A DNA stretch of 64,000 bases. Origin: Macrocystis pyrifera (lineage: Eukaryota; Sar; Phaeophyceae; Laminariales; Laminariaceae). This document shows positions 1 through 64,000 of this stretch, in pieces. The position numbers and the translations under genes were made by a program. Location: assembly GCA_031763025.1 (NCBI GenBank), contig JASSKH010000016.1:868001-932000 (forward strand), read 5' to 3'. Below the pieces are notes generated by a model, which did no database searches, was not told where the DNA came from, and saw only the letters and a list, made by a program, of their open reading frames with translations. The stretch's first letter is position 1. Each line of letters starts with the position of its first letter.

Positions 1-324
1 CTAAATATATTTTCTCCATGCTTACCAGTACGTACGTACTACATGAACATGTGCTGCTGTGTATATCCACGATACTGCTGCCGTTAAAACTTATTTTGCA
101 ATGTGTACGAGTACACAGAAGACTGTAATACCTGCTGTTGCCTACTGGTAATGCATCACGTGAAAACCGTTCTACGGAACAGATCACTACTCCTAGATGG
201 GTACTGTCTGCCTACGTTCAGTAGTACGAGCTATTACGTTGTACCAAGTAACCCTGTGACTGCAGCTGCGACTAGATGCTACTGACTACTGCTGTAATAG
301 GTGTCATCCCTAATATCAGCATCA

Positions 325-423
325 TTTTGTCTGGGTGGGGTGTCCACAGACAATAACACACAGCGGTGGTGATGTTATTCAATTTCAACAGCATTTCCCT
401 TGTTTGGGTGGGGTGTTCATGTG
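325..423. repeat. Dispersed repeat, copy 1 (second copy near 14.6 kb)
   Basis: The block around 325-423 contains two GGGTGGGGTGT(C/T)CA(C) motifs with ACACACAGCGG between them. The same arrangement recurs at about 14,613-14,725, so the two copies lie on either side of the large retrotransposon. No coding potential is convincing here. Confidence 0.6.
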
Positions 424-426
424 GAA

Positions 427-698
427 AGTAATCGACAGACGAATGGACAGGAGATCCCAGTACCGCACAGAAGATCGAATAGCGAAATATAAGTATCCAC
501 CAGGGGGTCGTGGTTCCCAATCGGTTGTGCAGCAATACAACAGCGGGGTTTCTTGATGCTGCGGCTGCGGCGTCGGTTGTGTAATGAAAAACATACGAAA
601 CACGCACGACAGCAGTTACAAAGTAATCCACAAACGAATGGACAGAAGATATCTGTACTGCACAAAGGATCGAAAAAGCGAAATGTAAGATCCCCAAC
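427..698. repeat. Imperfect tandem duplication, ~196-bp spacing
   Basis: A segment beginning AGTAATCGACAGACGAATGG at about 427 recurs at about 623 with scattered substitutions, followed in both by TGCACA and GATCGAA-type motifs. ORFs on both strands here follow the duplication and look like shadows. 700-780 shows nothing else. Confidence 0.6.
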
Positions 699-1404
699 AA
701 GCAGTTCCGCCGTCTCCGTCTAAGACACAGAGTGCTGCTGAACTATGACGGCGCTTGTGCTGGGACTGTCTGAGTTTTATATATATATTTTTTTTTAATT
801 ATTTGCCTTCTGACAATGTGCAGGGCGTTATTCATTCAAGATGAAAAAACTAACATAATTCGTCGAACACCCTCAATTTTGTCCAACCTTTTCTCCTTCC
901 TTGCGTATACTCAATTGAATACGCACTACCTTTTACCGATATATTTTCACTGACTATGTATCTATACGCCCTGCGTCCTACTCCGTATCTACATTCCATC
1001 CCCACGCCATTGGAAGTAGTCCTCCCTCCTCCTCTCTTCTCCCCCTGGCGGCCTGTCGGTCTCGAAGGGCGAGCTTATATCGGTGCACCCGGCGCGAGAT
1101 CGCGACCTGGGTGGTCACCGATATGATCTGGAAAAGATGCTCCTTACAAACCCCTTTTCTTGCTAGAGATCCCCCGTCCGTTCCTCCGATGATGCTCGTT
1201 GCCAGCTGGTCAATGAAATCGCTGCCTTCCTTCCCGAGGCGTCCAAAGCTTTCCACCGCGAGGGTGACAAGTTTATGGCTGCGCTCGTCGAAGGACACTT
1301 GTCCTGCACGAGCGTAGTGGTTGCGCTTTCGCGCCTCGGAAGTGGAGGCAGCTGATCCGTCTCGATCAGCGCTGCCAGCCCGCATGTGGACTCTCGCTTG
1401 GGGG

Positions 1405-1676
1405 TCTGCGTGCGTGATGTCGAGGAGTATCGCCTTGTTACGGTACTCTGACGACGTAGCGTCTCGGAGGCCTCCCCTCTCGATCACTATATCCATGCGG
1501 AGGTTTCTGTCGGCGTTGAAGGGCGCTCCGCTTTCCGTTTGATGGCGGATGGACAACCGCTTGAAGGTGCGGGACAGCGCGTGGACTAGCGGCTGATGCT
1601 GGTTTACCTGCGCGCCTGCTCGGTGGCATGTGCGCGCGTGACGCGTGGTGACATCCGTCGCTTCGCAGCAGGGGCA
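1405..1676 (-). other. Zinc knuckle and restriction-like endonuclease of ORF2
   Basis: In the last ORF2 segment a knuckle CPCCEATDVTTRHARTC (C-x2-C-x8-H-x3-C, 1676-1626) is followed about 45 residues later by RMDIVI and AILLDITHAD, with acidic residues at about 1493 and 1421. This matches the order and spacing of the CCHC plus PD-(D/E)xK endonuclease of R2-type LINEs, which nicks the genomic target. The usual Pro before the first Asp is Met here, so the motif is slightly off consensus. About 130 residues of conserved-looking tail follow, and the tail recurs at 14.2 kb. Confidence 0.7.
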
Positions 1677-4342
1677 CCTCGTCGCTATGGGCTCCTCCAT
1701 TCCCAGAAAGCGCCGTCCCATAGACACGAACTCCGAAGCCGGTATGATTCGTGCCGTGTCCACAGGCCTTGCCCTCAAACAGGCGACAGCGCCTAGTCCC
1801 GATAGGCTCCGTTGCCGAGCCTTGGCAAGATCTCTGGTTTCGATTCCCCCGAACACGTCGTTCCGACTCGACGGGCCTGCTGCCTCGGGGAGCTGGTCCA
1901 GAGACGCAACGTACCGTTGGTACCGTACCCGGTTTACCTGCTGCCCCAGCTTGTGCTGCGCTTTGTGGGAGCTGATCGTTTGGGCTTCATGTGCTGGCAA
2001 TGCCTCCATATCAGACTGCTCTGAGACTCCTCCCTCGTTCGCGCGAAACACCCTGTTTCCGCCAGCTTTCCGGGACCACGTTCGCCATTGCCTCCTCCGA
2101 TACCCCATGGATGTCACGGAGGTCCCTGACGCTACTCCATATGCGGCGAACGAGGTCCGAATTGGGCAACTCCCTTCGGAATTTTCCCCCCAATGGGCCG
2201 GAGAGGTCAGCAAGGACCTCTGGCACCGTCGCCACTAAACTCCCAATGGACGCTGACATTCTCCTTGATTCAGCCGATGACAGTCCAAACCCCCCGGCCC
2301 CTGTGGAGAGGCTCGCCTGCGCTTTCTGGTGGGGCTGTAGCGTCAACCGGTTCGCCGGGCATCCGTCCGCAAAGAACGGCGATTCGTCCGCTATCCCTGG
2401 AAGCTCGAGAAGGCGCTCGAGCATCCATATTGCGCTATTGTCTGCCCGCTGACACGCGGGTAGTGACAGCTCCGGGTCCATTACCCGCTCAATGTAGGAG
2501 GTCCGCTTCACCATTGAACTGGTGGCGATGAGGTTCGCCGACTGTTTGTCCGGCAACGCGGCAGGATGCGCGCGAGTTGCTCTGCTCCCCCATCTCGGAC
2601 TATCTCGACGGCGCTGTTCACCGCGAACGCATCAGTGCCTATGGGCACGCCAACCACCTTTACCCCACCCCCTTCCGCAATGCGGACACCTATGCCCCCC
2701 AGAAGTGCTATCTCTTCCGACGTAGGCACATGCCCTTTTGGAGGCAAAGCAACCGTCTTGCTGGGGTTAATTGCAACACCTATTTCGCACAGCTCGTGCT
2801 GGAGAAAGGGCACTACTCTCACCGTGTCCGGTGTAATCTCTGATATACCGATGCTGATGTCATCAAGGTAGGCAAAGGCTTCAACACCCCGGGGTTCAAA
2901 CTCCTCACGGACCCGTTTGAGTATTGGCAGCAGTGGCATGCAGAACAGCGCCGGTCCCATGGCATCCCCTTGCTGCACTCCACTGGAGCAGTCAATTTTA
3001 CGCCGCTCCCCCGAGTCCATCTGGAAGAACGTAGGGGCGGGCCTCTCGCCGAGCATTTAGCAATGAACGGCGTGAGCGCGGGCACGCAAGTGGCCGCCTC
3101 GGCAAGTACTGCCGTCCGCTTTACAGTGTTGAAGGCGTTGGAACAGTCGGTTAGGATGAGCCAGTTTCTTGCCTCATGGTGCACCCGGGCGCGTAGAGCT
3201 ACCTGCTCCACCCCCCCCTCGAACCCCTACCCCAAACTGTCTTGCCTCACGAATAATCTCTTCCAGCCGTGGCCGCCACTGCCGCATAGTCCCGGCTGCT
3301 AGAAGACGTCTCCATGTCATACCTACACATACGGGGCGACATTTTTCCCCCAAGGCAGTGAGGTTGGACTGCAAGAAGAGCTGCCAGAATTCCGGCGGGA
3401 ATGCACCGGGGTCGTCGAAGATCCGCCTCCAAAAGGCCTCGATGCTAGCTCCAAACTTCTCGCGACCGAAGCCGGTCCTGATGACCGACTGCAGGTGTGA
3501 GAAGCGTAGACCGTCACTCCCCGCGCCTGATAACGCATTTCGTGAGTTGATGACGTCGAGGGCCACCTGCGAATCGAACTCTTGCTCTGGACGCCAGTTG
3601 GGAACACTTCCTTCCTCCGGTTCCGTGGAGCTTGCTGCCACCGCGGCCGCTGCCGACTCGGAGATGGAGGCACGATCTTCCCCCGGGAATTTGGCTTTCA
3701 CCCGCTCCCATGTCACCTCGTTGCCGGGCGCTCGCGCTTCCGCGAGAAGACAGCGTGCTGCTACTGACACCCCGCCCGAGTGGCGACAGGCTGACGACGC
3801 TCTCTCGTACTTAGCCGCGTCTGTGGCTTCGTAGGTTGGGGCCCCTAAGCCGTGACGATGCTCGGCTGGTGTACTCCATCAACCACGGGAGAATAAGCGT
3901 GATGTCACCACGTTCGACGGACGCGAATCTCTCGCGTCGCTTCACGCGGCTGTCCTGCGAGTGTAGCAGTGCTGGCACGATGTACCACAGCTTAATGGCC
4001 CTCAGGAGCGACCTCGGCGTCTCTGAGTGTCTGTTTGGCCAATGCGCTCCGAGGGCGTGGTTCAGGAGACCGAGCACGTGGGTGAGAAGCTTGGCGTGGA
4101 CAGTAGCTAGCCCCGGCTGTACCTTAACCACGGTGATGAAACGTTGTTGGAGCTGTTCAAGAGAAACATCATCTAGTGGCCCTGCTATTCCTAACGAATC
4201 CTGGTCCCACGGGTAGCAAAGCTCTTCCCTCCGTTCATCGTAGTTGTTGTCCTGCCTTCCTCCAAGTCCTGCGACCGTGACACGGAGTCCAGGATCAGCC
4301 TGAACCGCTGCCTCCAGTGATTCCCGTCTCCCATGGCGGGCC

Positions 4343-4495
4343 ATGCACCCTCGTGTAGCGCAAATGAGTTGTGCGTGTGACCCACTCCTTCGGATAGCTT
4401 CCACCACACACCGCGCGTGCATAACGTGCTGGTTTCCACACGGCAGCCCTACCACTCGGTGCCCCCGAGCGATTGCCGATCGACATCCCCCGCAC
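4343..4495 (-). other. RING-like module 6, N-terminus of ORF2
   Basis: The cysteine/histidine pattern is C-x2-C (CGGC), then C-x3-H-x2-H-x2-C (LPCGNQHVMHARC), then C-x4-C. This is a cross-brace RING-like order, with the last pair spaced more widely than in classical RINGs. R2-type elements normally carry C2H2 fingers at this position, so a RING-like fold here is unusual. Ubiquitin-ligase activity is inference only. Confidence 0.55.
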
Positions 4496-4956
4496 ATCAC
4501 GCCGTCTTGACTGGCGCCAATGCATGCACGGAGTCGCCCTACGCTCCCCGACGCTGATCCTCCCCCCTCGCTACCTTCTCCTTCCCTGGGGAGTTCTCTC
4601 TCTTCACCACCGCTCCCTCTCGATCCAGGATCCGAACGAAGCTCGCTGCCCCCTCTCGATCCAGGAGTCGAGGGCGACTCGCTGCCTCCTCTCGGTTCAG
4701 GGGCCGAGGGCGGCTCACTGCCGTCGGGTCGAGGGATTCTTTCCCGGTTCGTGACGGCCCCTCTCCCAGTGCTTGTCGCTCGTGACCCCCTCCCAGACCC
4801 CCGCGGTCGGCCCCGTCCGCCTCTTGTGCCACCCCCCTCCCTGGCTGCGCTACCAGGTTCAGAGGGAGTATCTCCAGGTGTTGCTGGGGTGGCGCCGGAT
4901 GGTGTCATGGGCACCCTCAAGCATCCCGGTGGCGTGACATCCCTGTCTCTGGATGT

Positions 4957-7900
4957 TTAAAGGTTTTCCATGGCTACTACAGCAGCATTTCCCTGATCTA
5001 CCTGCCCCCTTATCCGCGAGTCGCCCTCCGACGCCAGAGCTTCTCCTCCCAGCGGTGTCGTTTCTGCCGCCGGAGGCAGAGGCCGCGCAGCACTTGGACA
5101 GGGACCTCCAAAGTTTGCCCCCATTCCACCTTGGCCGTCCTCGAGCGAGGGCGATGCGCTTCCAGCTGATCTAGGAGACGTTGCCGCCGCAAATGTTGCA
5201 GAGGCGGTACTGGGCCTTGCCTGAGGGATCTCCACTTGTCCCGCTAGCGCGGCATCCCTACCCCCCTCGGTGTGGCGGCTTTCTATGGCACTCCTAGCGG
5301 CGCCTTCCTGTTCCACCTGCCCCCTAGTTTGCGGATCGCTTTCCGCCGTCGGGACCGTTTCCTCCGTTGTAGACACCGCCGCCGTCGGAAGAGGAGTCAA
5401 ATCGTCCCCTACCCCCAACGCGTTTTGGGCCCCGGGGGTCCACTCTGCCGTCGGAAGAGGAGGTAGCGCATCACCTGCTTGCCGCACGTTTAGTACCCCG
5501 AGGGTGCACCTGGTCAGGGAGAGGCTGGATGTTGTCCGGGGGATTCCCACTTGTCCCGCTGACGTAGCGTCCCTGTTTCCCGCGGCCTGACGATTCTCTA
5601 TGGCATTTCCAGCATTGCCGTCCTGATCGTTATGCCCCCCTGTTGATGGCTCGCTCTCCAGCGCCTGGCCCGTCCCTCCTAGCGTGTCTGCCACTGTCGT
5701 CGGAAAAGGAGGCACCACGTCACCTGCCTCCAATGCACTTCGTACCCCGAGGGTCCACCTAGTCAGGCGTTCCTCCCATTCGGCGTGGAGGCCTGCCAGA
5801 AACTCCTGGACGTGTGGTGGGATGTAGATCCTCCGGTTTGGGAGTCGGAGCATGATATCCCGTGGTTGGATGGCATGCGCGGCAAAACGCTCACGGTAGT
5901 CTGCGGCGGCCGCTTGCCATTCCCTCGTGCGGGGGAAGTCGAGGTACGCCGCTCGAGGCATGCCCAGGGCATCGCTGAACAGGGAGCACAGCAGGAACGA
6001 AGAGGTTGGGCTCTTTCCATGGGTTCTCACCATGTGCTCGAACGTGGGTGATGACCAGTCGTCACATAACTGGCCGGTACCAGATGGGTGCCCTCCTCCT
6101 CAAGAAGTTCGGCGAACTGCAGGGCACCTCCTACTGCCGGCCACCTTCCCCCCGGCCGGGGTCTGGGAAGATCCTCAGTCAACTCTGCCGGATGGGGAGG
6201 TCGGGTTCTTACCGGCCATTCAGAGCCACACTCGACGCATGGCTGCGGGTCTGTGTGTCCACATGCGAGGCGTTCCGCACGATCCAGCATGCAGCCGGCG
6301 TGTACCAACTGTCTGTTGTCATGGTCACAAGTGATGGTTGTCCACAGATGATCGACCTCTGGATTCCTGTCTGAGTTTTGTATGTCCTCACCGCAATAGG
6401 TACATAGGCCTGCTAGCGCGGTGTCCGTTGTGGTCTCACGACTCTCTGTTGAACCTGGAGCGGCGCCTCTCTCTTCAGGCTGCCCCCTTGCTAACCGGTT
6501 GTCCCCCTGCGCTGAGTCCACTCGCTCCGGTGGGGCCGCCACCGCCGTCGGGAAAGGAGGCAGTGCGTCACCTGCCTCCAGCGCCCTTTGGACACCGAGG
6601 GTCCACCTCGTCAATCGTTCCTCCCATTCGGCGTCAAGGCCCGCCAAATACTCTTGGACATGAGGTCCAATGTAGAGCCTCCGGTTTGGGAGTCGGAGTA
6701 ATATGTCCTGGGGTCGGATGCCGTACGCTGCGAACAGCGTCTGATAGTGGGCGGCCGCCTCTTCCCATTCCCTCGTGCGGGGGAAATCGAGGTAAGCTTG
6801 TTGCGGTAGATCCAGCGCATCGCAGAATAGGGAGCACAGCACGAACGAAGAGGTTGGGCTCCTCCCCAGGGCACTCACCATGTGCTCGAGCGTGTTGTGA
6901 ACCCCGGTCGTCACGTAACTGTCTGACTCCGCGCCGAGGTCACCCCGCTCAAGGAGGGCGGCGAACTGCAGGGCACTACTCACCGCCGCCCACCTCCCCC
7001 CCTGCTCGGACATGGGCAGCCCTCTGGCAAGTTCCGCCGGGTGGGGAGGCCTGCCCCCCTCTGGCCACGCAGATTGGCACACTACGCAGGACCTCGGGTC
7101 GGCATATCCTCTCGCGATTCGATCTGCCCGGTCCAGCATGCAGCGTGCATGCACAAACCCTCCGTGGGCGCACGGGATAGGTATTCGCACGTGGCTGCCC
7201 CCCGACTCTCCAGCAGAGTCATCTAGAACCTGGCCGCAATAGGTGCACGATGTTTCGACGTCATCTCCCCTCCCTCCTTGCGCTTGTTGGCGGCTTTCAT
7301 CCTGGCTTGTGGCCTCCTCCATACCCGAATTCACCGATCGCCATAGGATTTCCAACTGACGCTGTTGATAGGCTCCCCGGTCGGAAGCGCGGTCGTACCT
7401 CAGATGGATCTTCGGCAGAATTTCCGCGAGGAGGAACGTTCTCCGCCGCGACGGTCCTGTCCCTTCCCGAATGGCCACCCCAAACCGGTCGTCTCCCCTA
7501 TTGTCTGCCCCCTCTACGCTTTCAACGGCGCATCTCCTGTGGACGAGCCAACCGGAGAAAGAGAACCTCTCGTCGTCTTCCATATTCCTATCGCAGACTC
7601 CACATAGCGCATACGGTTGTGGAATCATGCTACGCCAGTCCCAAGAGAGGTTCTCCTCGTCTCGCGCTGTGGTATTCAGTGTCCGATCCACCCTTTCGGG
7701 CACAATGTGGGTCCTGCTCCGAAGGCGGTTCTCGGCAACGGTGACCCTGTTCACTAAATCGCGTTCGTCCTGTGTGTCCGCCGGCCTGCCAATGGTACGA
7801 ATCTGTTGCAAGAGGGGGTGTAGGTCCACCTCTTGTTGAACTTCGTGTAGGGCGGGGTTCGGGCACGTGACTAACCGTACCTCGCCGATGAATCTGGCTC

Positions 7901-8390
7901 GAGGGAATGCGTCCTCGCAAAAGCCTAGAGCGCAGCGGCGATGCACGTCGCACGAGCAGGACACCTGTACGCGTTCAGCCTCCTCAACCAGTCCATGGCA
8001 GATACTACATATCAATCGTTCGCCCCTCTCGCCCCCTTCGATCCTTGTGGATGCCCCCCTTCCCCTCTCGGCCGACATCTCCTGCCGCGCGGTCGCTAGG
8101 GCCTCTGCTATGATCTCGTCGCTGTGCTGACGGGACGCCATCCCGTCGGCTTCACCAATTGTTACGGTCGCCCGACACGTCGGGCAGCGCAGGTCGGCCC
8201 CTGCCCTAACACGAAGTGCGGCGTAGCACGGTAGATGCAGCCGGTGAGAGCAGTTCCCTAGATTTACCATCGGGGCCACCAATGCCTCGTAGCATACGCA
8301 GCAGTCTTCCGAGGTCTCCTGCTGGGGCTGCCCCTCTTTCTTCTGGCGTCTGCAATGGTGGCCGTGGTAGAGATGGCGGTGGTTCGGACG
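4957..8390 (-). pseudogene. ORF1 C-terminal part: five RING-like modules
   Basis: Two open segments (8390-6027 and 6033-4957) are joined by one frameshift. Module 1 (8303-8175): C-x2-C, NCSHRLHLPC, CPTC, close to a classical RING. Module 2 (about 8009-7863): ICSIC ... SCSCDVHRRC ... C. Module 3 (about 7604-7530): CGVC ... HRRC, half a module. Module 4 (7247-7077): CTYC ... PCAHGGFVHARC ... CVVC. Module 5 (6404-6228): CTYC ... TCDH ... HAGC ... CVEC. Modules 4 and 5 belong to an 843-bp tandem duplication and are each followed by a conserved helical block of about 120 residues (AYLDFPRTREW, LPNRR.YI.PHVQE, EWEERLTRWTLGV). Modules 4 and 5 have H-x4/6-H, slightly longer than typical RINGs. The C-terminus (5.6-4.96 kb) is low-complexity with short TLGV..AGD..PPLPTA repeats. 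RING proteins usually recruit E2 ubiquitin-conjugating enzymes; here that is inference. Confidence 0.7.
5562..7247 (-). repeat. 843-bp tandem duplication inside ORF1
   Basis: Unit A is about 7247-6405 and unit B about 6404-5562. The CTYC cysteines of the two copies are 281 codons apart, and both copies carry the same order: RING-like module, GGRW(A/P)AV..ALQFA.LLE, YVTTG, SPTSSF.LCSLF.DAL, helical block. In unit B the stretch between YVTTG and SPTSSF (6030-6067) is one base shorter than in unit A (6880-6917). That deletion explains the frame break between the two open segments. Confidence 0.8.
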
Positions 8391-9055
8391 TCAGCGCGGG
8401 TTCCGAACTTCCTCCATCCTGTGTCGGTGTGCACGTCGGTTGTAATGAACTTGGTGGCGCCAACTGCGGCATTCTAGCCGCTGACTGTGTTGACAATTCG
8501 AGCACTAGGATCACGTCCGGCGTCAAAAGTGGTGCGCCTGTCGAGGGACGGGTAGTTGTCGGTAGCCGCCGTGGCGGGGGGTGGTGGCGACGGCGGCGAA
8601 CATTCCATGGCGGGTACTCCAAGCGGAAGGGGGCTCGTCAAGGGAGTCCCCGCACCCGTTGCCGTCGGTGATTGCGTAGTTTCTCGCGCCCGCTGTGCTG
8701 AACGGGGTGTATCCGGAGATGGTTCCGGCGACGACGGTGCCGTCTCCAAAAGTGTTATCGATGACGAAGGCTGCGTCGTTGTTGGCTGTTGACGGGAGGA
8801 TCCGTGGAGCGGCTCGGTGGGAGGTTGGCGTCTTTCTTCCTGCTCCGATGATCGTGCGGCGGCCCTAGCGGCTATTCGGGTGCGTGCCCTTGTCCTGGTG
8901 GATATAAGGTCCTCTGTAGGTACCCTCCTCGTGGCCCGCCGCCGTTCGACTATTGATATTACCGCCCTTGTGGACGGTCCGAGTTCCGCCGCCGCCCCGT
9001 TGGGACCTCTTCCGAACATGGTACCGCTATTGGTGCGATGGAGGCTCCCTCTCAC
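8206..9055 (-). pseudogene. ORF1 Ser/Pro/Thr-rich linker, frameshifted
   Basis: Two overlapping minus-strand segments (9055-8474 and 8622-8206, different frames) encode low-complexity Ser, Pro, Thr, Ala and Arg sequence with no stops, between the repeat region and RING module 1. No domain is recognisable and disorder is likely. Changing frame near 8.55 kb and again near 8.35 kb carries the reading into the first RING. Position and strand make it part of ORF1. Confidence 0.5.
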
Positions 9056-9077
9056 TTCTACCCTATCTCTCTCCGTG

Positions 9078-11037
9078 CTAGGCGCATCGTCCTCGCGCGG
9101 CGTCTCCTCCTGAACGGGGGGGGGGGACGACCGCTCTTGGGTCTTGAGAGCCCTGTGCCGCCCCCATTGGTAGCGGAGAAGGAAACCCTACCCTAGTGCG
9201 AGCTCCGCCATCGATGAGAGCTGCCCCGCACCCCAGCTGGCTCCTCAGAGGTGTGAGTCCGCCCAAGCCTCCCCTCCGGACAAGGCTCCCAGCAGCAACA
9301 CGAACGTCTTGAGACATCGGGTTTAGGTCCCGGGAACCCGGTTCCGCACCCGGCGGTAATGGGGGAGAAGACCTCACCCCACTTCGAACGACATCTTCGA
9401 CGGGGAGTGTACGGTACCCCTGCTGACTCCTTGCGGGCGTGCCCCTCCTCCAAAGCCCCCTTCGGGCTAGGCTGCTCGCTCCACGACGTGCATCCTGCGA
9501 CTCAGGGCTCGATTCCAGAGAGCCCGATGCCGCATCCGGTGCCATCTGCACAGAAAGTCTTATCCTGTTGTGGGCACCATTGCTGACCCGGGGTGACAAG
9601 TACCCCTGTTGGTGCCTCTCCGACGTGGATCCCCTCAAAATCCCCGGCTGGGCGAAGCTCCCGAGTCTACCGTTTGCCCTCCTGTTCCCCGTCGGCGTTG
9701 GCCCACCTACTCTCACTCCCAAACTAGCTCTCGCCGTAGTGCTCTCATTTCCCCCCTGGGGTGCCTCCTCCGGAACGTGTTCAACATCCATTGGGTCGCT
9801 GGGCCTTTGGCGTTGCTGACCACTCCTTGCTCTCGAACGGGGGAGAAGGCAGACCGCTCTTGGGTTCTGAGAGCCCGGTGTCGCCCCCAGCGTCATCGGG
9901 GGAGGAAGCCCTACCCTCGTAGGAGTTGCACCGACGTTGAGGGCTGCTCTTCCCCTATTGTGACCCCTCGTAGTTGAGGGCCCTCTCCGAACAGAACTCC
10001 CCGCTGCAATACGAGCGTCGTGAGACCTCGGGTTCAAATCCCGGGTGCCTGGTATCGCACCCGGCGGTAGTGGGTTAGAGGACCTTATCCGGCTTTGAGC
10101 GCCACCTCCCCTATTGTGACCCCTCGTAGTTGTGGACCCCCTCCGAACAAAGCTCCCCGCTATAAGAGGAGCGTCTTGGGACCCCGTGTTCAAATCACGG
10201 GAGCCCGGTAACGCACCCGGCGGTAGTGGGCTAGTGGATCTTATCCGACTTGGAGCTCCGCCGGCTCTGTTGTGACCCCTCGTAGATGTGGGCCCCCTCC
10301 GAACAAAGCTCCTCGCTGCAAGGTAAGCGTCTTGCAACCTCGTGTTCAAGTCCCGGGAGCCCGGTATCGCACTCGGCGGTAGTGGGCTAGGAGGCCTTAT
10401 CCGACTTTGAGCGCCGCCACCAGCGGGAAGTGTATCGTGTGGCGAGATAGGGGCGCATCTTCTTTCCTCATCCATTGGCGAAGGGCTCTGTCGTCGTGTG
10501 GTTCCCCCCCCCTGCGCATTGAGCAGTGTTCGGCGACCCGTGGCGTCCACAGAGGCTGTTTCCGGCCTGAGAGCCTGCTATCAATCGAGAACCACCCTCC
10601 CTCCTATCTGTTCTAGTACTCCACGCTCTAGCAATGGCTATGAGTTCTGAGAGAGTCACTGACGGCTGCGGGCGATGGGCCTGGACGGTTGGTGCTCTGC
10701 GAGGCACCAACGCCTGCTGGCTCCGGGTATCCTCGGTAGACGTAAACTGAAATCGCTGGTGCAGGCGCATCGACTCCTCTGTTGGAGGGGAGGTAGCTCG
10801 TCGCCGGTGCCCCAGGATCCCTGGCCGGATCGAGGGTGGAGAGTTTGTGATGCTCCCCCCAGAGGGGAGACGGTGCCTTGGCCGTGAACTTGGTCGGGGC
10901 GAGGGACGATCCCCTGATGCTGTCCTACCCCGCCGGATCCCGATGATGTGGGGTAAAGGGGGGACGTTTCTCCCTATCGTCGGCATCGACCGTGAACGGT
11001 TGGCTCGGGCGTCTTGCGCCCCCTCTCGATGCGCCAC
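9078..11037 (-). pseudogene. ORF1 middle: 52-residue tandem repeats, Arg-rich
   Basis: The 10550-9078 segment (about 490 codons) contains at least three clear copies of a 52-residue unit (RIRS.NPLPPGA.PG.RDLN ... FVRRG.TTRGHNR) and more divergent ones. The 11037-10468 segment, in another frame, repeats a block also present at the end of the upstream segment (ASGDRPSPRP, GILGHRRRATSP). The composition is basic and disordered, as expected of an RNA-binding ORF1 region, but no fold is recognised. An 11-G run at 9116-9126 lies just where the frame must change into the linker. Confidence 0.55.
9950..10420 (-). repeat. 156-bp tandem repeats within ORF1
   Basis: Near-identical units are marked by TTCAA(A/G)TC(C/A)CGGG(A/T)GCC at about 10,031, 10,187 and 10,343, exactly 156 bp (52 codons) apart. 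More divergent copies continue toward 9.1 kb. The period is a multiple of three, so copy-number changes keep the frame. Confidence 0.75.
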
Positions 11038-12581
11038 CGCCTTCGGTATTGGGTATCATCGGCAAAGGTAACCGGAGGTCGTTGACGCGTGCGTGCCGTC
11101 CTCCCTGACAGAGGGGAGGTAGATCGTTGCCGGCGTCCTAAGAGTCCCGGCTGAGGTGGGGGCAGAGTGGTGATGATTCTTCTTCCCGAAGGCGATGGCG
11201 AGCGGTGCGTCGAACGCGCCTGTGGGCGCGGTGAAGGCCGATCGCCTGATGATGCCCTATCCCGCCGGACCTGGAAGACAGATTGCAAAAGTGGTTCGGT
11301 CCTACCCCTCCTCGGCACTGGCCTTTGCGACGCCTGCTGTTGGAGGCCTCCCAATGTAGGGGCTGGTCTCCTCCCCGCACTCGTCCTTACCGGGGTATTA
11401 CTCCTTCGTCCGCGTTCCACCTGCGGCGGGGTCACTGCTAAGCGCATTGTGGCTGTCGTCGACGGCATACCCTCACCTTGCTGCTCCCCATTCAATCCCT
11501 GCTGTTGCAGCCCCCCTATCGCGAGGGCTGGACCTCCCGTCTGGGGGCTCGCACGCCTCGCACGCCCTACCGGTGGCGTAACATCTACTAGACACCTCCC
11601 GTCTACTGCAAGTGCCTGACCCCCCTCTTGCTGCACCTCGCTCGCTTGTTCGCCCCCTACCGACAGTGGGGCCATCGCAGGTACTGCACTAGTCGATACG
11701 CCTGTCTCTCGCTGCCCAAAACAGTCGGTTTCCGGCCCCGCCCTTCTCGGCACGGGGGTCGCGACAAGGATCCTTGGCTGCATCCATGCCGGGAGAGTCC
11801 TGCCCCGCCCTCGTCCGGCTGGTAGTGGGCAAAAAGATAGGGCTGTTGTTGCACTTGCGGGCTGTGCCGCCATCGCAGACACTGCACTAGTCGATCCGCC
11901 TGTCTCCCGCTGTCCGAAACGCTCGGTTTCCTGCCCCGCCCCGGTTGATTCTTGTTGCTGCAACCCTCCCGGTACGGGGGTTGTGTCAAGGATCCTTGGC
12001 TGCATCCATGCCGGAAGAGTCCTGCTCCGCCCTCGTCCGACTGGCAGTGGATAAAAAGATAAAGCTGTTGTTGCACTTGCGGGTTGTGCCGCTGTCCCAG
12101 GTACTGTACTATTAATAGTCGATACGCCTGTCTCCCGCTGCCCAAAACAATCGGTTTCCGGCCTCGCCCCGGTTGCTGCTTGTTGCTGCAACCCTCCCGG
12201 TACGGGGGTTGTGTCAAGGATCCTTGGCTGCATCCATGCCGGAAGAGTCCTGCTCCGCCCTCGTCCGGCTGGCAGTGGATAAAAAGATAAAGCTGTTGTT
12301 ACACTTGCGGGTTGTGCCGCTATCACAGGTACTGCACTATTAATAGTCGATACGCCTGTCTCCCGCTGCCCAAAACAATCGGTTTCCGGCCCCGCCCCGG
12401 TTGCTGCTTGTTGCTGTAACCCTCCTGGCACGGGGGTTGCGTCAAGAATCCTTGGCTGCATCCATGCCGGGAGAGTCCTTCCCCGCCCTCGCCCGGCTGG
12501 CAGTGGACAAAAAGATAGGCCTATTGTTGTGCTTGCGGTTTGTGCCGCGGTTTCTATGGGGAGGTCGCTGCCTTCCGACAT
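10974..12581 (-). pseudogene. ORF1 N-terminus: four ~75-residue repeats
   Basis: The ATG at 12581 opens about 535 codons to 10974. Four tandem units carry PLPAGRGR.RTLPAWMQPRIL, TPVPGGLQQQ and ETDCFGQRETGVST motifs. Downstream follow Arg/Ser/Pro-rich sequence and a block (SGDRPSPRP ... RRQRSTSP) repeated in the next segment. The region resembles RS-rich or nucleic-acid-binding disordered proteins, but no domain is recognisable. The open reading frame extends slightly upstream of the ATG through a 10-bp-stem hairpin. A second frame (12217-11657) is open over the same repeats only because the units are periodic. Confidence 0.55.
11780..12560 (-). repeat. ~225-bp tandem repeats within ORF1
   Basis: AAAAAGATA followed by GGG/AAA-CTGTTGTT marks units at about 11,825, 12,047, 12,275 and 12,502. 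Spacing is 222-228 bp, all multiples of three or close to it. Each unit encodes one copy of the AWMQPRIL/FGQRETG module. Confidence 0.75.
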
Positions 12582-12584
12582 GAC

Positions 12585-12612
12585 GGGCACCCTCACGGAC
12601 GCGAGGGTGCCC
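12585..12612. promoter_or_regulatory. Perfect hairpin just upstream of ORF1 ATG
   Basis: GGGCACCCTC and GAGGGTGCCC are perfect reverse complements separated by 8 nt. On the minus strand the hairpin ends 3 nt before ATG 12581. The same decamer GAGGGTGCCC (4918-4909) directly abuts the ORF2 ATG at 4908. A role in translation initiation is inference. Confidence 0.45.
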
Positions 12613-12619
12613 ACACTTT

Positions 12620-14190
12620 CGCAACCCTAAACCAACCAACCCCCCTTTGGTGAGCGTGGTGCGCACTTAATTTTATTCCGTGACGGTGACGATTGCAGCT
12701 TCTTCCTCTTTCTCCTATTGCAACGTGTCCTTCTCCTAGGGTTTTTGTATATTAACCCCTTCTTGCCTTTCAGGTTCGACGTACCGAGTTTCCTCTCCCA
12801 GTGATGTGGGTATGTAGATTGCTGCTGCTGGACTCTCCCCTACTCCCAGCAAGACGATAACCTCTGTCAACCTTCCTTCCCCACGTTCCTTTCCCCCCAG
12901 CTCATTCCCAACCCTGTTTCGCCTCTCCTCCCTTCTCTCCCGAACCTCAAAACCCGTGCCTAGCCCGTAGGAAGATAATTGCACTGCGTTGAAATTTCGG
13001 CCTTGCAACAAACACTGCCGATCGTGCTTGGTCCGTCTGCTCCGTTTTATTTTATTTTGTACCCGGTACCAGGTATATTTTAATTATTTTTACTTTTATT
13101 TATATCGGCGTTCCTGTAACCCCTTACCTCCTCCGCCACACTCTCGTCCAGCTCCGCTGCAATTCCTGACCCCACTCGAAGTACAGCAGTCTATGCGTAC
13201 GACCAGTGTAAACCTTCCTGGTGGATGATCGACGATACTCGTATTAATAGAAGAAACCGTCGTAAGATGAATTAAAAAAAATATATATATACCAGTATAT
13301 ATAGGAGAGGAAGAAGAAGAAGAAGAAGGCTCGTCCAGCTCAACCAAAGGGCTAGAAAATAGGCCTGGTACCTCAATAAATATACGATGTCTTCCGATGC
13401 ATCGTTTTCGTGTTGTTGTGCTTCCCCAGTATTATCCTCACCCCACTTGAAGCTTCTTCCACACGAACTTAGAGCACCTCTCGAAATGCTCGTTGCGATG
13501 GAAGATGGAAAAGCCACCCGAAGATATTTGCAGAGGAAGGCTCAGGTGCATGAGGGCGAGAAGAAAGATACCCCGATAAGAGAATAATAAAAAGGGTATG
13601 TCGACCTATACTATCCCGTACACGACGCGTTTTTTTTTTCCGAACATCTACGCGGTTGTTCCACGGTCAGTAGGTCCCAACTTGGACTGACCTTTAGGCA
13701 GGCGGACCGTAGCACAAATGTGTTTGCCACCGGCTTCCAACCGGCTGCTGCTTTTCTTCGTTTGCCCGTGCGTTTTCTTTTAGGAAGACCGAAGAAAAGA
13801 CTCGAAGACGAAAAGACACATGGAAAAGGATATCTAATTGGTGTACGCCGTCCGAATACAACAGTGTCCACGATCTTTTCGTGGAGCCCAAACTGGGCTG
13901 GCTCACCGCATCACAGGTTGGTTTACCACCGACCGCCTACCGACTGCTGCTGTTGTAGATTTTCCTTCACCCCCGTCCTCCTCCTCCCTTTTGCGCTTCG
14001 AGTTGTATTTATTATACCCCGAGCTCGTCGTACCTGATGTTATATATATGTATCTTCGTGCTCGTATCTTTCAGCCCTTGCTCGAAGTCGCTTCACTCGG
14101 CCGTTCGTACGAGTTTATCTCACCACCCCATCTACCCACGTCACGTTGGTTGGCACGATGACTGTCAGCCTTCCGACTCCTCACCGATTA
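12620..14190. other. Region upstream of the retrotransposon
   Basis: A minus-strand open stretch at 13011-12736 lies directly upstream of ORF1 and could be 5' leader or an extra small ORF, but has no recognisable motif. 13,270-13,330 holds AT and GAA microsatellites. The rest contains no feature I can support. Confidence 0.3.
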
Positions 14191-14193
14191 ATA

Positions 14194-14411
14194 GCCTCGC
14201 GGTCCTTCGGTGCCAGTTTGCACCGGTGCACTAGGCGTGAGATCGCGACCTGGGTAGTCGCGGAGATTACTTCGAAAAACCGTTCTTTGCGGACGACGCC
14301 TTTTTCCTCGCCAAGGACCCCCCGCCCGTCCCTCCGACGATCCTCGCCACCACCACCTACTTCCTACCTGGTCAACCAGGTCGCCGCCTTCCTTTCAGAC
14401 GTGCCCAAAGT
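14194..14411 (-). mobile_element. 3'-terminal fragment of a related RT element
   Basis: The plus-strand sequence GAGATCGCGACCTGGGT and the following CCCCG(T)CC(C)GTCC(C)TCCGA and GTCAA..(A/G)GTCG blocks match 1,097-1,250, the C-terminal tail of ORF2, in the same orientation. The frame is not preserved. This is a second, older or diverged copy of the same family, 1.5 kb from the full element. Confidence 0.75.
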
Positions 14412-14607
14412 TACACGTACAACAGTACAGGCAGTATGTATTTTTTTTGTCTTGAAGTTCATGTGGAACTTTTCATAAAATGTGATGACGTCGCAATTAG
14501 GCACCCGATATAGCTCCTCGGAACAGGCCAGATGTGGGCTACACGCGGGGGGGTATACTCTTCTTGTGTCTTCGTACTCGTAAGGTTGAGCCCCTCGGTT
14601 CAACAGC

Positions 14608-14740
14608 ATTGCGTTCCTTTGGGTGGGGTATCCACAGACAAGAGTTACACACACAGCGGCGGTGTCAGCATTATCTTTGTTTGGGTGGGGTGTGCACAGA
14701 CAAGCTGCTACGGCATGGCTGTGATTTTTCGTTTTATATA
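14608..14740. repeat. Dispersed repeat, copy 2 (see 325-423)
   Basis: GGGTGGGGTATCCACAGACA and GGGTGGGGTGTGCACAGACA flank an ACACACAGCGGCGGTGT block, as in the copy near position 325. Confidence 0.6.
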
Positions 14741-14835
14741 TTTTTATTTTTTCCCCCAACGTAGCGCATGGCTCGAGCTACGGCACACCACCTCATGCCT
14801 CTGGCGCGAATGCCTACATTGCGAGGGTTGAAAAG

Positions 14836-14985
14836 TGAACTGGATCGAGGGCCAGCCCTGCTGTGCTACTGTTCTGACTGCCAGGCTAAGGCACATTGAA
14901 GGCGGTAAGCGCCCGCGTTGAACTGGGTCGAGGGTCAGCCCTGCTGTACTACTGTTCTGACTGTCAGACCAAGGCACACCGAAAG
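14836..14985. repeat. Tandem duplication, ~82-bp unit
   Basis: GAACTGG(A/G)TCGAGGG and CTACTGTTCTGACTG occur in the same order at about 14,838-14,902 and 14,920-14,986, with transitions between the copies. Confidence 0.7.
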
Positions 14986-15015
14986 TTGTCAACGCCCGTG
15001 AGACATCATAGGGTG

Positions 15016-15215
15016 GTGTTGGTACAGTATGAGTATGGTATGGTACGTGGTACGGTACGGTATGGTATGGTGTGTGGTGTGGCACGGTATGTGATATCGT
15101 ATGTTGATATGGTATCATGTTGGTGGTACGGTTTGGTGGATACACTATAAGGAAAAACTACGGTATGTGATATGGTATGTTGATGGTATGGTATGGTGGT
15201 ACGGTGTGGTAGATA
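15016..15215. repeat. GGTAT/GGTAC microsatellite
   Basis: Degenerate five-base GGTAT, GGTAC and GGTGT units run through this stretch, with a second GATATGGTATGTTGATGG block at about 15,165-15,200. Confidence 0.7.
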
Positions 15216-15609
15216 TATTATATAGCTAAATATTGGCTGGTGGTATGATATGTTTCAGTATATAATGTCTGTAAGAGTCGAATACCTCGTATGAGTATCG
15301 ATCATTGGAACGAACTAATATAAACTATAGAGCAGGACAATCGCTGTCCTGTTGTTCCCTGAGTGTTACCATTTACCTGTTGTATTTTCGTAGTTTTGTG
15401 TGGTTTTGTGTTCATGTATCGATTAAACCTGGTACAGATACGGCAGTGCGGAGAGTAGACCCGTCGAACATGGACACGACGGTCGCCACTACTTCTCTAT
15501 AAATACTCGAGATCTTACATAAAGCAGTCTAACACAGGGAACATCACGAGCCGATCGAAAGTGCTGTGGCACGGTATGATATAGAAAGAGTCAAAGACTC
15601 AGTCACAAG

Positions 15610-15860
15610 CGTAGAAAAGCGCTGCATCTAATCTACGCGGGGCCGTTTACTCTAAACCCCCCGGGCACCAGGGCCCTTAACGCAGCGCAACGCAACCCAA
15701 CCCAACCTGACCAAAGATGCTGTGGCACGTTTGCTACACCAACCCCAATGAAGACGCAGAGAGGCAGATTGAGCAAAACGAATCCGATTAGAAACGCGCT
15801 GCATCTAAACTACGCGGGGCCGTTTTCCCTTACCCCCCTGGACACAAGGGCCCCTAGCGG
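15610..15860. repeat. Direct repeat pair, ~60 bp, 175 bp apart
   Basis: GCGCTGCATCTAA and CTACGCGGGGCCGTTT followed by CCCC...GGGCCC occur at about 15,619-15,674 and 15,794-15,852. A CGCAACCCAACCC run lies between them. Confidence 0.65.
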
Positions 15861-15920
15861 TCGGGGTTGCAGCCGCGTTCACGAGAGACCCTGCGCCTTG
15901 GATCTAACCACCGTCTTTAG

Positions 15921-16211
15921 CGCCAGCCGGTGAAGTCGTCGGCTTCGCGCTCGCGACCGGAGCCAAAGTCGCGTTCGCGGCCGAAACCACTCTCGCAGAT
16001 GAACATGCGCTTGCGGGCAACCCCACCGTGCTGTTTGCGTTGTTCGGTGAAGCAACGCTCGCGTTAGCGGGAGACCCCACCGTGCTGCATGCCCTGTTTA
16101 GCGAACCAACGCTCACGCTTGCACTCTGGTACGCGGATGACGTGCGCACGCGCGATCTGTTCTGCTGTAAGAACAGAACAGCGGAGCGGACGACGTCCGC
16201 TCTCTGCTCAT
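15921..16211 (+). CDS. Candidate terminal exon, Ala/Leu-rich with 18-residue repeat
   Basis: After a pyrimidine-rich CCACCGTCTTTAG acceptor an open frame of about 97 codons runs to a TAG stop. It includes a duplicated 18-residue unit (AGNPTVLFALFGEATLAL and AGDPTVLHALFSEPTLTL), then WYADDVRTRDLF. No ATG lies at its start, so it would be an internal or last exon; upstream exons were not identified. The opposite strand is also open but only Ala/Ser-rich, as expected for a GC-rich repeat. The family is not recognised. Confidence 0.3.
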
Positions 16212-16271
16212 AGAAGCAATATTTGAATAAGCAGAACTCTCTATCACCCTGACCCGATAGGTCAAAGACAG

Positions 16272-16507
16272 CTAAGTGGTCACGATTGTAGCTCTCAAAC
16301 GGGGCGGTGGTGTCCGTGATGGTAGGACGCCGGCAAACGTCCTCATCACAGTGAAAGTATCCCCGTCAACCATGCCCAAAGGATAGTCACACGCCAAGAC
16401 AGGAACTGCCTTGACATGGGAGATGAGGGTATCGATTTGCGACGACTCTTGCAAGACCCGCAAGAGCCAAGGTAGGAAGCCAGGAAACGTGCAGTCAAGT
16501 GGAAACC
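16272..16507 (-). CDS. Candidate coding fragment, unknown
   Basis: A stop-to-stop minus-strand frame begins WFPLDCTFPGFLPWLLRVLQ and includes HVKAVPVLACDYPLGMVDGD, ending in TIVTT. Composition is protein-like, unlike the surrounding satellites, but no ATG precedes it and no family is recognised. It may be an exon or a transposon remnant. Confidence 0.25.
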
Positions 16508-16549
16508 ATCAGAACCGTACGAGAGCTTATAAATAGAAATTCATGCGAA

Positions 16550-17345
16550 TATCACTAGTACAACAGGAAGCATCGGAACGTGGCGTAGCAGGGGTCGTAC
16601 CACGAGTACAGCAGGAACCATCGGAACGTCGGTGGATTAGTGGGTGGATTGGGGGTGTGGGTGGCTTGTGTGGATAGGTGGGTTGGGTTTTAGCCACATA
16701 GCGTCGCAGCATGGGCTTGCGGTCAGCATAAACAACCCAAAGCATGAGTAGGCATCGGAATGTCGGTGGTGTGGGTATAATGAAATGCCGACCCCGCTGG
16801 CGTGGCAGCTGTCGTACCATTAGTACAGCAGTAAGCATCGGAACATCGGTGGGTTAGTAGGCGGATTAGTTTAAGATAAAGTGTGTTGGGGGTGCGGGTG
16901 GTTTGGGTGCATTATTGGGTTAGTTTTTCGCTACACAGGGTTGCAGCAAGGGCCGGTGGTCAGCAAACATAACCCAAAGCATTCAGTAAGCATCGGCACG
17001 TCGGTGGTGTGGGTGTATACGTTTACAGGCCCCGCCGGCGTGGCAACGGTCGCACCACTAGTACAGCAGTAAGCATCGGAACGTCGGTGGGTGAGTGAGC
17101 GGATTAGTTCAAGATATAATGTGCTGGGGGTGTGGGTGGTTTGGGTGGATAGGTGGGTTTGTTTTTCGCTTGCAGCATGGGCCGGTGGTAAACAAACATA
17201 ACCCAAAGCATTGAGCAAGCATCGGAATGTCGGTGGTGTGGGTATATACGTATACAGGCTTCGCTGGCGTGGCAGCGGTCGCACCACTAGTACAGCAGTA
17301 GGCATCGGAACGTCGGTGGGTTAGTGAGCGGATTAGTTCAAAAGA
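16550..17345. repeat. Satellite array, ~230-250-bp unit
   Basis: TAGTACA(G/A)CAG(T/G)A(A/G)GCATCGGAAC starts units at about 16,555, 16,819, 17,058 and 17,287. Each unit holds the same order: GTCGGTGG, GGATTAGTT, GGGTGGTTTGGGTG, CGCTACACAGGGTTGCAGC and AACCCAAAGCAT. A partial unit recurs at about 18,028-18,115. Confidence 0.8.
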
Positions 17346-18027
17346 AAATGGCTCTTGGGCTGTTACCTTCGCGGTTCGATTTCGAGCTTCAGATTCATGG
17401 TATCTAAATTCAAGATTTTACCCACGACAGCAAACAGCAGCAGAACGATCGATGAGTTAGATGGTAACACAGCTGTATAGCGACGTTGTTTCGCACCCGA
17501 CGGGCGGTTGGCGGGCGGCGCGTCTCTCCGTGGCCAAACTACAGCCGGCTGGCGTGGGCTCGGGCCTAGAGACCAAGAGAAGCGCACTCGGGGCGCACCT
17601 CTCCGTGGATACGTACTCGTAGACTACAGCAGCAGCAGCAGTCAGTCACCACAATACTGATACAAAACACGAAGAGGTTGATGCTATTAATAGCGCACTA
17701 GGCACTTCTCTTCTCCGCCAGACGAAAGGCAGTCAACGTAGGCTCGGACGCTTGGGTCCTACGCGCAGTGCAGCGCACCAAGCGCGTCTCTTCGCGGCGC
17801 CAGACCACAACGACAGCAGTTGGTCTCGGCGTTGCTCGAATCTCTGCACGCACAATAAATCCGATTTTTCCGCGTAGGAAGACTGTTTCGATTCGCGCCC
17901 TGCACAGCTGAAAATGCGATCGGGTCAAAACCTGAAGCTCAAATATGAACCGCATAGGAAAGAGCCGTACACCCTCGCTGCTTATCATGGCGGTAAGATA
18001 CCAAAAATGCGACATTAAAGTAGAAAA

Positions 18028-18115
18028 TATGGTTGGTTTGGCTGGACAGGTAGGATGGTTTTTCGCCACATAACGTTGCAGCATGGGCGGGTGGTCAGCA
18101 AACTAAACCCAAAGT
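18028..18115. repeat. Partial copy of the 240-bp satellite
   Basis: TTTTTCGCCACATAACGTTGCAGCATGGGC and GGTGGTCAGCAAAC(T)AAACCCAAAG match the middle of the 16.5-17.3 kb units. The array and this orphan are separated by about 0.7 kb of unrelated sequence (17,345-18,028) in which I see no gene. Confidence 0.6.
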
Positions 18116-18740
18116 ACGGGTAACGATTATACGGGGCGTTTGGCACACCTTCTCGCAGCACCAGCTTCCGTCTGACCCACAACAAGTGTTGACTAGGGGA
18201 GGGTAGGAGTGTGGTAACAAGGGGGAACAGTTTGAGGAGGCTCGACAGCTGTGGTTAACGGATGAGAGCAACAGCACAACACTGCTGTATACCCCTCGCA
18301 ACAATTGTTGACTAGAATGATGGCTATACGAGTAACGGTTGAATGGGACGTTTGGCACACCTTCTCGCAGCCGCAGCCTCCTTCCGACCCGCGCGCAGCA
18401 AGAGTCAGAACAGGGCGAAAGAGAGAGTTCAATCCGTATTATTAACGCAGCATGACAGAGTAAAGTACTACGTACAGTAGTACAACATGCATTGAGGTTG
18501 CCCCTCATAACCACGAAATGCTAGTTCCACGCAGGCGTAACGACACACTGTCTGGTTGCAGAGAGTGTGGCATCAAGGGAGGGAGATTCACGGGGGCTTG
18601 ACAACTATGGTTGACGCACGAGAGCGCCAGCACAACACTGATGTTTCCCTCGCAACAATTGTTGACTAGGATTATGGCTATACGGGGCGTTTGGCACATC
18701 TTCTCGCTGTAGCAGGCTCCTTCCGACCCTTGCTGTGCGC
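18115..18740. repeat. Tandem repeats, ~200-350-bp units
   Basis: GGGGCGTTTGGCACA(C/T)CTTCTCGC, CTCGCAACAATTGTTGACTAG and CAGCACAACACTG recur in the same order at about 18,135, 18,350 and 18,690, giving two full units and one partial. The ORFs seen over it change frame between units. Confidence 0.7.
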
Positions 18741-19149
18741 GGCGTGCTCCCGAGAGAGACTTTGTGCCCGTGAGTCTGTATCTCTTTGTGCGCGGGCGTC
18801 CATCCTTGCGAGTCTTTCCGATCGAGCAGCAATTGCTCTGGGACCTTACACGGCGTCAAAAACTTCCGAAGCCTCTGCGCTGCTGTTGCTGCCGCTTTGC
18901 CGCTGCTGTTGCTGCTGTTGTTGCGTGTTAGATAAGTACTTCGATCTACTGTCGAGCAGGAGGCGACCATGCTATAAAACGTCACATAATATATTGCAAA
19001 CCCCTTCAGTCAAGACCTTGCAGCCAGAAACGACGTTGCACGGCCGTTTGAAGCGTCGGGCAACGAACTCACTAACACCGTTAGCCAATCCCGCTGAGCG
19101 AGCCATGCTTCTACAAGGTGATCTCACGTTTGTTACGATCGATGCGCTG

Positions 19150-20080
19150 TAGCCAATTTGCGAAATACTTCGCTCCTCGTACCGACGCTGGCACAAGCCA
19201 TTGTCTACAGGCAATTGTCCCGCGGGTGGGACTGGGTCGCGTAGTTCAAGGCGCAGGGCTCCGTTGATTCCGCACGTTGGCCCAGACTGCTTGTATGTGT
19301 GTCCGCTATCGACTCGCGCGGTATACACGTCAACGTCGGGAGCGGTTCGGGACCATATTGTGCGAGGATTGGGGTTTCCTTTTGAGGGGGGACAGACGGA
19401 CAAGTTTCGAATTTCCGCTGTAGAACGCGTAGGTACACCTAGGGAACCATACAAGGTTTGTGAGAGTGCCTCTGTTAGGGTATCTATGTGCTTTGGGGTT
19501 AGGTGGGTAACCTACCAACGGGTATAACTTGCCAACGGGTATTTCGTCTCAGCTACCAGTATATGAAGTATAGATAGTACCCCGCATACCGCCCCCCCCC
19601 CAAATACTCGTCCTAATATATCGTCATACGAGAGTTTTGATAATATGCTCGAGTAGTCGGGTAGCCCCTACTGTAGTATAGTAGCGAAAAACATCTACTC
19701 ACCGGGTTTCTATCCGGGTTACCCGGCGCCCCTCGCCGGGCAACCTGCCCGGGTAGAACTTTCCAACGCGTACCAGGATGAATATTGCCTACCGGGTACC
19801 AGGCATCTTACAGTCCCCCACTAACCATACATGCGATACCCGTCTCCACATTCCGTAACAAGATATCTCAGATGCTTTTTCCCCGGGTGGCCGAGTAGCT
19901 CTAAAATTGATCCCAATACCATACCCGCGAAACTACTATACCCGCCCTACTAAACACACTCTTGGGATAGTTCTTATTCACACCACTCGCACCGAGCACC
20001 CACCTATTCTATTTTTATTTGTGTCGTATGTGACGTTGCCCGAACGCGTTTCGTTTCGTGGCTCCTTCGTGTTTGGGACA
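19150..20080. other. No gene; CCGGGTA-rich stretch
   Basis: 19,490-19,800 carries repeated (A)CCGGGTA/GGGTAAC/CAACGGGTA motifs that suggest a decayed minisatellite. Nothing else is supportable. Confidence 0.35.
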
Positions 20081-20337
20081 GAAATGGCGACGAGTTTCGG
20101 TTTGGGCGAGCTCGACGTCCAGCGCCAGTAAGGTCTCGTTTTCGCCTCGTAAGGGAGACTGCAGACGAAGGGGCGGAGGGCTTCGAGCACTAAGAGGCAG
20201 CGGATTCAGATACAAGAAGATAGGAGGCGGGGACGCAGAGGGAGGGAGGGGAGATGACGAGATTAGGGGGGGAAGGAGGGATGTATTCACAGGGGGATTT
20301 TGAAGAGGACGGGGGGAGAGGGAGATACATAAGGAGG

Positions 20338-20343
<6 letters not shown>

Positions 20344-20388
<45 letters not shown>
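20344..20388. repeat. (GA)n microsatellite
   Basis: About 22 uninterrupted GA dinucleotides sit within a larger purine-rich strand (about 20,225-20,460). Confidence 0.95.
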
Positions 20389-20391
<3 letters not shown>

Positions 20392-20492
20392 AGAGGACGA
20401 GGGCGGAGGGAGGTACATACGGAGAAAAGGAAAGAGGGAGGGAAGGGGAAGAGGAGGGAGGCGCGGAGTTGAGGAGGAAACGGTCGGGCGGC

Positions 20493-20918
20493 ATGGGGTG
20501 TGGTAAGGGTGGCGCGGCCGGCAGTAGCGATGGAGCCTATATCGGCTCGTCAGCCCTTTCTCTTGCGTTTTGATATATCAATTTGCGAACATATAAAGAA
20601 GACGCTAAACATGATCCTCTACTACCTGTAGTACCTACCGCCGCGGCCTCGGCAAGCGGAGGAGGTGCGTCGGGGCCCATCCTTGGGCTCTCTCTCCCCG
20701 CGGATACCGCGCGCGCGCAGCAGCGGCGCGCGGAACTCATCCATGAACGCGAGGAACATCTGAAGGGGTTGGAGGGGGCGAACGAGGGGGGCGTCCAGCA
20801 GGGTCGGCCGAGGGGGCTTCGATGGGCCGCTCTCACAGGCAGCTCCGGCGGCGGCGGCAGCGGTGGTGGCGACAGGCGGATCAGCGGTATCTTGCCGCGT
20901 GTGGTTGCGTGTGGTTGA
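20493..20918 (+). pseudogene. MGC-start ORF with one in-frame TGA
   Basis: ATG at 20493 opens MGCGKGGAAGSSDGAYIGSS, is interrupted by a single TGA at 20571-20573, and then stays open in the same frame to TGA 20916-20918. The downstream part has a helix-like DTARAQQRRAELIHEREEHL segment and Gly-rich ends. There is no ATG in the second part, so the two pieces belong together or are linked by splicing; a GTAAGG donor-like site occurs at 20,502. MGC at an N-terminus is compatible with myristoyl/palmitoyl modification. Pseudogene, intron, or TGA recoding are all possible; pseudogene or chance is most likely. Confidence 0.3.
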
Positions 20919-21244
20919 GCGGGCGGTTGTAAATATTTTGAACCATGTGTGCCCGACTGCCCCGTGAAAATCCTTGGTGGTTGTGTGTATCCCGTTGTAG
21001 AAGTAGTTGTTTTCGTACCATCAGCGCATGCCAGAGGCAACAAACCCCAACAAAAATGTCAAATGAGTAGTAGGAAAATATAACCTTATGTCAGTATGTT
21101 CGTTTTATCCTCCGGTGAACGGGAGATTTGTTTTTCGTTTTTTTTTTCAACGAGAGAGAAATAAGCTTCCGGGATTCACCTTCCAAATGTCGTGCTTTCC
21201 TTTCTATTCCACGGCCATACTAGGCACGAAGATGACTTTACTAC

Positions 21245-21385
21245 TGTACGGGGGGGTGAAATAACTAAGCTGGTTGATCGCTTTTTGCCATTGATAGTAG
21301 GGGGGGTGAGATAATTAAGAATTTATAGTGTTTTCTACTATTGATATCATAGGGGAGAGATGACATAATCAAGTGTTTTTTTTTA
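21245..21385. repeat. ~55-bp tandem repeat, three units
   Basis: GGGGGG(T)GA(A/G)AT(A)A(C/T)TAA followed by ...TTGATA(T/G) recurs at about 21,250, 21,301 and 21,352. Confidence 0.6.
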
Positions 21386-21554
21386 GAAAACGATATGGCC
21401 CGTGGTAGATATAGGGTTGGAAGTAACCGGAAGGTGTGTGTGGGGGGGAGTGCTCTTTGGCGGCTTTCTTGGTGTGTTCCGAAAGGGTTATCACATTGAC
21501 CTCTCATGGTCCGTAAAACAAAAGAGGAAACCTTCTAAATATATACACAGTCGT

Positions 21555-21705
21555 GGTCTCACTTTAAAGCGATGCGCTTTCGGACGACGATAAGCGCACT
21601 AAAGTGGGACCCCGAAGTATCCCGGTGCAGTGCGGTACTGTAGTACGAGGTCGCGACAAACGGGTTTCACCGCACTAAAGGGTACCGCACTATCGCGGGA
21701 CCATG
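21555..21705. repeat. Fold-back inverted repeats
   Basis: GGTCTCACTTTAAAGCGATG pairs imperfectly with AAGCGCACTAAAGTGGGACC about 30 nt further. A second CACTAAAGGGTACCGCAC...GCGGGACC block follows, so the outer ends again read GGTC(T/C)C. It resembles a small MITE, but no target duplication was identified. Confidence 0.4.
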
Positions 21706-21869
21706 AACATCGCAGAGTTGGTGTTGCTCAAATTTGTACGTCTCTAGCGAGTTTCGTTTCGTGGATGGTGCGTGATGTGTGCGTTTTTTGTTTTGTTTTG
21801 GAGGAGTTGTGTGGTTGGGTGCGGTGTAGTAGCGCGGGCACACTACCGTAGTTGGCTTCGCTTCGCTTC

Positions 21870-22283
21870 CTATCCTCGTCCCTTTCCTCCTTCCTTCCTT
21901 CCTTGTGAGTATGTGTGTTTTTGGGTAGAGATATTCATAGTTAGTTGGAGCAATAGGAGGTGGTAAGTAGTAGATACAGCCGCAAGCGCGTGGGTACCGT
22001 GGGGAGTTTGGGTGGCGAGATTACCGACGAGTTTCTGTGTATCTTCTCTCTTTAACGCGAAATATTGACTGGGATAAGCTACGTCGAGACCGCCGGTCTT
22101 TTTTCGTTTTCGACTCCTTAGGTGGCGCGGCGGCAGAGGTGGGGTTAACGGGCAGCGCTTGGACGGGGTCCCGGTCCCCGGAATGGTTTCCTGAAAGATC
22201 TCCGGAGTGGTCTCCCGAACGATCTTCAGAGAGGTTCTTTCTTGTTGCCTGGCCAAAATCTTATCGCGCGGTGGTTCGTCCAT
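21870..22283 (-). CDS. Hypothetical protein, 137 codons
   Basis: ATG at 22283 sits in a good context (AAAAATGGA). The first about 105 codons are protein-like: MDEPPRDKILARQQERTSLK, a basic LRSRKRKK patch and DVAYPSQYFALKREDTQKL. The last 30 codons become low-complexity (QGRKEGGKGRG), so the real end may be a splice donor upstream. The gene would read away from a GATGAC minisatellite that begins 35 bp upstream. No family is recognised; the basic patch could be a nuclear signal. Confidence 0.4.
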   Translation of the reverse strand: MDEPPRDKILARQQERTSLKIVRETTPEIFQETIPGTGTPSKRCPLTPPLPPRHLRSRKRKKTGGLDVAYPSQYFALKREDTQKLVGNLATQTPHGTHALAAVSTTYHLLLLQLTMNISTQKHTYSQGRKEGGKGRG

Positions 22284-22317
22284 TTTTCAGATTGTGCTAT
22301 CGGTACTCATAGCAGTA

Positions 22318-22640
22318 CGGCGAGATGATTGATGACTGATGAGGACTACCATCTTCTTGATTGGTGATGGCGGTGTCCATGATTGATGATGACGATCATC
22401 ACAATAGGTGGTGATGATCACCATGATTGACGATAACGATCGTCATTTTTGGTGATGACGATCGCCATGGTTGATGATGACAATCATCACGATTGATGAT
22501 GGTGATCGCTATAATTGATGATGACGATGGCCACGATTGATGATGCTGACAATCATGATTGGTGATGACGATCGCCATGATTGGTGATGACGATCACCGT
22601 GATCGATTATGACGATTATCGTGATTGATCATGGTCATGA
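22318..22640. repeat. GATGACGATC minisatellite with palindromic units
   Basis: About a dozen degenerate 24-27-bp units of TGATTGATGATGACGATC(A/G)(T/C)CA type. Many contain self-complementary cores such as GATGACGATCATC or CGATCACCGTGATCG. Confidence 0.8.
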
Positions 22641-22664
22641 AAACGTGGTATATACAGCACAGGA

Positions 22665-23015
22665 TGCATCGGTTCGTAGCCGAGCGTGTCCATCTGTAGT
22701 CAAGCACCATCGGTCGAAAAATTCGAGGGTATCAATCTACAGTTGAGCGCGTCTGCAGTCAAGCGCATCGGTCAGTAGTCAAACGTATCGGTTGAAATTC
22801 GAGCGTATCGGTTGGCGCACCTGTACGTGTAGGGAAAGTTACCGAAAAAACGGGTTCCAGTGACGCTACGACGTTCTCGTTCGGTTCGTGTTTGCTGCTA
22901 GGCCACGCGCCTTGTTCGGTAGTCAAGCCTATCGGTCCTTAAGCAAGCATACCGATCAGTAGCCGAGCGCGTCGATCATAGCTCGAGCGCATTCGTCGGT
23001 AACGGAGCGTGTCAG
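22665..23015. repeat. CGTATCGGT-type minisatellite
   Basis: Degenerate units of about 22-27 bp ending (G)AGCG(C/T)(A/G)TCGGT(C/T)(A/G)GTAGTCAA recur from about 22,670 to 22,815 and again from 22,915 to 23,010. Confidence 0.65.
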
Positions 23016-23019
23016 CATG

Positions 23020-24960
23020 TCAGCCACACGTAAAGGCAGAGGGAGCATGCTTCCGTGTCTAGTCTGTCTGCCTGTTGGTGCTGGTTTTACTGTTGTGCTG
23101 GAGTGAGGGACGTACTGCTATGTACCAGCATGTATCAGGCCTGAATTGACATTTTTCAGCAGTAGCAGTAGTACTGTAGGCAGGTGTCATTCGCGCCCCT
23201 CTAAGCTGGATTCTCAGTATATTACTTGTTTTGTGTGGGTGGGTGTTTGGTTTGTCAATTTTGTCCCCTCCCTTCTATCTGAGAACGTGTGCTCTGATAC
23301 CGTTGTAGCTATCGATAGCAGCAGCTAGCGAGATATGCATTCATGATCAATCGAGAGTGGGGCTGTGGTTCACGAGGTTATGCTATGTAGTGTAATTTCA
23401 GCGGAACAATACGCACGAGTAGTCCGTACATATATATATATACATATATATACATATGTATGGGTTGACTGATTGATTGATCGACTGGTTTGTTGGATGC
23501 GATGATGAGCGTGGGGATGATGATGAAAATATTTCTGTCCGGCGTAATACAGCGTGATTGATGTAGTCGGCTGGTTGAGATAGAACGTTTTTCTGGGCAA
23601 TGACGATTGATGATGACGACATTTCTGGCCTGAGTACGTATCATGTTGAGAGGACTGGATTTAGTGGGGGAAAACGTTGGGTGGGGTGGGGTCGGGTTGT
23701 GCAGGTGGTTGTGGGGTTGGGAAGGTGGGTGGGCGGATTGGGGGGTGCTGATTGGAAGGGTGGGGGGGGGTTACACATCTCTCAAAGATCTGCAGCAACT
23801 AATTGGTGTGTTAGAATATGTCAGAGCGCACACTTCTCGCTTTTGCGCGCGATTCGTTAGATACTGTCGATGTGAAAAATTACCTTTCTTTGTGCTTGAT
23901 TGTGGTGTCTCGGTGATGGTGACGAATGTACTGCAGTTTGTCACCACTGTACAGTACGCGACGACACCATTTCGCTCCTTTGGGCGCCCTTTCTAGCGAA
24001 AGCGACCAAAGCAATCGATAACTTTGCTTTTATCAACATCCTACGACCAGTGCGTGAGCGCCTAGCAGTACAGGTAAGATCACGTTGCGCCCGTGCCGTA
24101 CGACTCCTTGCATGAAAACTCGGGCATCAGTTCGTAACACGCCCCAACCATGCAGTACGTAGTGTTTGCTCTAATCGTCACTTTAGAATCGCCAATTTCT
24201 CCCTCTGAAGCCCCACGAGGGTTGAAAAACTCTTGCACACGTCATACAGATCACGATCCACAGACCATCTACGTCCTAGCCCTGTTCATGACATGTTGCG
24301 CAAGATCTGTACAGTACAGATCCAACCCAGGATACCGGTCCTAGATCATGCAGATTTTTAGGCTGTCACGCGGCAATATGAGCTAGATCATACACGTTAG
24401 GAATCTAGGTGCACTGAAAGATTTAGATCATTGTATGAGAGATTGTCCGAGGCGTGAACTCTTGTTTTGGGCAAGGCTCAATTTGGCAATATAAAAAAGG
24501 AAAATTGCTGTCACATCTGTCAAGGCACAGCTGTCCGTGGTGACGGATGCGGGTAAAAATCGTGACATTGCCGACGAAGTACATACGGGCTAGTCGTGCG
24601 GTGCGAACGTCACCTCAGCCAGGTGCTGATGCTAAAAGCCAGCTTGCTTGGGCTTGAAGTACCGACCGCCTGGTACGGAAAGTTACTTGTATCTATAGAT
24701 AAGATATCGACCGATTCTTTAAAGGGTTTGCCTAGGTGCTAAAGCGATGTAGAGGACTCTAAAACAAGCCAATTTTTATGCCCGACACAAAAACCAGGTC
24801 AATTTCGACCACCCCCACACAAACCACGTCGATCGATCCCCATAATAATAACAAGACAGTTCCGATCCATGCACTATGCACAAGACACATTTTAAGCCCC
24901 CCCACAGAAACGACGTCAAATCGGACCAAGCCAGTTTGGACCAAACTCACACTACTCCTT
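23020..24960. other. No supportable gene
   Basis: Contains an AT microsatellite (23,430-23,460), a G/T-rich stretch (23,670-23,775) and otherwise unique-looking sequence with frequent stops in all frames. Confidence 0.3.
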
Positions 24961-25002
24961 GTTTAGTTATTTGTTAGTTTCGTTTTCGGGCTTTTTACCC
25001 GC

Positions 25003-25330
25003 GCAAGAAGCCGGCGTCCCCGGTGGCTTGGTAGGTGGTCCGCGTGCCTGTCATGATCAATTTCGTGGGTTCAAATCTCACCGAGTGCATGCTCATAGGG
25101 ACTTTTTCTTGCATAAAAAATTGTTAAACGGAAAGCGCGAAAGCGTGAGTTGGCTACATTCGATGAAAATCGACGAGCAGTGGGAATGCTGAACCCTATG
25201 CGCGACAAAAAATAAAGGCACGTACCGGGGGGGAGAAGGGATGGCACCTGTGACCACGGCTTGTCCAGAAGATCGTCGAGGGTAAAACCTCCTACGAGTA
25301 GGCTGGAAAGGAAAAGTGATGAAAAAAAAA
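25003..25330 (+). repeat. SINE-like repeat with tRNA-like head, copy 1
   Basis: A box A-like TGGCTTGGTAGG (25,024-25,035) and a box B-like GGTTCAAATCT (25,068-25,078) are 44 nt apart, as in tRNA genes. A T-arm (GTGGG/CTCAC with a 7-nt loop) folds, but the acceptor arms do not pair, so it is not a functional tRNA. The body from about 25,140 on (GAGCAGTGGGA, AAAGGCACGTACCGGGGGG, GAGGGTAAAACCTC, GGCTGG(A)A(A)AGG) recurs at about 47,890-48,090. Confidence 0.5.
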
Positions 25331-25559
25331 AAAAAAAGTGACGATCAAGTCGTGAAGCAGGCGGTACTCCAAGGGGCAAGCAAAGATGCTCGCAGCAGGG
25401 GACATGCGTCGAGTCCGCCACCGCCTGATGATCAGGTGCATATTCAGTCTCGGCCTGTCGACAAAATGTGCCAAAGTTTCTCGGCGAAGAACCACAGTAC
25501 CCGATATGACGAAAGAAGATCTGATCGCACCTATTTATCTTTGGTTGCCAGGAAGCAAA

Positions 25560-26935
25560 ATCGCCGAAGGCTGACCCCCTCCTCGTCGGTGACGACAAAG
25601 TCATCCACAGGGAGCTGCGACAGCGACACTCCACCCGCGATATAGACTATGCGACACGCTCTTGGGCCCTTTTGGTCGGAGGAGTTGTTTTCACTTCCCT
25701 GGTTAATAAGATCTTCCAGGTAGGGTCGCCGAGTGGCGGCAGGAAAGTCACAGAGGATTGGTTTGAGCCAAGAGGGGTTGCCAAGCAAGATTTGTGGCTC
25801 ACAATATTTGAGAACCTCCGCATTAAAGAGGGGAAGAATCCGTTGGTATGGTGCGGTCGCGTTGTCGATGCCGGGGATATGCTGGCGTGTCTCGATGTCC
25901 TCAAAGCGAGGTTGTACTCCGCCGTCATATGGTGCGCCACCCAACTGACGTCTACCACACGGAATGCCGCTCTCTGCTCAGGCGGCACGACCTCTCCCGC
26001 AACGAGCTTGAAGAATTCCTTCGGGACCGTTTCGCCCGATTACAAGCTGCACACCAGAATGCCTTGTTCGCCGGCGCTCAGGTTCGCGGCGGCCAAGGTG
26101 CTGGGGGAAAAGGTGGCAGCCGCCGAAGTAATCGTAATAGGGGTGGTCGCGGTGGCGTCCATGGAGGCTTAGACACCCAAGAAGGGGCATCTGCATCGAG
26201 TCAGGGTCAACCGTTCATCGGTAGCAACGGGGTTTTCTTCCAACAGACCCGGACTTAGGTGAAATGTTTTCGGTGTATTCTACACGGGCCCCAGCACACC
26301 GAGTGCACGGCAACCATAACGCTAAATCCCAACAATACTTTGGGTCAAGGCAATACTGCTATGGTCGCACCGCCACCTCCGTCGCCGAGCTCTGCTTGTC
26401 CGTCTACCTCTACGTCGACCACGATGCCGACGTACTCGTCTTCTCCCTCCGGTGGACACCAGCTTCCTCAGCAATTCATGGCATGTTTGGCGCCGTCCGG
26501 TAGATGTGGATTATCGGGACAATCCTACATCGTCACACCAATGAGGGTCGCGAAGTATGGATTAGCGACAGTTGTAGGAGCATGCACATGACTGTTGATT
26601 GTGCCGGCAGTATAACTGCGTTCCCCCGCCAGTACATAACGACCAGGTGATCGTGGGTGGCCTTGCGATGTTGCCCATTACTTGTTATGGAACATTAATT
26701 GTGGTTTTACGTAGTACTGGAGACGTGGTGCTCATGATAATCAACGTGGCGTATGTTCCTGGCCTGGGGATGAAATTATTTTCTCTTCACACCGTAGGAA
26801 AGCAGCAGGCCGTGGTAATCGATCCCGCCGGGGCCCACGTGACCCCCGGCGGTTTGGTTTCCGAGAAATGACGTAGGTAGCCTGCTGCCTGCCACGCGCA
26901 GGGTACATCAGCAACAGCCTGCGTTAGCACCTGTC
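25560..26935 (+). mobile_element. Decayed Ty1/copia remnant (gag, knuckle, protease)
   Basis: In order and in shifting plus-strand frames: gag-like DLWLTIFENLRIKEGKNPLV and LLRRHDLSRNELEEFLRDRF (25.78-26.05 kb); Arg/Gly-rich RSNRNRGGRGG; a degenerate zinc knuckle KCFRCILHGPQHTEC (26,262-26,306); a protease-site remnant WISDSCRSMHMT (Gly of DSG lost, about 26,555-26,590); then GDVVLMIINVAYVPGLGMKL, the hallmark between copia protease and integrase; and a trace of SLLPATR. Integrase, RT and LTRs are absent. This is a 5' portion of a copia element with several frameshifts and stops. Confidence 0.75.
26599..26871 (+). pseudogene. Copia pre-integrase segment
   Basis: The longest intact piece of the copia remnant: about 90 codons containing GTLIVVLRSTGDVVLMIINV, VPGLGMKLFSLHTV and IDPAGAHV. 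These are typical of the region following the aspartic protease in copia polyproteins. The TGTGCC start is not a genuine ATG, and the frame enters from an earlier frame across the protease site. Confidence 0.65.
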
Positions 26936-27547
26936 GCATCGGGGGTCGTATAACTACCCCCGGTTGCCGCCGCTACCATTGTTCCCGCCACAATGCCCGT
27001 TCCAACCTCTCGCGTCCCCGTCGACACATTCTCGCCCCACACCCCCCCTGCTGGTGGTATGGCGATGGCGTCGATGGCGTATTTTTTCCTGTTCCTTACG
27101 GGTAGGCTTTTCATTTTCTTGGCGTCCCTTGTCGGCTTCATAGCCTTGCCGTTCAGAGGTGTGTGAGTGGGCTTTGAGGGGCCGCATTTTCGACTCGTGT
27201 TCTGCTTCGTGCAATCGGGGTTCCACGAATTTCCCATATTTCTGCATGTATACGGCTCATCAGAGTGGACCAGCATTACGGTATTGCTTTGAACGACGTG
27301 AAAAAGACACAGTTTTTTTGTCACAGTATTGTGATTGTATTCGTACTTCTTGAGAGGCGTGTCTTAGAGAGGCAAATACAAGCCTTTGCCTTAGTCTTTG
27401 CTCGTGCCCTAAAAGGAATAAAGCTGCTCTTAAAATGTCTCTAAGCAATCAACACGTGACTAACAACTGGTACCTGTTCAATAGGCAAACCTGGCAAGGG
27501 ATGTTCAGTGTCCCGACCTGATCTCTTCACGCGTACCTGGTACTCAT

Positions 27548-27606
27548 TTGTTTCTTGCCTTAGTCATTTGACCATTGACCACGCATCCCTTTCGGGACGG
27601 AGCACC
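27548..27606. repeat. Dispersed TCATTTGACCATTGACC repeat, copy 1
   Basis: CTTGCCTTAGTCATTTGACC, ATTGACCACGCATCCC and TTTCGGGACG recur near 43,745 and 61,070 with few changes. Confidence 0.65.
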
Positions 27607-27671
27607 GTTCCTACATAGACACCTCCAACATTAGGGCGATCACTACGTTCTTTCCATAAATTGCATAGAAA

Positions 27672-28247
27672 TAGGCTGAGCCTCCGCTGTTTTTTTTTTG
27701 CGTTTTCGGCCATCAGAAAAAAAAAAAACACCTTTCTCAATTTTCGTCGAAATATTACAAAAGGTCTTTTAGCTCATGTCCGCTTTAGAAAACTAAAATC
27801 GGTTCGAAAACAAAAAACGACAGTCACCAAAACAAATTTTTCGGCTTTTTCGGTTCCGAATAACATTTTTTCGGCCTTTTCGGCTTGAATATAAAAATCG
27901 GCCCGACCTCTTGAAATCGGCTTGTTCACACGGAAAGGGGCTTTGGTTGTGTTGTCAGCAGGCTCGATCGGCGTGCATTATTAGCAGAGCGCTGACAAAA
28001 TCGGCCAGCAGGCGTCAAATCCGATATGCAGCTCCCACTTTTTTGCCATATTACCAGGTATTTTCCTTTGGAAATAACATATATCAGGCGTTCTTGTACC
28101 GGGGACGAGTTAAAGATGGGGGTTCTACGTAGCCCCCCGAGACCTCACAATCTGCCCTCTCCCCCCAAAATCGGCCCAAGGAAAAAACCTGGGTTTCTTC
28201 ACCCCTAAATGGGCCTTTTCGGCAAAAGCCGGCGAAGTCTCAGCCTA
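27672..28247. mobile_element. Non-autonomous hAT-like DNA transposon (576 bp)
   Basis: The left end reads TAGGCTGAGCCTCCGC and the right end, reverse complemented, reads TAGGCTGAGACTTCGC (14 of 16 identical). The element is flanked by an exact 8-bp duplication CATAGAAA at 27664-27671 and 28248-28255. An 8-bp target duplication with short TIRs starting TA(G)G is typical of hAT elements. The interior has no transposase frame and is filled with AAATCGG and TTTTCGGC motifs, similar in kind to the subterminal AAACGG sites known from maize Ac. It must be mobilised in trans, if at all. Confidence 0.8.
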
Positions 28248-28259
28248 CATAGAAACTTG

Positions 28260-29520
28260 TCGCTACACGTATCCCCTTCCTGTTTCGCCGCCTGTGGTCA
28301 CCATCTATCTCCTAGAATAGCGATCGTTTTCTCGGTACGGGAGGGGGGGGGTTTATGAAACAAGCTGAACCCAGACTTCTTGCTTGCGCTTTGCTTGTGG
28401 AAATTCGTCTTACGGCAGGGGGGGTGCTTGCGTGCTATACCAGGCAGGGTATGTGTACGTATAGACTTTGCCAGGAGTGACTAGAGAACTTTAGGCAGAA
28501 GCGACGTAGACAGCAGCAGCAGCCTCGCATGTACACAAGGTAAGCATGAAAATATTTTAATAGTGGTACCGAGCACCGCTTGATCGCGCTTGAAACCGTT
28601 CTCGGGAGGTTTTGTTTTTCGTCGAGAATTTGAGCGACGACATGGAGTATGGAGTACGATATGACATGGCTACAAAAAACGGCAACGAGAAGGAACGAAC
28701 GTCATGCACATAGTATGTATGGTGTGCATGTTCGTACATATAACATAGGACGTACACAGCGCGGGGGCGTGCAGTGCTGTACCTTTGCTGTACGTATATA
28801 ATATTGCCGGCGAAACCGTCGAGCAGGAGTTTCAAAGTTACAAGTCGAAAAATTTGAACGTTTTCTCTTTGACGTTCGAATCAGAGGAGGAGACAAAACC
28901 CAACAGGTACTACCCACTCAGGTTAACTTCGGTATTTGCTGCCAACTTCACCACCAGACAGACCGACTGGGCAGTACATATTCCCGTCATAGCCCAGATG
29001 TGAAGTGGGGTCAAGAGATATAAGCTGGTAAGGGGCACATGTCGGTGCTGGGTAGAGCACGCTGCTAGTAGTTCACGAACTTCTTATTATTGTTCCTCAA
29101 GTAAGTTGAGAGAAACTTTAAGAGAGAGAGCTTCGCCAAGAACACAACTCAGCCCAGCCGTCGACCAAAACCAACCTGTACGCAGATACAGTCTATCGGG
29201 ACGTTGTCATGCAGAAGATTTCCAACTATAACAGAGTGTTCTCTACGGGGACGTTGTCATACAGAAAGTTCCCAGACTTATAACATAATATTCTGCGGGT
29301 GAAGAGGATGTCTGAACATGCTCCACTGAATATTCCCTAAGAGTTATGTATAACCATATAAGATTCGCCCCCAGATATATTCCTACATGTCTACATAGAT
29401 ATATACCTGGTACACGATATTGTTGGCCCTGTGCTCGCGGCGCTCCTCAGCGTTTCTAAGACGTTTTTTTTTTGCGTTGTTCGTGCTAGCGCGAGATGAG
29501 GTTCACCTCACGGGACGAAA
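28260..29520. other. No gene; small duplication near 29.2 kb
   Basis: CGGGGACGTTGTCAT(G/A)CAGAA recurs at about 29,197 and 29,258. A further GACAGCAGCAGCAG microsatellite lies at 28,508. No supportable coding sequence. Confidence 0.35.
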
Positions 29521-29599
29521 CTGCCTCATCGTGATCCCCGATCCCGATTGTGTTGGGGGCGGCCTCGGGCGTGCCTGAGCCGTGCCCTGACTGCCGACT

Positions 29600-29995
29600 G
29601 GCCGGGTGTGAATACGTCAGCTGTGAGTTGGACCAGTTGAGAGGTCGATACTTGATTAATGACAGTCTCGTGACCAAAGAAATTGGTTGTCGGCCTACCT
29701 TTGCCCCGACAGGCCCACTCTTGGCCCGTCAAACCCTCTTCCTAAGTATTATAGTTTATACCATTAGGATGTCCTTGACAGCTGTGGCCGGGTGTGCTGT
29801 GCTCGTTTCTTGCAGAAGATTTCTACAAAATTATCAGCTAGGTTGGACGAGTTGAGTGGTCGATGCTTGATTTATCAGTCTCGTGGCCAAAGATTTTGGT
29901 TGATGGCCTACCTTTGCCCCGTCAGGCCTACCTTTGACCCACCAAACCTTCTCCTGAAATACAACAGTTTTGAGCATTGGGATGTCCTTGACGAC
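29600..29995. repeat. Tandem duplication, ~200-bp unit
   Basis: GGCCGGGTGTG, TTGGAC(C/G)AGTTGAG(A/T)GGTCGAT and GGCCTACCTTTGCCCCG occur in order at 29,600-29,775 and again at 29,788-29,995, with GGATGTCCTTGAC closing each unit. Confidence 0.7.
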
Positions 29996-30039
29996 TGTCT
30001 GTCAAAGGTAAATGTGCCGTCAACCGACATCGCTGCTCG

Positions 30040-31730
30040 CTCGTGACGGTAAAAATATTCTGTTTTCGATGCCAGCACCCAGATTGGACCTCTGCTCCTT
30101 GGGCCGAAATGGGGGAGGCCGAATCCTCCGCAGCTTTCGACAGCTCATGGCGGCAAGAGTGTGGGGAATATGGGCTGGGGTGGCCAGCCTCATGCTCCGC
30201 CGTTGCTTGTGCGTTGAGGGTTGGGCGTTCTAGAAACGAGTGTCGAAATTCCGATTCGGGCTATTTCACGTGTGAAAGCACGAGTTTTGCGCAAACATGT
30301 TGAGATTCGTAGGGTAGCATATCGTCGGGAAAACGAGCGTCACGAGCCTCTTCGGCTGCTGTGCACACCGGGCGACGAGGCTCCGTGAGGCAGAGAAGAC
30401 GGGGTCTTTGGTTTCGACCGAATCGGGTGAGTCTACGCCGCGGGAGGAGCGGTACATTAACAGTGGTAAAGGTACAACAGTGTCTACGATTGTTTTTTTT
30501 TTTTTGCTTACACGCAGCTTGCAGCAGCAATGGCAATGATTGCCATCTATGGGAAGGACTATATGTAGTCATTCCCATTAAGCACCAACAATGGCAATGA
30601 CGAGTACTCGTATTTGCCATTGGACACAAGTATCACATGAGGCGTGAAGTTTCGGTTGTATTGTGATGGCGTTTTCCTTTTGTATCGTGTAACCGCAAAG
30701 CAAAAATTAAAGTCATGAACATGTACCGGTTACCACGAGGTACGACGACGACGACGTGGTTCTTCCTCCTCGTGCGCCACCAGGCTCCCCTCCCCCGACT
30801 GTTGTGCCAGGGGCAGCCTCAGGCGTGTATTATGTGTTACTACTGCTGCTGCCGCTGTTCATCCGCTGCCCTGGTGCTACTGCTATGTATGTCCTGCTGC
30901 TGTTCTGTTCTGCTGCTAGTGCTGCTGCTTTGTCTGCGACATGTTTCGGCTGCTGACCCCCGTGTAGGCATGGTTTATTGTGCAAGTCAACCTCTCCGTG
31001 AAGTATCTCCGCATCTTATAGCTGAAAGACAGATCCATCTGCTTCGGAAGCTGTATGAGTACCGTCTCACAATTGACATTTATATGGCGTCCCGGCGGAG
31101 GTCTCGTGCCAGCGTAATTTTCGAATGATATGTACCTGTACGCTATGCCGCTGCTTGCTGCTGCTGAGCATGCTGCACCAACGTATTCGCCGGCGCTTCG
31201 TACTGTCGATTAACTCGATCGACTGCTGCTCAACTAAGTGTTTAGTATTTATCTGTACAGGAAGTATACAGTACGGACGCCGAGCGTCTCGTAGGTAGTA
31301 CTTTGAAGTGCTGCTTCCTGCTGTATACGAACGAGTAATGCGTTGATGGGCCGGATGGCGGATGGCAATGCTTGTTTTTCTCGTGTTGGCAGCGTTTTCT
31401 TTCTGTTCACTCCAAAGTGTTTTTTGTATTGCACCCCTCGGCAGCACTGTCGCACTAGCAGCCTCGAGTTGCACACCGATACGCCCTTAGTCATTACGAG
31501 CATGCGCGGAGCCGCAGTCGGGCGTCAGCCCGCCGCGGCGAAGCCCCCCTTGTACAACCATATAACATTTGTCTACGCACAGGTAAGTTAGGTGTCTGCA
31601 AAGAGCTATGTGCAACCATACAAGGATTCGCATACGGGTACATCCGTTCCTATGCAACGGATGTGCTACTCCATCACACAGAGGAGCAAGCCGTCAGAAT
31701 CCAGACACGATACCGCAACTAAGTCGAAGC
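30040..31730. other. No confident gene
   Basis: Holds a CTG-type repeat (30,840-30,950) and short open frames on both strands. A plus frame at 30,043-30,303 is Cys-rich but has no supporting signal. Confidence 0.25.
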
Positions 31731-31735
31731 ACGCA

Positions 31736-31905
31736 CGTAATCTGGACCAGAAAAGAGGGGACGCCAGCAGGGTGGATCCCTTTTCGGGAAAGCCTCCTTG
31801 TTGTATGGGGAGACAGTGATTGAGTATCACTCCGTGAGCGATATCGCAGCTCTACAACAGCACGACAAAGTAGAAAGAGGCTAGAAACAAAAACAGAGCT
31901 TATGA
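31736..31905. repeat. Dispersed repeat E1, copy 1
   Basis: About 150 bp beginning TAATCTGGACCAGAAAAGAG and ending AGTAGAAAGAGGCTAG recurs at 35,634-35,795 with only two or three differences, so one copy event is recent. Confidence 0.85.
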
Positions 31906-32189
31906 CGAATGCAGCGATCGCTGCGGCGGCCGCCCCGCTCCCTTTTCGTCGGGTGCGGAACTGGCTGAAATGCAAAGAAAGGAGGACCTGAAATCCGGAC
32001 CTGTCCCATGTAATGCTGACTGTGGAGTACGACAAGAGCATCGGCCTGCGCCAGAAGGAGCCGGGCGCCGGCGTCGGACGTCGGAGCGAACTGGGACCAC
32101 GAAGAACTCAGCGCCTCGCGAGACTCCGGTGGAGTCGATATTAGTTTGGTGGCTTCTGAGCGAGTAGTGTAACCACGAACGAGGTTTCG

Positions 32190-32905
32190 CTGGGAGTAGG
32201 CGCCGTGGCACGCTGAGGTGCTTACTCTTGCCGACTCGATAGCGAGAGATGCGATAGCGAGCAGGGACAAACGAGCGACGGCTGGTTGGCACTACGGCCA
32301 CAACAAGCAAACAGGATTTAATCCCGGACGAACGCCGTCGAAGACAACTGGTTGAATTCCCGGACCGCGTCTACCGTAGTAGACATTAGGGAGTAGGCGC
32401 CGTGGCACGTTGAGGTGCTTACCCCTGCCGATTCGATAACGAGAGTTACGATAATGGGAATGGACAAACGAGCGACGGCTGGTTGGCACTACGGCCACAG
32501 CAAGCAAACAGGGTTTAATCCCCGACGAACGCGGTCGAATACGACGGGTTGAATCCCCGGACCGCAACAAGTAGACATTAAGGAGTAGGCACCGTGGCAC
32601 GCTGAGGTGCTTACTCCTGCCGATTCGATAACGAGAGGTGCGATAGTGAGAAGGGACAAACTAACGACGGCCAGTTGACACGACGGCCACAGCAAGCAAA
32701 CAGGATTTAATCCCCGACGAACGCGGTCGAATACGACGGGTTGAATCCCCGGACCGCAACAAGTAGACATTAGGGAGTAGGCACCGTACCACGTACTTAC
32801 TCCGGCCGATTCGATAATGAGAGATACGATAATGAGAATGGACAAACGAGCGACGGCCAGTTGGCTCTACGGCCACAACAAGCAAACAGGGTTTATTCCC
32901 CGACA
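32190..32905. repeat. ~190-bp satellite array
   Basis: GGCACCGTGGCACGCTGAGG-type starts at about 32,200, 32,396, 32,587 and 32,777 give four units of 190-192 bp. Each contains GGCCACA(A/G)CAAGCAAACAGG followed by two boxes of (G)GGTTGAATCCCCGG or GTTTAATCCCCGAC, which resemble Pol III box B. Degenerate extensions continue to about 33,650. Confidence 0.85.
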
Positions 32906-32944
32906 AAAAAAAAATCGTTCTACGATCCAGGTTAACCCTATTTT

Positions 32945-32971
32945 CTGGAGCTCCTCACTTAAGGAGCTCCA
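32945..32971. repeat. Perfect 9-bp stem hairpin
   Basis: GGAGCTCCT and AGGAGCTCC are separated by CACTTA. A TTTTCTGGAGCTCCTC-like block recurs near 53,400, and a GAGGCTCCCTGAGGAGCT block near 55,530, so this is part of a small hairpin family. Confidence 0.6.
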
Positions 32972-33085
32972 TACCCTACCCTAAAACTGAAAAAAAAAAA
33001 CACACACACACACGTTGAATCTCGATGAATACTCCCATGGCCCAAGTATACTAAAAAGTCAATTTCGAAACAAGATTGGCATTCC

Positions 33086-33341
33086 GACGATTTTGGGCTA
33101 AGGAACCCCCGTCAAGCAGATTTTTTTTTTAGCGGAAATGTTTCACTTCTAACGTAGAACGCGTCCGAACGGGGTCGAATACACCGGGTGAATCCCCGGA
33201 CCGCGACTAGTAGGACGATTTTGGGCTAAGGAACCCCCGTCAAGCAGATTTTTTTTTTAGCGGAAATGTTTCACTTCTAACGTAGAACGCGTCCGAACGG
33301 GGTCGAATACACCGGGTGAATCCCCGGACCGCGACTAGTAG
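33086..33341. repeat. Exact 128-bp tandem duplication
   Basis: The unit at 33,086-33,213 (starting GACGATTTTGGGCTAAGG and containing T10) is repeated with no difference that I can see at 33,214-33,341. The identity, including the T10 run, points to a very recent event or an assembly duplication. Confidence 0.9.
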
Positions 33342-33904
33342 ACATTCGGGAGTAGGCACCGTCGCACCTTGAGGTGCTTACTCCTGCGGGCGGTTCTGGC
33401 CATGCGGCCCCAGTAAGCACGCTGGGGTCAATCTCCAACGCGCACGAGCGAGCACGTAGGGTTACACCTCCGAGCTGCTATCGATACGACGGCAGCCCAC
33501 CGCAACTCACATACTCGGTCAGCCCTAGGTTACAACCCCGATCACGGAAATAGGGCTAATCCCCCCGACACGTTCGAGCACAGGGTGACATTACGGCCAC
33601 CACGAGCGAGCAGGGTTTGTCTTCCAACCATGCAAGGTTATTAGGTACACTGCGGTCTCACGGTTCAACCCCGGTGGACAACTACGCGCGAGGCATCGAC
33701 GAACGAAACCGTGCTCACACGAACCACCATTTCGTAGTGGAGTATACTCTCTGAGAAAAAAAAAAAAAAAAAAAAACGGGTTTTAGCCTATTCAAGGTGT
33801 ACGTACCCGGACGCGGGGTCAAACATTCAGCGGGCGTGGGCGCCGTTGGACCGGAGTTTTTTTGCTAAGAAAGAGCGCGAGAACCGCGAGGAACAATAAG
33901 GACG

Positions 33905-35560
33905 GTACCATCGATGGAAATCATGCCTGCCTAAAAACGACGGGGGATTCGTGTATCGTATGGCGGTTCAGGAGAGCGAGGTCAGCGGGGCGTGTTTGTG
34001 GCCGGAGTAGCCACGAGAGCGGTGGCGACGGTAATACTAAGGGACGGTGACTTGTCAACGTACGAGAGGATAGAGTGCGACGGCACCGGAGGACGGTCAC
34101 ACATAGAGTAAGGGGAGTAGCGCGACGGCTGACTCTCAATCGCACGACACGTACATGTAAGCGGGGCGTACCATGATCGATAGGGTCGCCGTCGCCGGCT
34201 GCTAGAAATAGGGACGGGGATGCAATACTTGACGAACGGTAGCACAGGAACAACAGAAGGCTGGGCTATGCATAGCGACCTGTACGCGACAGCACAGGCG
34301 AATCGACGCCAGGAGTGCGCCAGCGTTCGCGACACGATCAACGGCGATGTGGAACTGTAACGGGAACAGCGGGAGCGTAAGGTGCTGGCGTTAATACAGG
34401 GGGGGGGGAACGTGCACGGGCCACGCACATGGCGACTAATATGACGAGTCGCGGCGTAATCCCACTTTCATGTACACAGTGTTAGAATATACACACCGGT
34501 ATAGAGTGGCAAAACAATATAAAATAAGAAGTACATATCGTATACATGCGAGTCCTCGAGCGCATACGCGAACACGTTGACACACGCACAGAAAAACAGC
34601 GAGCGCACGAACCAGTATATTCTGCATCCGTGACACTTATTTTGACCGATCAAGTCTATATCACATATAATCGACAACTGTTTCACGCCTGTACCCGCGT
34701 GGTAGAAACTGTACGGAATATAAATATATGTATATATATATCATACTACTGATATTCATAGACCCTCAATCCGAAGTGTCGTTGCAATTGATTGCCCTTA
34801 CGTCCGCCATGTCTCTCGGCGGGTGCGTCTGGTCACAGTCGCATTGAACCTACGTTAGCTTCAAGTACATCGCAACCCACGGTAGTGAGTGGTGCACCGT
34901 ATCTCAGGTGCCTGTAATTGCTTGCTACAACAAACATAATTGTACATCGTGCCGTATCAAGCGTGGTGGGATCTGCCAGCGTATGGCTCGTGACCCTATC
35001 ACGGAGGCACCGAGAAGTAGGTTTCTCGTTTCCATTTTTCCCCAAATCTGAAAGTCGAGGAACAAATGGGATGAGGGGGCGAGGACCAAGCGAAACGTAG
35101 AAAACATGCCGACTGTGGCAGACGTTATGCGTGCTTCGGTAGACGAAAGCGTATGGTAACTACGGTGGGGGGCGGGCTGCGGTATCTCAGAAAATATAGT
35201 GTGGGAGACCACCTACATAAACGCTCCGCCTTTGTCGCCCCTCAAGCACGACATAAGCGTATGTTAGTTCCGGAAGAACCGCAAGGAGACACGCTACAAC
35301 ACTGCATGCCGACAACCAGGTAAATGCGTTCCGGGTGCATCACACCGCGATCGCATACCTCAGCGCGTATCACCGTCAGGGGGGTCTGGAAAATCGTACA
35401 CGACGTTCGCACGGGACAACCAACGGTAGCAGAACCCCTAATCAACTAGGCTACAAGTTTGGGGACAATAAGGAATAGAAGGCACCCGCAAAAAGGATAC
35501 GCATCAAAAGAGCGACGACATTGAGATAAGAGAAGGGTCAACAAGTATGGGCGTGATCTC
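33905..35560. other. No confident gene
   Basis: Only short open frames and an AT microsatellite (34,720-34,742). Nothing supportable. Confidence 0.25.
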
Positions 35561-35563
35561 ATG

Positions 35564-36030
35564 CCGCAGCAGAGAGAGGCCTCATTGATCCCAAACTATA
35601 TACGAATTAACGTACGACGCGATGTTACAACAGTAATCTGGACCAGAAAAGAGGGGACGCCAGCAGGGTGGATCCCTTTTCGGGAAAGCCTCCTTGTTGT
35701 ATGGGGAGACAGTGATTGAGCATCACTCCGTGAGCGATATCGCAGCTCTATAACAGCACGACAAAGTAGAAAGAGGCTAGGAAAAAAAACAGACCATCCC
35801 GCCCGCCCATCGTTGGTAGCGAGGTGTACCGTCGACAACGACATCAGTTTGTTAGTGTTTATTTTACCGGGGTACCTACTCTCTGCGACGAGATGCCGCG
35901 TTGATTGCCAGACAACCAACGCGGGAGTAGTAACCCTGGGTGAGAGTCTCCGGCTGGTCGCAGCAGGAGGCCTCATTGATCCCAATCTATATACGAATTA
36001 ACGTACGACGCGATGTTACAACAGTAATCA
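35564..36030. mobile_element. Unit bounded by ~75-bp direct repeats (TRIM-like?)
   Basis: CGCAGCAG...GAGGCCTCATTGATCCC and ATATACGAATTAACGTACGA through ACAACAGTAATC occur at 35,564-35,640 and again at 35,956-36,030, nearly identical. Between them lie the E1 dispersed repeat (35,640-35,795) and a second dispersed repeat that recurs at 48,780-48,933. Either a tandem duplication with nested insertion, or a short terminal-direct-repeat retroelement. No coding sequence. Confidence 0.45.
35856..36000 (+). repeat. Dispersed repeat E2, copy 1
   Basis: TTATTTTACCGG, CGCGTTGATTGCCA, CAACGCGGG(A)GTAGTA and CCCTGGGTGAGAGT(C/T)TCCGG match the reverse complement of 48,780-48,933 inside an intron of the large gene. 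Confidence 0.75.
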
Positions 36031-36280
36031 TGCACTATCCAATATAGAAGGCGAAAAACTTTCGGCGCCTCGGGGTGTTTTGAGTAGTGGTAGCAGCAGC
36101 CTGATTCGTCAGCTGGCGGCGAGTGTGGTGGGGAGGGGGAGACGGAGGATGCATGGTACCATGGCGAAGAAAGGTGTGGTCAAGCAGCGCCTAGGCTGTT
36201 GCAGATCGTCTTGGTGACCATCACGCAGGCCGCCGTTTCGCGGAGGGTCCGGCAATAAGCTACGAGGCTACGGAGTACAA

Positions 36281-36441
<161 letters not shown>

Positions 36442-36998
36442 CCCGCATGGCGTGGGGATGGAGCCTGGATGCCGCTAACAGGAGCACTATCAGATTTTGC
36501 GGGCAAAATAGCGTGTTCTAATAATGAAGCGCGAGCCTTTTTTTCTTGGTTTTCCAAGGAAAAAAAGCCTCTTCATAACGAGTCGTATACAAGGGTAGGG
36601 TGCCTTGTTTTGAGTTTCTCTGTTTGTGTGTGTCATCACATGATTCAATATTTTTTCGGCCACGTTTGTCGACCGCGCTCAACGCACACGGCACCAATTC
36701 CAGTCCTGGCGGGCTCTGTGCACGCACACACACCAACGAAACCTTCTCGTGCTGGTGCAGTGGTAGCTCGTTCACAGTTGGTCGAGCTAGGTGCGGCAAC
36801 GTGTGTAGGCACATGGCTGGGCCATGGTTTAAAAAAAACAGAACCAACAACCGTAAAATATACCTGGTAATACGTAACGGTTTTTGTTTTTGAGTTCCAC
36901 CTAACGAAACCCAACTCTACGAGTACTCGTAGGCAGACTGTGCCTGTCTGTCCACAACAACGTTCGGGCCTCCCCGAGACATGCTGCAGGTGGTATTG

Positions 36999-37604
36999 TC
37001 AGGCCCACCCTCCTACTGATGAGGGGACGGAGAAGCAGGAGAAGATCTGCTGTAGAGATGTTGTACACCAGTAGTAGCCGTGGCACCTGCTACGAGAAGC
37101 ACTCTCTGTTGGACACCTATCAGACCGGAGTACATATATTTCTTCATTGTTTTTCCATGTTGTTTTCTTTTTTCGCGTATTTACTACCTCGCGGAATACT
37201 CTACCTCTCACTTGGCATATATTCGTCCAGCCCCCCCCCCCCCTCCCTTTACTTGACATTCGCCACACGCATTCCTTCCCTTTTTCTGATAGTCCTGCAA
37301 ACTTCCCGTTGTTCATCGCCGCGGCTAATTTTGGGTAATTTGGCCGCTCATTTTCTACTTCCAAGTCACAACAGAATATAGTGGGTTTTGGTGTTCGGCC
37401 TTTTTCACCGATGATAATTCGCCCCGCTCTCTCCTCGCCATGGGTGTGGAGGTGATTTTGTTCTGTGTTCGAGGTTTTTCCGAGTTTCCTTACGAGTGTG
37501 ATGATTTTCAATTCCCCCCGTCTCACGTTTCCCTCCCGGAGGCTTCGTAGTCTCGTATCAGCACCGGGGATAACACGCGGCAGCCGCATCTTCGATGAAT
37601 TCAT
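36999..37604 (-). CDS. ORF of 201 codons, unknown, doubtful
   Basis: ATG 37604 opens MNSSKMRLPRVIPGADTRLR and continues with a Lys/Arg-rich, protein-like composition to 36,999. No domain or splice support is seen. About one chance ORF of this size is not unexpected in a window this long, so it may be spurious. Confidence 0.25.
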   Translation of the reverse strand: MNSSKMRLPRVIPGADTRLRSLREGNVRRGELKIITLVRKLGKTSNTEQNHLHTHGEERAGRIIIGEKGRTPKPTIFCCDLEVENERPNYPKLAAAMNNGKFAGLSEKGKECVWRMSSKGRGGGGWTNICQVRGRVFREVVNTRKKKTTWKNNEEIYVLRSDRCPTESASRSRCHGYYWCTTSLQQIFSCFSVPSSVGGWA

Positions 37605-37869
37605 GTCCTATTAATAGTTGATGGAACCGTTTTTTTCGTGCGTGTTCTGTGATTCTGCGGCTCATCGGGGGGGCTAGCGTTTTGGTATTGCCTTGGAAGG
37701 CCTAGCGGTTCAGGGTCGGGAATACGGCAAAGGGTAGTCTACTATGCACAATTGAAAGGTCTATTCGTATGTGGAGCATGGACTCAGGACGAGGCACAGT
37801 AGAGCGCCAGCTGTGCAGACTTTTGATCCAAGCCCTAATGAGATCATGCATGTATGCAATGCTGCACTT

Positions 37870-37980
37870 CTATTACGGGGAACCACCCTAAATAGGACTA
37901 AATATTGCTAGCAAAAATAGGGATTTTTAAGGGTTTTTGTGTGTACCGTAGGTCCTATATACTATGGTTCCCCGTAATAG
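37870..37980. mobile_element. Hairpin MITE family A, copy 1 (111 bp)
   Basis: TIRs of about 29 bp: left CTATTACGGGGAACCA..., right ...TGGTTCCCCGTAATAG, with GGAC/GTCC at the inner ends and an AT-rich centre. Flanks read GCACT(T)C and GCACT(A)C, a possible 7-bp duplication with one mismatch. Relatives lie at 60,230, 60,539 and 56,7xx. Confidence 0.75.
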
Positions 37981-38433
37981 CACTACATATAGCGCCCAGC
38001 ACACTCGAGGGATGGGTACGTTTCTCAAGAAACCTCTTGTACCTGGTATGTTCTACTGCTACATGTGAATGTGTGGTAGTAGCGGTTCGATAAGATCTGT
38101 GCTTTGTTTGGTATGTACCTCTCGAAGCGGGGACAATGTTACAATGTTACCCGCATAATTAACGGCGGGATCGTGCGGGACCCACCACCACCACCATACG
38201 ATCGATTCGTGCGGAGTCGAAACGCAACAGCAACATCAGCCGATGAACGTCGCGCGGTGCAGTTTGCGTCGAGCAGGCAGTAGTAGTGGCTTGTTTGTAC
38301 GCGTGTAACAGACGGCGGTTCCATCCCTTGACTGACTTGCCCTTTGTATTCACCTGAACAGCATACCAGGTAGTAAGGGTATGGCCAGAAGAGGCCTTGA
38401 CGGGCCAAAAAATACGGTTCGCATGTACCAGGG

Positions 38434-38545
38434 CTGTTCACGGGTCGGGTCAAGCCTCGCGGGTCAGGTCGGGTCGGATCGGGTATGGGTGACCCCACCC
38501 GACCCGCGAGAGTTTGAAAAGCTCCTTACCCGACTGGACCTGACC
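38434..38545. repeat. GGGTC/GACCC repeat with fold-back
   Basis: Five-base CGGGT units on one side (about 38,440-38,490) face CCCGAC/ACCCG units on the other (about 38,493-38,535), able to form a hairpin. Confidence 0.65.
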
Positions 38546-38737
38546 CATGAGATTTCAATTACTTCCTGACCTGTGAGGAGTCCTGGCATACACCTAATTT
38601 TTGTGTGTTTGTCTTGTTTGCACATTTTTTGGGTTGCCCTTGTTTTGGCTTCGTGCGTGTCTTCTTCTTCTCGTCATATGAATGTAGTAACACTACCAGA
38701 AGCAAATATGCATAGTAATAGGAGACCTCGGTTCGAC

Positions 38738-39140
38738 CCTTTGACTTTCCGTCCTCCTACACTCAAACTCAAATACTACGCCAAACTAGGCCTTGACAGC
38801 CACCCCCTGACGTGACCGCCCCCTACATTAGAACGTACCTGGTACACATTAAGGCGAAAAGAGGCCATGGCGCACACACTCTTTTGCTGACCGCCCCCTA
38901 CACTAAATCTGGTACGTTAAGGCCAAAAGAGGCCTTGATCCACACCCCTTGACTGACCGCCCCCTACACTAAAACTGGCACATTAAGACCAAACGAGGTC
39001 ATGGCACCCCCCCCTTGAATGTCCGCCCACCTACACTGAAACTGGCTAGTAACGTCAAAATAGACATTGACGCACACCCCCTGACTGACCGCCCCCCCAG
39101 CACTAAAACTGACATATTAAGACCAAAAACGACCTTGACG
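38738..39140. repeat. ~70-bp tandem repeats, six units
   Basis: GACCGCCCCCTACACTAAA(A)CTGG, CATTAAG(A/G)CCAAA and CTTGACGCACACCCC recur with a 65-80-bp period. Confidence 0.75.
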
Positions 39141-39149
39141 CTTGACGCG

Positions 39150-40080
39150 CCCGAAGAGACTACTCTCCTATTTATAGCATTCTTTGAGTTGAAGGGTGTA
39201 CGAGGGTTCTCTTATCTAAAGTCGCTCTTTGCCTCGTCATGGTCCAAACCGCTACCATGGTCACCGTACGCAGCACTTTCATCGATACTGCCGTCCGCCT
39301 CCCTCAGCTACATGAACCAGGCGTCCAGGGGTGTTTTACATGAGGACACAACAAAGGCGAGACCGGACGCAGCGATAATATTGAGACGGAAGGAGCAATA
39401 ACAACAGTGGAAGTAGACAAATGTTAAGCAGGAAATAGGTACAGAAGGGAGAAAAAATGTGTGCATAGGTTTCCCTTTTGTTGTGGTTTTCCCTGTGTTT
39501 CTTCTTTCGGTATATGTCTACGAGTGATCAACGTTGAAGTTCGTTCTAATAATAACACATATGGCACATGGCAAACGCAATACTATGTGGTGATTATATT
39601 GTAGTATGCGAATTCACATGAATCTCTCTACGTCTCCACGCACGAACGAATCCATTGAAGCTTCTTTACTGAACGCCTTGTGGTTGATAGATTATACAGC
39701 CTGCTTAGTCGCAGATCAAACAAGCCTCCTCGCTCGTCAATTGTCCATCGTCCAAACTCCAGACTGATTTGTAACAGTGCGAGAACGAGCCGGGGATACC
39801 TGACATTCCACGGGTGTCAGTACACCCCTTAGTCGGACGGCTCTCAGAAGAACGCACGGTAAACATGCTGCAATAACTACTGTAGTTGGGCTATGATAGC
39901 TGTTGTAGGTGTACCTGGTGTCGAACCTCGACGCCTCTTCTGAGCCGCTGAAACCTCGATCGCACCGCCACAGTGTCGACATGAAAGTTGATCAGCTCAT
40001 CGTTCCCCCCAGGCACGATCAACTGTTGTGTGGCAAGGAACAGGTAACAATTAACAGGTAACGTACGCGTGCGTGTGTGT
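39150..40080. other. No supportable feature
   Basis: A plus frame (39,160-39,401) is open, but its opening part is repeat-derived. The remainder is stop-rich. Confidence 0.25.
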
Positions 40081-40900
40081 CCTTCTCGCGAGAACATGAC
40101 AATGTTGTAATATGAGGACATGATAACATGGTGACACTAAAACGGCTGCCCTTCGTGAGAGCATGAGGACATGAAACATTGGAACCAGGTGCACAGTAAA
40201 GGGTGCCTTTATTGTAGTGAGAATAAGACAACGTAATAACGGTACAGGTACACCAAAGGGTTGCGTGAGAGCATGAGGACATGAAACATTGGAACCAGGT
40301 GCACAGTAAAGGGTGCCCTTATTGTAGTGAGAATAAGACAACGTAATAACATGAAAACAGGGTACAGGTACGCCAAAGGGTTGCCTTCGTGCGAACATGA
40401 CAGCATGATGTCGCGGTAGCATGAATACTTGAGAACATGGTACACCGCAAGGCTGCCCTTCGTGAGAACAGGATAACATGATGAAGCACGATGAAAACGT
40501 GGCAACACTGAAAAAGCTTCCCTTCGGAAAACCATGATACCACGATAACTTGAGAACATGGTGCACCGTAAAAGGCGCCCTTCGTGACCATATGATAACG
40601 TGGTAATATGATAGCGTGGTACACAAAAGGCTTCCCTCCGCGCGAACACGATAACTTGATAACGTGGTAACCCAGGGACTTGAAAGTATGATACCGCGAA
40701 GAGGCTCTTTGTGAGGACATGATAACATGGTGATGCACGACGAGGCAATGGTACGCCGAAAAGGCTGCCCTTCATGAGAACATCGGAACATGATGAAGCA
40801 CGATGAAAACATGGGACCCCGAAAAGGCTGCCTTCCAGGAGAACATGAGAACATGATTATAACACGATGAGGACTCTTGGGTATACCGAAAAGGACTGTC
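40080..40900. repeat. GAACATGATAAC minisatellite, ~90-120-bp units
   Basis: GCCCTTCGTGAGAACATG-type starts recur about nine times. Two neighbouring units (40,157-40,263 and 40,264-40,383) are nearly identical, including GGAACCAGGTGCACAGTAAA. A 267-codon minus-strand ORF over it is a product of the repeats. Confidence 0.75.
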
Positions 40901-41647
40901 GAGGAAAAAAATGACTAAATAAGTTCTATACGTACCGGCAACCCCCTCACTCCTCATCCTAACGTCATCGCAACGAAGAAAGAGGAGCTGATATCGTTTC
41001 GCATATGAGACAGATAACGATCGATGAAAAGGTCATGTAGATCTTCATCTTGATCCTGTGATTTTCCACTACAAAATGTCAATCGAGCAAGAATCGCGTC
41101 ATATACGTACAGATATGCAACCCTTACGTGCCAGGTCACATAAGGTTTCGCTGCTAGGAGAGGAGAGTGCTTGTACTACGCTTCGTTGGCCTGTTCCGAG
41201 ACTAAACATTATCATGGTGAATATGTGAATAATACTGTACCATGGAACCGCACGCATCGTGCTGGGCCGTTGGGTTGATCTCAACGACCACCTAAATATC
41301 GAGAATCTCGCCGCCGATGGAAAACAGTGTCTCCCTTTCTGTCAACGTTTATTTCTTGGGGGATTTACCTATTTTGTCATGTGCCCACAATAAAATGGCA
41401 CCATGGGGCATGACCTGTCCGAGATGCATGTAATGCTTATAATAACTTTAAAAAAACATGCCGTCGTGCATGGGGGGGGAGTGTTACAAGGTTTGGTGGG
41501 TAATTGATCAACCTATTATACGTACACAGTAGCCGACGCGCCTACCACCTCACCCCCTTTAGGGCTACACTCCCATTTCGGGTACAAATTGTTTGGGATT
41601 AGAGTTAGATACGTGTTCTGTAAAATGCTGTACTAAACGGGTTGGCG

Positions 41648-41805
41648 GTAAGTACCTGATATTCCCAGTCTTCCTGTGTTTCTTGGGCGTATGGTTCACG
41701 CTGCACGGGCGGGGCTCTCCCCCGTTGAAGCGTTGCTTCGCCGTCTTCACCAAAAACGTCCACAACGGTTCGCGCGAAGCATTGAGCAAAGAGTATTTTT
41801 TAGCC
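41648..41805 (-). CDS. Candidate internal exon, unknown
   Basis: After a CATATACAG acceptor a frame of about 50 codons reads KKYSLLNASREPLWTFLVKT, AKQRFNGGEPRPC and HTPKKHRKTG and ends at an ATCAG|GTACTT donor. It is protein-like and starts in phase 1, so it cannot continue directly from the gene ending at 42,579. It could belong to another gene or be a transposase fragment. Confidence 0.3.
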
Positions 41806-41829
41806 CTGTATATGCCTTGATCTAAACAA

Positions 41830-42570
41830 AATAAGTACCGGTAGAGTCGGAGCTGTGCTACACCGATGGGCTCACGGCGGTTTTTATTTCATACTGCCAT
41901 ATATCCCGTATAGATGCTAGCGGTACGTGGTAGCGATCGGTGTTTTCTTCGGGACGTCGATCGCCACCAAACTACGCTTCAGCATATCACTCATGCGTGT
42001 TGATTGTTCACAGATAGAAGAAGAACAGTTATACGCTGTAGCTATAATCCACAATCCGGTCACGAAAGAGATTAAACCAAAATGACTCAGATGATCCTCG
42101 CCCCGAACACCTACTGTTTTCCGATCTGAGGTACGTCTCCCAAGTAATACGAAAATATACCTAAGCTCAGGTAAGGAATTACCGGTATTTCAAGGCAAAA
42201 CACGTACCACCACACAGGGCAGGACGCCGATCAATATCAAGGAACTAGGAAACTGGAAGATCGCACGCTCCTGTGCGAATGCCATTTGGAAAAAAACGTG
42301 AAGTAACGTCGTGTGTGCTACGTACGCATAATGACGGTATTACAGTAAAATGTGCAAACTATTAGTATGGCAGGGGTGTTAGGTTTTGTGCATAGGTTTC
42401 GTTGTGGCTGTGGCTCCCCTTGGTTTTCGTCTGCTCTAGGGGAATGCATACGAGTGATCATATTGAGTGATCAACCTCAAAGCTCATGCTGCGCATTGTT
42501 GAGGATTGCAAACGCAATATTTTTAGTAATATGAATACTGTATCATACCAGGTAGCTACTATCATATTTC
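41830..42570. other. No gene seen
   Basis: Between the candidate exon and the 3' end of the large gene; no repeats or frames of note. 42,450-42,540 would be 3' flanking sequence of the large gene. Confidence 0.25.
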
Positions 42571-42578
42571 ATATCGGC

Positions 42579-42834
42579 CTACCGTCGGTGAGGGTGAAAC
42601 CCTTCCATGGAGGAGACGTGTCTCTCTTGTCCCAACCGGACCCACTCGTCCCGACCTCCCCACCGAGCTGGTGTTGCTGTTTGCTGCTGCTGCTGCTGCT
42701 GCCGATCAGCAGAATCTTCTTTGGGTGAGCCGTCCCCATCGTTGCACGGTGCTCGAGCATTACCAACGGTAGCATAACCACCGGCATCACCAGTAGTAGT
42801 ATCGGCACCAACATCATCAGCATCATCAACACTC
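42579..42834 (-). CDS. Large gene, exon 6 (terminal)
   Basis: Starts after TGGATCTTCCTCAG, entered in phase 2 exactly as exon 5 leaves. Encodes an acidic SVDDADDVGADTTTGDAGG, a Q7 run (CTG repeats on the plus strand at 42,680-42,705), ARWGGRDEWVRLGQERH, and stops at TAG 42,579. Confidence 0.5.
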
Positions 42835-45800
42835 CTGAGGAAGATCCAACACGGAGAAAATGTCAAACCATGAGCCCGGCTTTCGCCGTTCCCTAAGGTA
42901 AAAAATAGGGCAAGCTTGCAGTATGTTTTCTTCCATTCTTGCACATCGGCTCCCACGCTAAATGACCATGATATTTCACTCTTGCACGACGACATGATGA
43001 GGAAAAGCCACATCACTTATTTTCACCCTACGAGTACCTCGTCGTCCCTGAGAAACTAGCTGTGCGCAACCACTAAGTGGATTCGAAAGCGCCGAATGAA
43101 AAACGTACGGACAAAGCAATAGCCAGGTATTATTGCGTTTGCCACCCTCAACAATGCGCTATTACTATTTATAGCATGAGTTTCAACCTTGATCACTCAT
43201 GAGCATTCCAAGGAAAAGCAAAACCAAGGGAAACTATTTTAGCTATTACCAGCATAGTGTTTGCCATCCTCAACAATGTATTCTTACTACTGATAGCATG
43301 ATATTCAACGTTGGTCACTCATCAATACTTCCAGGCAAAAAAAGAAAAAAACAAAGGGTTGATCGATCCCGTTTGACACTCTATGACCTCGGACACACCT
43401 CGCGGCGACACCATCCTGGGCAGCCTCCGATGCCCCCCGATTGGCCGGTAGCCTTGACCCTTCTTTGCCCGGCGCCGCTACCGCCGACACATCACTCTCC
43501 TCGACATGCGAAGCGTCACCGTCTTCTGCGACGGGAACTTCTTTGAGAGTGTCACGCTCGCGTTCGGCCTTCGCCAGCTCTCGCTGGGCTCGGATCATGG
43601 CGATTTTTGATTCCCTCCCCTTCCGGGCCTGCGCTAGCAGGTGCTTCACCTGGGCGAGAGAGAGGGGGGGGGGGTGGCGTGTACTCGATATCATGTATGG
43701 TCGTAGTCGTATGACCATACGGGAGGGAGGGGGGTGCTAAATTGTTACTTGCCTTCGTCATTTGACAATTGACCTCGCATCCCTTTCGACGCGAGAGGGG
43801 GGGGGGGGAAAGCCGGTGATTATTACCACTGGGTATAAATATTAGAACCGCTCGATTATCGTACAATTACCAAAATCGTCCATTATTCCCGTCCAGAGTG
43901 GTGCGAGCGAAACAATTTCTCTAGTTTACGACGGCGCCATTAAAACTATTAATAGGGGCTCCATTCCAACGTCGTATGTTCGGATCTCCGTGTCCCGACC
44001 GACGACCAAAATCTCCCAAAACGAGCAGATCGAGGAACAGTTCGAGTCTTTTACCATCCCTTTCCGCCAATGGACACAGTTAACGACGGTTAGTTGCTAA
44101 TATAGACCAGCCCACGCGAGTAGCTACATGGAGCCGAAGCAATGTAGTAACCCCTCTAGGGTGAGGGTTAGGACTGCACTCCCATTTCGGGGACAAAACA
44201 CTTAAAAAATAAAATGGAAATAGACTGAGGTACATGTTACCTGCATGCATTTATGGCATTCTTTGGGGTATTAGATCCGTGGGGGGCGGGCGGGGGGCGG
44301 GTGTACTCATTGTCCTGCATCGCTGTAGTCGTATGGCCATTGATCCTTGCATCCCAACAATGCCAGGACAGAGCACGTCGGATTTTCACCGATCAGGCAA
44401 AATGTTTCTTGCACCACGGCAAGTGCGAAGCGCCTTGAGATAATCGGCGAGTTGCAAATGCAGGGTGAGTGATATGGTTCTAGTGACAGGCATAATGCCA
44501 ATACTTCGTATACACGCGTCATTGGTGCAGACAAACCGAACACGCGCGTCAACTCGACGTGGCCTTAGCAATAGTTCGCACCTCTTCTTTCTCGCTCTCC
44601 CAAAGTTCTCCTCGTCCTCCTCCCTCCTCCTCCTCCTCCTCCTCCCATGGGGCATCCATCGTTGTCCCCACGACCACCATCACCGCCGTCGGTAGTGCTA
44701 CCTACTCGACCATCGCCAGAAGCAGTGTGCTTGCCGCCGAACCCCGGTTGGCGGCGGTTTTCCCGCTCCTTAGCTTCCTGCGCCTGCCAGTAATGTACGT
44801 CCTTCGCCCGAGCCCCTTGAGGTACCATGAGTGGCTCCTGCATGAGAAATTGATTGCAACCACGAACAGATGTTCGTTCCCGATGAAGCTGGCCGTGGAA
44901 CTAACTTTGGTTCGCTTTTCTTAGAGACGCGCTACGGTAGATAGGGGGGGGCATGCATCTACAGTGCGGTTGGGGTTTACTCGTGGAATGCATAGCCGTA
45001 GTCGTGTGGTCTTTGGGCCCTCGCATCCCAGCAATTCCGGTGATGAGCACGTCGGGTTTTCAAGGCGTACATTGCTTGCTCCAAGGCTCGAACCGCCGTG
45101 AGACGTTTTGGCGAGTCGCATGAAGGGGGAGATTCTTCCCGCTAAGACTTGTGAGACGGACTTTCTTGCTTGTGGATGACAGCGTTGAATCATTTGCGTT
45201 GTATTTTTCTGGTGTCGCCGTAAGCAGGGGTTGCAGGTAGGGATCACCCACGCGTTCCTTGCTGACGGGGCTCCTCAACAGTCGCATCAACCATTGTATC
45301 AGCAATTGCAACTTTGGAGCTCCGACCCAAACACCTTCAGATTCACCGTGATTTTTACAATAGTCTTCGCTGCTTACCTAGCCCCCATGAGCGTGTGTGT
45401 CCGGCTTAGCTCACGATTTTTCTCGAGATGTGGGTTGTTTACCTAGCCCTCTTGGCCTTTCGTGTTTGGCTTGGGTCACGATTTTTCTCGAAATGTGGGT
45501 TGTTGGGTGAGTTATGTATAGCTTTCAAGTGAAGAGCGTCATACTCTAGGCGCTACCTCGGCCGTCTTAGCATTTGTCTGGTACTAAACTATTAATGTAG
45601 TGAGTTTGGTTTCCGGTGATCTGGCCGTTGAGGTGACTGTGATTAGTTTGGCACCAATCCGCGCCTCTACAGTGCGGTAGGGGGGTATTTTTGGGGGACG
45701 TTTTTCTCATTGGCGGGGCTCTTAACCTGCTATTACTACTCAAGTGAGAATCTACCTCCTATCCCATCTTTGCAGTCCCACTTCTTTGTTTGTTGTATTT

Positions 45801-48800
45801 TCGTCGTGTGTTTAGCCCATGAGACCATCTACTTCATGATCTACGTAGTTCTTCCAGGGCAGATGCATTCCTGATCTGGATGATCTAGCTCTTGTTGTAA
45901 GGGTGGGACGCATCACCTTCACCATCCCTGGGACGTGTTTTTCTGCGTTGGATATATACTCCTCAGATCCTGCACAACACCTCTTAACGGCAGCTGAGGT
46001 CCTTAACATACTCTACATCGTGACTTGTCCGAGCTGTGGATTGTTCGTCGCGTCGCGCTTACAACTTTTCTGTACATCGCGTTTGGATGTGACGGTAGGT
46101 ATTGAGCTTCGCGTATACTACCTGCAGGTGCCGCCTCTACCCTGATACCTGACTCTCGCACAATCTTATCGGTAACATAAGTGTTTGGTGTGTTTTCCAC
46201 ACGATCTTACGACAACGACTTAGTGTATGCTGACAAGCGTCACCAGACGAAATCCACAACACCAACCACGCTCGAAGCTTACAGTAGTTTTTGCTTTCAA
46301 ACCTTCCCTTCTGTTAGGAGCAGGCTAAACTATTTCGTGTTTTAGGAATCGGTGTGTTGTACCGGTGAAAGGTCGTGCTTAATCGTTACTTCGAGTGAGG
46401 CGGTTGACCTTCCGAGGAAGACCATGCCCCGGAAATCATCGTTGTTTCCCACTAGCAGCGCTTTGGAGTGGCTGTTTAATAGAATATCTCGTTCGGATCC
46501 GGCCATACAAGGCCGGGGCAGTTTAGAGGACTGAGAATTGGCTGACGATGTATTACTGTAACAATCTCCGACTACTGCTATTACAGTTAAGCTAGGTACG
46601 ACACTTTAAAATACTATAGTTGCGTGCGGAAACATGCGGAATCCTGCTTACTTCGCCACCCAAAGTATGAATAGCAACTGATATAGCCGTCAAGTCCTGC
46701 CAAGGCATGCCTTAACTCACACCCAGGCCTATATAACAAGCAGCGTCTTGGTTTGAGGGAACAAAAACATACCTACCGCGTTCGGGTCGTGCCGACAGGC
46801 GATCGCGGCAACCTACCTTCCTTGTTCGCGCTAGGCCGCCACCGGCTGGCCTATCGTCGCAGTCGCTGTTGCCCAGGAGTTCATCGTCATCATCCTGTGT
46901 CATGAAGCGAGTATACGTTCATGAATATATCATAATTACATGCGGGATACGCCCATCGACGGGCTTAGAGTACGTAGCGAGCATACATGAACCTGTCAGA
47001 ACTACTGTACAACGCCCACCAGTGTGCTTAGTCCTTTTAGTATATACTGCAGTCTCGGTTTGGGGGCAGGCTACTTATAACTAAAATTTGAGCGGTTTGT
47101 CGCCCAAACAGGACTACAGCCACAGCAGTTGGAGTACGTAACGAGTTCCTTAAACCTAACATATATAAACAAGACGAGATACGCCTACTACTAAAAGAGT
47201 AGGCACAACCAAACCGTTGCCCAGAAACGCAGGAAATCGGCTACGCCTACTAGCCGGAGACCTTCAACACGCGGACCACACGACATGGATACGAAGTATA
47301 TCTCGTTCGATGGAAAAATAATTTTTTGTAGGGCTGTGAATTGGCTGACTATTAATTAATCGCCGACCAACTAATAGTTGGTTAGCTAGGTGTTACAGCT
47401 AAGTATGTGTGGCCGTACCTGACTGGCGCGTTTTGTGGCTCGACGTGTGATGTTTGTTTAGACAGGCTAACGAGCCCGCTGGATGATAGCTAGAGACGAA
47501 ATACGTCGAAGGGGCGAAATAGAAAACAGATGACACAAGTTGGTAGTTGATCGAGTGGGATTTTTTCGACACCCAAATAATAACAATACGAAGTGTATAA
47601 TAACCGTCACGTCCACAGCCAAGACACACCTTACACACCGACCTAGTCTTTTACGTCAACTAAATACGAACAACTGAACACGAACTTAACACGCCGAACG
47701 CGAACTGTTGAGACGATCTAAACTTTGAGGTACCCAGCGAGATAGCTGGGGGTCAACGCTCAATTGTTTTGCAACAAAGGGGAAGAATTACGTACATAGA
47801 GGAACTTGAAGTGAATGCATACGGGTGATATTTTAGTTTGCACGGGGATTTATGTTTCTCCCGACGCCGAACGTGCGAGACCGCTAGTTGGCAAAATTCG
47901 ATGCGAATCGGCGAGCAGTGGGTTGCATCTCTGTCCGCGATAAAAATCAAGGCACATTTTTATACCGGGAGGGGGGAGGGGGGAGGAGGGACGATACTTG
48001 TGGGCACGGCGTTTGTTGTGCAGAAGGCTGCTGAGGGGAAAACCTCTGTACTAATATTAGTATAATACCAGTTAAGCTGGCGAGGAAAAAAGTGTGATAC
48101 TCGTACCGAAAAAACGAAATAAACAAGATCGAGGTACATACCGTGTAACACCACCACATACCGGGTAGGCAAAAAAGGCAACACACTCCCTATTAATAGG
48201 ATGAATTTCGGGTTGTTTCCCAAACAAGCCTTAAGGGGGGCATACGCTACGAAAATAATGATTACGGAAGTATCTCGTCGAGGAGTTTCCATATATTGTT
48301 GTATCGCTCGGCGTTTGCACTCGCCCCGTTGTCGAGAAAAGCAGCATGACCGGAAACAATCTTGGAGGGGGTGCATTATGATGCGTGTAATACGGTATGT
48401 GAGACATGACACCCTGATTGAAAAAGTGAACACTCAAACAGTACTACAAACACGGTTATAAACGATGCCAACATCATATAATCCCCTGTCAATGAGAGTG
48501 ATTTGCTGCTGCGCTTCGCCACTGGTGCGTGGGTTTGATGGTTGGTTTTTGCTCAAACCATGTGTGTGGGTTTCTGGCTTAATAAAATCAAGAAAAAGCA
48601 GGGGGCCTTCGGGTGAGAGCTAAGGAAGAGTACAACTGGGCAACCGTTGCTTGTTGATGCAAGCACGAGACGGGTGCTGGAAAATGTTCAAAGTACAAGC
48701 ACGAAAATACTTGTTTTTCTTGGCGTACGAAGCGTCCTACACTACTATTAATACAATATGTATGCTGCTGTGACAATTGTTCGTTGCTTTAGCTCGAAAA

Positions 48801-51800
48801 TAGTTTGGGAAGTAACGAGGGCTCTTCGCTGCGATCAGCCGGAAACTCTCACCCAGGGCTACTACCCCCGCGTTGAACTCGATGGCAATCAACGCGTCAC
48901 TTCGTCAGAGAGCAGTTGGTCCGGTAAAATAGACACATATACGAAAATATGTGAAAAGAAGGGGGACGGGGGAAACAAACCGAACGTCAATATCATACAT
49001 ACCTGGTATGTAGCTTTATCTCTTGAGCGCGGGAATAACTCCTTCATAGTGTTTATTGATTTAGGAGACGACGTTGTCGGATTGTTTTTAGCAAACAACA
49101 TCTTTGTGTTTTTGCTCTGTTCTCTATCATGCACCCTCAGTACCATACCCGCTGCATTCGGTAAATTTACCTTCAATAGATCATCAACCGTCAGACGGTG
49201 TGTTGTGAGGGCCTCCGTTGTTGCCTTGAGGTCCTTGCTCTCGACCCTCACAGGCCTTCGGTGAACTTTGACATCCCGACCACCGCCGAAGGAGTTTATG
49301 CTCGCCGCTGCCCCTGTCCTTCGGCGCCGGCTAGCATCGCCGACTTTGCCGCTGCTCACCACAGGCAGTGCCCCAACGACGCCGTCGCCACCGTCTCTGC
49401 CCAACCCTTCCGCGGCAGTTCTGGTAATACTTGCGCTTGTGGTAGACGGTCTGTGCCCGTGAACTCCTTGCTCGCGACTGACCACCCCACCGCATCTGGC
49501 CAGTCTAGGCAGAATATCGGTTTTCGGGTCCTTACACTCCCCCTTTCTGGTATAGTCTGGTGATACCTGGTTCGCTCGTCTGCCGTTTCGAGCATGACCT
49601 TCCCTCTCAGACTGATGCGGAGGCATGCGGTTCTTGTTGCTGCTGCCGCTGCTGCTGCTTGTTTTAGTGCTCCGGCTTGAGGTGCTGCTCCCCGGGGTTC
49701 TCGGGCTACTCTCGCTTGTCATATCGGTGTTTGAAACGTCCAAGCGCGATCGTTTAACACTTTGAAGCGAAGCCCCCCCCGCGCCCGTAGCATCCTTGTC
49801 AGCGCGGTGTTTTGGCTCCGTCGGGGACGAACGGGGCTTCCCCCCGTATAAAACGCCCGATTGGTGATTCCCAACTTGTCCTTGGCCGCCGTCGACAAAG
49901 ATGCCAGATGCGTTGTCGCCGACTTGAAGGGTAGCTGCGTTTCTAGTTGCGGTCGAAGCGACAAGAGCAGGAGGGAGGGTGCGAGATAATGAACAGCCTG
50001 CAACCACCTGTTCGTTCGCGGCCGCAGACTTTCCGTTGCCGCGCGAGTTCATCATAGGCACCTCGACTGATTCTTCTGTCCCACCCGTCTCTTGTTTAGG
50101 TGGGTACCGCAACGGATCTGCAGCCGCCTTGGCTGCTTGGGGATCTGAAGGAGACGCGCTAGTAGTGCAGTAGTCCTTCGTTTCGGCGCGACTATTTCCT
50201 CCGACGCCCCGAGCTGCACTTAGATGTACTTGTCGAATACTCCCCCCACTCGCAGTATTAGTAGGAACGTTTTGCCCAACGTCCGATTGCCCATCCGGGG
50301 CTGATCCCGCCGGTGAAGTAACGGTAGTTGTGTGAGCGAAAGACTTGTGCGCAGTTGTTGGAGCTGGTCGGGAACTCATGGCCGCAGACACCTTGGCGAT
50401 TTTCACGGGCAGTGGAAGTAGCCGAGGCCCTTCCACCGGCGACGGCATAGATATTTCGGTCAGTGCGGCGGATAGAGAGGACGCTGCGTTTCTCGTGACG
50501 TCCGCGATGATTACCGACATCTGCTCCCCCGTTGTCTTGTCATCAGCATCAGAGGTATGACCACCATCCGCGGCAGTTGCATCATCAAACGCCGAACTCC
50601 TGTCGACCGAGAGCCTATTTTTTTTCATGCCTGCGCCGAGCTTACCCTTGCCCGGATCGCTTTCACCGTTACGTGGGTCGATTTTACCGTGCTCCGAGTC
50701 GTGCGTACCGTTGACCGGGTCGTGTTCACCGTTGCGTGGATCGAGTTTACCGTCTAGCAGATCGATTTTACCGTTAGACGGTCTTCGCGATTTTGACCTT
50801 GCACTGCTGTCGGGGTGTTGACCACCCCTGCTGGCGGACAGCGTGCATGCCCGTGCAGCAGGCTGTTTCAACCGTTGCTGCTGTTGCTGAACAGACCCAT
50901 CACGACTTACACCCGAACATGATGAGCCACGTTGATCAACATCGCAGCGTCTTAGATCGATTGAATCCGACGGAAGATCAGAAATCGACCCTGCGCATGA
51001 TGAGTTGGAAGGTTGCGAAGCACTCGACACGACAGGGTTGGTAGCGCGGGTACGAGCGAACCCGAAGCTCATCAGGCTCTCATCTAGTGAGACGGTGGAA
51101 CAGTTCCTACCTGGTTGCGTCATGCCTATTCTTGGCGCAATCGCGCTGTTGGAAAGCACCGGCACGAAGGTGGGTCCTTGAGACACACTGCGATCTCGGC
51201 GCTTGTGTGGCGCCGATTTTCGATCTCGAGTTGCGACGATGGGACTGCTGTGTTCCGTGGTGCGTACGCGCCTAGTGCTTTTGCGGGACCCTCGTGCAAT
51301 AACCCTTTCCTCGCGCCGCAAGACCCGGCCCTCAATATGTGTGACTTCCGTGGCCATTATTGAGGGTTTACCATCGTCGGTGAGAAGCTGTCCACAGCTC
51401 TTACTTTTGATAGCCAGGGTGGTGCCTTTGATGAGGCCTCCTGCCGGCCTATCTCTCGCGGCTCCCGAGGGCGGAAATTTCGTGGCTGCTCTTCCTCGTG
51501 CGTTAACATGCGCTTCCCGTTGCTGTCGCTTGAATTTCCGCGGTTCGTTCAGGATCTCATCCTTGGACTCGCTCAGCCGCATCATCGCCCGCAACACACT
51601 GTCCACGTCCGCCTCCCCGCGTATGTCGAACGCGCTTTCAACCATGCCAAATCCGGAAGAAGGCGCGAGAAGTGAAGCGGGCGGAATCGATGGGAGTTCA
51701 CAGGAACGAGTTCCCAGCCCCAGCCTCGCCGGCGGGTCATCTCCTTTAAATTCGAACTCGGATGGCGGCGATGCTCCCCCAGAGGAGCATGCCGACACTG

Positions 51801-54800
51801 GGCTGTCTCCATCACGACCGATCACGCCCGAGCAAGCGTTGCTGTGATGATCTTTTCCTGGTTTTGCTGACGGTTCAGTCGGAACGTCGGCACCTTGCTG
51901 CCTGCTCTCGGATTCCCCCAGTGAAAGCATCGGCGCTTCAGGCAGCTGAGGATCAGGCGCGTCAGTGGCAGGATGTCGTCGACATGTGCTTGCTCCCGCG
52001 TCCGCCTCTCGTGAAGGTGATGACCTCGGAATATCGATCAACAAGTATGGCATCATTCTTGATCCCTTGCTAAGCGAACCATCTCCAGTTGTTAAACGTC
52101 CGGTACTCCCAAAGCCGCCCCTTTCCCTTCCCCTGGATATTCGAATTTCTCGTAGAGCTCCCGCTTCCGCTCGAGAGATTGGTCGTTGTTCGAAAGCGTT
52201 CCACGCGCTCTCTCTATCTCCGGCAGGTATATTGGTATTTGGAAATTGCCATTCATCTGGGGCTGCCGCGTAGTCGACTCCGGGCAGGGCTCCTTCGTGC
52301 TTGGTCCACCTTGAGGCTTCCACCTGAAATGGGGATAACGACATGAGGGTTTGGTTCGACTGATGTCGGACTTGAAGTCCTGTGCAGGTGGCAGACAATA
52401 CTAAAAGTTAACCAACACTTGCTATCGTTATTGTTTCTAAAACGAAATAATCCCGACGTCTGATGCGTCCAAAATACGCTTGATCATGTTGGTTGCTGAC
52501 TGTTCTCTACGTACGTAGCAAGTGCTACTGAAAAATGGTCACAATCGTACCTCTCTATGAATCGTGGTGCGAGAGCTCCGCACAACAACCACGTGAACAG
52601 CAAAAGCAGAGCGGAACCTTGCCTTGTACGTAGGGGCGCAGCATGCCGTATGTGCCGTCGTACACTGTTAACGCGCGTGTACCACACCCGGGATGCCCGC
52701 CTTCCACAATGTGGGCGTAGACAAACCATCCAGAGACATTGCAAAATGTATCAAACGCCACGAGATGACGACAACCTCTCGATTCCGTACGCTCAATGGT
52801 GTGCTATATTCGTTCAATGCCTCCGCAAGGATATGTTTACGGCCACAGCAGCATGCAACAGCATGCAGGGGGGAGACCCGTCCACTTGCGCCTAGCACCG
52901 TGAAACAGATTTTACCCTTTTCATGCAACCCCAGGAACGCTATGTCAATGTGCTGCGTCTCTTACCTCAAACACGGGTCCGGCTTCTTTGTACGCCGCCA
53001 GGAGCGCCTTGGAAGTGTAGCAGTCGCCGGTCGGACGCCGCGCCTAAATCGAGAACAAACACGCGTTCGAAAAGCCACCACACACGAGTTCGCAACCACG
53101 CACTGCCACGACCTAGTAGTCCAGTGGATACTGCTACGTATATAACTAACAAGTAAATTGATAATGCTGGTAGTTATACAAGTCGGAGCAAAGCCCAATA
53201 GGTAGACGTCGCCATCCAACCTTAACTCCTGGAGTGAAAACTACTTAATCAGAGCGAGAAACACCGTATACAGCGTAGGTATGTACGTGGTACTTGAGAG
53301 TTAGAACACGCTTGCGGCGTCGTCGCGCAGTGCAGTTGGTGGTCGTACTACAGGAGGACATCACGAGACATTCGGTACCTTAAAAGAGTCCACCTATTTT
53401 TTTCTGGGGCTCCTCCAATGAGAAGCTCTATACTATGAACAAGTCATTACTAAGTGATCACGGAGTAGTTACTACGTAAATACTAAGTAAATACTACAAT
53501 AATTCATTACTAGCATTAGTCATTACTAAGCAATTACCAAAGCAATACGACGTCACTACTATCAAAAACCAATTTTACCATTGTTAACTATCTCCTGAGC
53601 CACCCATATACTGGCTTTGAGAAAGCACGAAAGCGCTACCCGATGGCCTAGTTACAAAACGAACGCGTAAAACTCTAAGAGCGGTAATATAGCTAATAAA
53701 ACGGTCCCAACGGTATTGGGTAGAGTTCCTCGATTAAGGAGGCCCTGGCAGTCAGAAACGTTTCGAGCAAAAATATGAAAGTATGATATTGTATATACAT
53801 ACCCCAATCGTAGAACGCGTGAAGAGTGCACGACAGTGCACTGCAATCTGCTCAAAGTGCAGACAAACTCACCTGGCGGTCGCGCCTGCTGGCGACCGTC
53901 AGAACGAGGTCATCGATGCTCACGTTAGCCGGCGACCACAGCACCGCTGCCTGTGGAGCAAACAACGCCGCGGCTGCTGCTGTTTGCGCTGTGGTCGACA
54001 CTGCTTCTTTCGATATGTGTGCTGCCGATGCTGCTGGCATCGACACCGCCGTCACACCAGACCGGATTAACGCGCCCACCTTCCTCGAACCCGCCCCCCC
54101 ACCTCCTTCTCCCGTCTTGTTTCGTTGTAGGTGCGTTGGCTTCGCATCAGTCTCCGCGCTGGGACTCTCACGACCTTCGCGAACAGAACTGACACCTGCT
54201 GATGTTGGCTCCTGAACTGGCGGTGTCAGGGGACGACCAGGACCTCCTTCCATACCGACATCCCTCCCCCCGGATGCTGAATCTCCGAGCACGGTGTCCT
54301 CTCCAGGCACTCTAGGCATCAGAGACCCCGGTTCCCGGCCTAGCAGAAACCCCTGCTCCAACCACGACACATCGACTTCGGACGCTGGGGGGGGAGACCC
54401 CGCCCTCCTTTCATCGTTCGTACTCGTGGGGGCAGATGCGCCAACCTCTGCGGAGCGGTGAGATAGCCGTGCTCGCAGCCTTTCACCCCCTTGGTTAGGT
54501 GCCGCGCCAAGAAAAGACAGGTCAAACCCTCGCAGACCCGCTAGGCCGACATATAGTCCCCCTGATCCCCCGGCACCCTTGCCGTCTGTCATGGGTGACC
54601 CGGTGATGGGGCGGAGCCCATCCGGGCGTGTGTCGGTGAACATGAGTTCGTGTGCCGCCCTGACGAGCTCCATCGCGTGATGTTGGCGCTCGACGTCGCT
54701 CGCTCGCCTGCCGCCTGCCAGATCGATGTCAGCGTAGCCACCGTCAATGAGAGACGACAAGCGTCGACTATTCTTCGGTCTGAAATGGCTGTCGTCAAGT

Positions 54801-55306
54801 TCTTCGAGAAACAAACCTCCTCGCATGTCGGCAAAGCTAACCCGGCGCACGAACTGCGGAGGTGCTGCTGAAGACACTGCTCCTGCTGATTCAACGCAGT
54901 TGTCGTCGTCATTATCGCTGCCGGCATCAATGCTAACCTTGCCCGGTTCGGACAAAAAATCGAAGCCTCTCTGTCGGTTTGGATTCGACAATCCTGTTGA
55001 AGAAGAGTCTTCGGCAGACCGTACACGACGAAGCAGGCCTGCTTTCCCAGCCTTGGCAAAGGCGGCTAAACTGCCCATAGATTGCCCGTCGAATTCACCC
55101 ACAGTCCAGGGGCGCTTGTCTGTCCCCCACGAGGCTTCTGTCGGATGATGTCCGCCGGTCTTAGAATTTCTCGACCGGTATTGCGGCTGAGAGGCTGCTG
55201 TCAATTTCGGATACTCTTCTTCGTTCAGGAAACTCCTCCGCCCCTTGTTGCGCACGGGAGACGTGCCACGAAGTCTGTACGGTGTACGTAGCTGGGCGAA
55301 AATCAT
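42579..55306 (-). CDS. Six-exon gene, ~1,805-aa disordered protein, unknown function
   Basis: I assembled exons 55306-53873, 53043-52966, 52323-49003, 46894-46817, 43649-43399 and 42834-42579 (TAG stop). Donors are CAG|GTGAGT, GAG|GTAAGA, CAG|GTATGT, AAG|GTAGGT and GAG|GTGTGT. Acceptors end ATTTAG, CATTTCAG, GACACAG, TCGCCCAG and TTCCTCAG. Phases match at every junction (0,0,0,0,2), and lengths sum to 5,418 nt. Introns are 829, 642, 2,108, 3,167 and 564 bp. The product is low-complexity, Ser/Gly/Arg/Ala-rich, with Gln and Ser runs and basic patches (KSTRRVR, PHKRRDR), compatible with a nuclear or scaffold protein, but no domain is recognised. Alternatively exon 1 starts at the acceptor TTTCGCCCAG (55,292) and is preceded by exon 58,291-58,465. 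The four intermediate junctions are the weakest point and need transcript evidence. Confidence 0.6.
43399..43649 (-). CDS. Large gene, exon 5 (coiled-coil-like)
   Basis: Acceptor CTCTCTCTCGCCCAG|GTGAAG is strong. 83 codons plus 2 nt follow: VKHLLAQARKGRESKIAMIR then AQRELAKAERERDTLKEV, a highly charged helix likely to form a coiled coil, then an acidic disordered tail. The donor is GAG|GTGTGT. Confidence 0.5.
43675..43800. repeat. Dispersed GTCGTATGACCAT / TCATTTGAC repeats, copy 2
   Basis: In intron 4: ATCATGTATGGTCGTAGTCGTATGACCAT at its start and CTTGCCTTCGTCATTTGACAA...CATCCCTTTCGACGCGA after it. Relatives at 27,548, 44,280, 44,960 and 61,070-61,235. Confidence 0.65.
44280..45110. repeat. 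Two copies of a dispersed ~180-bp repeat
   Basis: GTAGTCGT(A/G)TGG, CTCGCATCCCA(A)CAAT, GAGCACGTCGG(A/G)TTTTCA and GGCGAGT(T/C)GCA occur in order at 44,325-44,460 and at 44,997-45,125 inside intron 4. A partial copy is at 61,180-61,235. Confidence 0.7.
45371..45510. repeat. ~65-bp tandem duplication
   Basis: TTACCTAGCCC, TT(A)GCT(C/T)...TCACGATTTTTCTCGA and ATGTGGGTTGTT are repeated twice. Confidence 0.75.
45812..46010. repeat. Dispersed repeat F, copy 1
   Basis: ACTTCATGA, TCCTGATCTG(G)A(T)GATCTAGCTCT, CAGATCCTGCAC and AACGGCAG occur in the same order at about 62,850-63,025. Confidence 0.65.
46817..46894 (-). CDS. Large gene, exon 4 (26 codons)
   Basis: Acceptor CTTCATGACACAG, donor AAG|GTAGGT, phase 0 at both ends. 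Encodes DDDDELLGNSDCDDRPAGGG followed by LARTRK. The acidic start and basic end match the charged style of the neighbouring exons. Confidence 0.45.
47045..47120. mobile_element. Hairpin MITE family B, copy 1
   Basis: ACTGCAGTCTCGGTTTGGGG at one end and CCCAAACAGGACTACAG at the other, with a central ATTTGAGCGGTTTGT. Relatives at 57,500-57,575 and, inverted, at 58,128-58,196. Confidence 0.6.
47330..47480. repeat. Dispersed GAATTGGCTGAC / CTGGCGCG-GTGGCTCG repeat
   Basis: GGGCTGTGAATTGGCTGAC, ACTAATAGTTGGTTAGC and CTGGCGCGTTTTGTGGCTCG recur as related blocks at 46,535, 57,990-58,045, 61,468-61,690 and, as GTCAGCCAACTCACAGCGCT, at 62,689. Likely a degraded TIR element. Confidence 0.5.
47850..48090 (+). 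repeat. SINE-like repeat, copy 2 (body only)
   Basis: TTCGATGCGAATCGGCGAGCAGTGGG, AAGGCACAT, GGGAAAACCTC and AAGCTGGCGAGGAAAA follow the order found at 25,160-25,320. The tRNA-like head is absent. Confidence 0.55.
48780..48933 (-). repeat. Dispersed repeat E2, copy 2
   Basis: The reverse complement matches 35,856-36,000. It lies in intron 3 of the large gene and accounts for the C-terminal tail of the unspliced reading frame beyond the donor. Confidence 0.75.
49003..52323 (-). CDS. Large gene, exon 3 (1,107 codons)
   Basis: One uninterrupted phase-0 exon between ATCCCCATTTCAG and CAG|GTATGT. It starts VEASRWTKHEGALPG, a Trp-containing more conserved-looking stretch. It then becomes disordered with basic clusters, a seven-copy heptapeptide repeat of NGKIDPR type (50,645-50,790), a Q6 run, a Ser run (TKTSSSSGSSN) and a final HRLTVDDLLKVNLPNAAG helix. 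An open frame of this length cannot be chance. Function unknown. Confidence 0.8.
50645..50790 (-). repeat. 21-bp in-frame repeat, seven heptapeptides
   Basis: The plus strand shows (A)CCGTT or ACCGT(C/G) every 21 bp. The encoded units are NGKIDLL, DGKLDPR, NGEHDPV, NGTHDSE, HGKIDPR, NGESDPG and KGKLGAG. Confidence 0.85.
52966..53043 (-). CDS. Large gene, exon 2 (26 codons)
   Basis: Acceptor GTTCTCGATTTAG, donor GAG|GTAAGA (near-perfect), phase 0 at both ends. Encodes RRPTGDCYTSKALLAAYKEA followed by GPVFE, a protein-like helix. It was found by reading through splice sites. Confidence 0.55.
53873..55306 (-). CDS. Large gene, exon 1 (478 codons)
   Basis: ATG 55306, or acceptor TTTCGCCCAG at 55,292, to donor CAG|GTGAGT. 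Notable parts: RRSFLNEEEYPKL, RPWTVGEFDGQSMGSLAAFA, PQFVRRVSFADMRGGLFLEE and SSLIDGGYADIDLAGGRRAS, each suggesting short conserved motifs (RRVSF and RRAS are kinase-site-like) within disorder. It ends in an Ala-rich helix and SIDDLVLTVASRRDRQ. No known domain. Confidence 0.75.
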
Positions 55307-55744
55307 ACGTTACGCAGGGGCTAGTTAGTGAAGCAAAAACAAAATGTGTTGGGCGACCGTGCCGCGTTTTAGCTGCGGGGGGGAACGCACACCACAAATA
55401 CAACAATCACTCGTACGTGTACGAAGCATTAGGTCTATAGGGTTTCCTAAAACAATAGCAACGTAGTATCTAAAACAGCTACCATAGTATGACTGATTCG
55501 TACCATGGTTAGGGGTAGGGACTCATTTTCAGAGGCTCCCTGAGGAGCTAACCCGAGCCAATACCCCACGGCGTAGATATAAAAGTTGTAAGCCCGATGT
55601 ACACAAGAAAACGGGCTTGCAAATGATCATATGCAATACGCATCGGGTGCAAGCAAAAATGGGTTAGTTACCTAAACAATGAAATAGTTGAACACAGATC
55701 TGACCCCAAAACTGCGGGGTAGCTCTCTTCAGTTGCATCGGTTG

Positions 55745-56140
55745 ACAATGGCTACCAGTTACCATGGTTGTCAGTCACCATGGTTGCCTGTTATCATGGT
55801 TGTCAGCCATAATAGTTGCCAGTTACCATGGCTGCCAATGAGGATGGTTGTCAGTTGCAATGATTGCCATTAGCAATGTTTGTCTGTTACTATGGTTGTC
55901 AGTTACAATGTTTGTCAGTTGCAACGGCCGCCAGTTGCAATGGTTGACAGTTACAGTGATTGTCAGTTGGAACGGTCGTCAGTTGCAGTGGTTGTCAGTT
56001 ACCATGGTTGTCTGTTTCATTGATTGTCGGCAACAATGGTTATCAGTTCTTATTGCTGATGATTGCAATGGTTGTCAGTTACCATGTTTGCCAGTTACAC
56101 TGGTTGTCAGTTGCAATGATCGTCAGTTGCAATGGTTGAG
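55745..56140. repeat. ~21-bp minisatellite (GGTTGTCAGTTACCAT)
   Basis: About eighteen units of ATGGTTGTCAGTTACCATGG type with substitutions, ending in a C16-C17 run at 56,143. Confidence 0.9.
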
Positions 56141-56719
56141 GACCCCCCCCCCCCCCCCCTCCGCCAGTGGGAAATGGTTATGCTATACTATAATCGAGTA
56201 AAACCCCCACCGTAAAATAAATTGGCTCGGGGTCTCCTAGAAGAAGCTATGCCGGCTGACGGTAGTGAGAGAGAACAGGTGCACTCACGCGGAAAGTTTA
56301 TGACCCTATTATGGTGTGCCACCTATATGGAGTACATGTGTACAGGGGTATACCCACCCTAAGGCGCTCTAGGTTTTGACGTCAGGGTAAATTGGCATGT
56401 CACGAGAAAAAACACTTGGAGACTGTACTTTTTCTGTAGTAAGTGATAGGTCTAAATTGCCTGTCCCGAGGTGGTCTTACAGTGGGAATACCACTGCCAC
56501 TGCCTGTAGGACGAATTCCTTAAGAGGATCAGAGCGATCAGGTCGGGTCGGTGTGCTCAAGTCTCGGGGGATTCACGGCTGATAATAGCTTCTGCTGCCG
56601 TTTCCTCGGCAACGTCGTTGCGTACTACCACTCTGACCGAAAATATAACACCCATTGGAATACGATACCGATATCAAACGTTGTTTATATTTCCGGTCAA
56701 AGTGGTACAGTACAAGACG

Positions 56720-56805
56720 CGTGTGCTCTTATACGGTAGGGGTGTACCCGCAATTTTCCTAAAATAACGATATTTGGTCCTATTTACTGTGGTCCCCCGT
56801 AATAG
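56720..56805. mobile_element. Hairpin MITE family A, truncated copy
   Basis: The right arm ATTTACTGTGGTCCCCCGTAATAG and inner TATTTGGTCC match family A. The other arm is not recognisable beyond GTGTACC. Confidence 0.5.
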
Positions 56806-57499
56806 GGCCTTCGTCTTGCCCTCAAGTAGAACTTGAGAACAATCCAGCCCAAAAAACTAAAATTTGCACTGACACTGAGAATCGCACAATTTGTGCCGCT
56901 CCTCGAAATATTCTTACTCTGTACAGGGGATCGTACGCACGCCATCGCTTGATGAATTAGGCGATGGTGAAGATACCGCTCGTTTCGGCATGCCTCAAGG
57001 AAGACGCACAACGATTTTGAGCGAATTCCGCAACACAGGGGTTTTGGGCTTTCGTGTACCGGAGAGGCTTATTTATATATCGTTTAACGAAGACATGGTC
57101 TTTGGGTTTTTTCTAAATTGTGTTTAGATGGGACCAACTCGGATTTCGAAGACTAAAAAAGCACACTGCTACTAACTATGAGTCATAATATTTCCAAATG
57201 GTCGAGAAACCGCCGGACGATTTCCAAAACCGTTTTTTGGTCAGTCTAGCCAATCAATTACTCAATTAATCAATCAATCGATCAGTACATGGCCTACTGT
57301 AGGTTTACATCGAAAAAAAGGTGGAAAAAAAAACGAAAGATATTCCCAGTGACACTGAGTAGTTCCTCAGCATCTGAGAGCTGAGAGGTGAGAGCTAAAA
57401 GCTGAGAGGCCTCATCCGTCAGAAAGAGTGTGCTCAAAAAATGACTACTCGTACATACCCCTATCGTTGCACCCATGACAACAGACCAGTTAACCCTTA

Positions 57500-57575
57500 A
57501 GGCGCTGCAGTCCCGTCTGGGGGAAACACTACTCATAATTCGAGCGGTTTGTTCCCTAAACGAGACTGCAGTCCT
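57500..57575. mobile_element. Hairpin MITE family B, copy 2
   Basis: CTGCAGTCCCGTCTGGGGGAA pairs imperfectly with TTCCCTAAACGAGACTGCAG; the centre is ATTCGAGCGGTTTGT. Confidence 0.6.
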
Positions 57576-58127
57576 AAAAGGTCCAAAGAAGTTGGACACA
57601 GATGTGGATTTGTCGTGAGCTTGAGCTTTATTTAGCCTACTGTAGTATACCCATCCACCGCGTGGGATTAAAAACAGATGAGACCTGCTGTTTATGAATC
57701 GAAATAATCACGACTACGTGCGCGAAAAAAAAACACACAGAGACATAAAAAACACTCGTAATCCCGACTACAAGATAGGGCCAGAGCTTGGAGGGGCTCC
57801 TGCAATATTACTGCTTCACGAGTTGCTCTGTCTGACCGACCAAAGAATTTTTGTTCCTAAGGCTGTAAGTTTGCTGACAAGACAGCTAGTCGCCGCCGAC
57901 TAATAATAGATACTACAGTAGTTGGCTACAACTACTGCCAACTACTGTAGTAGGCACAACTTAGTTGTGCGTAACAACTGGCGTTAAATTCTGCATTTAA
58001 GAATCTGGCTGGCGCGGTTGTGGCTCGGCTTTCGTTTTTGAGGCTCGGCCTATGCTTTTGTAGTTGTGGTTGTTGTTAGGAAGTGACAAAAAAACGTCGG
58101 ATAGTTGGCTCACTTCGCCACACTTTC

Positions 58128-58196
58128 TGGACCGCAGTCCCCGTCTTTGGTACAAACCAGTCAAATTCTAAGTAATTCCCCCCCCCAAACGGGACT
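58128..58196. mobile_element. Hairpin MITE family B, copy 3 (inverted)
   Basis: ACCGCAGTCCCCGTCTTTGG, central ACAAACCAGTCAAAT, then CCCAAACGGGACTGC, the reverse orientation of copies 1 and 2. Confidence 0.5.
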
Positions 58197-58290
58197 GCTT
58201 TACTAAACGGCTCTGAAGAAGCCTTGAAGTCCAGGCAACTTACAGTGCCTTTTGTCCAGCTCACAGCCCTAGGAGTACTACCGCGTTCAC

Positions 58291-58465
58291 CTCGGGTGTC
58301 GCCAGAGGCGTGAAAAGGTTCGCCGATTCCGGCAAAACGTCCTGACCGCTGTCATCGTGCCACCCCCAGTTCCAGATCCCGTCTGCACTCGCCCCAACGA
58401 CTTCGGCGGGGGGCGTTTTGGTGGCGACACCTGATGGCAGGACAGCCTCCGAGGCAGAGTGGCTC
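58291..58465 (-). CDS. Candidate upstream exon of the large gene
   Basis: Between an acceptor at GATCGCAG (58,465) or CCATCAG (58,430) and a GAG|GTGAAC donor (58,291), the frame reads VATKTPPAEVVGASADGIWN, WGWHDDSGQDVLPESANLF and TPLATPE. It leaves in phase 0, matching the alternative acceptor of exon 1. It could instead belong to a separate gene. Confidence 0.35.
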
Positions 58466-58499
58466 CTGCGATCGTGTCGGCAGCGCATATGCCAGGCGG

Positions 58500-59240
58500 C
58501 AAGAGCGTGGGTTGTTATTTTTTTTCCAAGATTTTTTTTTTGTAGCCAACTCTTTTCGTTTTTCGAGGTGTATCATACGATCAGGTTCTGAAGTTGTGGT
58601 CGATATAGTTTTTGAGGCGAACGTTTTTTGGTACCTGAGCTGTATTTGTTTCAATTAGTTGTATAATCTCGAGGCGAACACTTTTTATTATTTTGCTGAG
58701 ATGTACGTACAGGTATACGAATTGCTATTGTATTTTGTGTTTTTTTAATTATTTTTTCATGAGACTTTCTTCCAGCACAGAAATATTCCTATGCAAGGTT
58801 ATTTGTGACCAGGGAGTGTTAATATATTACGGTGACGGCATAATCAGAGAAAAACAGCTGTATAAAAAGAGACAACATGATCTGTCAGCTGTTTTAGTTT
58901 GAAGTTCTCTAAGAAAACGACAGAAAACACATTGCCCACGCCCCTCTGTTGTCATCAGCGTTCAAACATATATCTGGGGGGATGGCTTGTCTTCCTGTCG
59001 GTCTACCTTTTCTTTGTTGACTGTTGATTGCTTGGTTGACGTTTATGGTATAGACCAAAGCGACGGTTTCTATATCGGAAAACAACGAGAACCTCGTAAG
59101 AGAGAGCAACACATCGATTAGAACACATGTTGCCTATTTTTTCTCTTGGGCAATTTATTTCGGTCCGATACAAATCGAACATCCTCTCATACAATAACAT
59201 CTCTTCAATCGCTCTAAAAACCAGCATTTTCCGAATTTTC
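58500..59240. other. No gene; T-rich
   Basis: Poly-T runs at 58,518 and 58,533; nothing else supportable. Confidence 0.3.
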
Positions 59241-59261
59241 CCTTCTTGAACACTCCCCCAC

Positions 59262-59362
59262 ACATCTCCCTCCCTCCCTATATCCCTCCCTCCTTCCCTC
59301 CCTCCCTCACTACCTCCGTCCCTCCGTCCCTCCCTCCCCCCCCCCCCCCCTCCCTCCCTCCA
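59262..59362. repeat. (TCCC)n microsatellite
   Basis: Imperfect CCCTCCCT units with a C14 run near 59,336-59,350. Confidence 0.9.
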
Positions 59363-59414
59363 CTTTGCTGTCGGCCTTTATTATTTAATTCCGCCCGCGC
59401 CTACATCACAGCTG

Positions 59415-59551
59415 TATGCGCAAGATGTCCCGAAGAAATACGCTCAGTGTCCGGACCCGCTCGAAGGTACACATACGGAGCCAAGGTTCTCTTTCCCCGC
59501 AAGGGCGTTGGACTTGAAGCCACGGCAGTGTTGGCCTGTACCACGTGTTAA
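59415..59551 (+). CDS. Candidate terminal exon, doubtful
   Basis: After a CCTACATCACAG acceptor-like site an open frame reads AVCARCPEEIRSVSGPARRY, TYGAKVLFPRKGVGLEATAV and LACTTC, then TAA. Protein-like, but no upstream exon was identified. Confidence 0.2.
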
Positions 59552-59559
59552 CCCTCTCT

Positions 59560-60225
59560 CAAGCGTCAGAGCGGAATATTGGCGATAATAGAGTGACGAT
59601 CACAGCAACCATTGTGGCTGCTGTGTGATTGAAAGTATGATGATACAGATTTGCGTCCGAGTTACAATGAAGGAAATCGTACGGCGCGGGCGTATAACAT
59701 GACTCTATCCGCACTGGCTGGGCGCTCAAAACGCTCACCACTCTGTACCGAAATATAGGGAACAGTTATGTACTAATATTCATTACAAGATGTCGTTTTA
59801 TTTACGGACATATTTGTTTTGGTGGCTTCCGTGGGGTTAATGCCGAAGGGATGAAAGTTTAGGGGTAGCGAATCTACTAGTATTTTCATGAGCCTTCTCA
59901 CGTCAGGAACACTATACCCCACTCAACAGCCGACTTTGATGCATGACAAAAGCTAGTGTAAGCTCGACACACTGCCCCAACGGGCTACGGGACATGTAAA
60001 AATTGCTAGCGCTTGATTTTAGCTATACGTACATGAAATACAAGTATATCGGGTACGTAGCCCTTCAGTTGCAAAGGTTGAGGAGCCTTTCAATAGTCAG
60101 TGATAAATGTTTGGGCTCGAAAGTACAACAACCCTAATTTCAACCCCCAATTGCATCCCCCATTCCCTGGTTGCAACCCCCTACCGTAGCACGGCTCCTA
60201 TTATTTACTACAGTTGTACTAGTTA
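59560..60225. other. No supportable feature
   Basis: Stop-rich sequence with no repeats seen, preceding the MITE pair. Confidence 0.25.
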
Positions 60226-60229
60226 CATA

Positions 60230-60339
60230 CTATTACGGGGGACCACAGTAATAGGACCAAATATTGTTTGTAAAAATAGCGAAATATATAGGTTTTTATG
60301 TGTACCGTAGGTCCTATTTAATGTGCCCCCCCGTGATAG
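60230..60339. mobile_element. Hairpin MITE family A, copy 2 (110 bp)
   Basis: Left CTATTACGGGGGACCACAGT, right ...GCCCCCCCGTGATAG; the shared interior includes AGGACCAAATATTG and GTGTACCGTAGGTCCT. Confidence 0.75.
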
Positions 60340-60538
60340 CCATCTACATGCCTGTAGGATTGTGAGTAAGTAGCCGACTTAAGTACTAATTGGCGAAATC
60401 ATTTTTTTAAGCCAGCTGCATCAGGTAATTTGAGGAGTTCTACTCGTGCGTTTTTTTTTTGTGTCTGACAGCGCAACGTCCGTTTGTGGCTGGAGGCGGT
60501 TCTTTAGTGAGGAAAACGAAGTCAGGTAGTTGGGTAAC

Positions 60539-60648
60539 CTATTACGGGGGTCCATAGTTAACAGGACCAAATATTGTTAGTAAAAATACCTAAATATATA
60601 GGTTTTATGTATGACATAGGTCCTGTTAACTATAGACCCCCGTAATAG
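60539..60648. mobile_element. Hairpin MITE family A, copy 3 (110 bp)
   Basis: Left CTATTACGGGGGTCCATAGT with TAACAGGACC, right GGTCCTGTTAACTATAGACC with CCCGTAATAG. This gives TIRs of 30 bp with a single mismatch, 200 bp from copy 2. Confidence 0.8.
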
Positions 60649-60668
60649 CTATTCAACCACTACCAACC

Positions 60669-60968
60669 TTAGGGCCAGTCGAACCAACCACAGTTCTGCA
60701 TATCAGGGCATGTAATATCACCTGCGCATGTTTGCGAGAGGCCCCCGCGCCCCTCCATCAGCGTGCCGCGGCGGAAACCCACGTTTGTCCACAGCCCTCC
60801 CTGCTTCTCGTTGTTGCGCCGGTACGCCTCCTGCAGAAGATGGGGCGCTCCCAGGCGCCCCAGAGGCACCCCCCTTGCGTCGCCTTCGAGGAGCCTGAGC
60901 TCCGTGCACCACCAGCCCGCTACGAGTTTTCTGTCGTTGAAAGTCATCCGCCGCGCCTGTGCGGACAC
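60669..60968 (-). CDS. Candidate last exon of an unknown gene
   Basis: A frame follows an acceptor-like GATATCATAG at 60,969 and runs about 99 codons to TAA 60,669. It reads MTFNDRKLVAGWWCTELRLL, GVPLGRLGAPHLLQEAYRRN, QGGLWTNVGFRRG and CAGDITCPDMQNCGWFDWP. Trp/Cys-rich and clearly protein-like; the family is not recognised. The start codon is absent, so it needs an upstream exon; 61,886-62,054 is phase-compatible. Confidence 0.45.
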   Translation of the reverse strand: MSAQARRMTFNDRKLVAGWWCTELRLLEGDARGVPLGRLGAPHLLQEAYRRNNEKQGGLWTNVGFRRGTLMEGRGGLSQTCAGDITCPDMQNCGWFDWP

Positions 60969-61069
60969 CTATGATATCGGTCGCGGTGGATCGCCGTTGC
61001 GGTGAAAGTGTCCCGGTTTTCTGCTCGGTAGCCGCGGGAGGGAGGGGGGGGAGGGGGCGTACTCATTCG

Positions 61070-61240
61070 TTGCTTGCTTTAGTCATTTGACCATTAACCA
61101 CGCATCCCCTTCGAGACGCGGGGGGGGGGGGGGTGTACTCGATAGGAGATATGTACTCGATCTCATGCATGGCCGTAGTCGTATGACCATAGACCCTCGC
61201 ATGCCTACAACGCCGGGACGGAGCATGTCGGGACGCGGGG
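61070..61240. repeat. Dispersed GACCAT/CGCATCCC repeats, copy with G-runs
   Basis: TAGTCATTTGACCATTAACC with CGCATCCCCTTCGAGACG, then GTCGTATGACCATAGACCCT and CGCCGGGACGGAGCATGTCGG, separated by G11 and G16-18 runs. Relatives at 27,548, 43,7xx and 44,3xx. 61,315-61,370 adds an AT(A/G)TGAT microsatellite. Confidence 0.65.
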
Positions 61241-61885
61241 GGGGGGGGGGGGAGTAGAGAGCACGATAAAGGCAGGGGCGGGACATGTATCTAAAACGAG
61301 TATCTGGTATATGAGATGGTATGATACAATATAATATGATATGATATGATACATGACATATGATATGGGTCATTTGTGTTCAGTATATCTACAGGAGTAT
61401 ATCTAGTATATCTATATTTAATCGAAACATTCTTTACATCTTGGGACACAGTGGGAAACGCTAAAGGCTGAGAGTTGGCTGATGATTGGTCGTCGAGAAA
61501 TTCAGCAATTAGCTATAGGTATTTTGGTGTGTTGCGTGCTATAAACTTGGAGAGTTATATATGCGTGTTCCGGAATATACTTTACGTGCGTACGTACTGT
61601 AGTTGCAGTTGCGTTGCGGTAATTTCTCAGCTCTGCGACGTTTGTTGTTTCTTACTGGCACTGGCGCATTGTGGCTCGACTATAGTTGAACGCATACAAA
61701 CGCCAGGCGCCGTAGTTAGCGCGCTTCGCCACCCAATCGATGACTAGGCGCGAAGTTCAACAAACTCGCAGCCCTTAGAAGCGGTTGGAGAAAAAATAAG
61801 GCACGGAAAACAGAGCACGAGGATGGGACTGTCTATCCCGAACACAATCGGTGTGAGGCACTCCTTTAAATACCACCACGGTCAC

Positions 61886-62054
61886 CTGTACAGCTCCGGC
61901 AACCCTAGGGGCGAAGACGCTGTCTAGCGGGAGCGACCAGGGAGGCCGACGGTCGAAAATAGTAGATGCAGCCTCCTCCTGCGCGCGCGCACCGGCTGGT
62001 GTTGAGCGGGGCCGCCGGTTCGCGCCGTATCTCCCATCGAGACTGGAACCAGCT
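61886..62054 (-). CDS. Candidate upstream exon partnering 60,669-60,968
   Basis: Acceptor TGCTTTTCTATGCAAGCAG and donor TACAG|GTGACC bound a frame with AGSSLDGRYGANRRP and AASTIFDRRPPWSLPLDSVF, then APRVAGAVQ. It leaves in phase 0, which fits the phase-0 start of the downstream exon. Intron 917 bp. No family recognised. Confidence 0.35.
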
Positions 62055-62514
62055 CTGCTTGCATAGAAAAGCAAAGGGGTGTTAGCGGAGGCATCTGTCC
62101 GTCTTCTAAAACGATCGTTGGGGGACAGCGCTTCGCATAGGTGAAAACACTTCTGCTGCAGTTTTGTCTAAAATATGTCGACGGCTAAAAGCTCTCCCTT
62201 TTGAGTGCGTAGGCGATCCGAGTGTAGATACCGTAGGCACATCAAGAACAACAAGAAAAATAACTAAATCTATGCGAAAAACAAGAAAACAAAACAAAAC
62301 AACCCAAATCATGCGAAACGTTGTGCAAGCTTCCTTTTAGATGTTTCGGGACAAATGAAATTTACTTGGAAAGGCGCGCCTTGGTACAGCACTGTAAAGT
62401 TACTCCTTGGATGGCGAAATAAACCAACTATTGTCTGACCATTGGTCTTGACTAACGAAAAACACTGCAACTTGGGCCACAAACTCGCCAGTCAGAGGCA
62501 ACGACGATTACCTC

Positions 62515-62690
62515 TCCAAATTACCGCATGCAACTAGCTCACTGTAATACCTATCCAACTACAGTAAATTGCCGCACGTAACTAGCTCACCGCAAGAAGT
62601 ACCGTACCCAATTTAATTACCGCACGTAGCTAGCTAACCGAAATACCTAGCCAACTAGTATTTAGTCGGCGGCTAAGAGTCAGCCAACTC
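62515..62690. repeat. ~60-bp tandem repeats
   Basis: ATTACCGCA(T/C)G(C/T)AACTAGCTCACCG and AATACCTA(T)CCAACTA recur three times, ending in AGTCAGCCAACTCACAGCGC. Confidence 0.7.
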
Positions 62691-62839
62691 ACAGCGCTAG
62701 GCAACACACTTTCGGTGGTTCGAACTATGTCGACGACAACGTAGTTGCTGTCCCTCTGGGCTCCGATGAGAGTCGGTTGATCAGGCTTACATGAACGCGG
62801 AGATATTCAAGCGTAGGGAACACTGCGCTCATCGGGCAG

Positions 62840-63030
62840 ATCATCGATTTCCACTTCATGACCCGCACTAAACGTTTGAGTACAGATCTATTCTTGATCT
62901 GAAGGATCTAGCTCTCATGTTTTACTGTTGCAGGGTGGCAGCCGGCTAGTCTGCATGGTCTGGGGGGGTTAGATCTGTACTTACACAGATCCTGCACCGC
63001 AAATAATAACGGCAGGTGAGGGTGTAGCTT
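62840..63030. repeat. Dispersed repeat F, copy 2
   Basis: Matches 45,812-46,010 block by block (CTTGATCTGAAGGATCTAGC, CAGATCCTGCACC, AACGGCAG). Confidence 0.65.
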
Positions 63031-64000
63031 CTCTAGATAACGATTTGCCCTGGTTGTAGAATACTGCAACAGCTCAGGCGTCCGCCGGAAGCAGGTGTCT
63101 TTGACTCCGAATGCTCTTTTCGCTGATGCTACTACTATGAGTCTCGAGCACTTTCGACATACTCAAAAAGGTCGTTGAACCGAAGCAACCAACCGGTGAG
63201 AGGTTCGAGACAAATATATAGTACGGGTAAGCAATTGTCTGCTTTTGCAACGGGAGCTATGGGATAAAATGACACACGACACGAATTTTGAACATGGAAG
63301 TGTCGTGGGGTTCCGCATTTGTTTATATCAATCCACCGGAGGATAAAACGCGAAACAAAAAAAGTAAGCGAGGGTAAAAAAAGTAAACGTAGGTAATGCA
63401 CACACTCGTAACTGAATGAAGTAAATCGTACACACTTCAGACAAGAAAAATCTAACGTGAAATCAGCGCACGTGCACACGATATCAGATACACGCGTTGT
63501 ACTAGTCGCAACAGAAACCGAGGGGACCACGTATCAAGAGCAAAACAACATGAATGAAGCAAGTTGGAAGGAAAAAATGTCAGAACAAATAGAAAAAAAA
63601 CTATCTTGCACGCAATATAATTTGTAAGATGTGGCAGAGTACTATAACAGTACTGACCTTTGTTTCTGTGTCGACATTCCCCGCTCTTCTGCCGACCAGG
63701 GCGGCCTTAGCCCGTTGCTCGCCGCCGCGACCTTCTCAGACCGGCATATTCATGCATACAAACAACATATCTGCACAAGGCTTATTCATAAAATAGGTTA
63801 TTATTGGCATAACTCTTAGCGTTGGCCGCTTTTAAAATAAGCACTAACAGCCGGTTTTTCTCACTATCCAGATTGACAATTGGCTTTCCGATGAGACGGA
63901 TAATCGAATTGTTGGGTTTCGTTTATCAAGAGATGTATTCCCCTCACAGTCAAAACATACACTGCAAAATATTGTCCTTGGTGACAGCTGTCGATGAAAC
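63030..64000. other. No supportable feature
   Basis: Open frames are short and mainly A/T-driven; no repeat or gene signal that I trust. Confidence 0.25.

Follow-up and report, generated by a model that had tools for sequence, protein, structure and literature searches.

Do the zinc modules and the reverse transcriptase (RT) found close together in this stretch of Macrocystis pyrifera DNA (64,000 nucleotides, hereafter the window) belong to one retrotransposon, and if so, could the modules act as ubiquitin ligases? The initial annotation had described six Cys/His modules followed by RT motifs, a CCHC knuckle and the residues of a restriction-like endonuclease (RLE), all on one strand, and these are indeed present, on the minus strand. 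LINEs rely on evading host silencing and on host repair, and a LINE protein with RING-type fingers under purifying selection would be a direct and testable link between retrotransposons and ubiquitin. All features below lie on the minus strand and are numbered by the window.

Results

Extent and copies of the element

The element begins near 776 and reaches 14,127 or beyond (776..14127 from copy alignments, junctions, a 3'-end search and a 5'-region search), and the ends first proposed, 790 and 12,700, had to be given up. The 5' limit is the position at which nine rows of the 5'-region search start, from an older subfamily with 77-80% identity, while ten rows at 95-98% identity start further out, at 14159-14412. 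The 3' end is common: nine of the ten other copies read end at window position 776-788, and in the 3'-end search, where 40 of 1,206 candidates were scored, all 40 rows besides the window stop within 772-791. At the 5' side the starts of the other copies are scattered from 14,252 to 7,432, and the flanks differ between copies. Junctions of the copies and of the window delimit a 3' UTR of about 200 bases with a variable A/AT-rich tail (776..977). A common 3' end, variable 5' truncation and a tail are hallmarks of non-LTR elements.

The RING region is present at 35 places in the 537-Mb genome, the window included, with 94-100% identity, and ten copies, again with the window, carry between 1 and 33 private substitutions per approximately 6.3 kb. 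This is a young non-LTR retrotransposon family with many copies that has recently been active, and its near-identical copies mean that it may be active still. A clear target-site duplication, 11 nt long, was seen in one of nine copies, against a maximum of 6 in a control of 72 pairs of mismatched copies. By eye the flanks of the copies read differ, and the context at the 3' side is A/AT-rich, whereas the RLE LINE group is described as generally site-specific (PMC5678591).

Among 48 scored matches to the RT together with the last module (F), 31 are preceded at a distance of 2.0-3.2 kb by modules A-C in the same orientation; one has them inverted, and for 16 no A-C region is among the matches listed, which can be due to 5' truncation or to incompleteness of the list. 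The initial annotation had named RT copies lacking the RING ORF, with independent flanks, as a refuting sign, and the 16 and the inverted case count to that extent against our reading. Two scans of viral contigs found no relative. Rfam gave nothing at gathering score over the window, and of four weak matches within 12500-14800 none was an HDV-like ribozyme.

One giant open reading frame

The element had been thought to contain two ORFs, an arrangement that the copies replace with a single one. In the window the frame is broken by small indels or frameshifts and by one in-frame stop (4957-4959), but the overlapping open frames of the copies add up to a single one of about 3,870 amino acids (978..12581), as judged from the ORFs of the window and the copies, their overlaps and the open-frame lengths; 17 of 18 compared pairs overlap, with 96.6-99.8% identity. 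Modules A-C and module F with the RT are in phase within one reported open frame in copy C209 (3,002 aa) and likewise in copy C195 (2,476 aa). A 3,891-aa open frame at C219 proved to be spurious, made of an ACAT-type microsatellite and N letters.

Tandem Repeats Finder (TRF) identified two coding repeats in the N-terminal part, one of 228 bases (76 aa) in 3.5 copies, rich in Arg, Gly and Pro and probably disordered (11748..12548), and an Arg-rich one of 156 bases (52 aa) in three copies (9951..10415). The predicted protein would run from a stretch rich in Arg that is probably disordered and holds both tandem repeats, through modules A, B and C, to D and E, each with its companion domain, and further through F and the RT to the CCHC knuckle and the endonuclease. 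As read from its sequence, one protein joins RING-type zinc fingers, which are usual in ubiquitin ligases, to a reverse transcriptase and an endonuclease. Three observations uphold the view of the initial annotation that all pieces form one RLE-type LINE: the copies share a 3' end although their flanks differ, an open frame contains both RING and RT, and a related protein shows this order too.

The zinc modules

Module A (8175..8303) is the best RING candidate, a RING-H2 pattern C-x2-C-x13-C-x-H-x2-H-x2-C-x13-C-x2-C followed by Arg. It matches Pfam RING models with E-values of 1e-5 to 1e-6 and the PDB profile of DTX2 with E 0.007, and its best profile matches are RINGs of E3 ligases. In the family of the window it falls below every Pfam cut-off for RING (26.6 vs 27.3 bits), and it exceeds a cut-off, that of PF00097 only, in two older copies (L042 and L040). 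The young family and L042 both keep the full C3H2C3 spacing, the CPxC and the trailing Arg; all eight ligands are intact in two of six older loci, L040 and L042, the former without Arg after the last Cys, and one or more ligands are lost in the decayed loci L038, L039, L041 and L043.

Module B (7845..8009) is a Cys/His zinc module ending in C-x5-H, its fold unproven, with mostly conserved Cys and His and a dN/dS of 0.11. None of five members scanned gave a Pfam match, and a PDB profile search returned two unrelated weak matches and nothing else. Module C (7530..7604), which recurs in older copies, is a half-module C-x2-C ... H-x2-C, and with its four ligands is no RING on its own.

Module D (7077..7247), of the form C-x2-C ... 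C-x-H ... H-x2-C ... C-x2-C, is RING-like with weak Pfam support and recurs in the database proteins P0001, P0002 and P0008, although P0001 and P0002 lack some of the ligands. Module E (6228..6404) is its tandem duplicate, seen as repeat D7 and in alignment. PDB profile searches with D and E gave no match, and we regard them as weak RING-like tandem copies. Each is followed by a companion domain: the one after D (6579..7001) is about 150 aa long, belongs to no known family and is without a Pfam match (P0001 scanned), and the one after E (5731..6152) is its duplicate, with a frameshift inside in the window copy. Against PDB profiles the companion domain had four weak matches, the best at E 0.23 and none convincing.

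Module F (4345..4494), which precedes the RT, has a RING-H2-like first half and a C-x4-C second half. It matches zf-RING_2 (E 3.5e-4) and the PDB profile of RNF126 (E 0.02), and is found in P0001 and P0008 and partially in P0007. Compared with older copies, the pooled dN/dS is 0.07-0.24 over the modules and 0.20 for the part before the RT, and by this measure the RING-type fingers are under purifying selection between the old and the young families. An AlphaFold model of the RING region, from only four sequences, reached a pLDDT of 34. The first count of six RING modules holds in part: A stands by profile and F is RING-H2-like, while D and E are weak, B has no Pfam match and C has four ligands. 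What had been called a battery of E3 ligase modules comes down to one or at best two candidate RINGs by sequence.

Reverse transcriptase, knuckle and endonuclease

The RT motifs NAFN, QQGD and YLDD (2850..3353) are split over two frames in the window copy; RVT_1 matches with E 1.1e-10 in a piece of the window and 4.6e-15 in an unbroken copy. In PDB profile searches R2 matched with E 1.6e-22 and LINE-1 with 7.3e-15, and ranks 1-7 in Foldseek were all R2. The CCHC knuckle (1626..1676) is C-x2-C-x8-H-x3-C, with its last C-H-C invariant in six relatives and its last spacing one residue short of the CX2-3CX7-8HX4C published in PMC5678591. The endonuclease core MD...LLD...K (1314..1502) is defined by invariant D, D and K columns and by an R2 fold match; in the model, with a pLDDT of 69, R2 chains align through residue 1071-1077 at about 20 Å rmsd overall. 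By profile and by modelled fold, the RT and endonuclease are R2-like.

Discussion

The element is almost certainly an RLE LINE with RING modules. Taken as a whole, the explanation that we prefer is an R2-like LINE whose giant protein contains a RING array with a possible ligase role, and we give it a probability of about 60%. By analogy with R2, the endonuclease would nick the DNA and the RT would copy the RNA from its A/AT-rich tail by target-primed reverse transcription, which would often halt early and leave the 5' truncation that, like the tail, is observed. Module A, perhaps together with F, might then recruit an E2, so that the protein ubiquitinates host proteins or itself at the target, a step on which we would stop just short of even odds, while D and E with their companion domains may bind partners. 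A bolder and rather doubtful extension is that in a lineage of RLE LINEs in brown algae the N-terminus that served DNA targeting has become a ubiquitin ligase with several RINGs, with E3, nicking enzyme and polymerase in one giant protein that marks a host factor at the insertion site, such as a silencer, a nucleosome or a repair protein. If this were true, the transposon would arrive at its target equipped with a ubiquitin ligase of its own.

It is quite possible, if short of probable, that the modules are no ligases at all and that A and F resemble RINGs in structure only. The array of zinc modules would then stand in for the zinc-finger/Myb region known from R2-type elements, and its role would be to bind chromatin, RNA or the target DNA. 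It sits where R2-type elements carry their zinc-finger or Myb motifs (PMC5678591), B and C have no RING match, and nucleic-acid binding would fit the Arg-rich N-terminus; on the other hand, A has the complete RING-H2 signature in L042 as well as in the young family, and its top profile matches are E3 RINGs. Pfam scans that covered ten pieces of the window and seven proteins showed neither a C2H2 nor a Myb match.

We find it unlikely that the RING part is instead gag-like or auto-regulatory, serving self-association or the ubiquitination of the element's own protein, which would limit its amount or free the RT from a polyprotein. The single frame far exceeds the solved R2 proteins (1,114-1,390 aa among the PDB profile matches), a length that makes processing or control of turnover plausible, and the tandem D/E units would suit such a role, but neither a protease (Pfam scans) nor a 2A-like peptide (by eye) was seen in the element. 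To a host RING gene lying by chance beside an unrelated LINE we give next to no credence: the frameshifts do lend the window copy the look of several ORFs, but the 35 near-identical places of the RING region, the 3' ends shared with the RT, the single frame and the same order in P0001 and P0008 speak against it, and the copies rule out such a chance neighbourhood.

What sets the element apart is the RING-type array in an otherwise known type of RLE LINE. Other members of this group (R2, R4/Dong, CRE, HERO, NeSL and Utopia) likewise have a single ORF with an RT, a linker with a CCHC knuckle whose published last spacing is one residue longer, and a restriction-like endonuclease, but the element described here differs by its array and its far longer ORF, and illustrates what length an R2-type element can reach with one ORF. 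A known link from LINEs to the ubiquitin/SUMO system are the ULP- or OTU-like proteases of NeSL and some further LINEs; where those have proteases the present element has RING-type fingers, and Pfam scans of the window pieces and proteins showed no ULP- or OTU-like family. The CR1/L2 LINEs, whose ORF1 contains a PHD finger, are alike in that a LINE has taken up a cross-brace zinc finger of chromatin and ubiquitin proteins, and unlike in that the finger is a PHD, the endonuclease is APE-type and ORF1 is separate. A limited literature search, judged by titles or the openings of abstracts, found no RING-bearing LINE, and the array may be new in print; the "ring finger" of PMC5678591 is a portion of the RT.

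Over the RT and endonuclease the closest relatives are P0005 (74% identical), P0006 from Ectocarpus sp. CCAP 1310/34 (55%) and P0007 (52%), and P0008 is 58% identical over 27% of the query. P0005, P0006, P0007 and P0008 are partial records in which neither module A nor module C was seen, and P0006 and P0007 contain only the tail of F. The module order of the element is found again in P0001 and P0008, and in the latter a single protein holds a D-type module with its companion domain, then F and the RT N-terminus.

Copies and extent of the element

The RING region and the reverse transcriptase (RT) are carried together by a mobile unit, a LINE, and in the window all of its features lie on the minus strand. 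In the genome searched, an assembly of 537 Mb in 223 contigs, a 1,001-base query from the RING region has at least 35 full-length matches (in one of them 1,000 of the 1,001 bases align), window included, with identities of 94-100% (40 of 213 candidates scored). Ten other copies, each as an 18-kb stretch, were aligned to the window; the alignment begins at 776-788 in nine of them and extends upwards, and in the tenth at 2150, adjoining N letters. On the 5' side the ten copies stop at 14,252, 14,189, 13,756, 13,273, 12,361 (approximate, since it falls within a tandem repeat), 10,934, 10,681, 8,046, 7,987 and 7,432. With the 3' end as query there are at least 40 other rows, and all 40 that were scored, out of 1,206 candidates, end at 772-791. 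By eye, the 60-base flanks are unlike among copies, and the 3' tail is an A or AT run that varies between them. Within the window's first 20 kb, the sequence outside the element has alignments of more than 300 bases with only two of the ten stretches, on contigs C219 (another piece of the element) and C193 (an 81% repeat). A clear target-site duplication, of 11 nt, was found in one of nine copies, the maximum in a mismatched-copy control being 6 over 72 pairs. The initial annotation had joined the RING modules and the RT into one element, and this is borne out by copies that share a 3' end, vary in 5' limit and differ in their flanks. Judging from its membership, the element presumably moves by target-primed reverse transcription.

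At the 5' end (query 13000-14500, 40 of 359 candidates scored), nine rows with 77-80% identity start at 14127 and ten with 95-98% at 14159-14412. Among the rows scored, 14192-14410 occurs at least five further times on C211, with 92-93% identity, and 14194-14278 is similar (72% over 85 bases) to the last part of the ORF in the element itself. For these reasons 14192-14410, found where the young subfamily has its 5' end, is probably a piece derived from the 3' end of an RLE element related to this one. In the copy on C138 the 5' flank terminates, by eye, in sequence resembling the 3' end of the element itself, perhaps as the result of a template jump.

A single open reading frame

The coding sequence of the window copy is broken by frameshifts and one in-frame stop (4957-4959), and the breaks sit elsewhere in other copies, where open frames of 1,369, 1,420, 1,444, 1,523, 1,255, 1,478, 1,594 and 1,397 aa were found. 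For 17 of the 18 frame pairs compared, the overlaps are 96.6-99.8% identical, the remaining pair hardly overlapping, and together the frames tile a whole ORF from a Met at 12581 to a stop at 978. On C209 the matches to RING A-C and to RING F with the RT are in phase within a reported stop-free frame of 3,002 aa, and likewise on C195 (2,476 aa). The two ORFs proposed at first are thus replaced by one. Across ten copies, one of them that of the window, the last 6.3 kb at the 3' end hold, relative to the column majority, 43 indel events, 27 of a single base and 26 adjoining a same-base run, and 1-33 private substitutions per copy. Assembly error and very recent decay both fit these indels.

The RING modules and their conservation

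Six RING-like modules had been proposed, and the best candidates for RINGs among them are A and F. Module A has the pattern C-x2-C-x13-C-x-H-x2-H-x2-C-x13-C-x2-C, followed by Arg. Taken alone, A of the young family matches zf-RING_2 (7.5e-6) with 26.6 bits, below the cut-off of 27.3, and two older copies match PF00097 with 22.2 and 21.2, above the cut-off of 21; when A is scanned as part of the complete ORF of the window copy, it scores best with just zf-ANAPC11 (0.032). Module F matches zf-RING_2 (3.5e-4) and RNF126 (0.02). Modules D and E match weakly (best 0.014 in one of seven members, 0.021 in two of seven), the profile scan gave no match for B, and C has four ligands.

RING A-C has at least 129 match rows in the genome, with identities of 37-100% (127 of 360 candidates scored). 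Six older loci, taken as 5-kb stretches, have A to E in the same order, and at least five have F, all with stops, frame changes or lost residues. The eight ligands of A are intact in L040, which is without the Arg after the module, and in L042; at least one is lost in L038, L039, L041 and L043. Pooled dN/dS between the young family and the older loci is 0.14 for A, 0.11 for B, 0.07 for C, 0.18 for D, 0.24 for E and 0.08 for F, with 0.26 and 0.25 for the companion domains after D and E and 0.20 for the pre-RT part; these values come from non-independent comparisons with a single shared reference, and for C and F dS approaches saturation. Co-occurrence of RING and RT is seen in most, not all, of the 48 RT+F matches scored out of 2,441 candidates: in 31, RING A-C lies upstream in the same orientation at a distance of 2.0-3.2 kb, 16 have none among the matches listed, and in one RING A-C is inverted.

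Among database proteins, Ectocarpus sp. is the only named-organism source of an RT relative more than 50% identical, which makes a brown alga the likely host of the element. P0001, in a single frame, joins D, E and F to the beginning of the pre-RT part and resembles the older family of this genome; its source may be this species or a close one. P0008 covers the tail of B, one module of D type, then F and the N-terminus of the RT, and P0007 and P0006 the tail of F and the RT. The ligands of D are partly lost in P0001 and P0002. The distant RT relatives P0012 and P0013 have, by eye, 2A-like motifs (ESNPGP and EQNPGP) upstream of the RT.

Possible function of the array

R2-type proteins are described as carrying ZF/Myb motifs, and these have the position that the RING array has in the element (PMC5678591). 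The main rival to a ligase role is an array of putative DNA- or chromatin-binding zinc modules. A PDB profile search with module A gave ten matches up to E 5, the best being Deltex-2 (0.007), and their names are ubiquitin ligases, Deltex-2, a RING-type domain protein or NSE1. The reading we favour, at somewhat under even odds (about 0.45), is a putative RING E3 step in which A would be the catalytic finger. A literature search of titles and abstract openings found no LINE with RING domains among the papers listed, which does not prove novelty.

Other features of the window

A dispersed repeat lies at 37891-37981 and 60250-60340, and by eye a relative of it seems to hold the LINE copy on C138 as an insertion. 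A run of 154 G (36284-36437) is perhaps an assembly artefact. A 16-base tandem repeat of about 25 diverged copies occupies 55745-56138, and at 32192-33341 there is a 192-base tandem array, with a perfect 128-base duplication shortly beyond.
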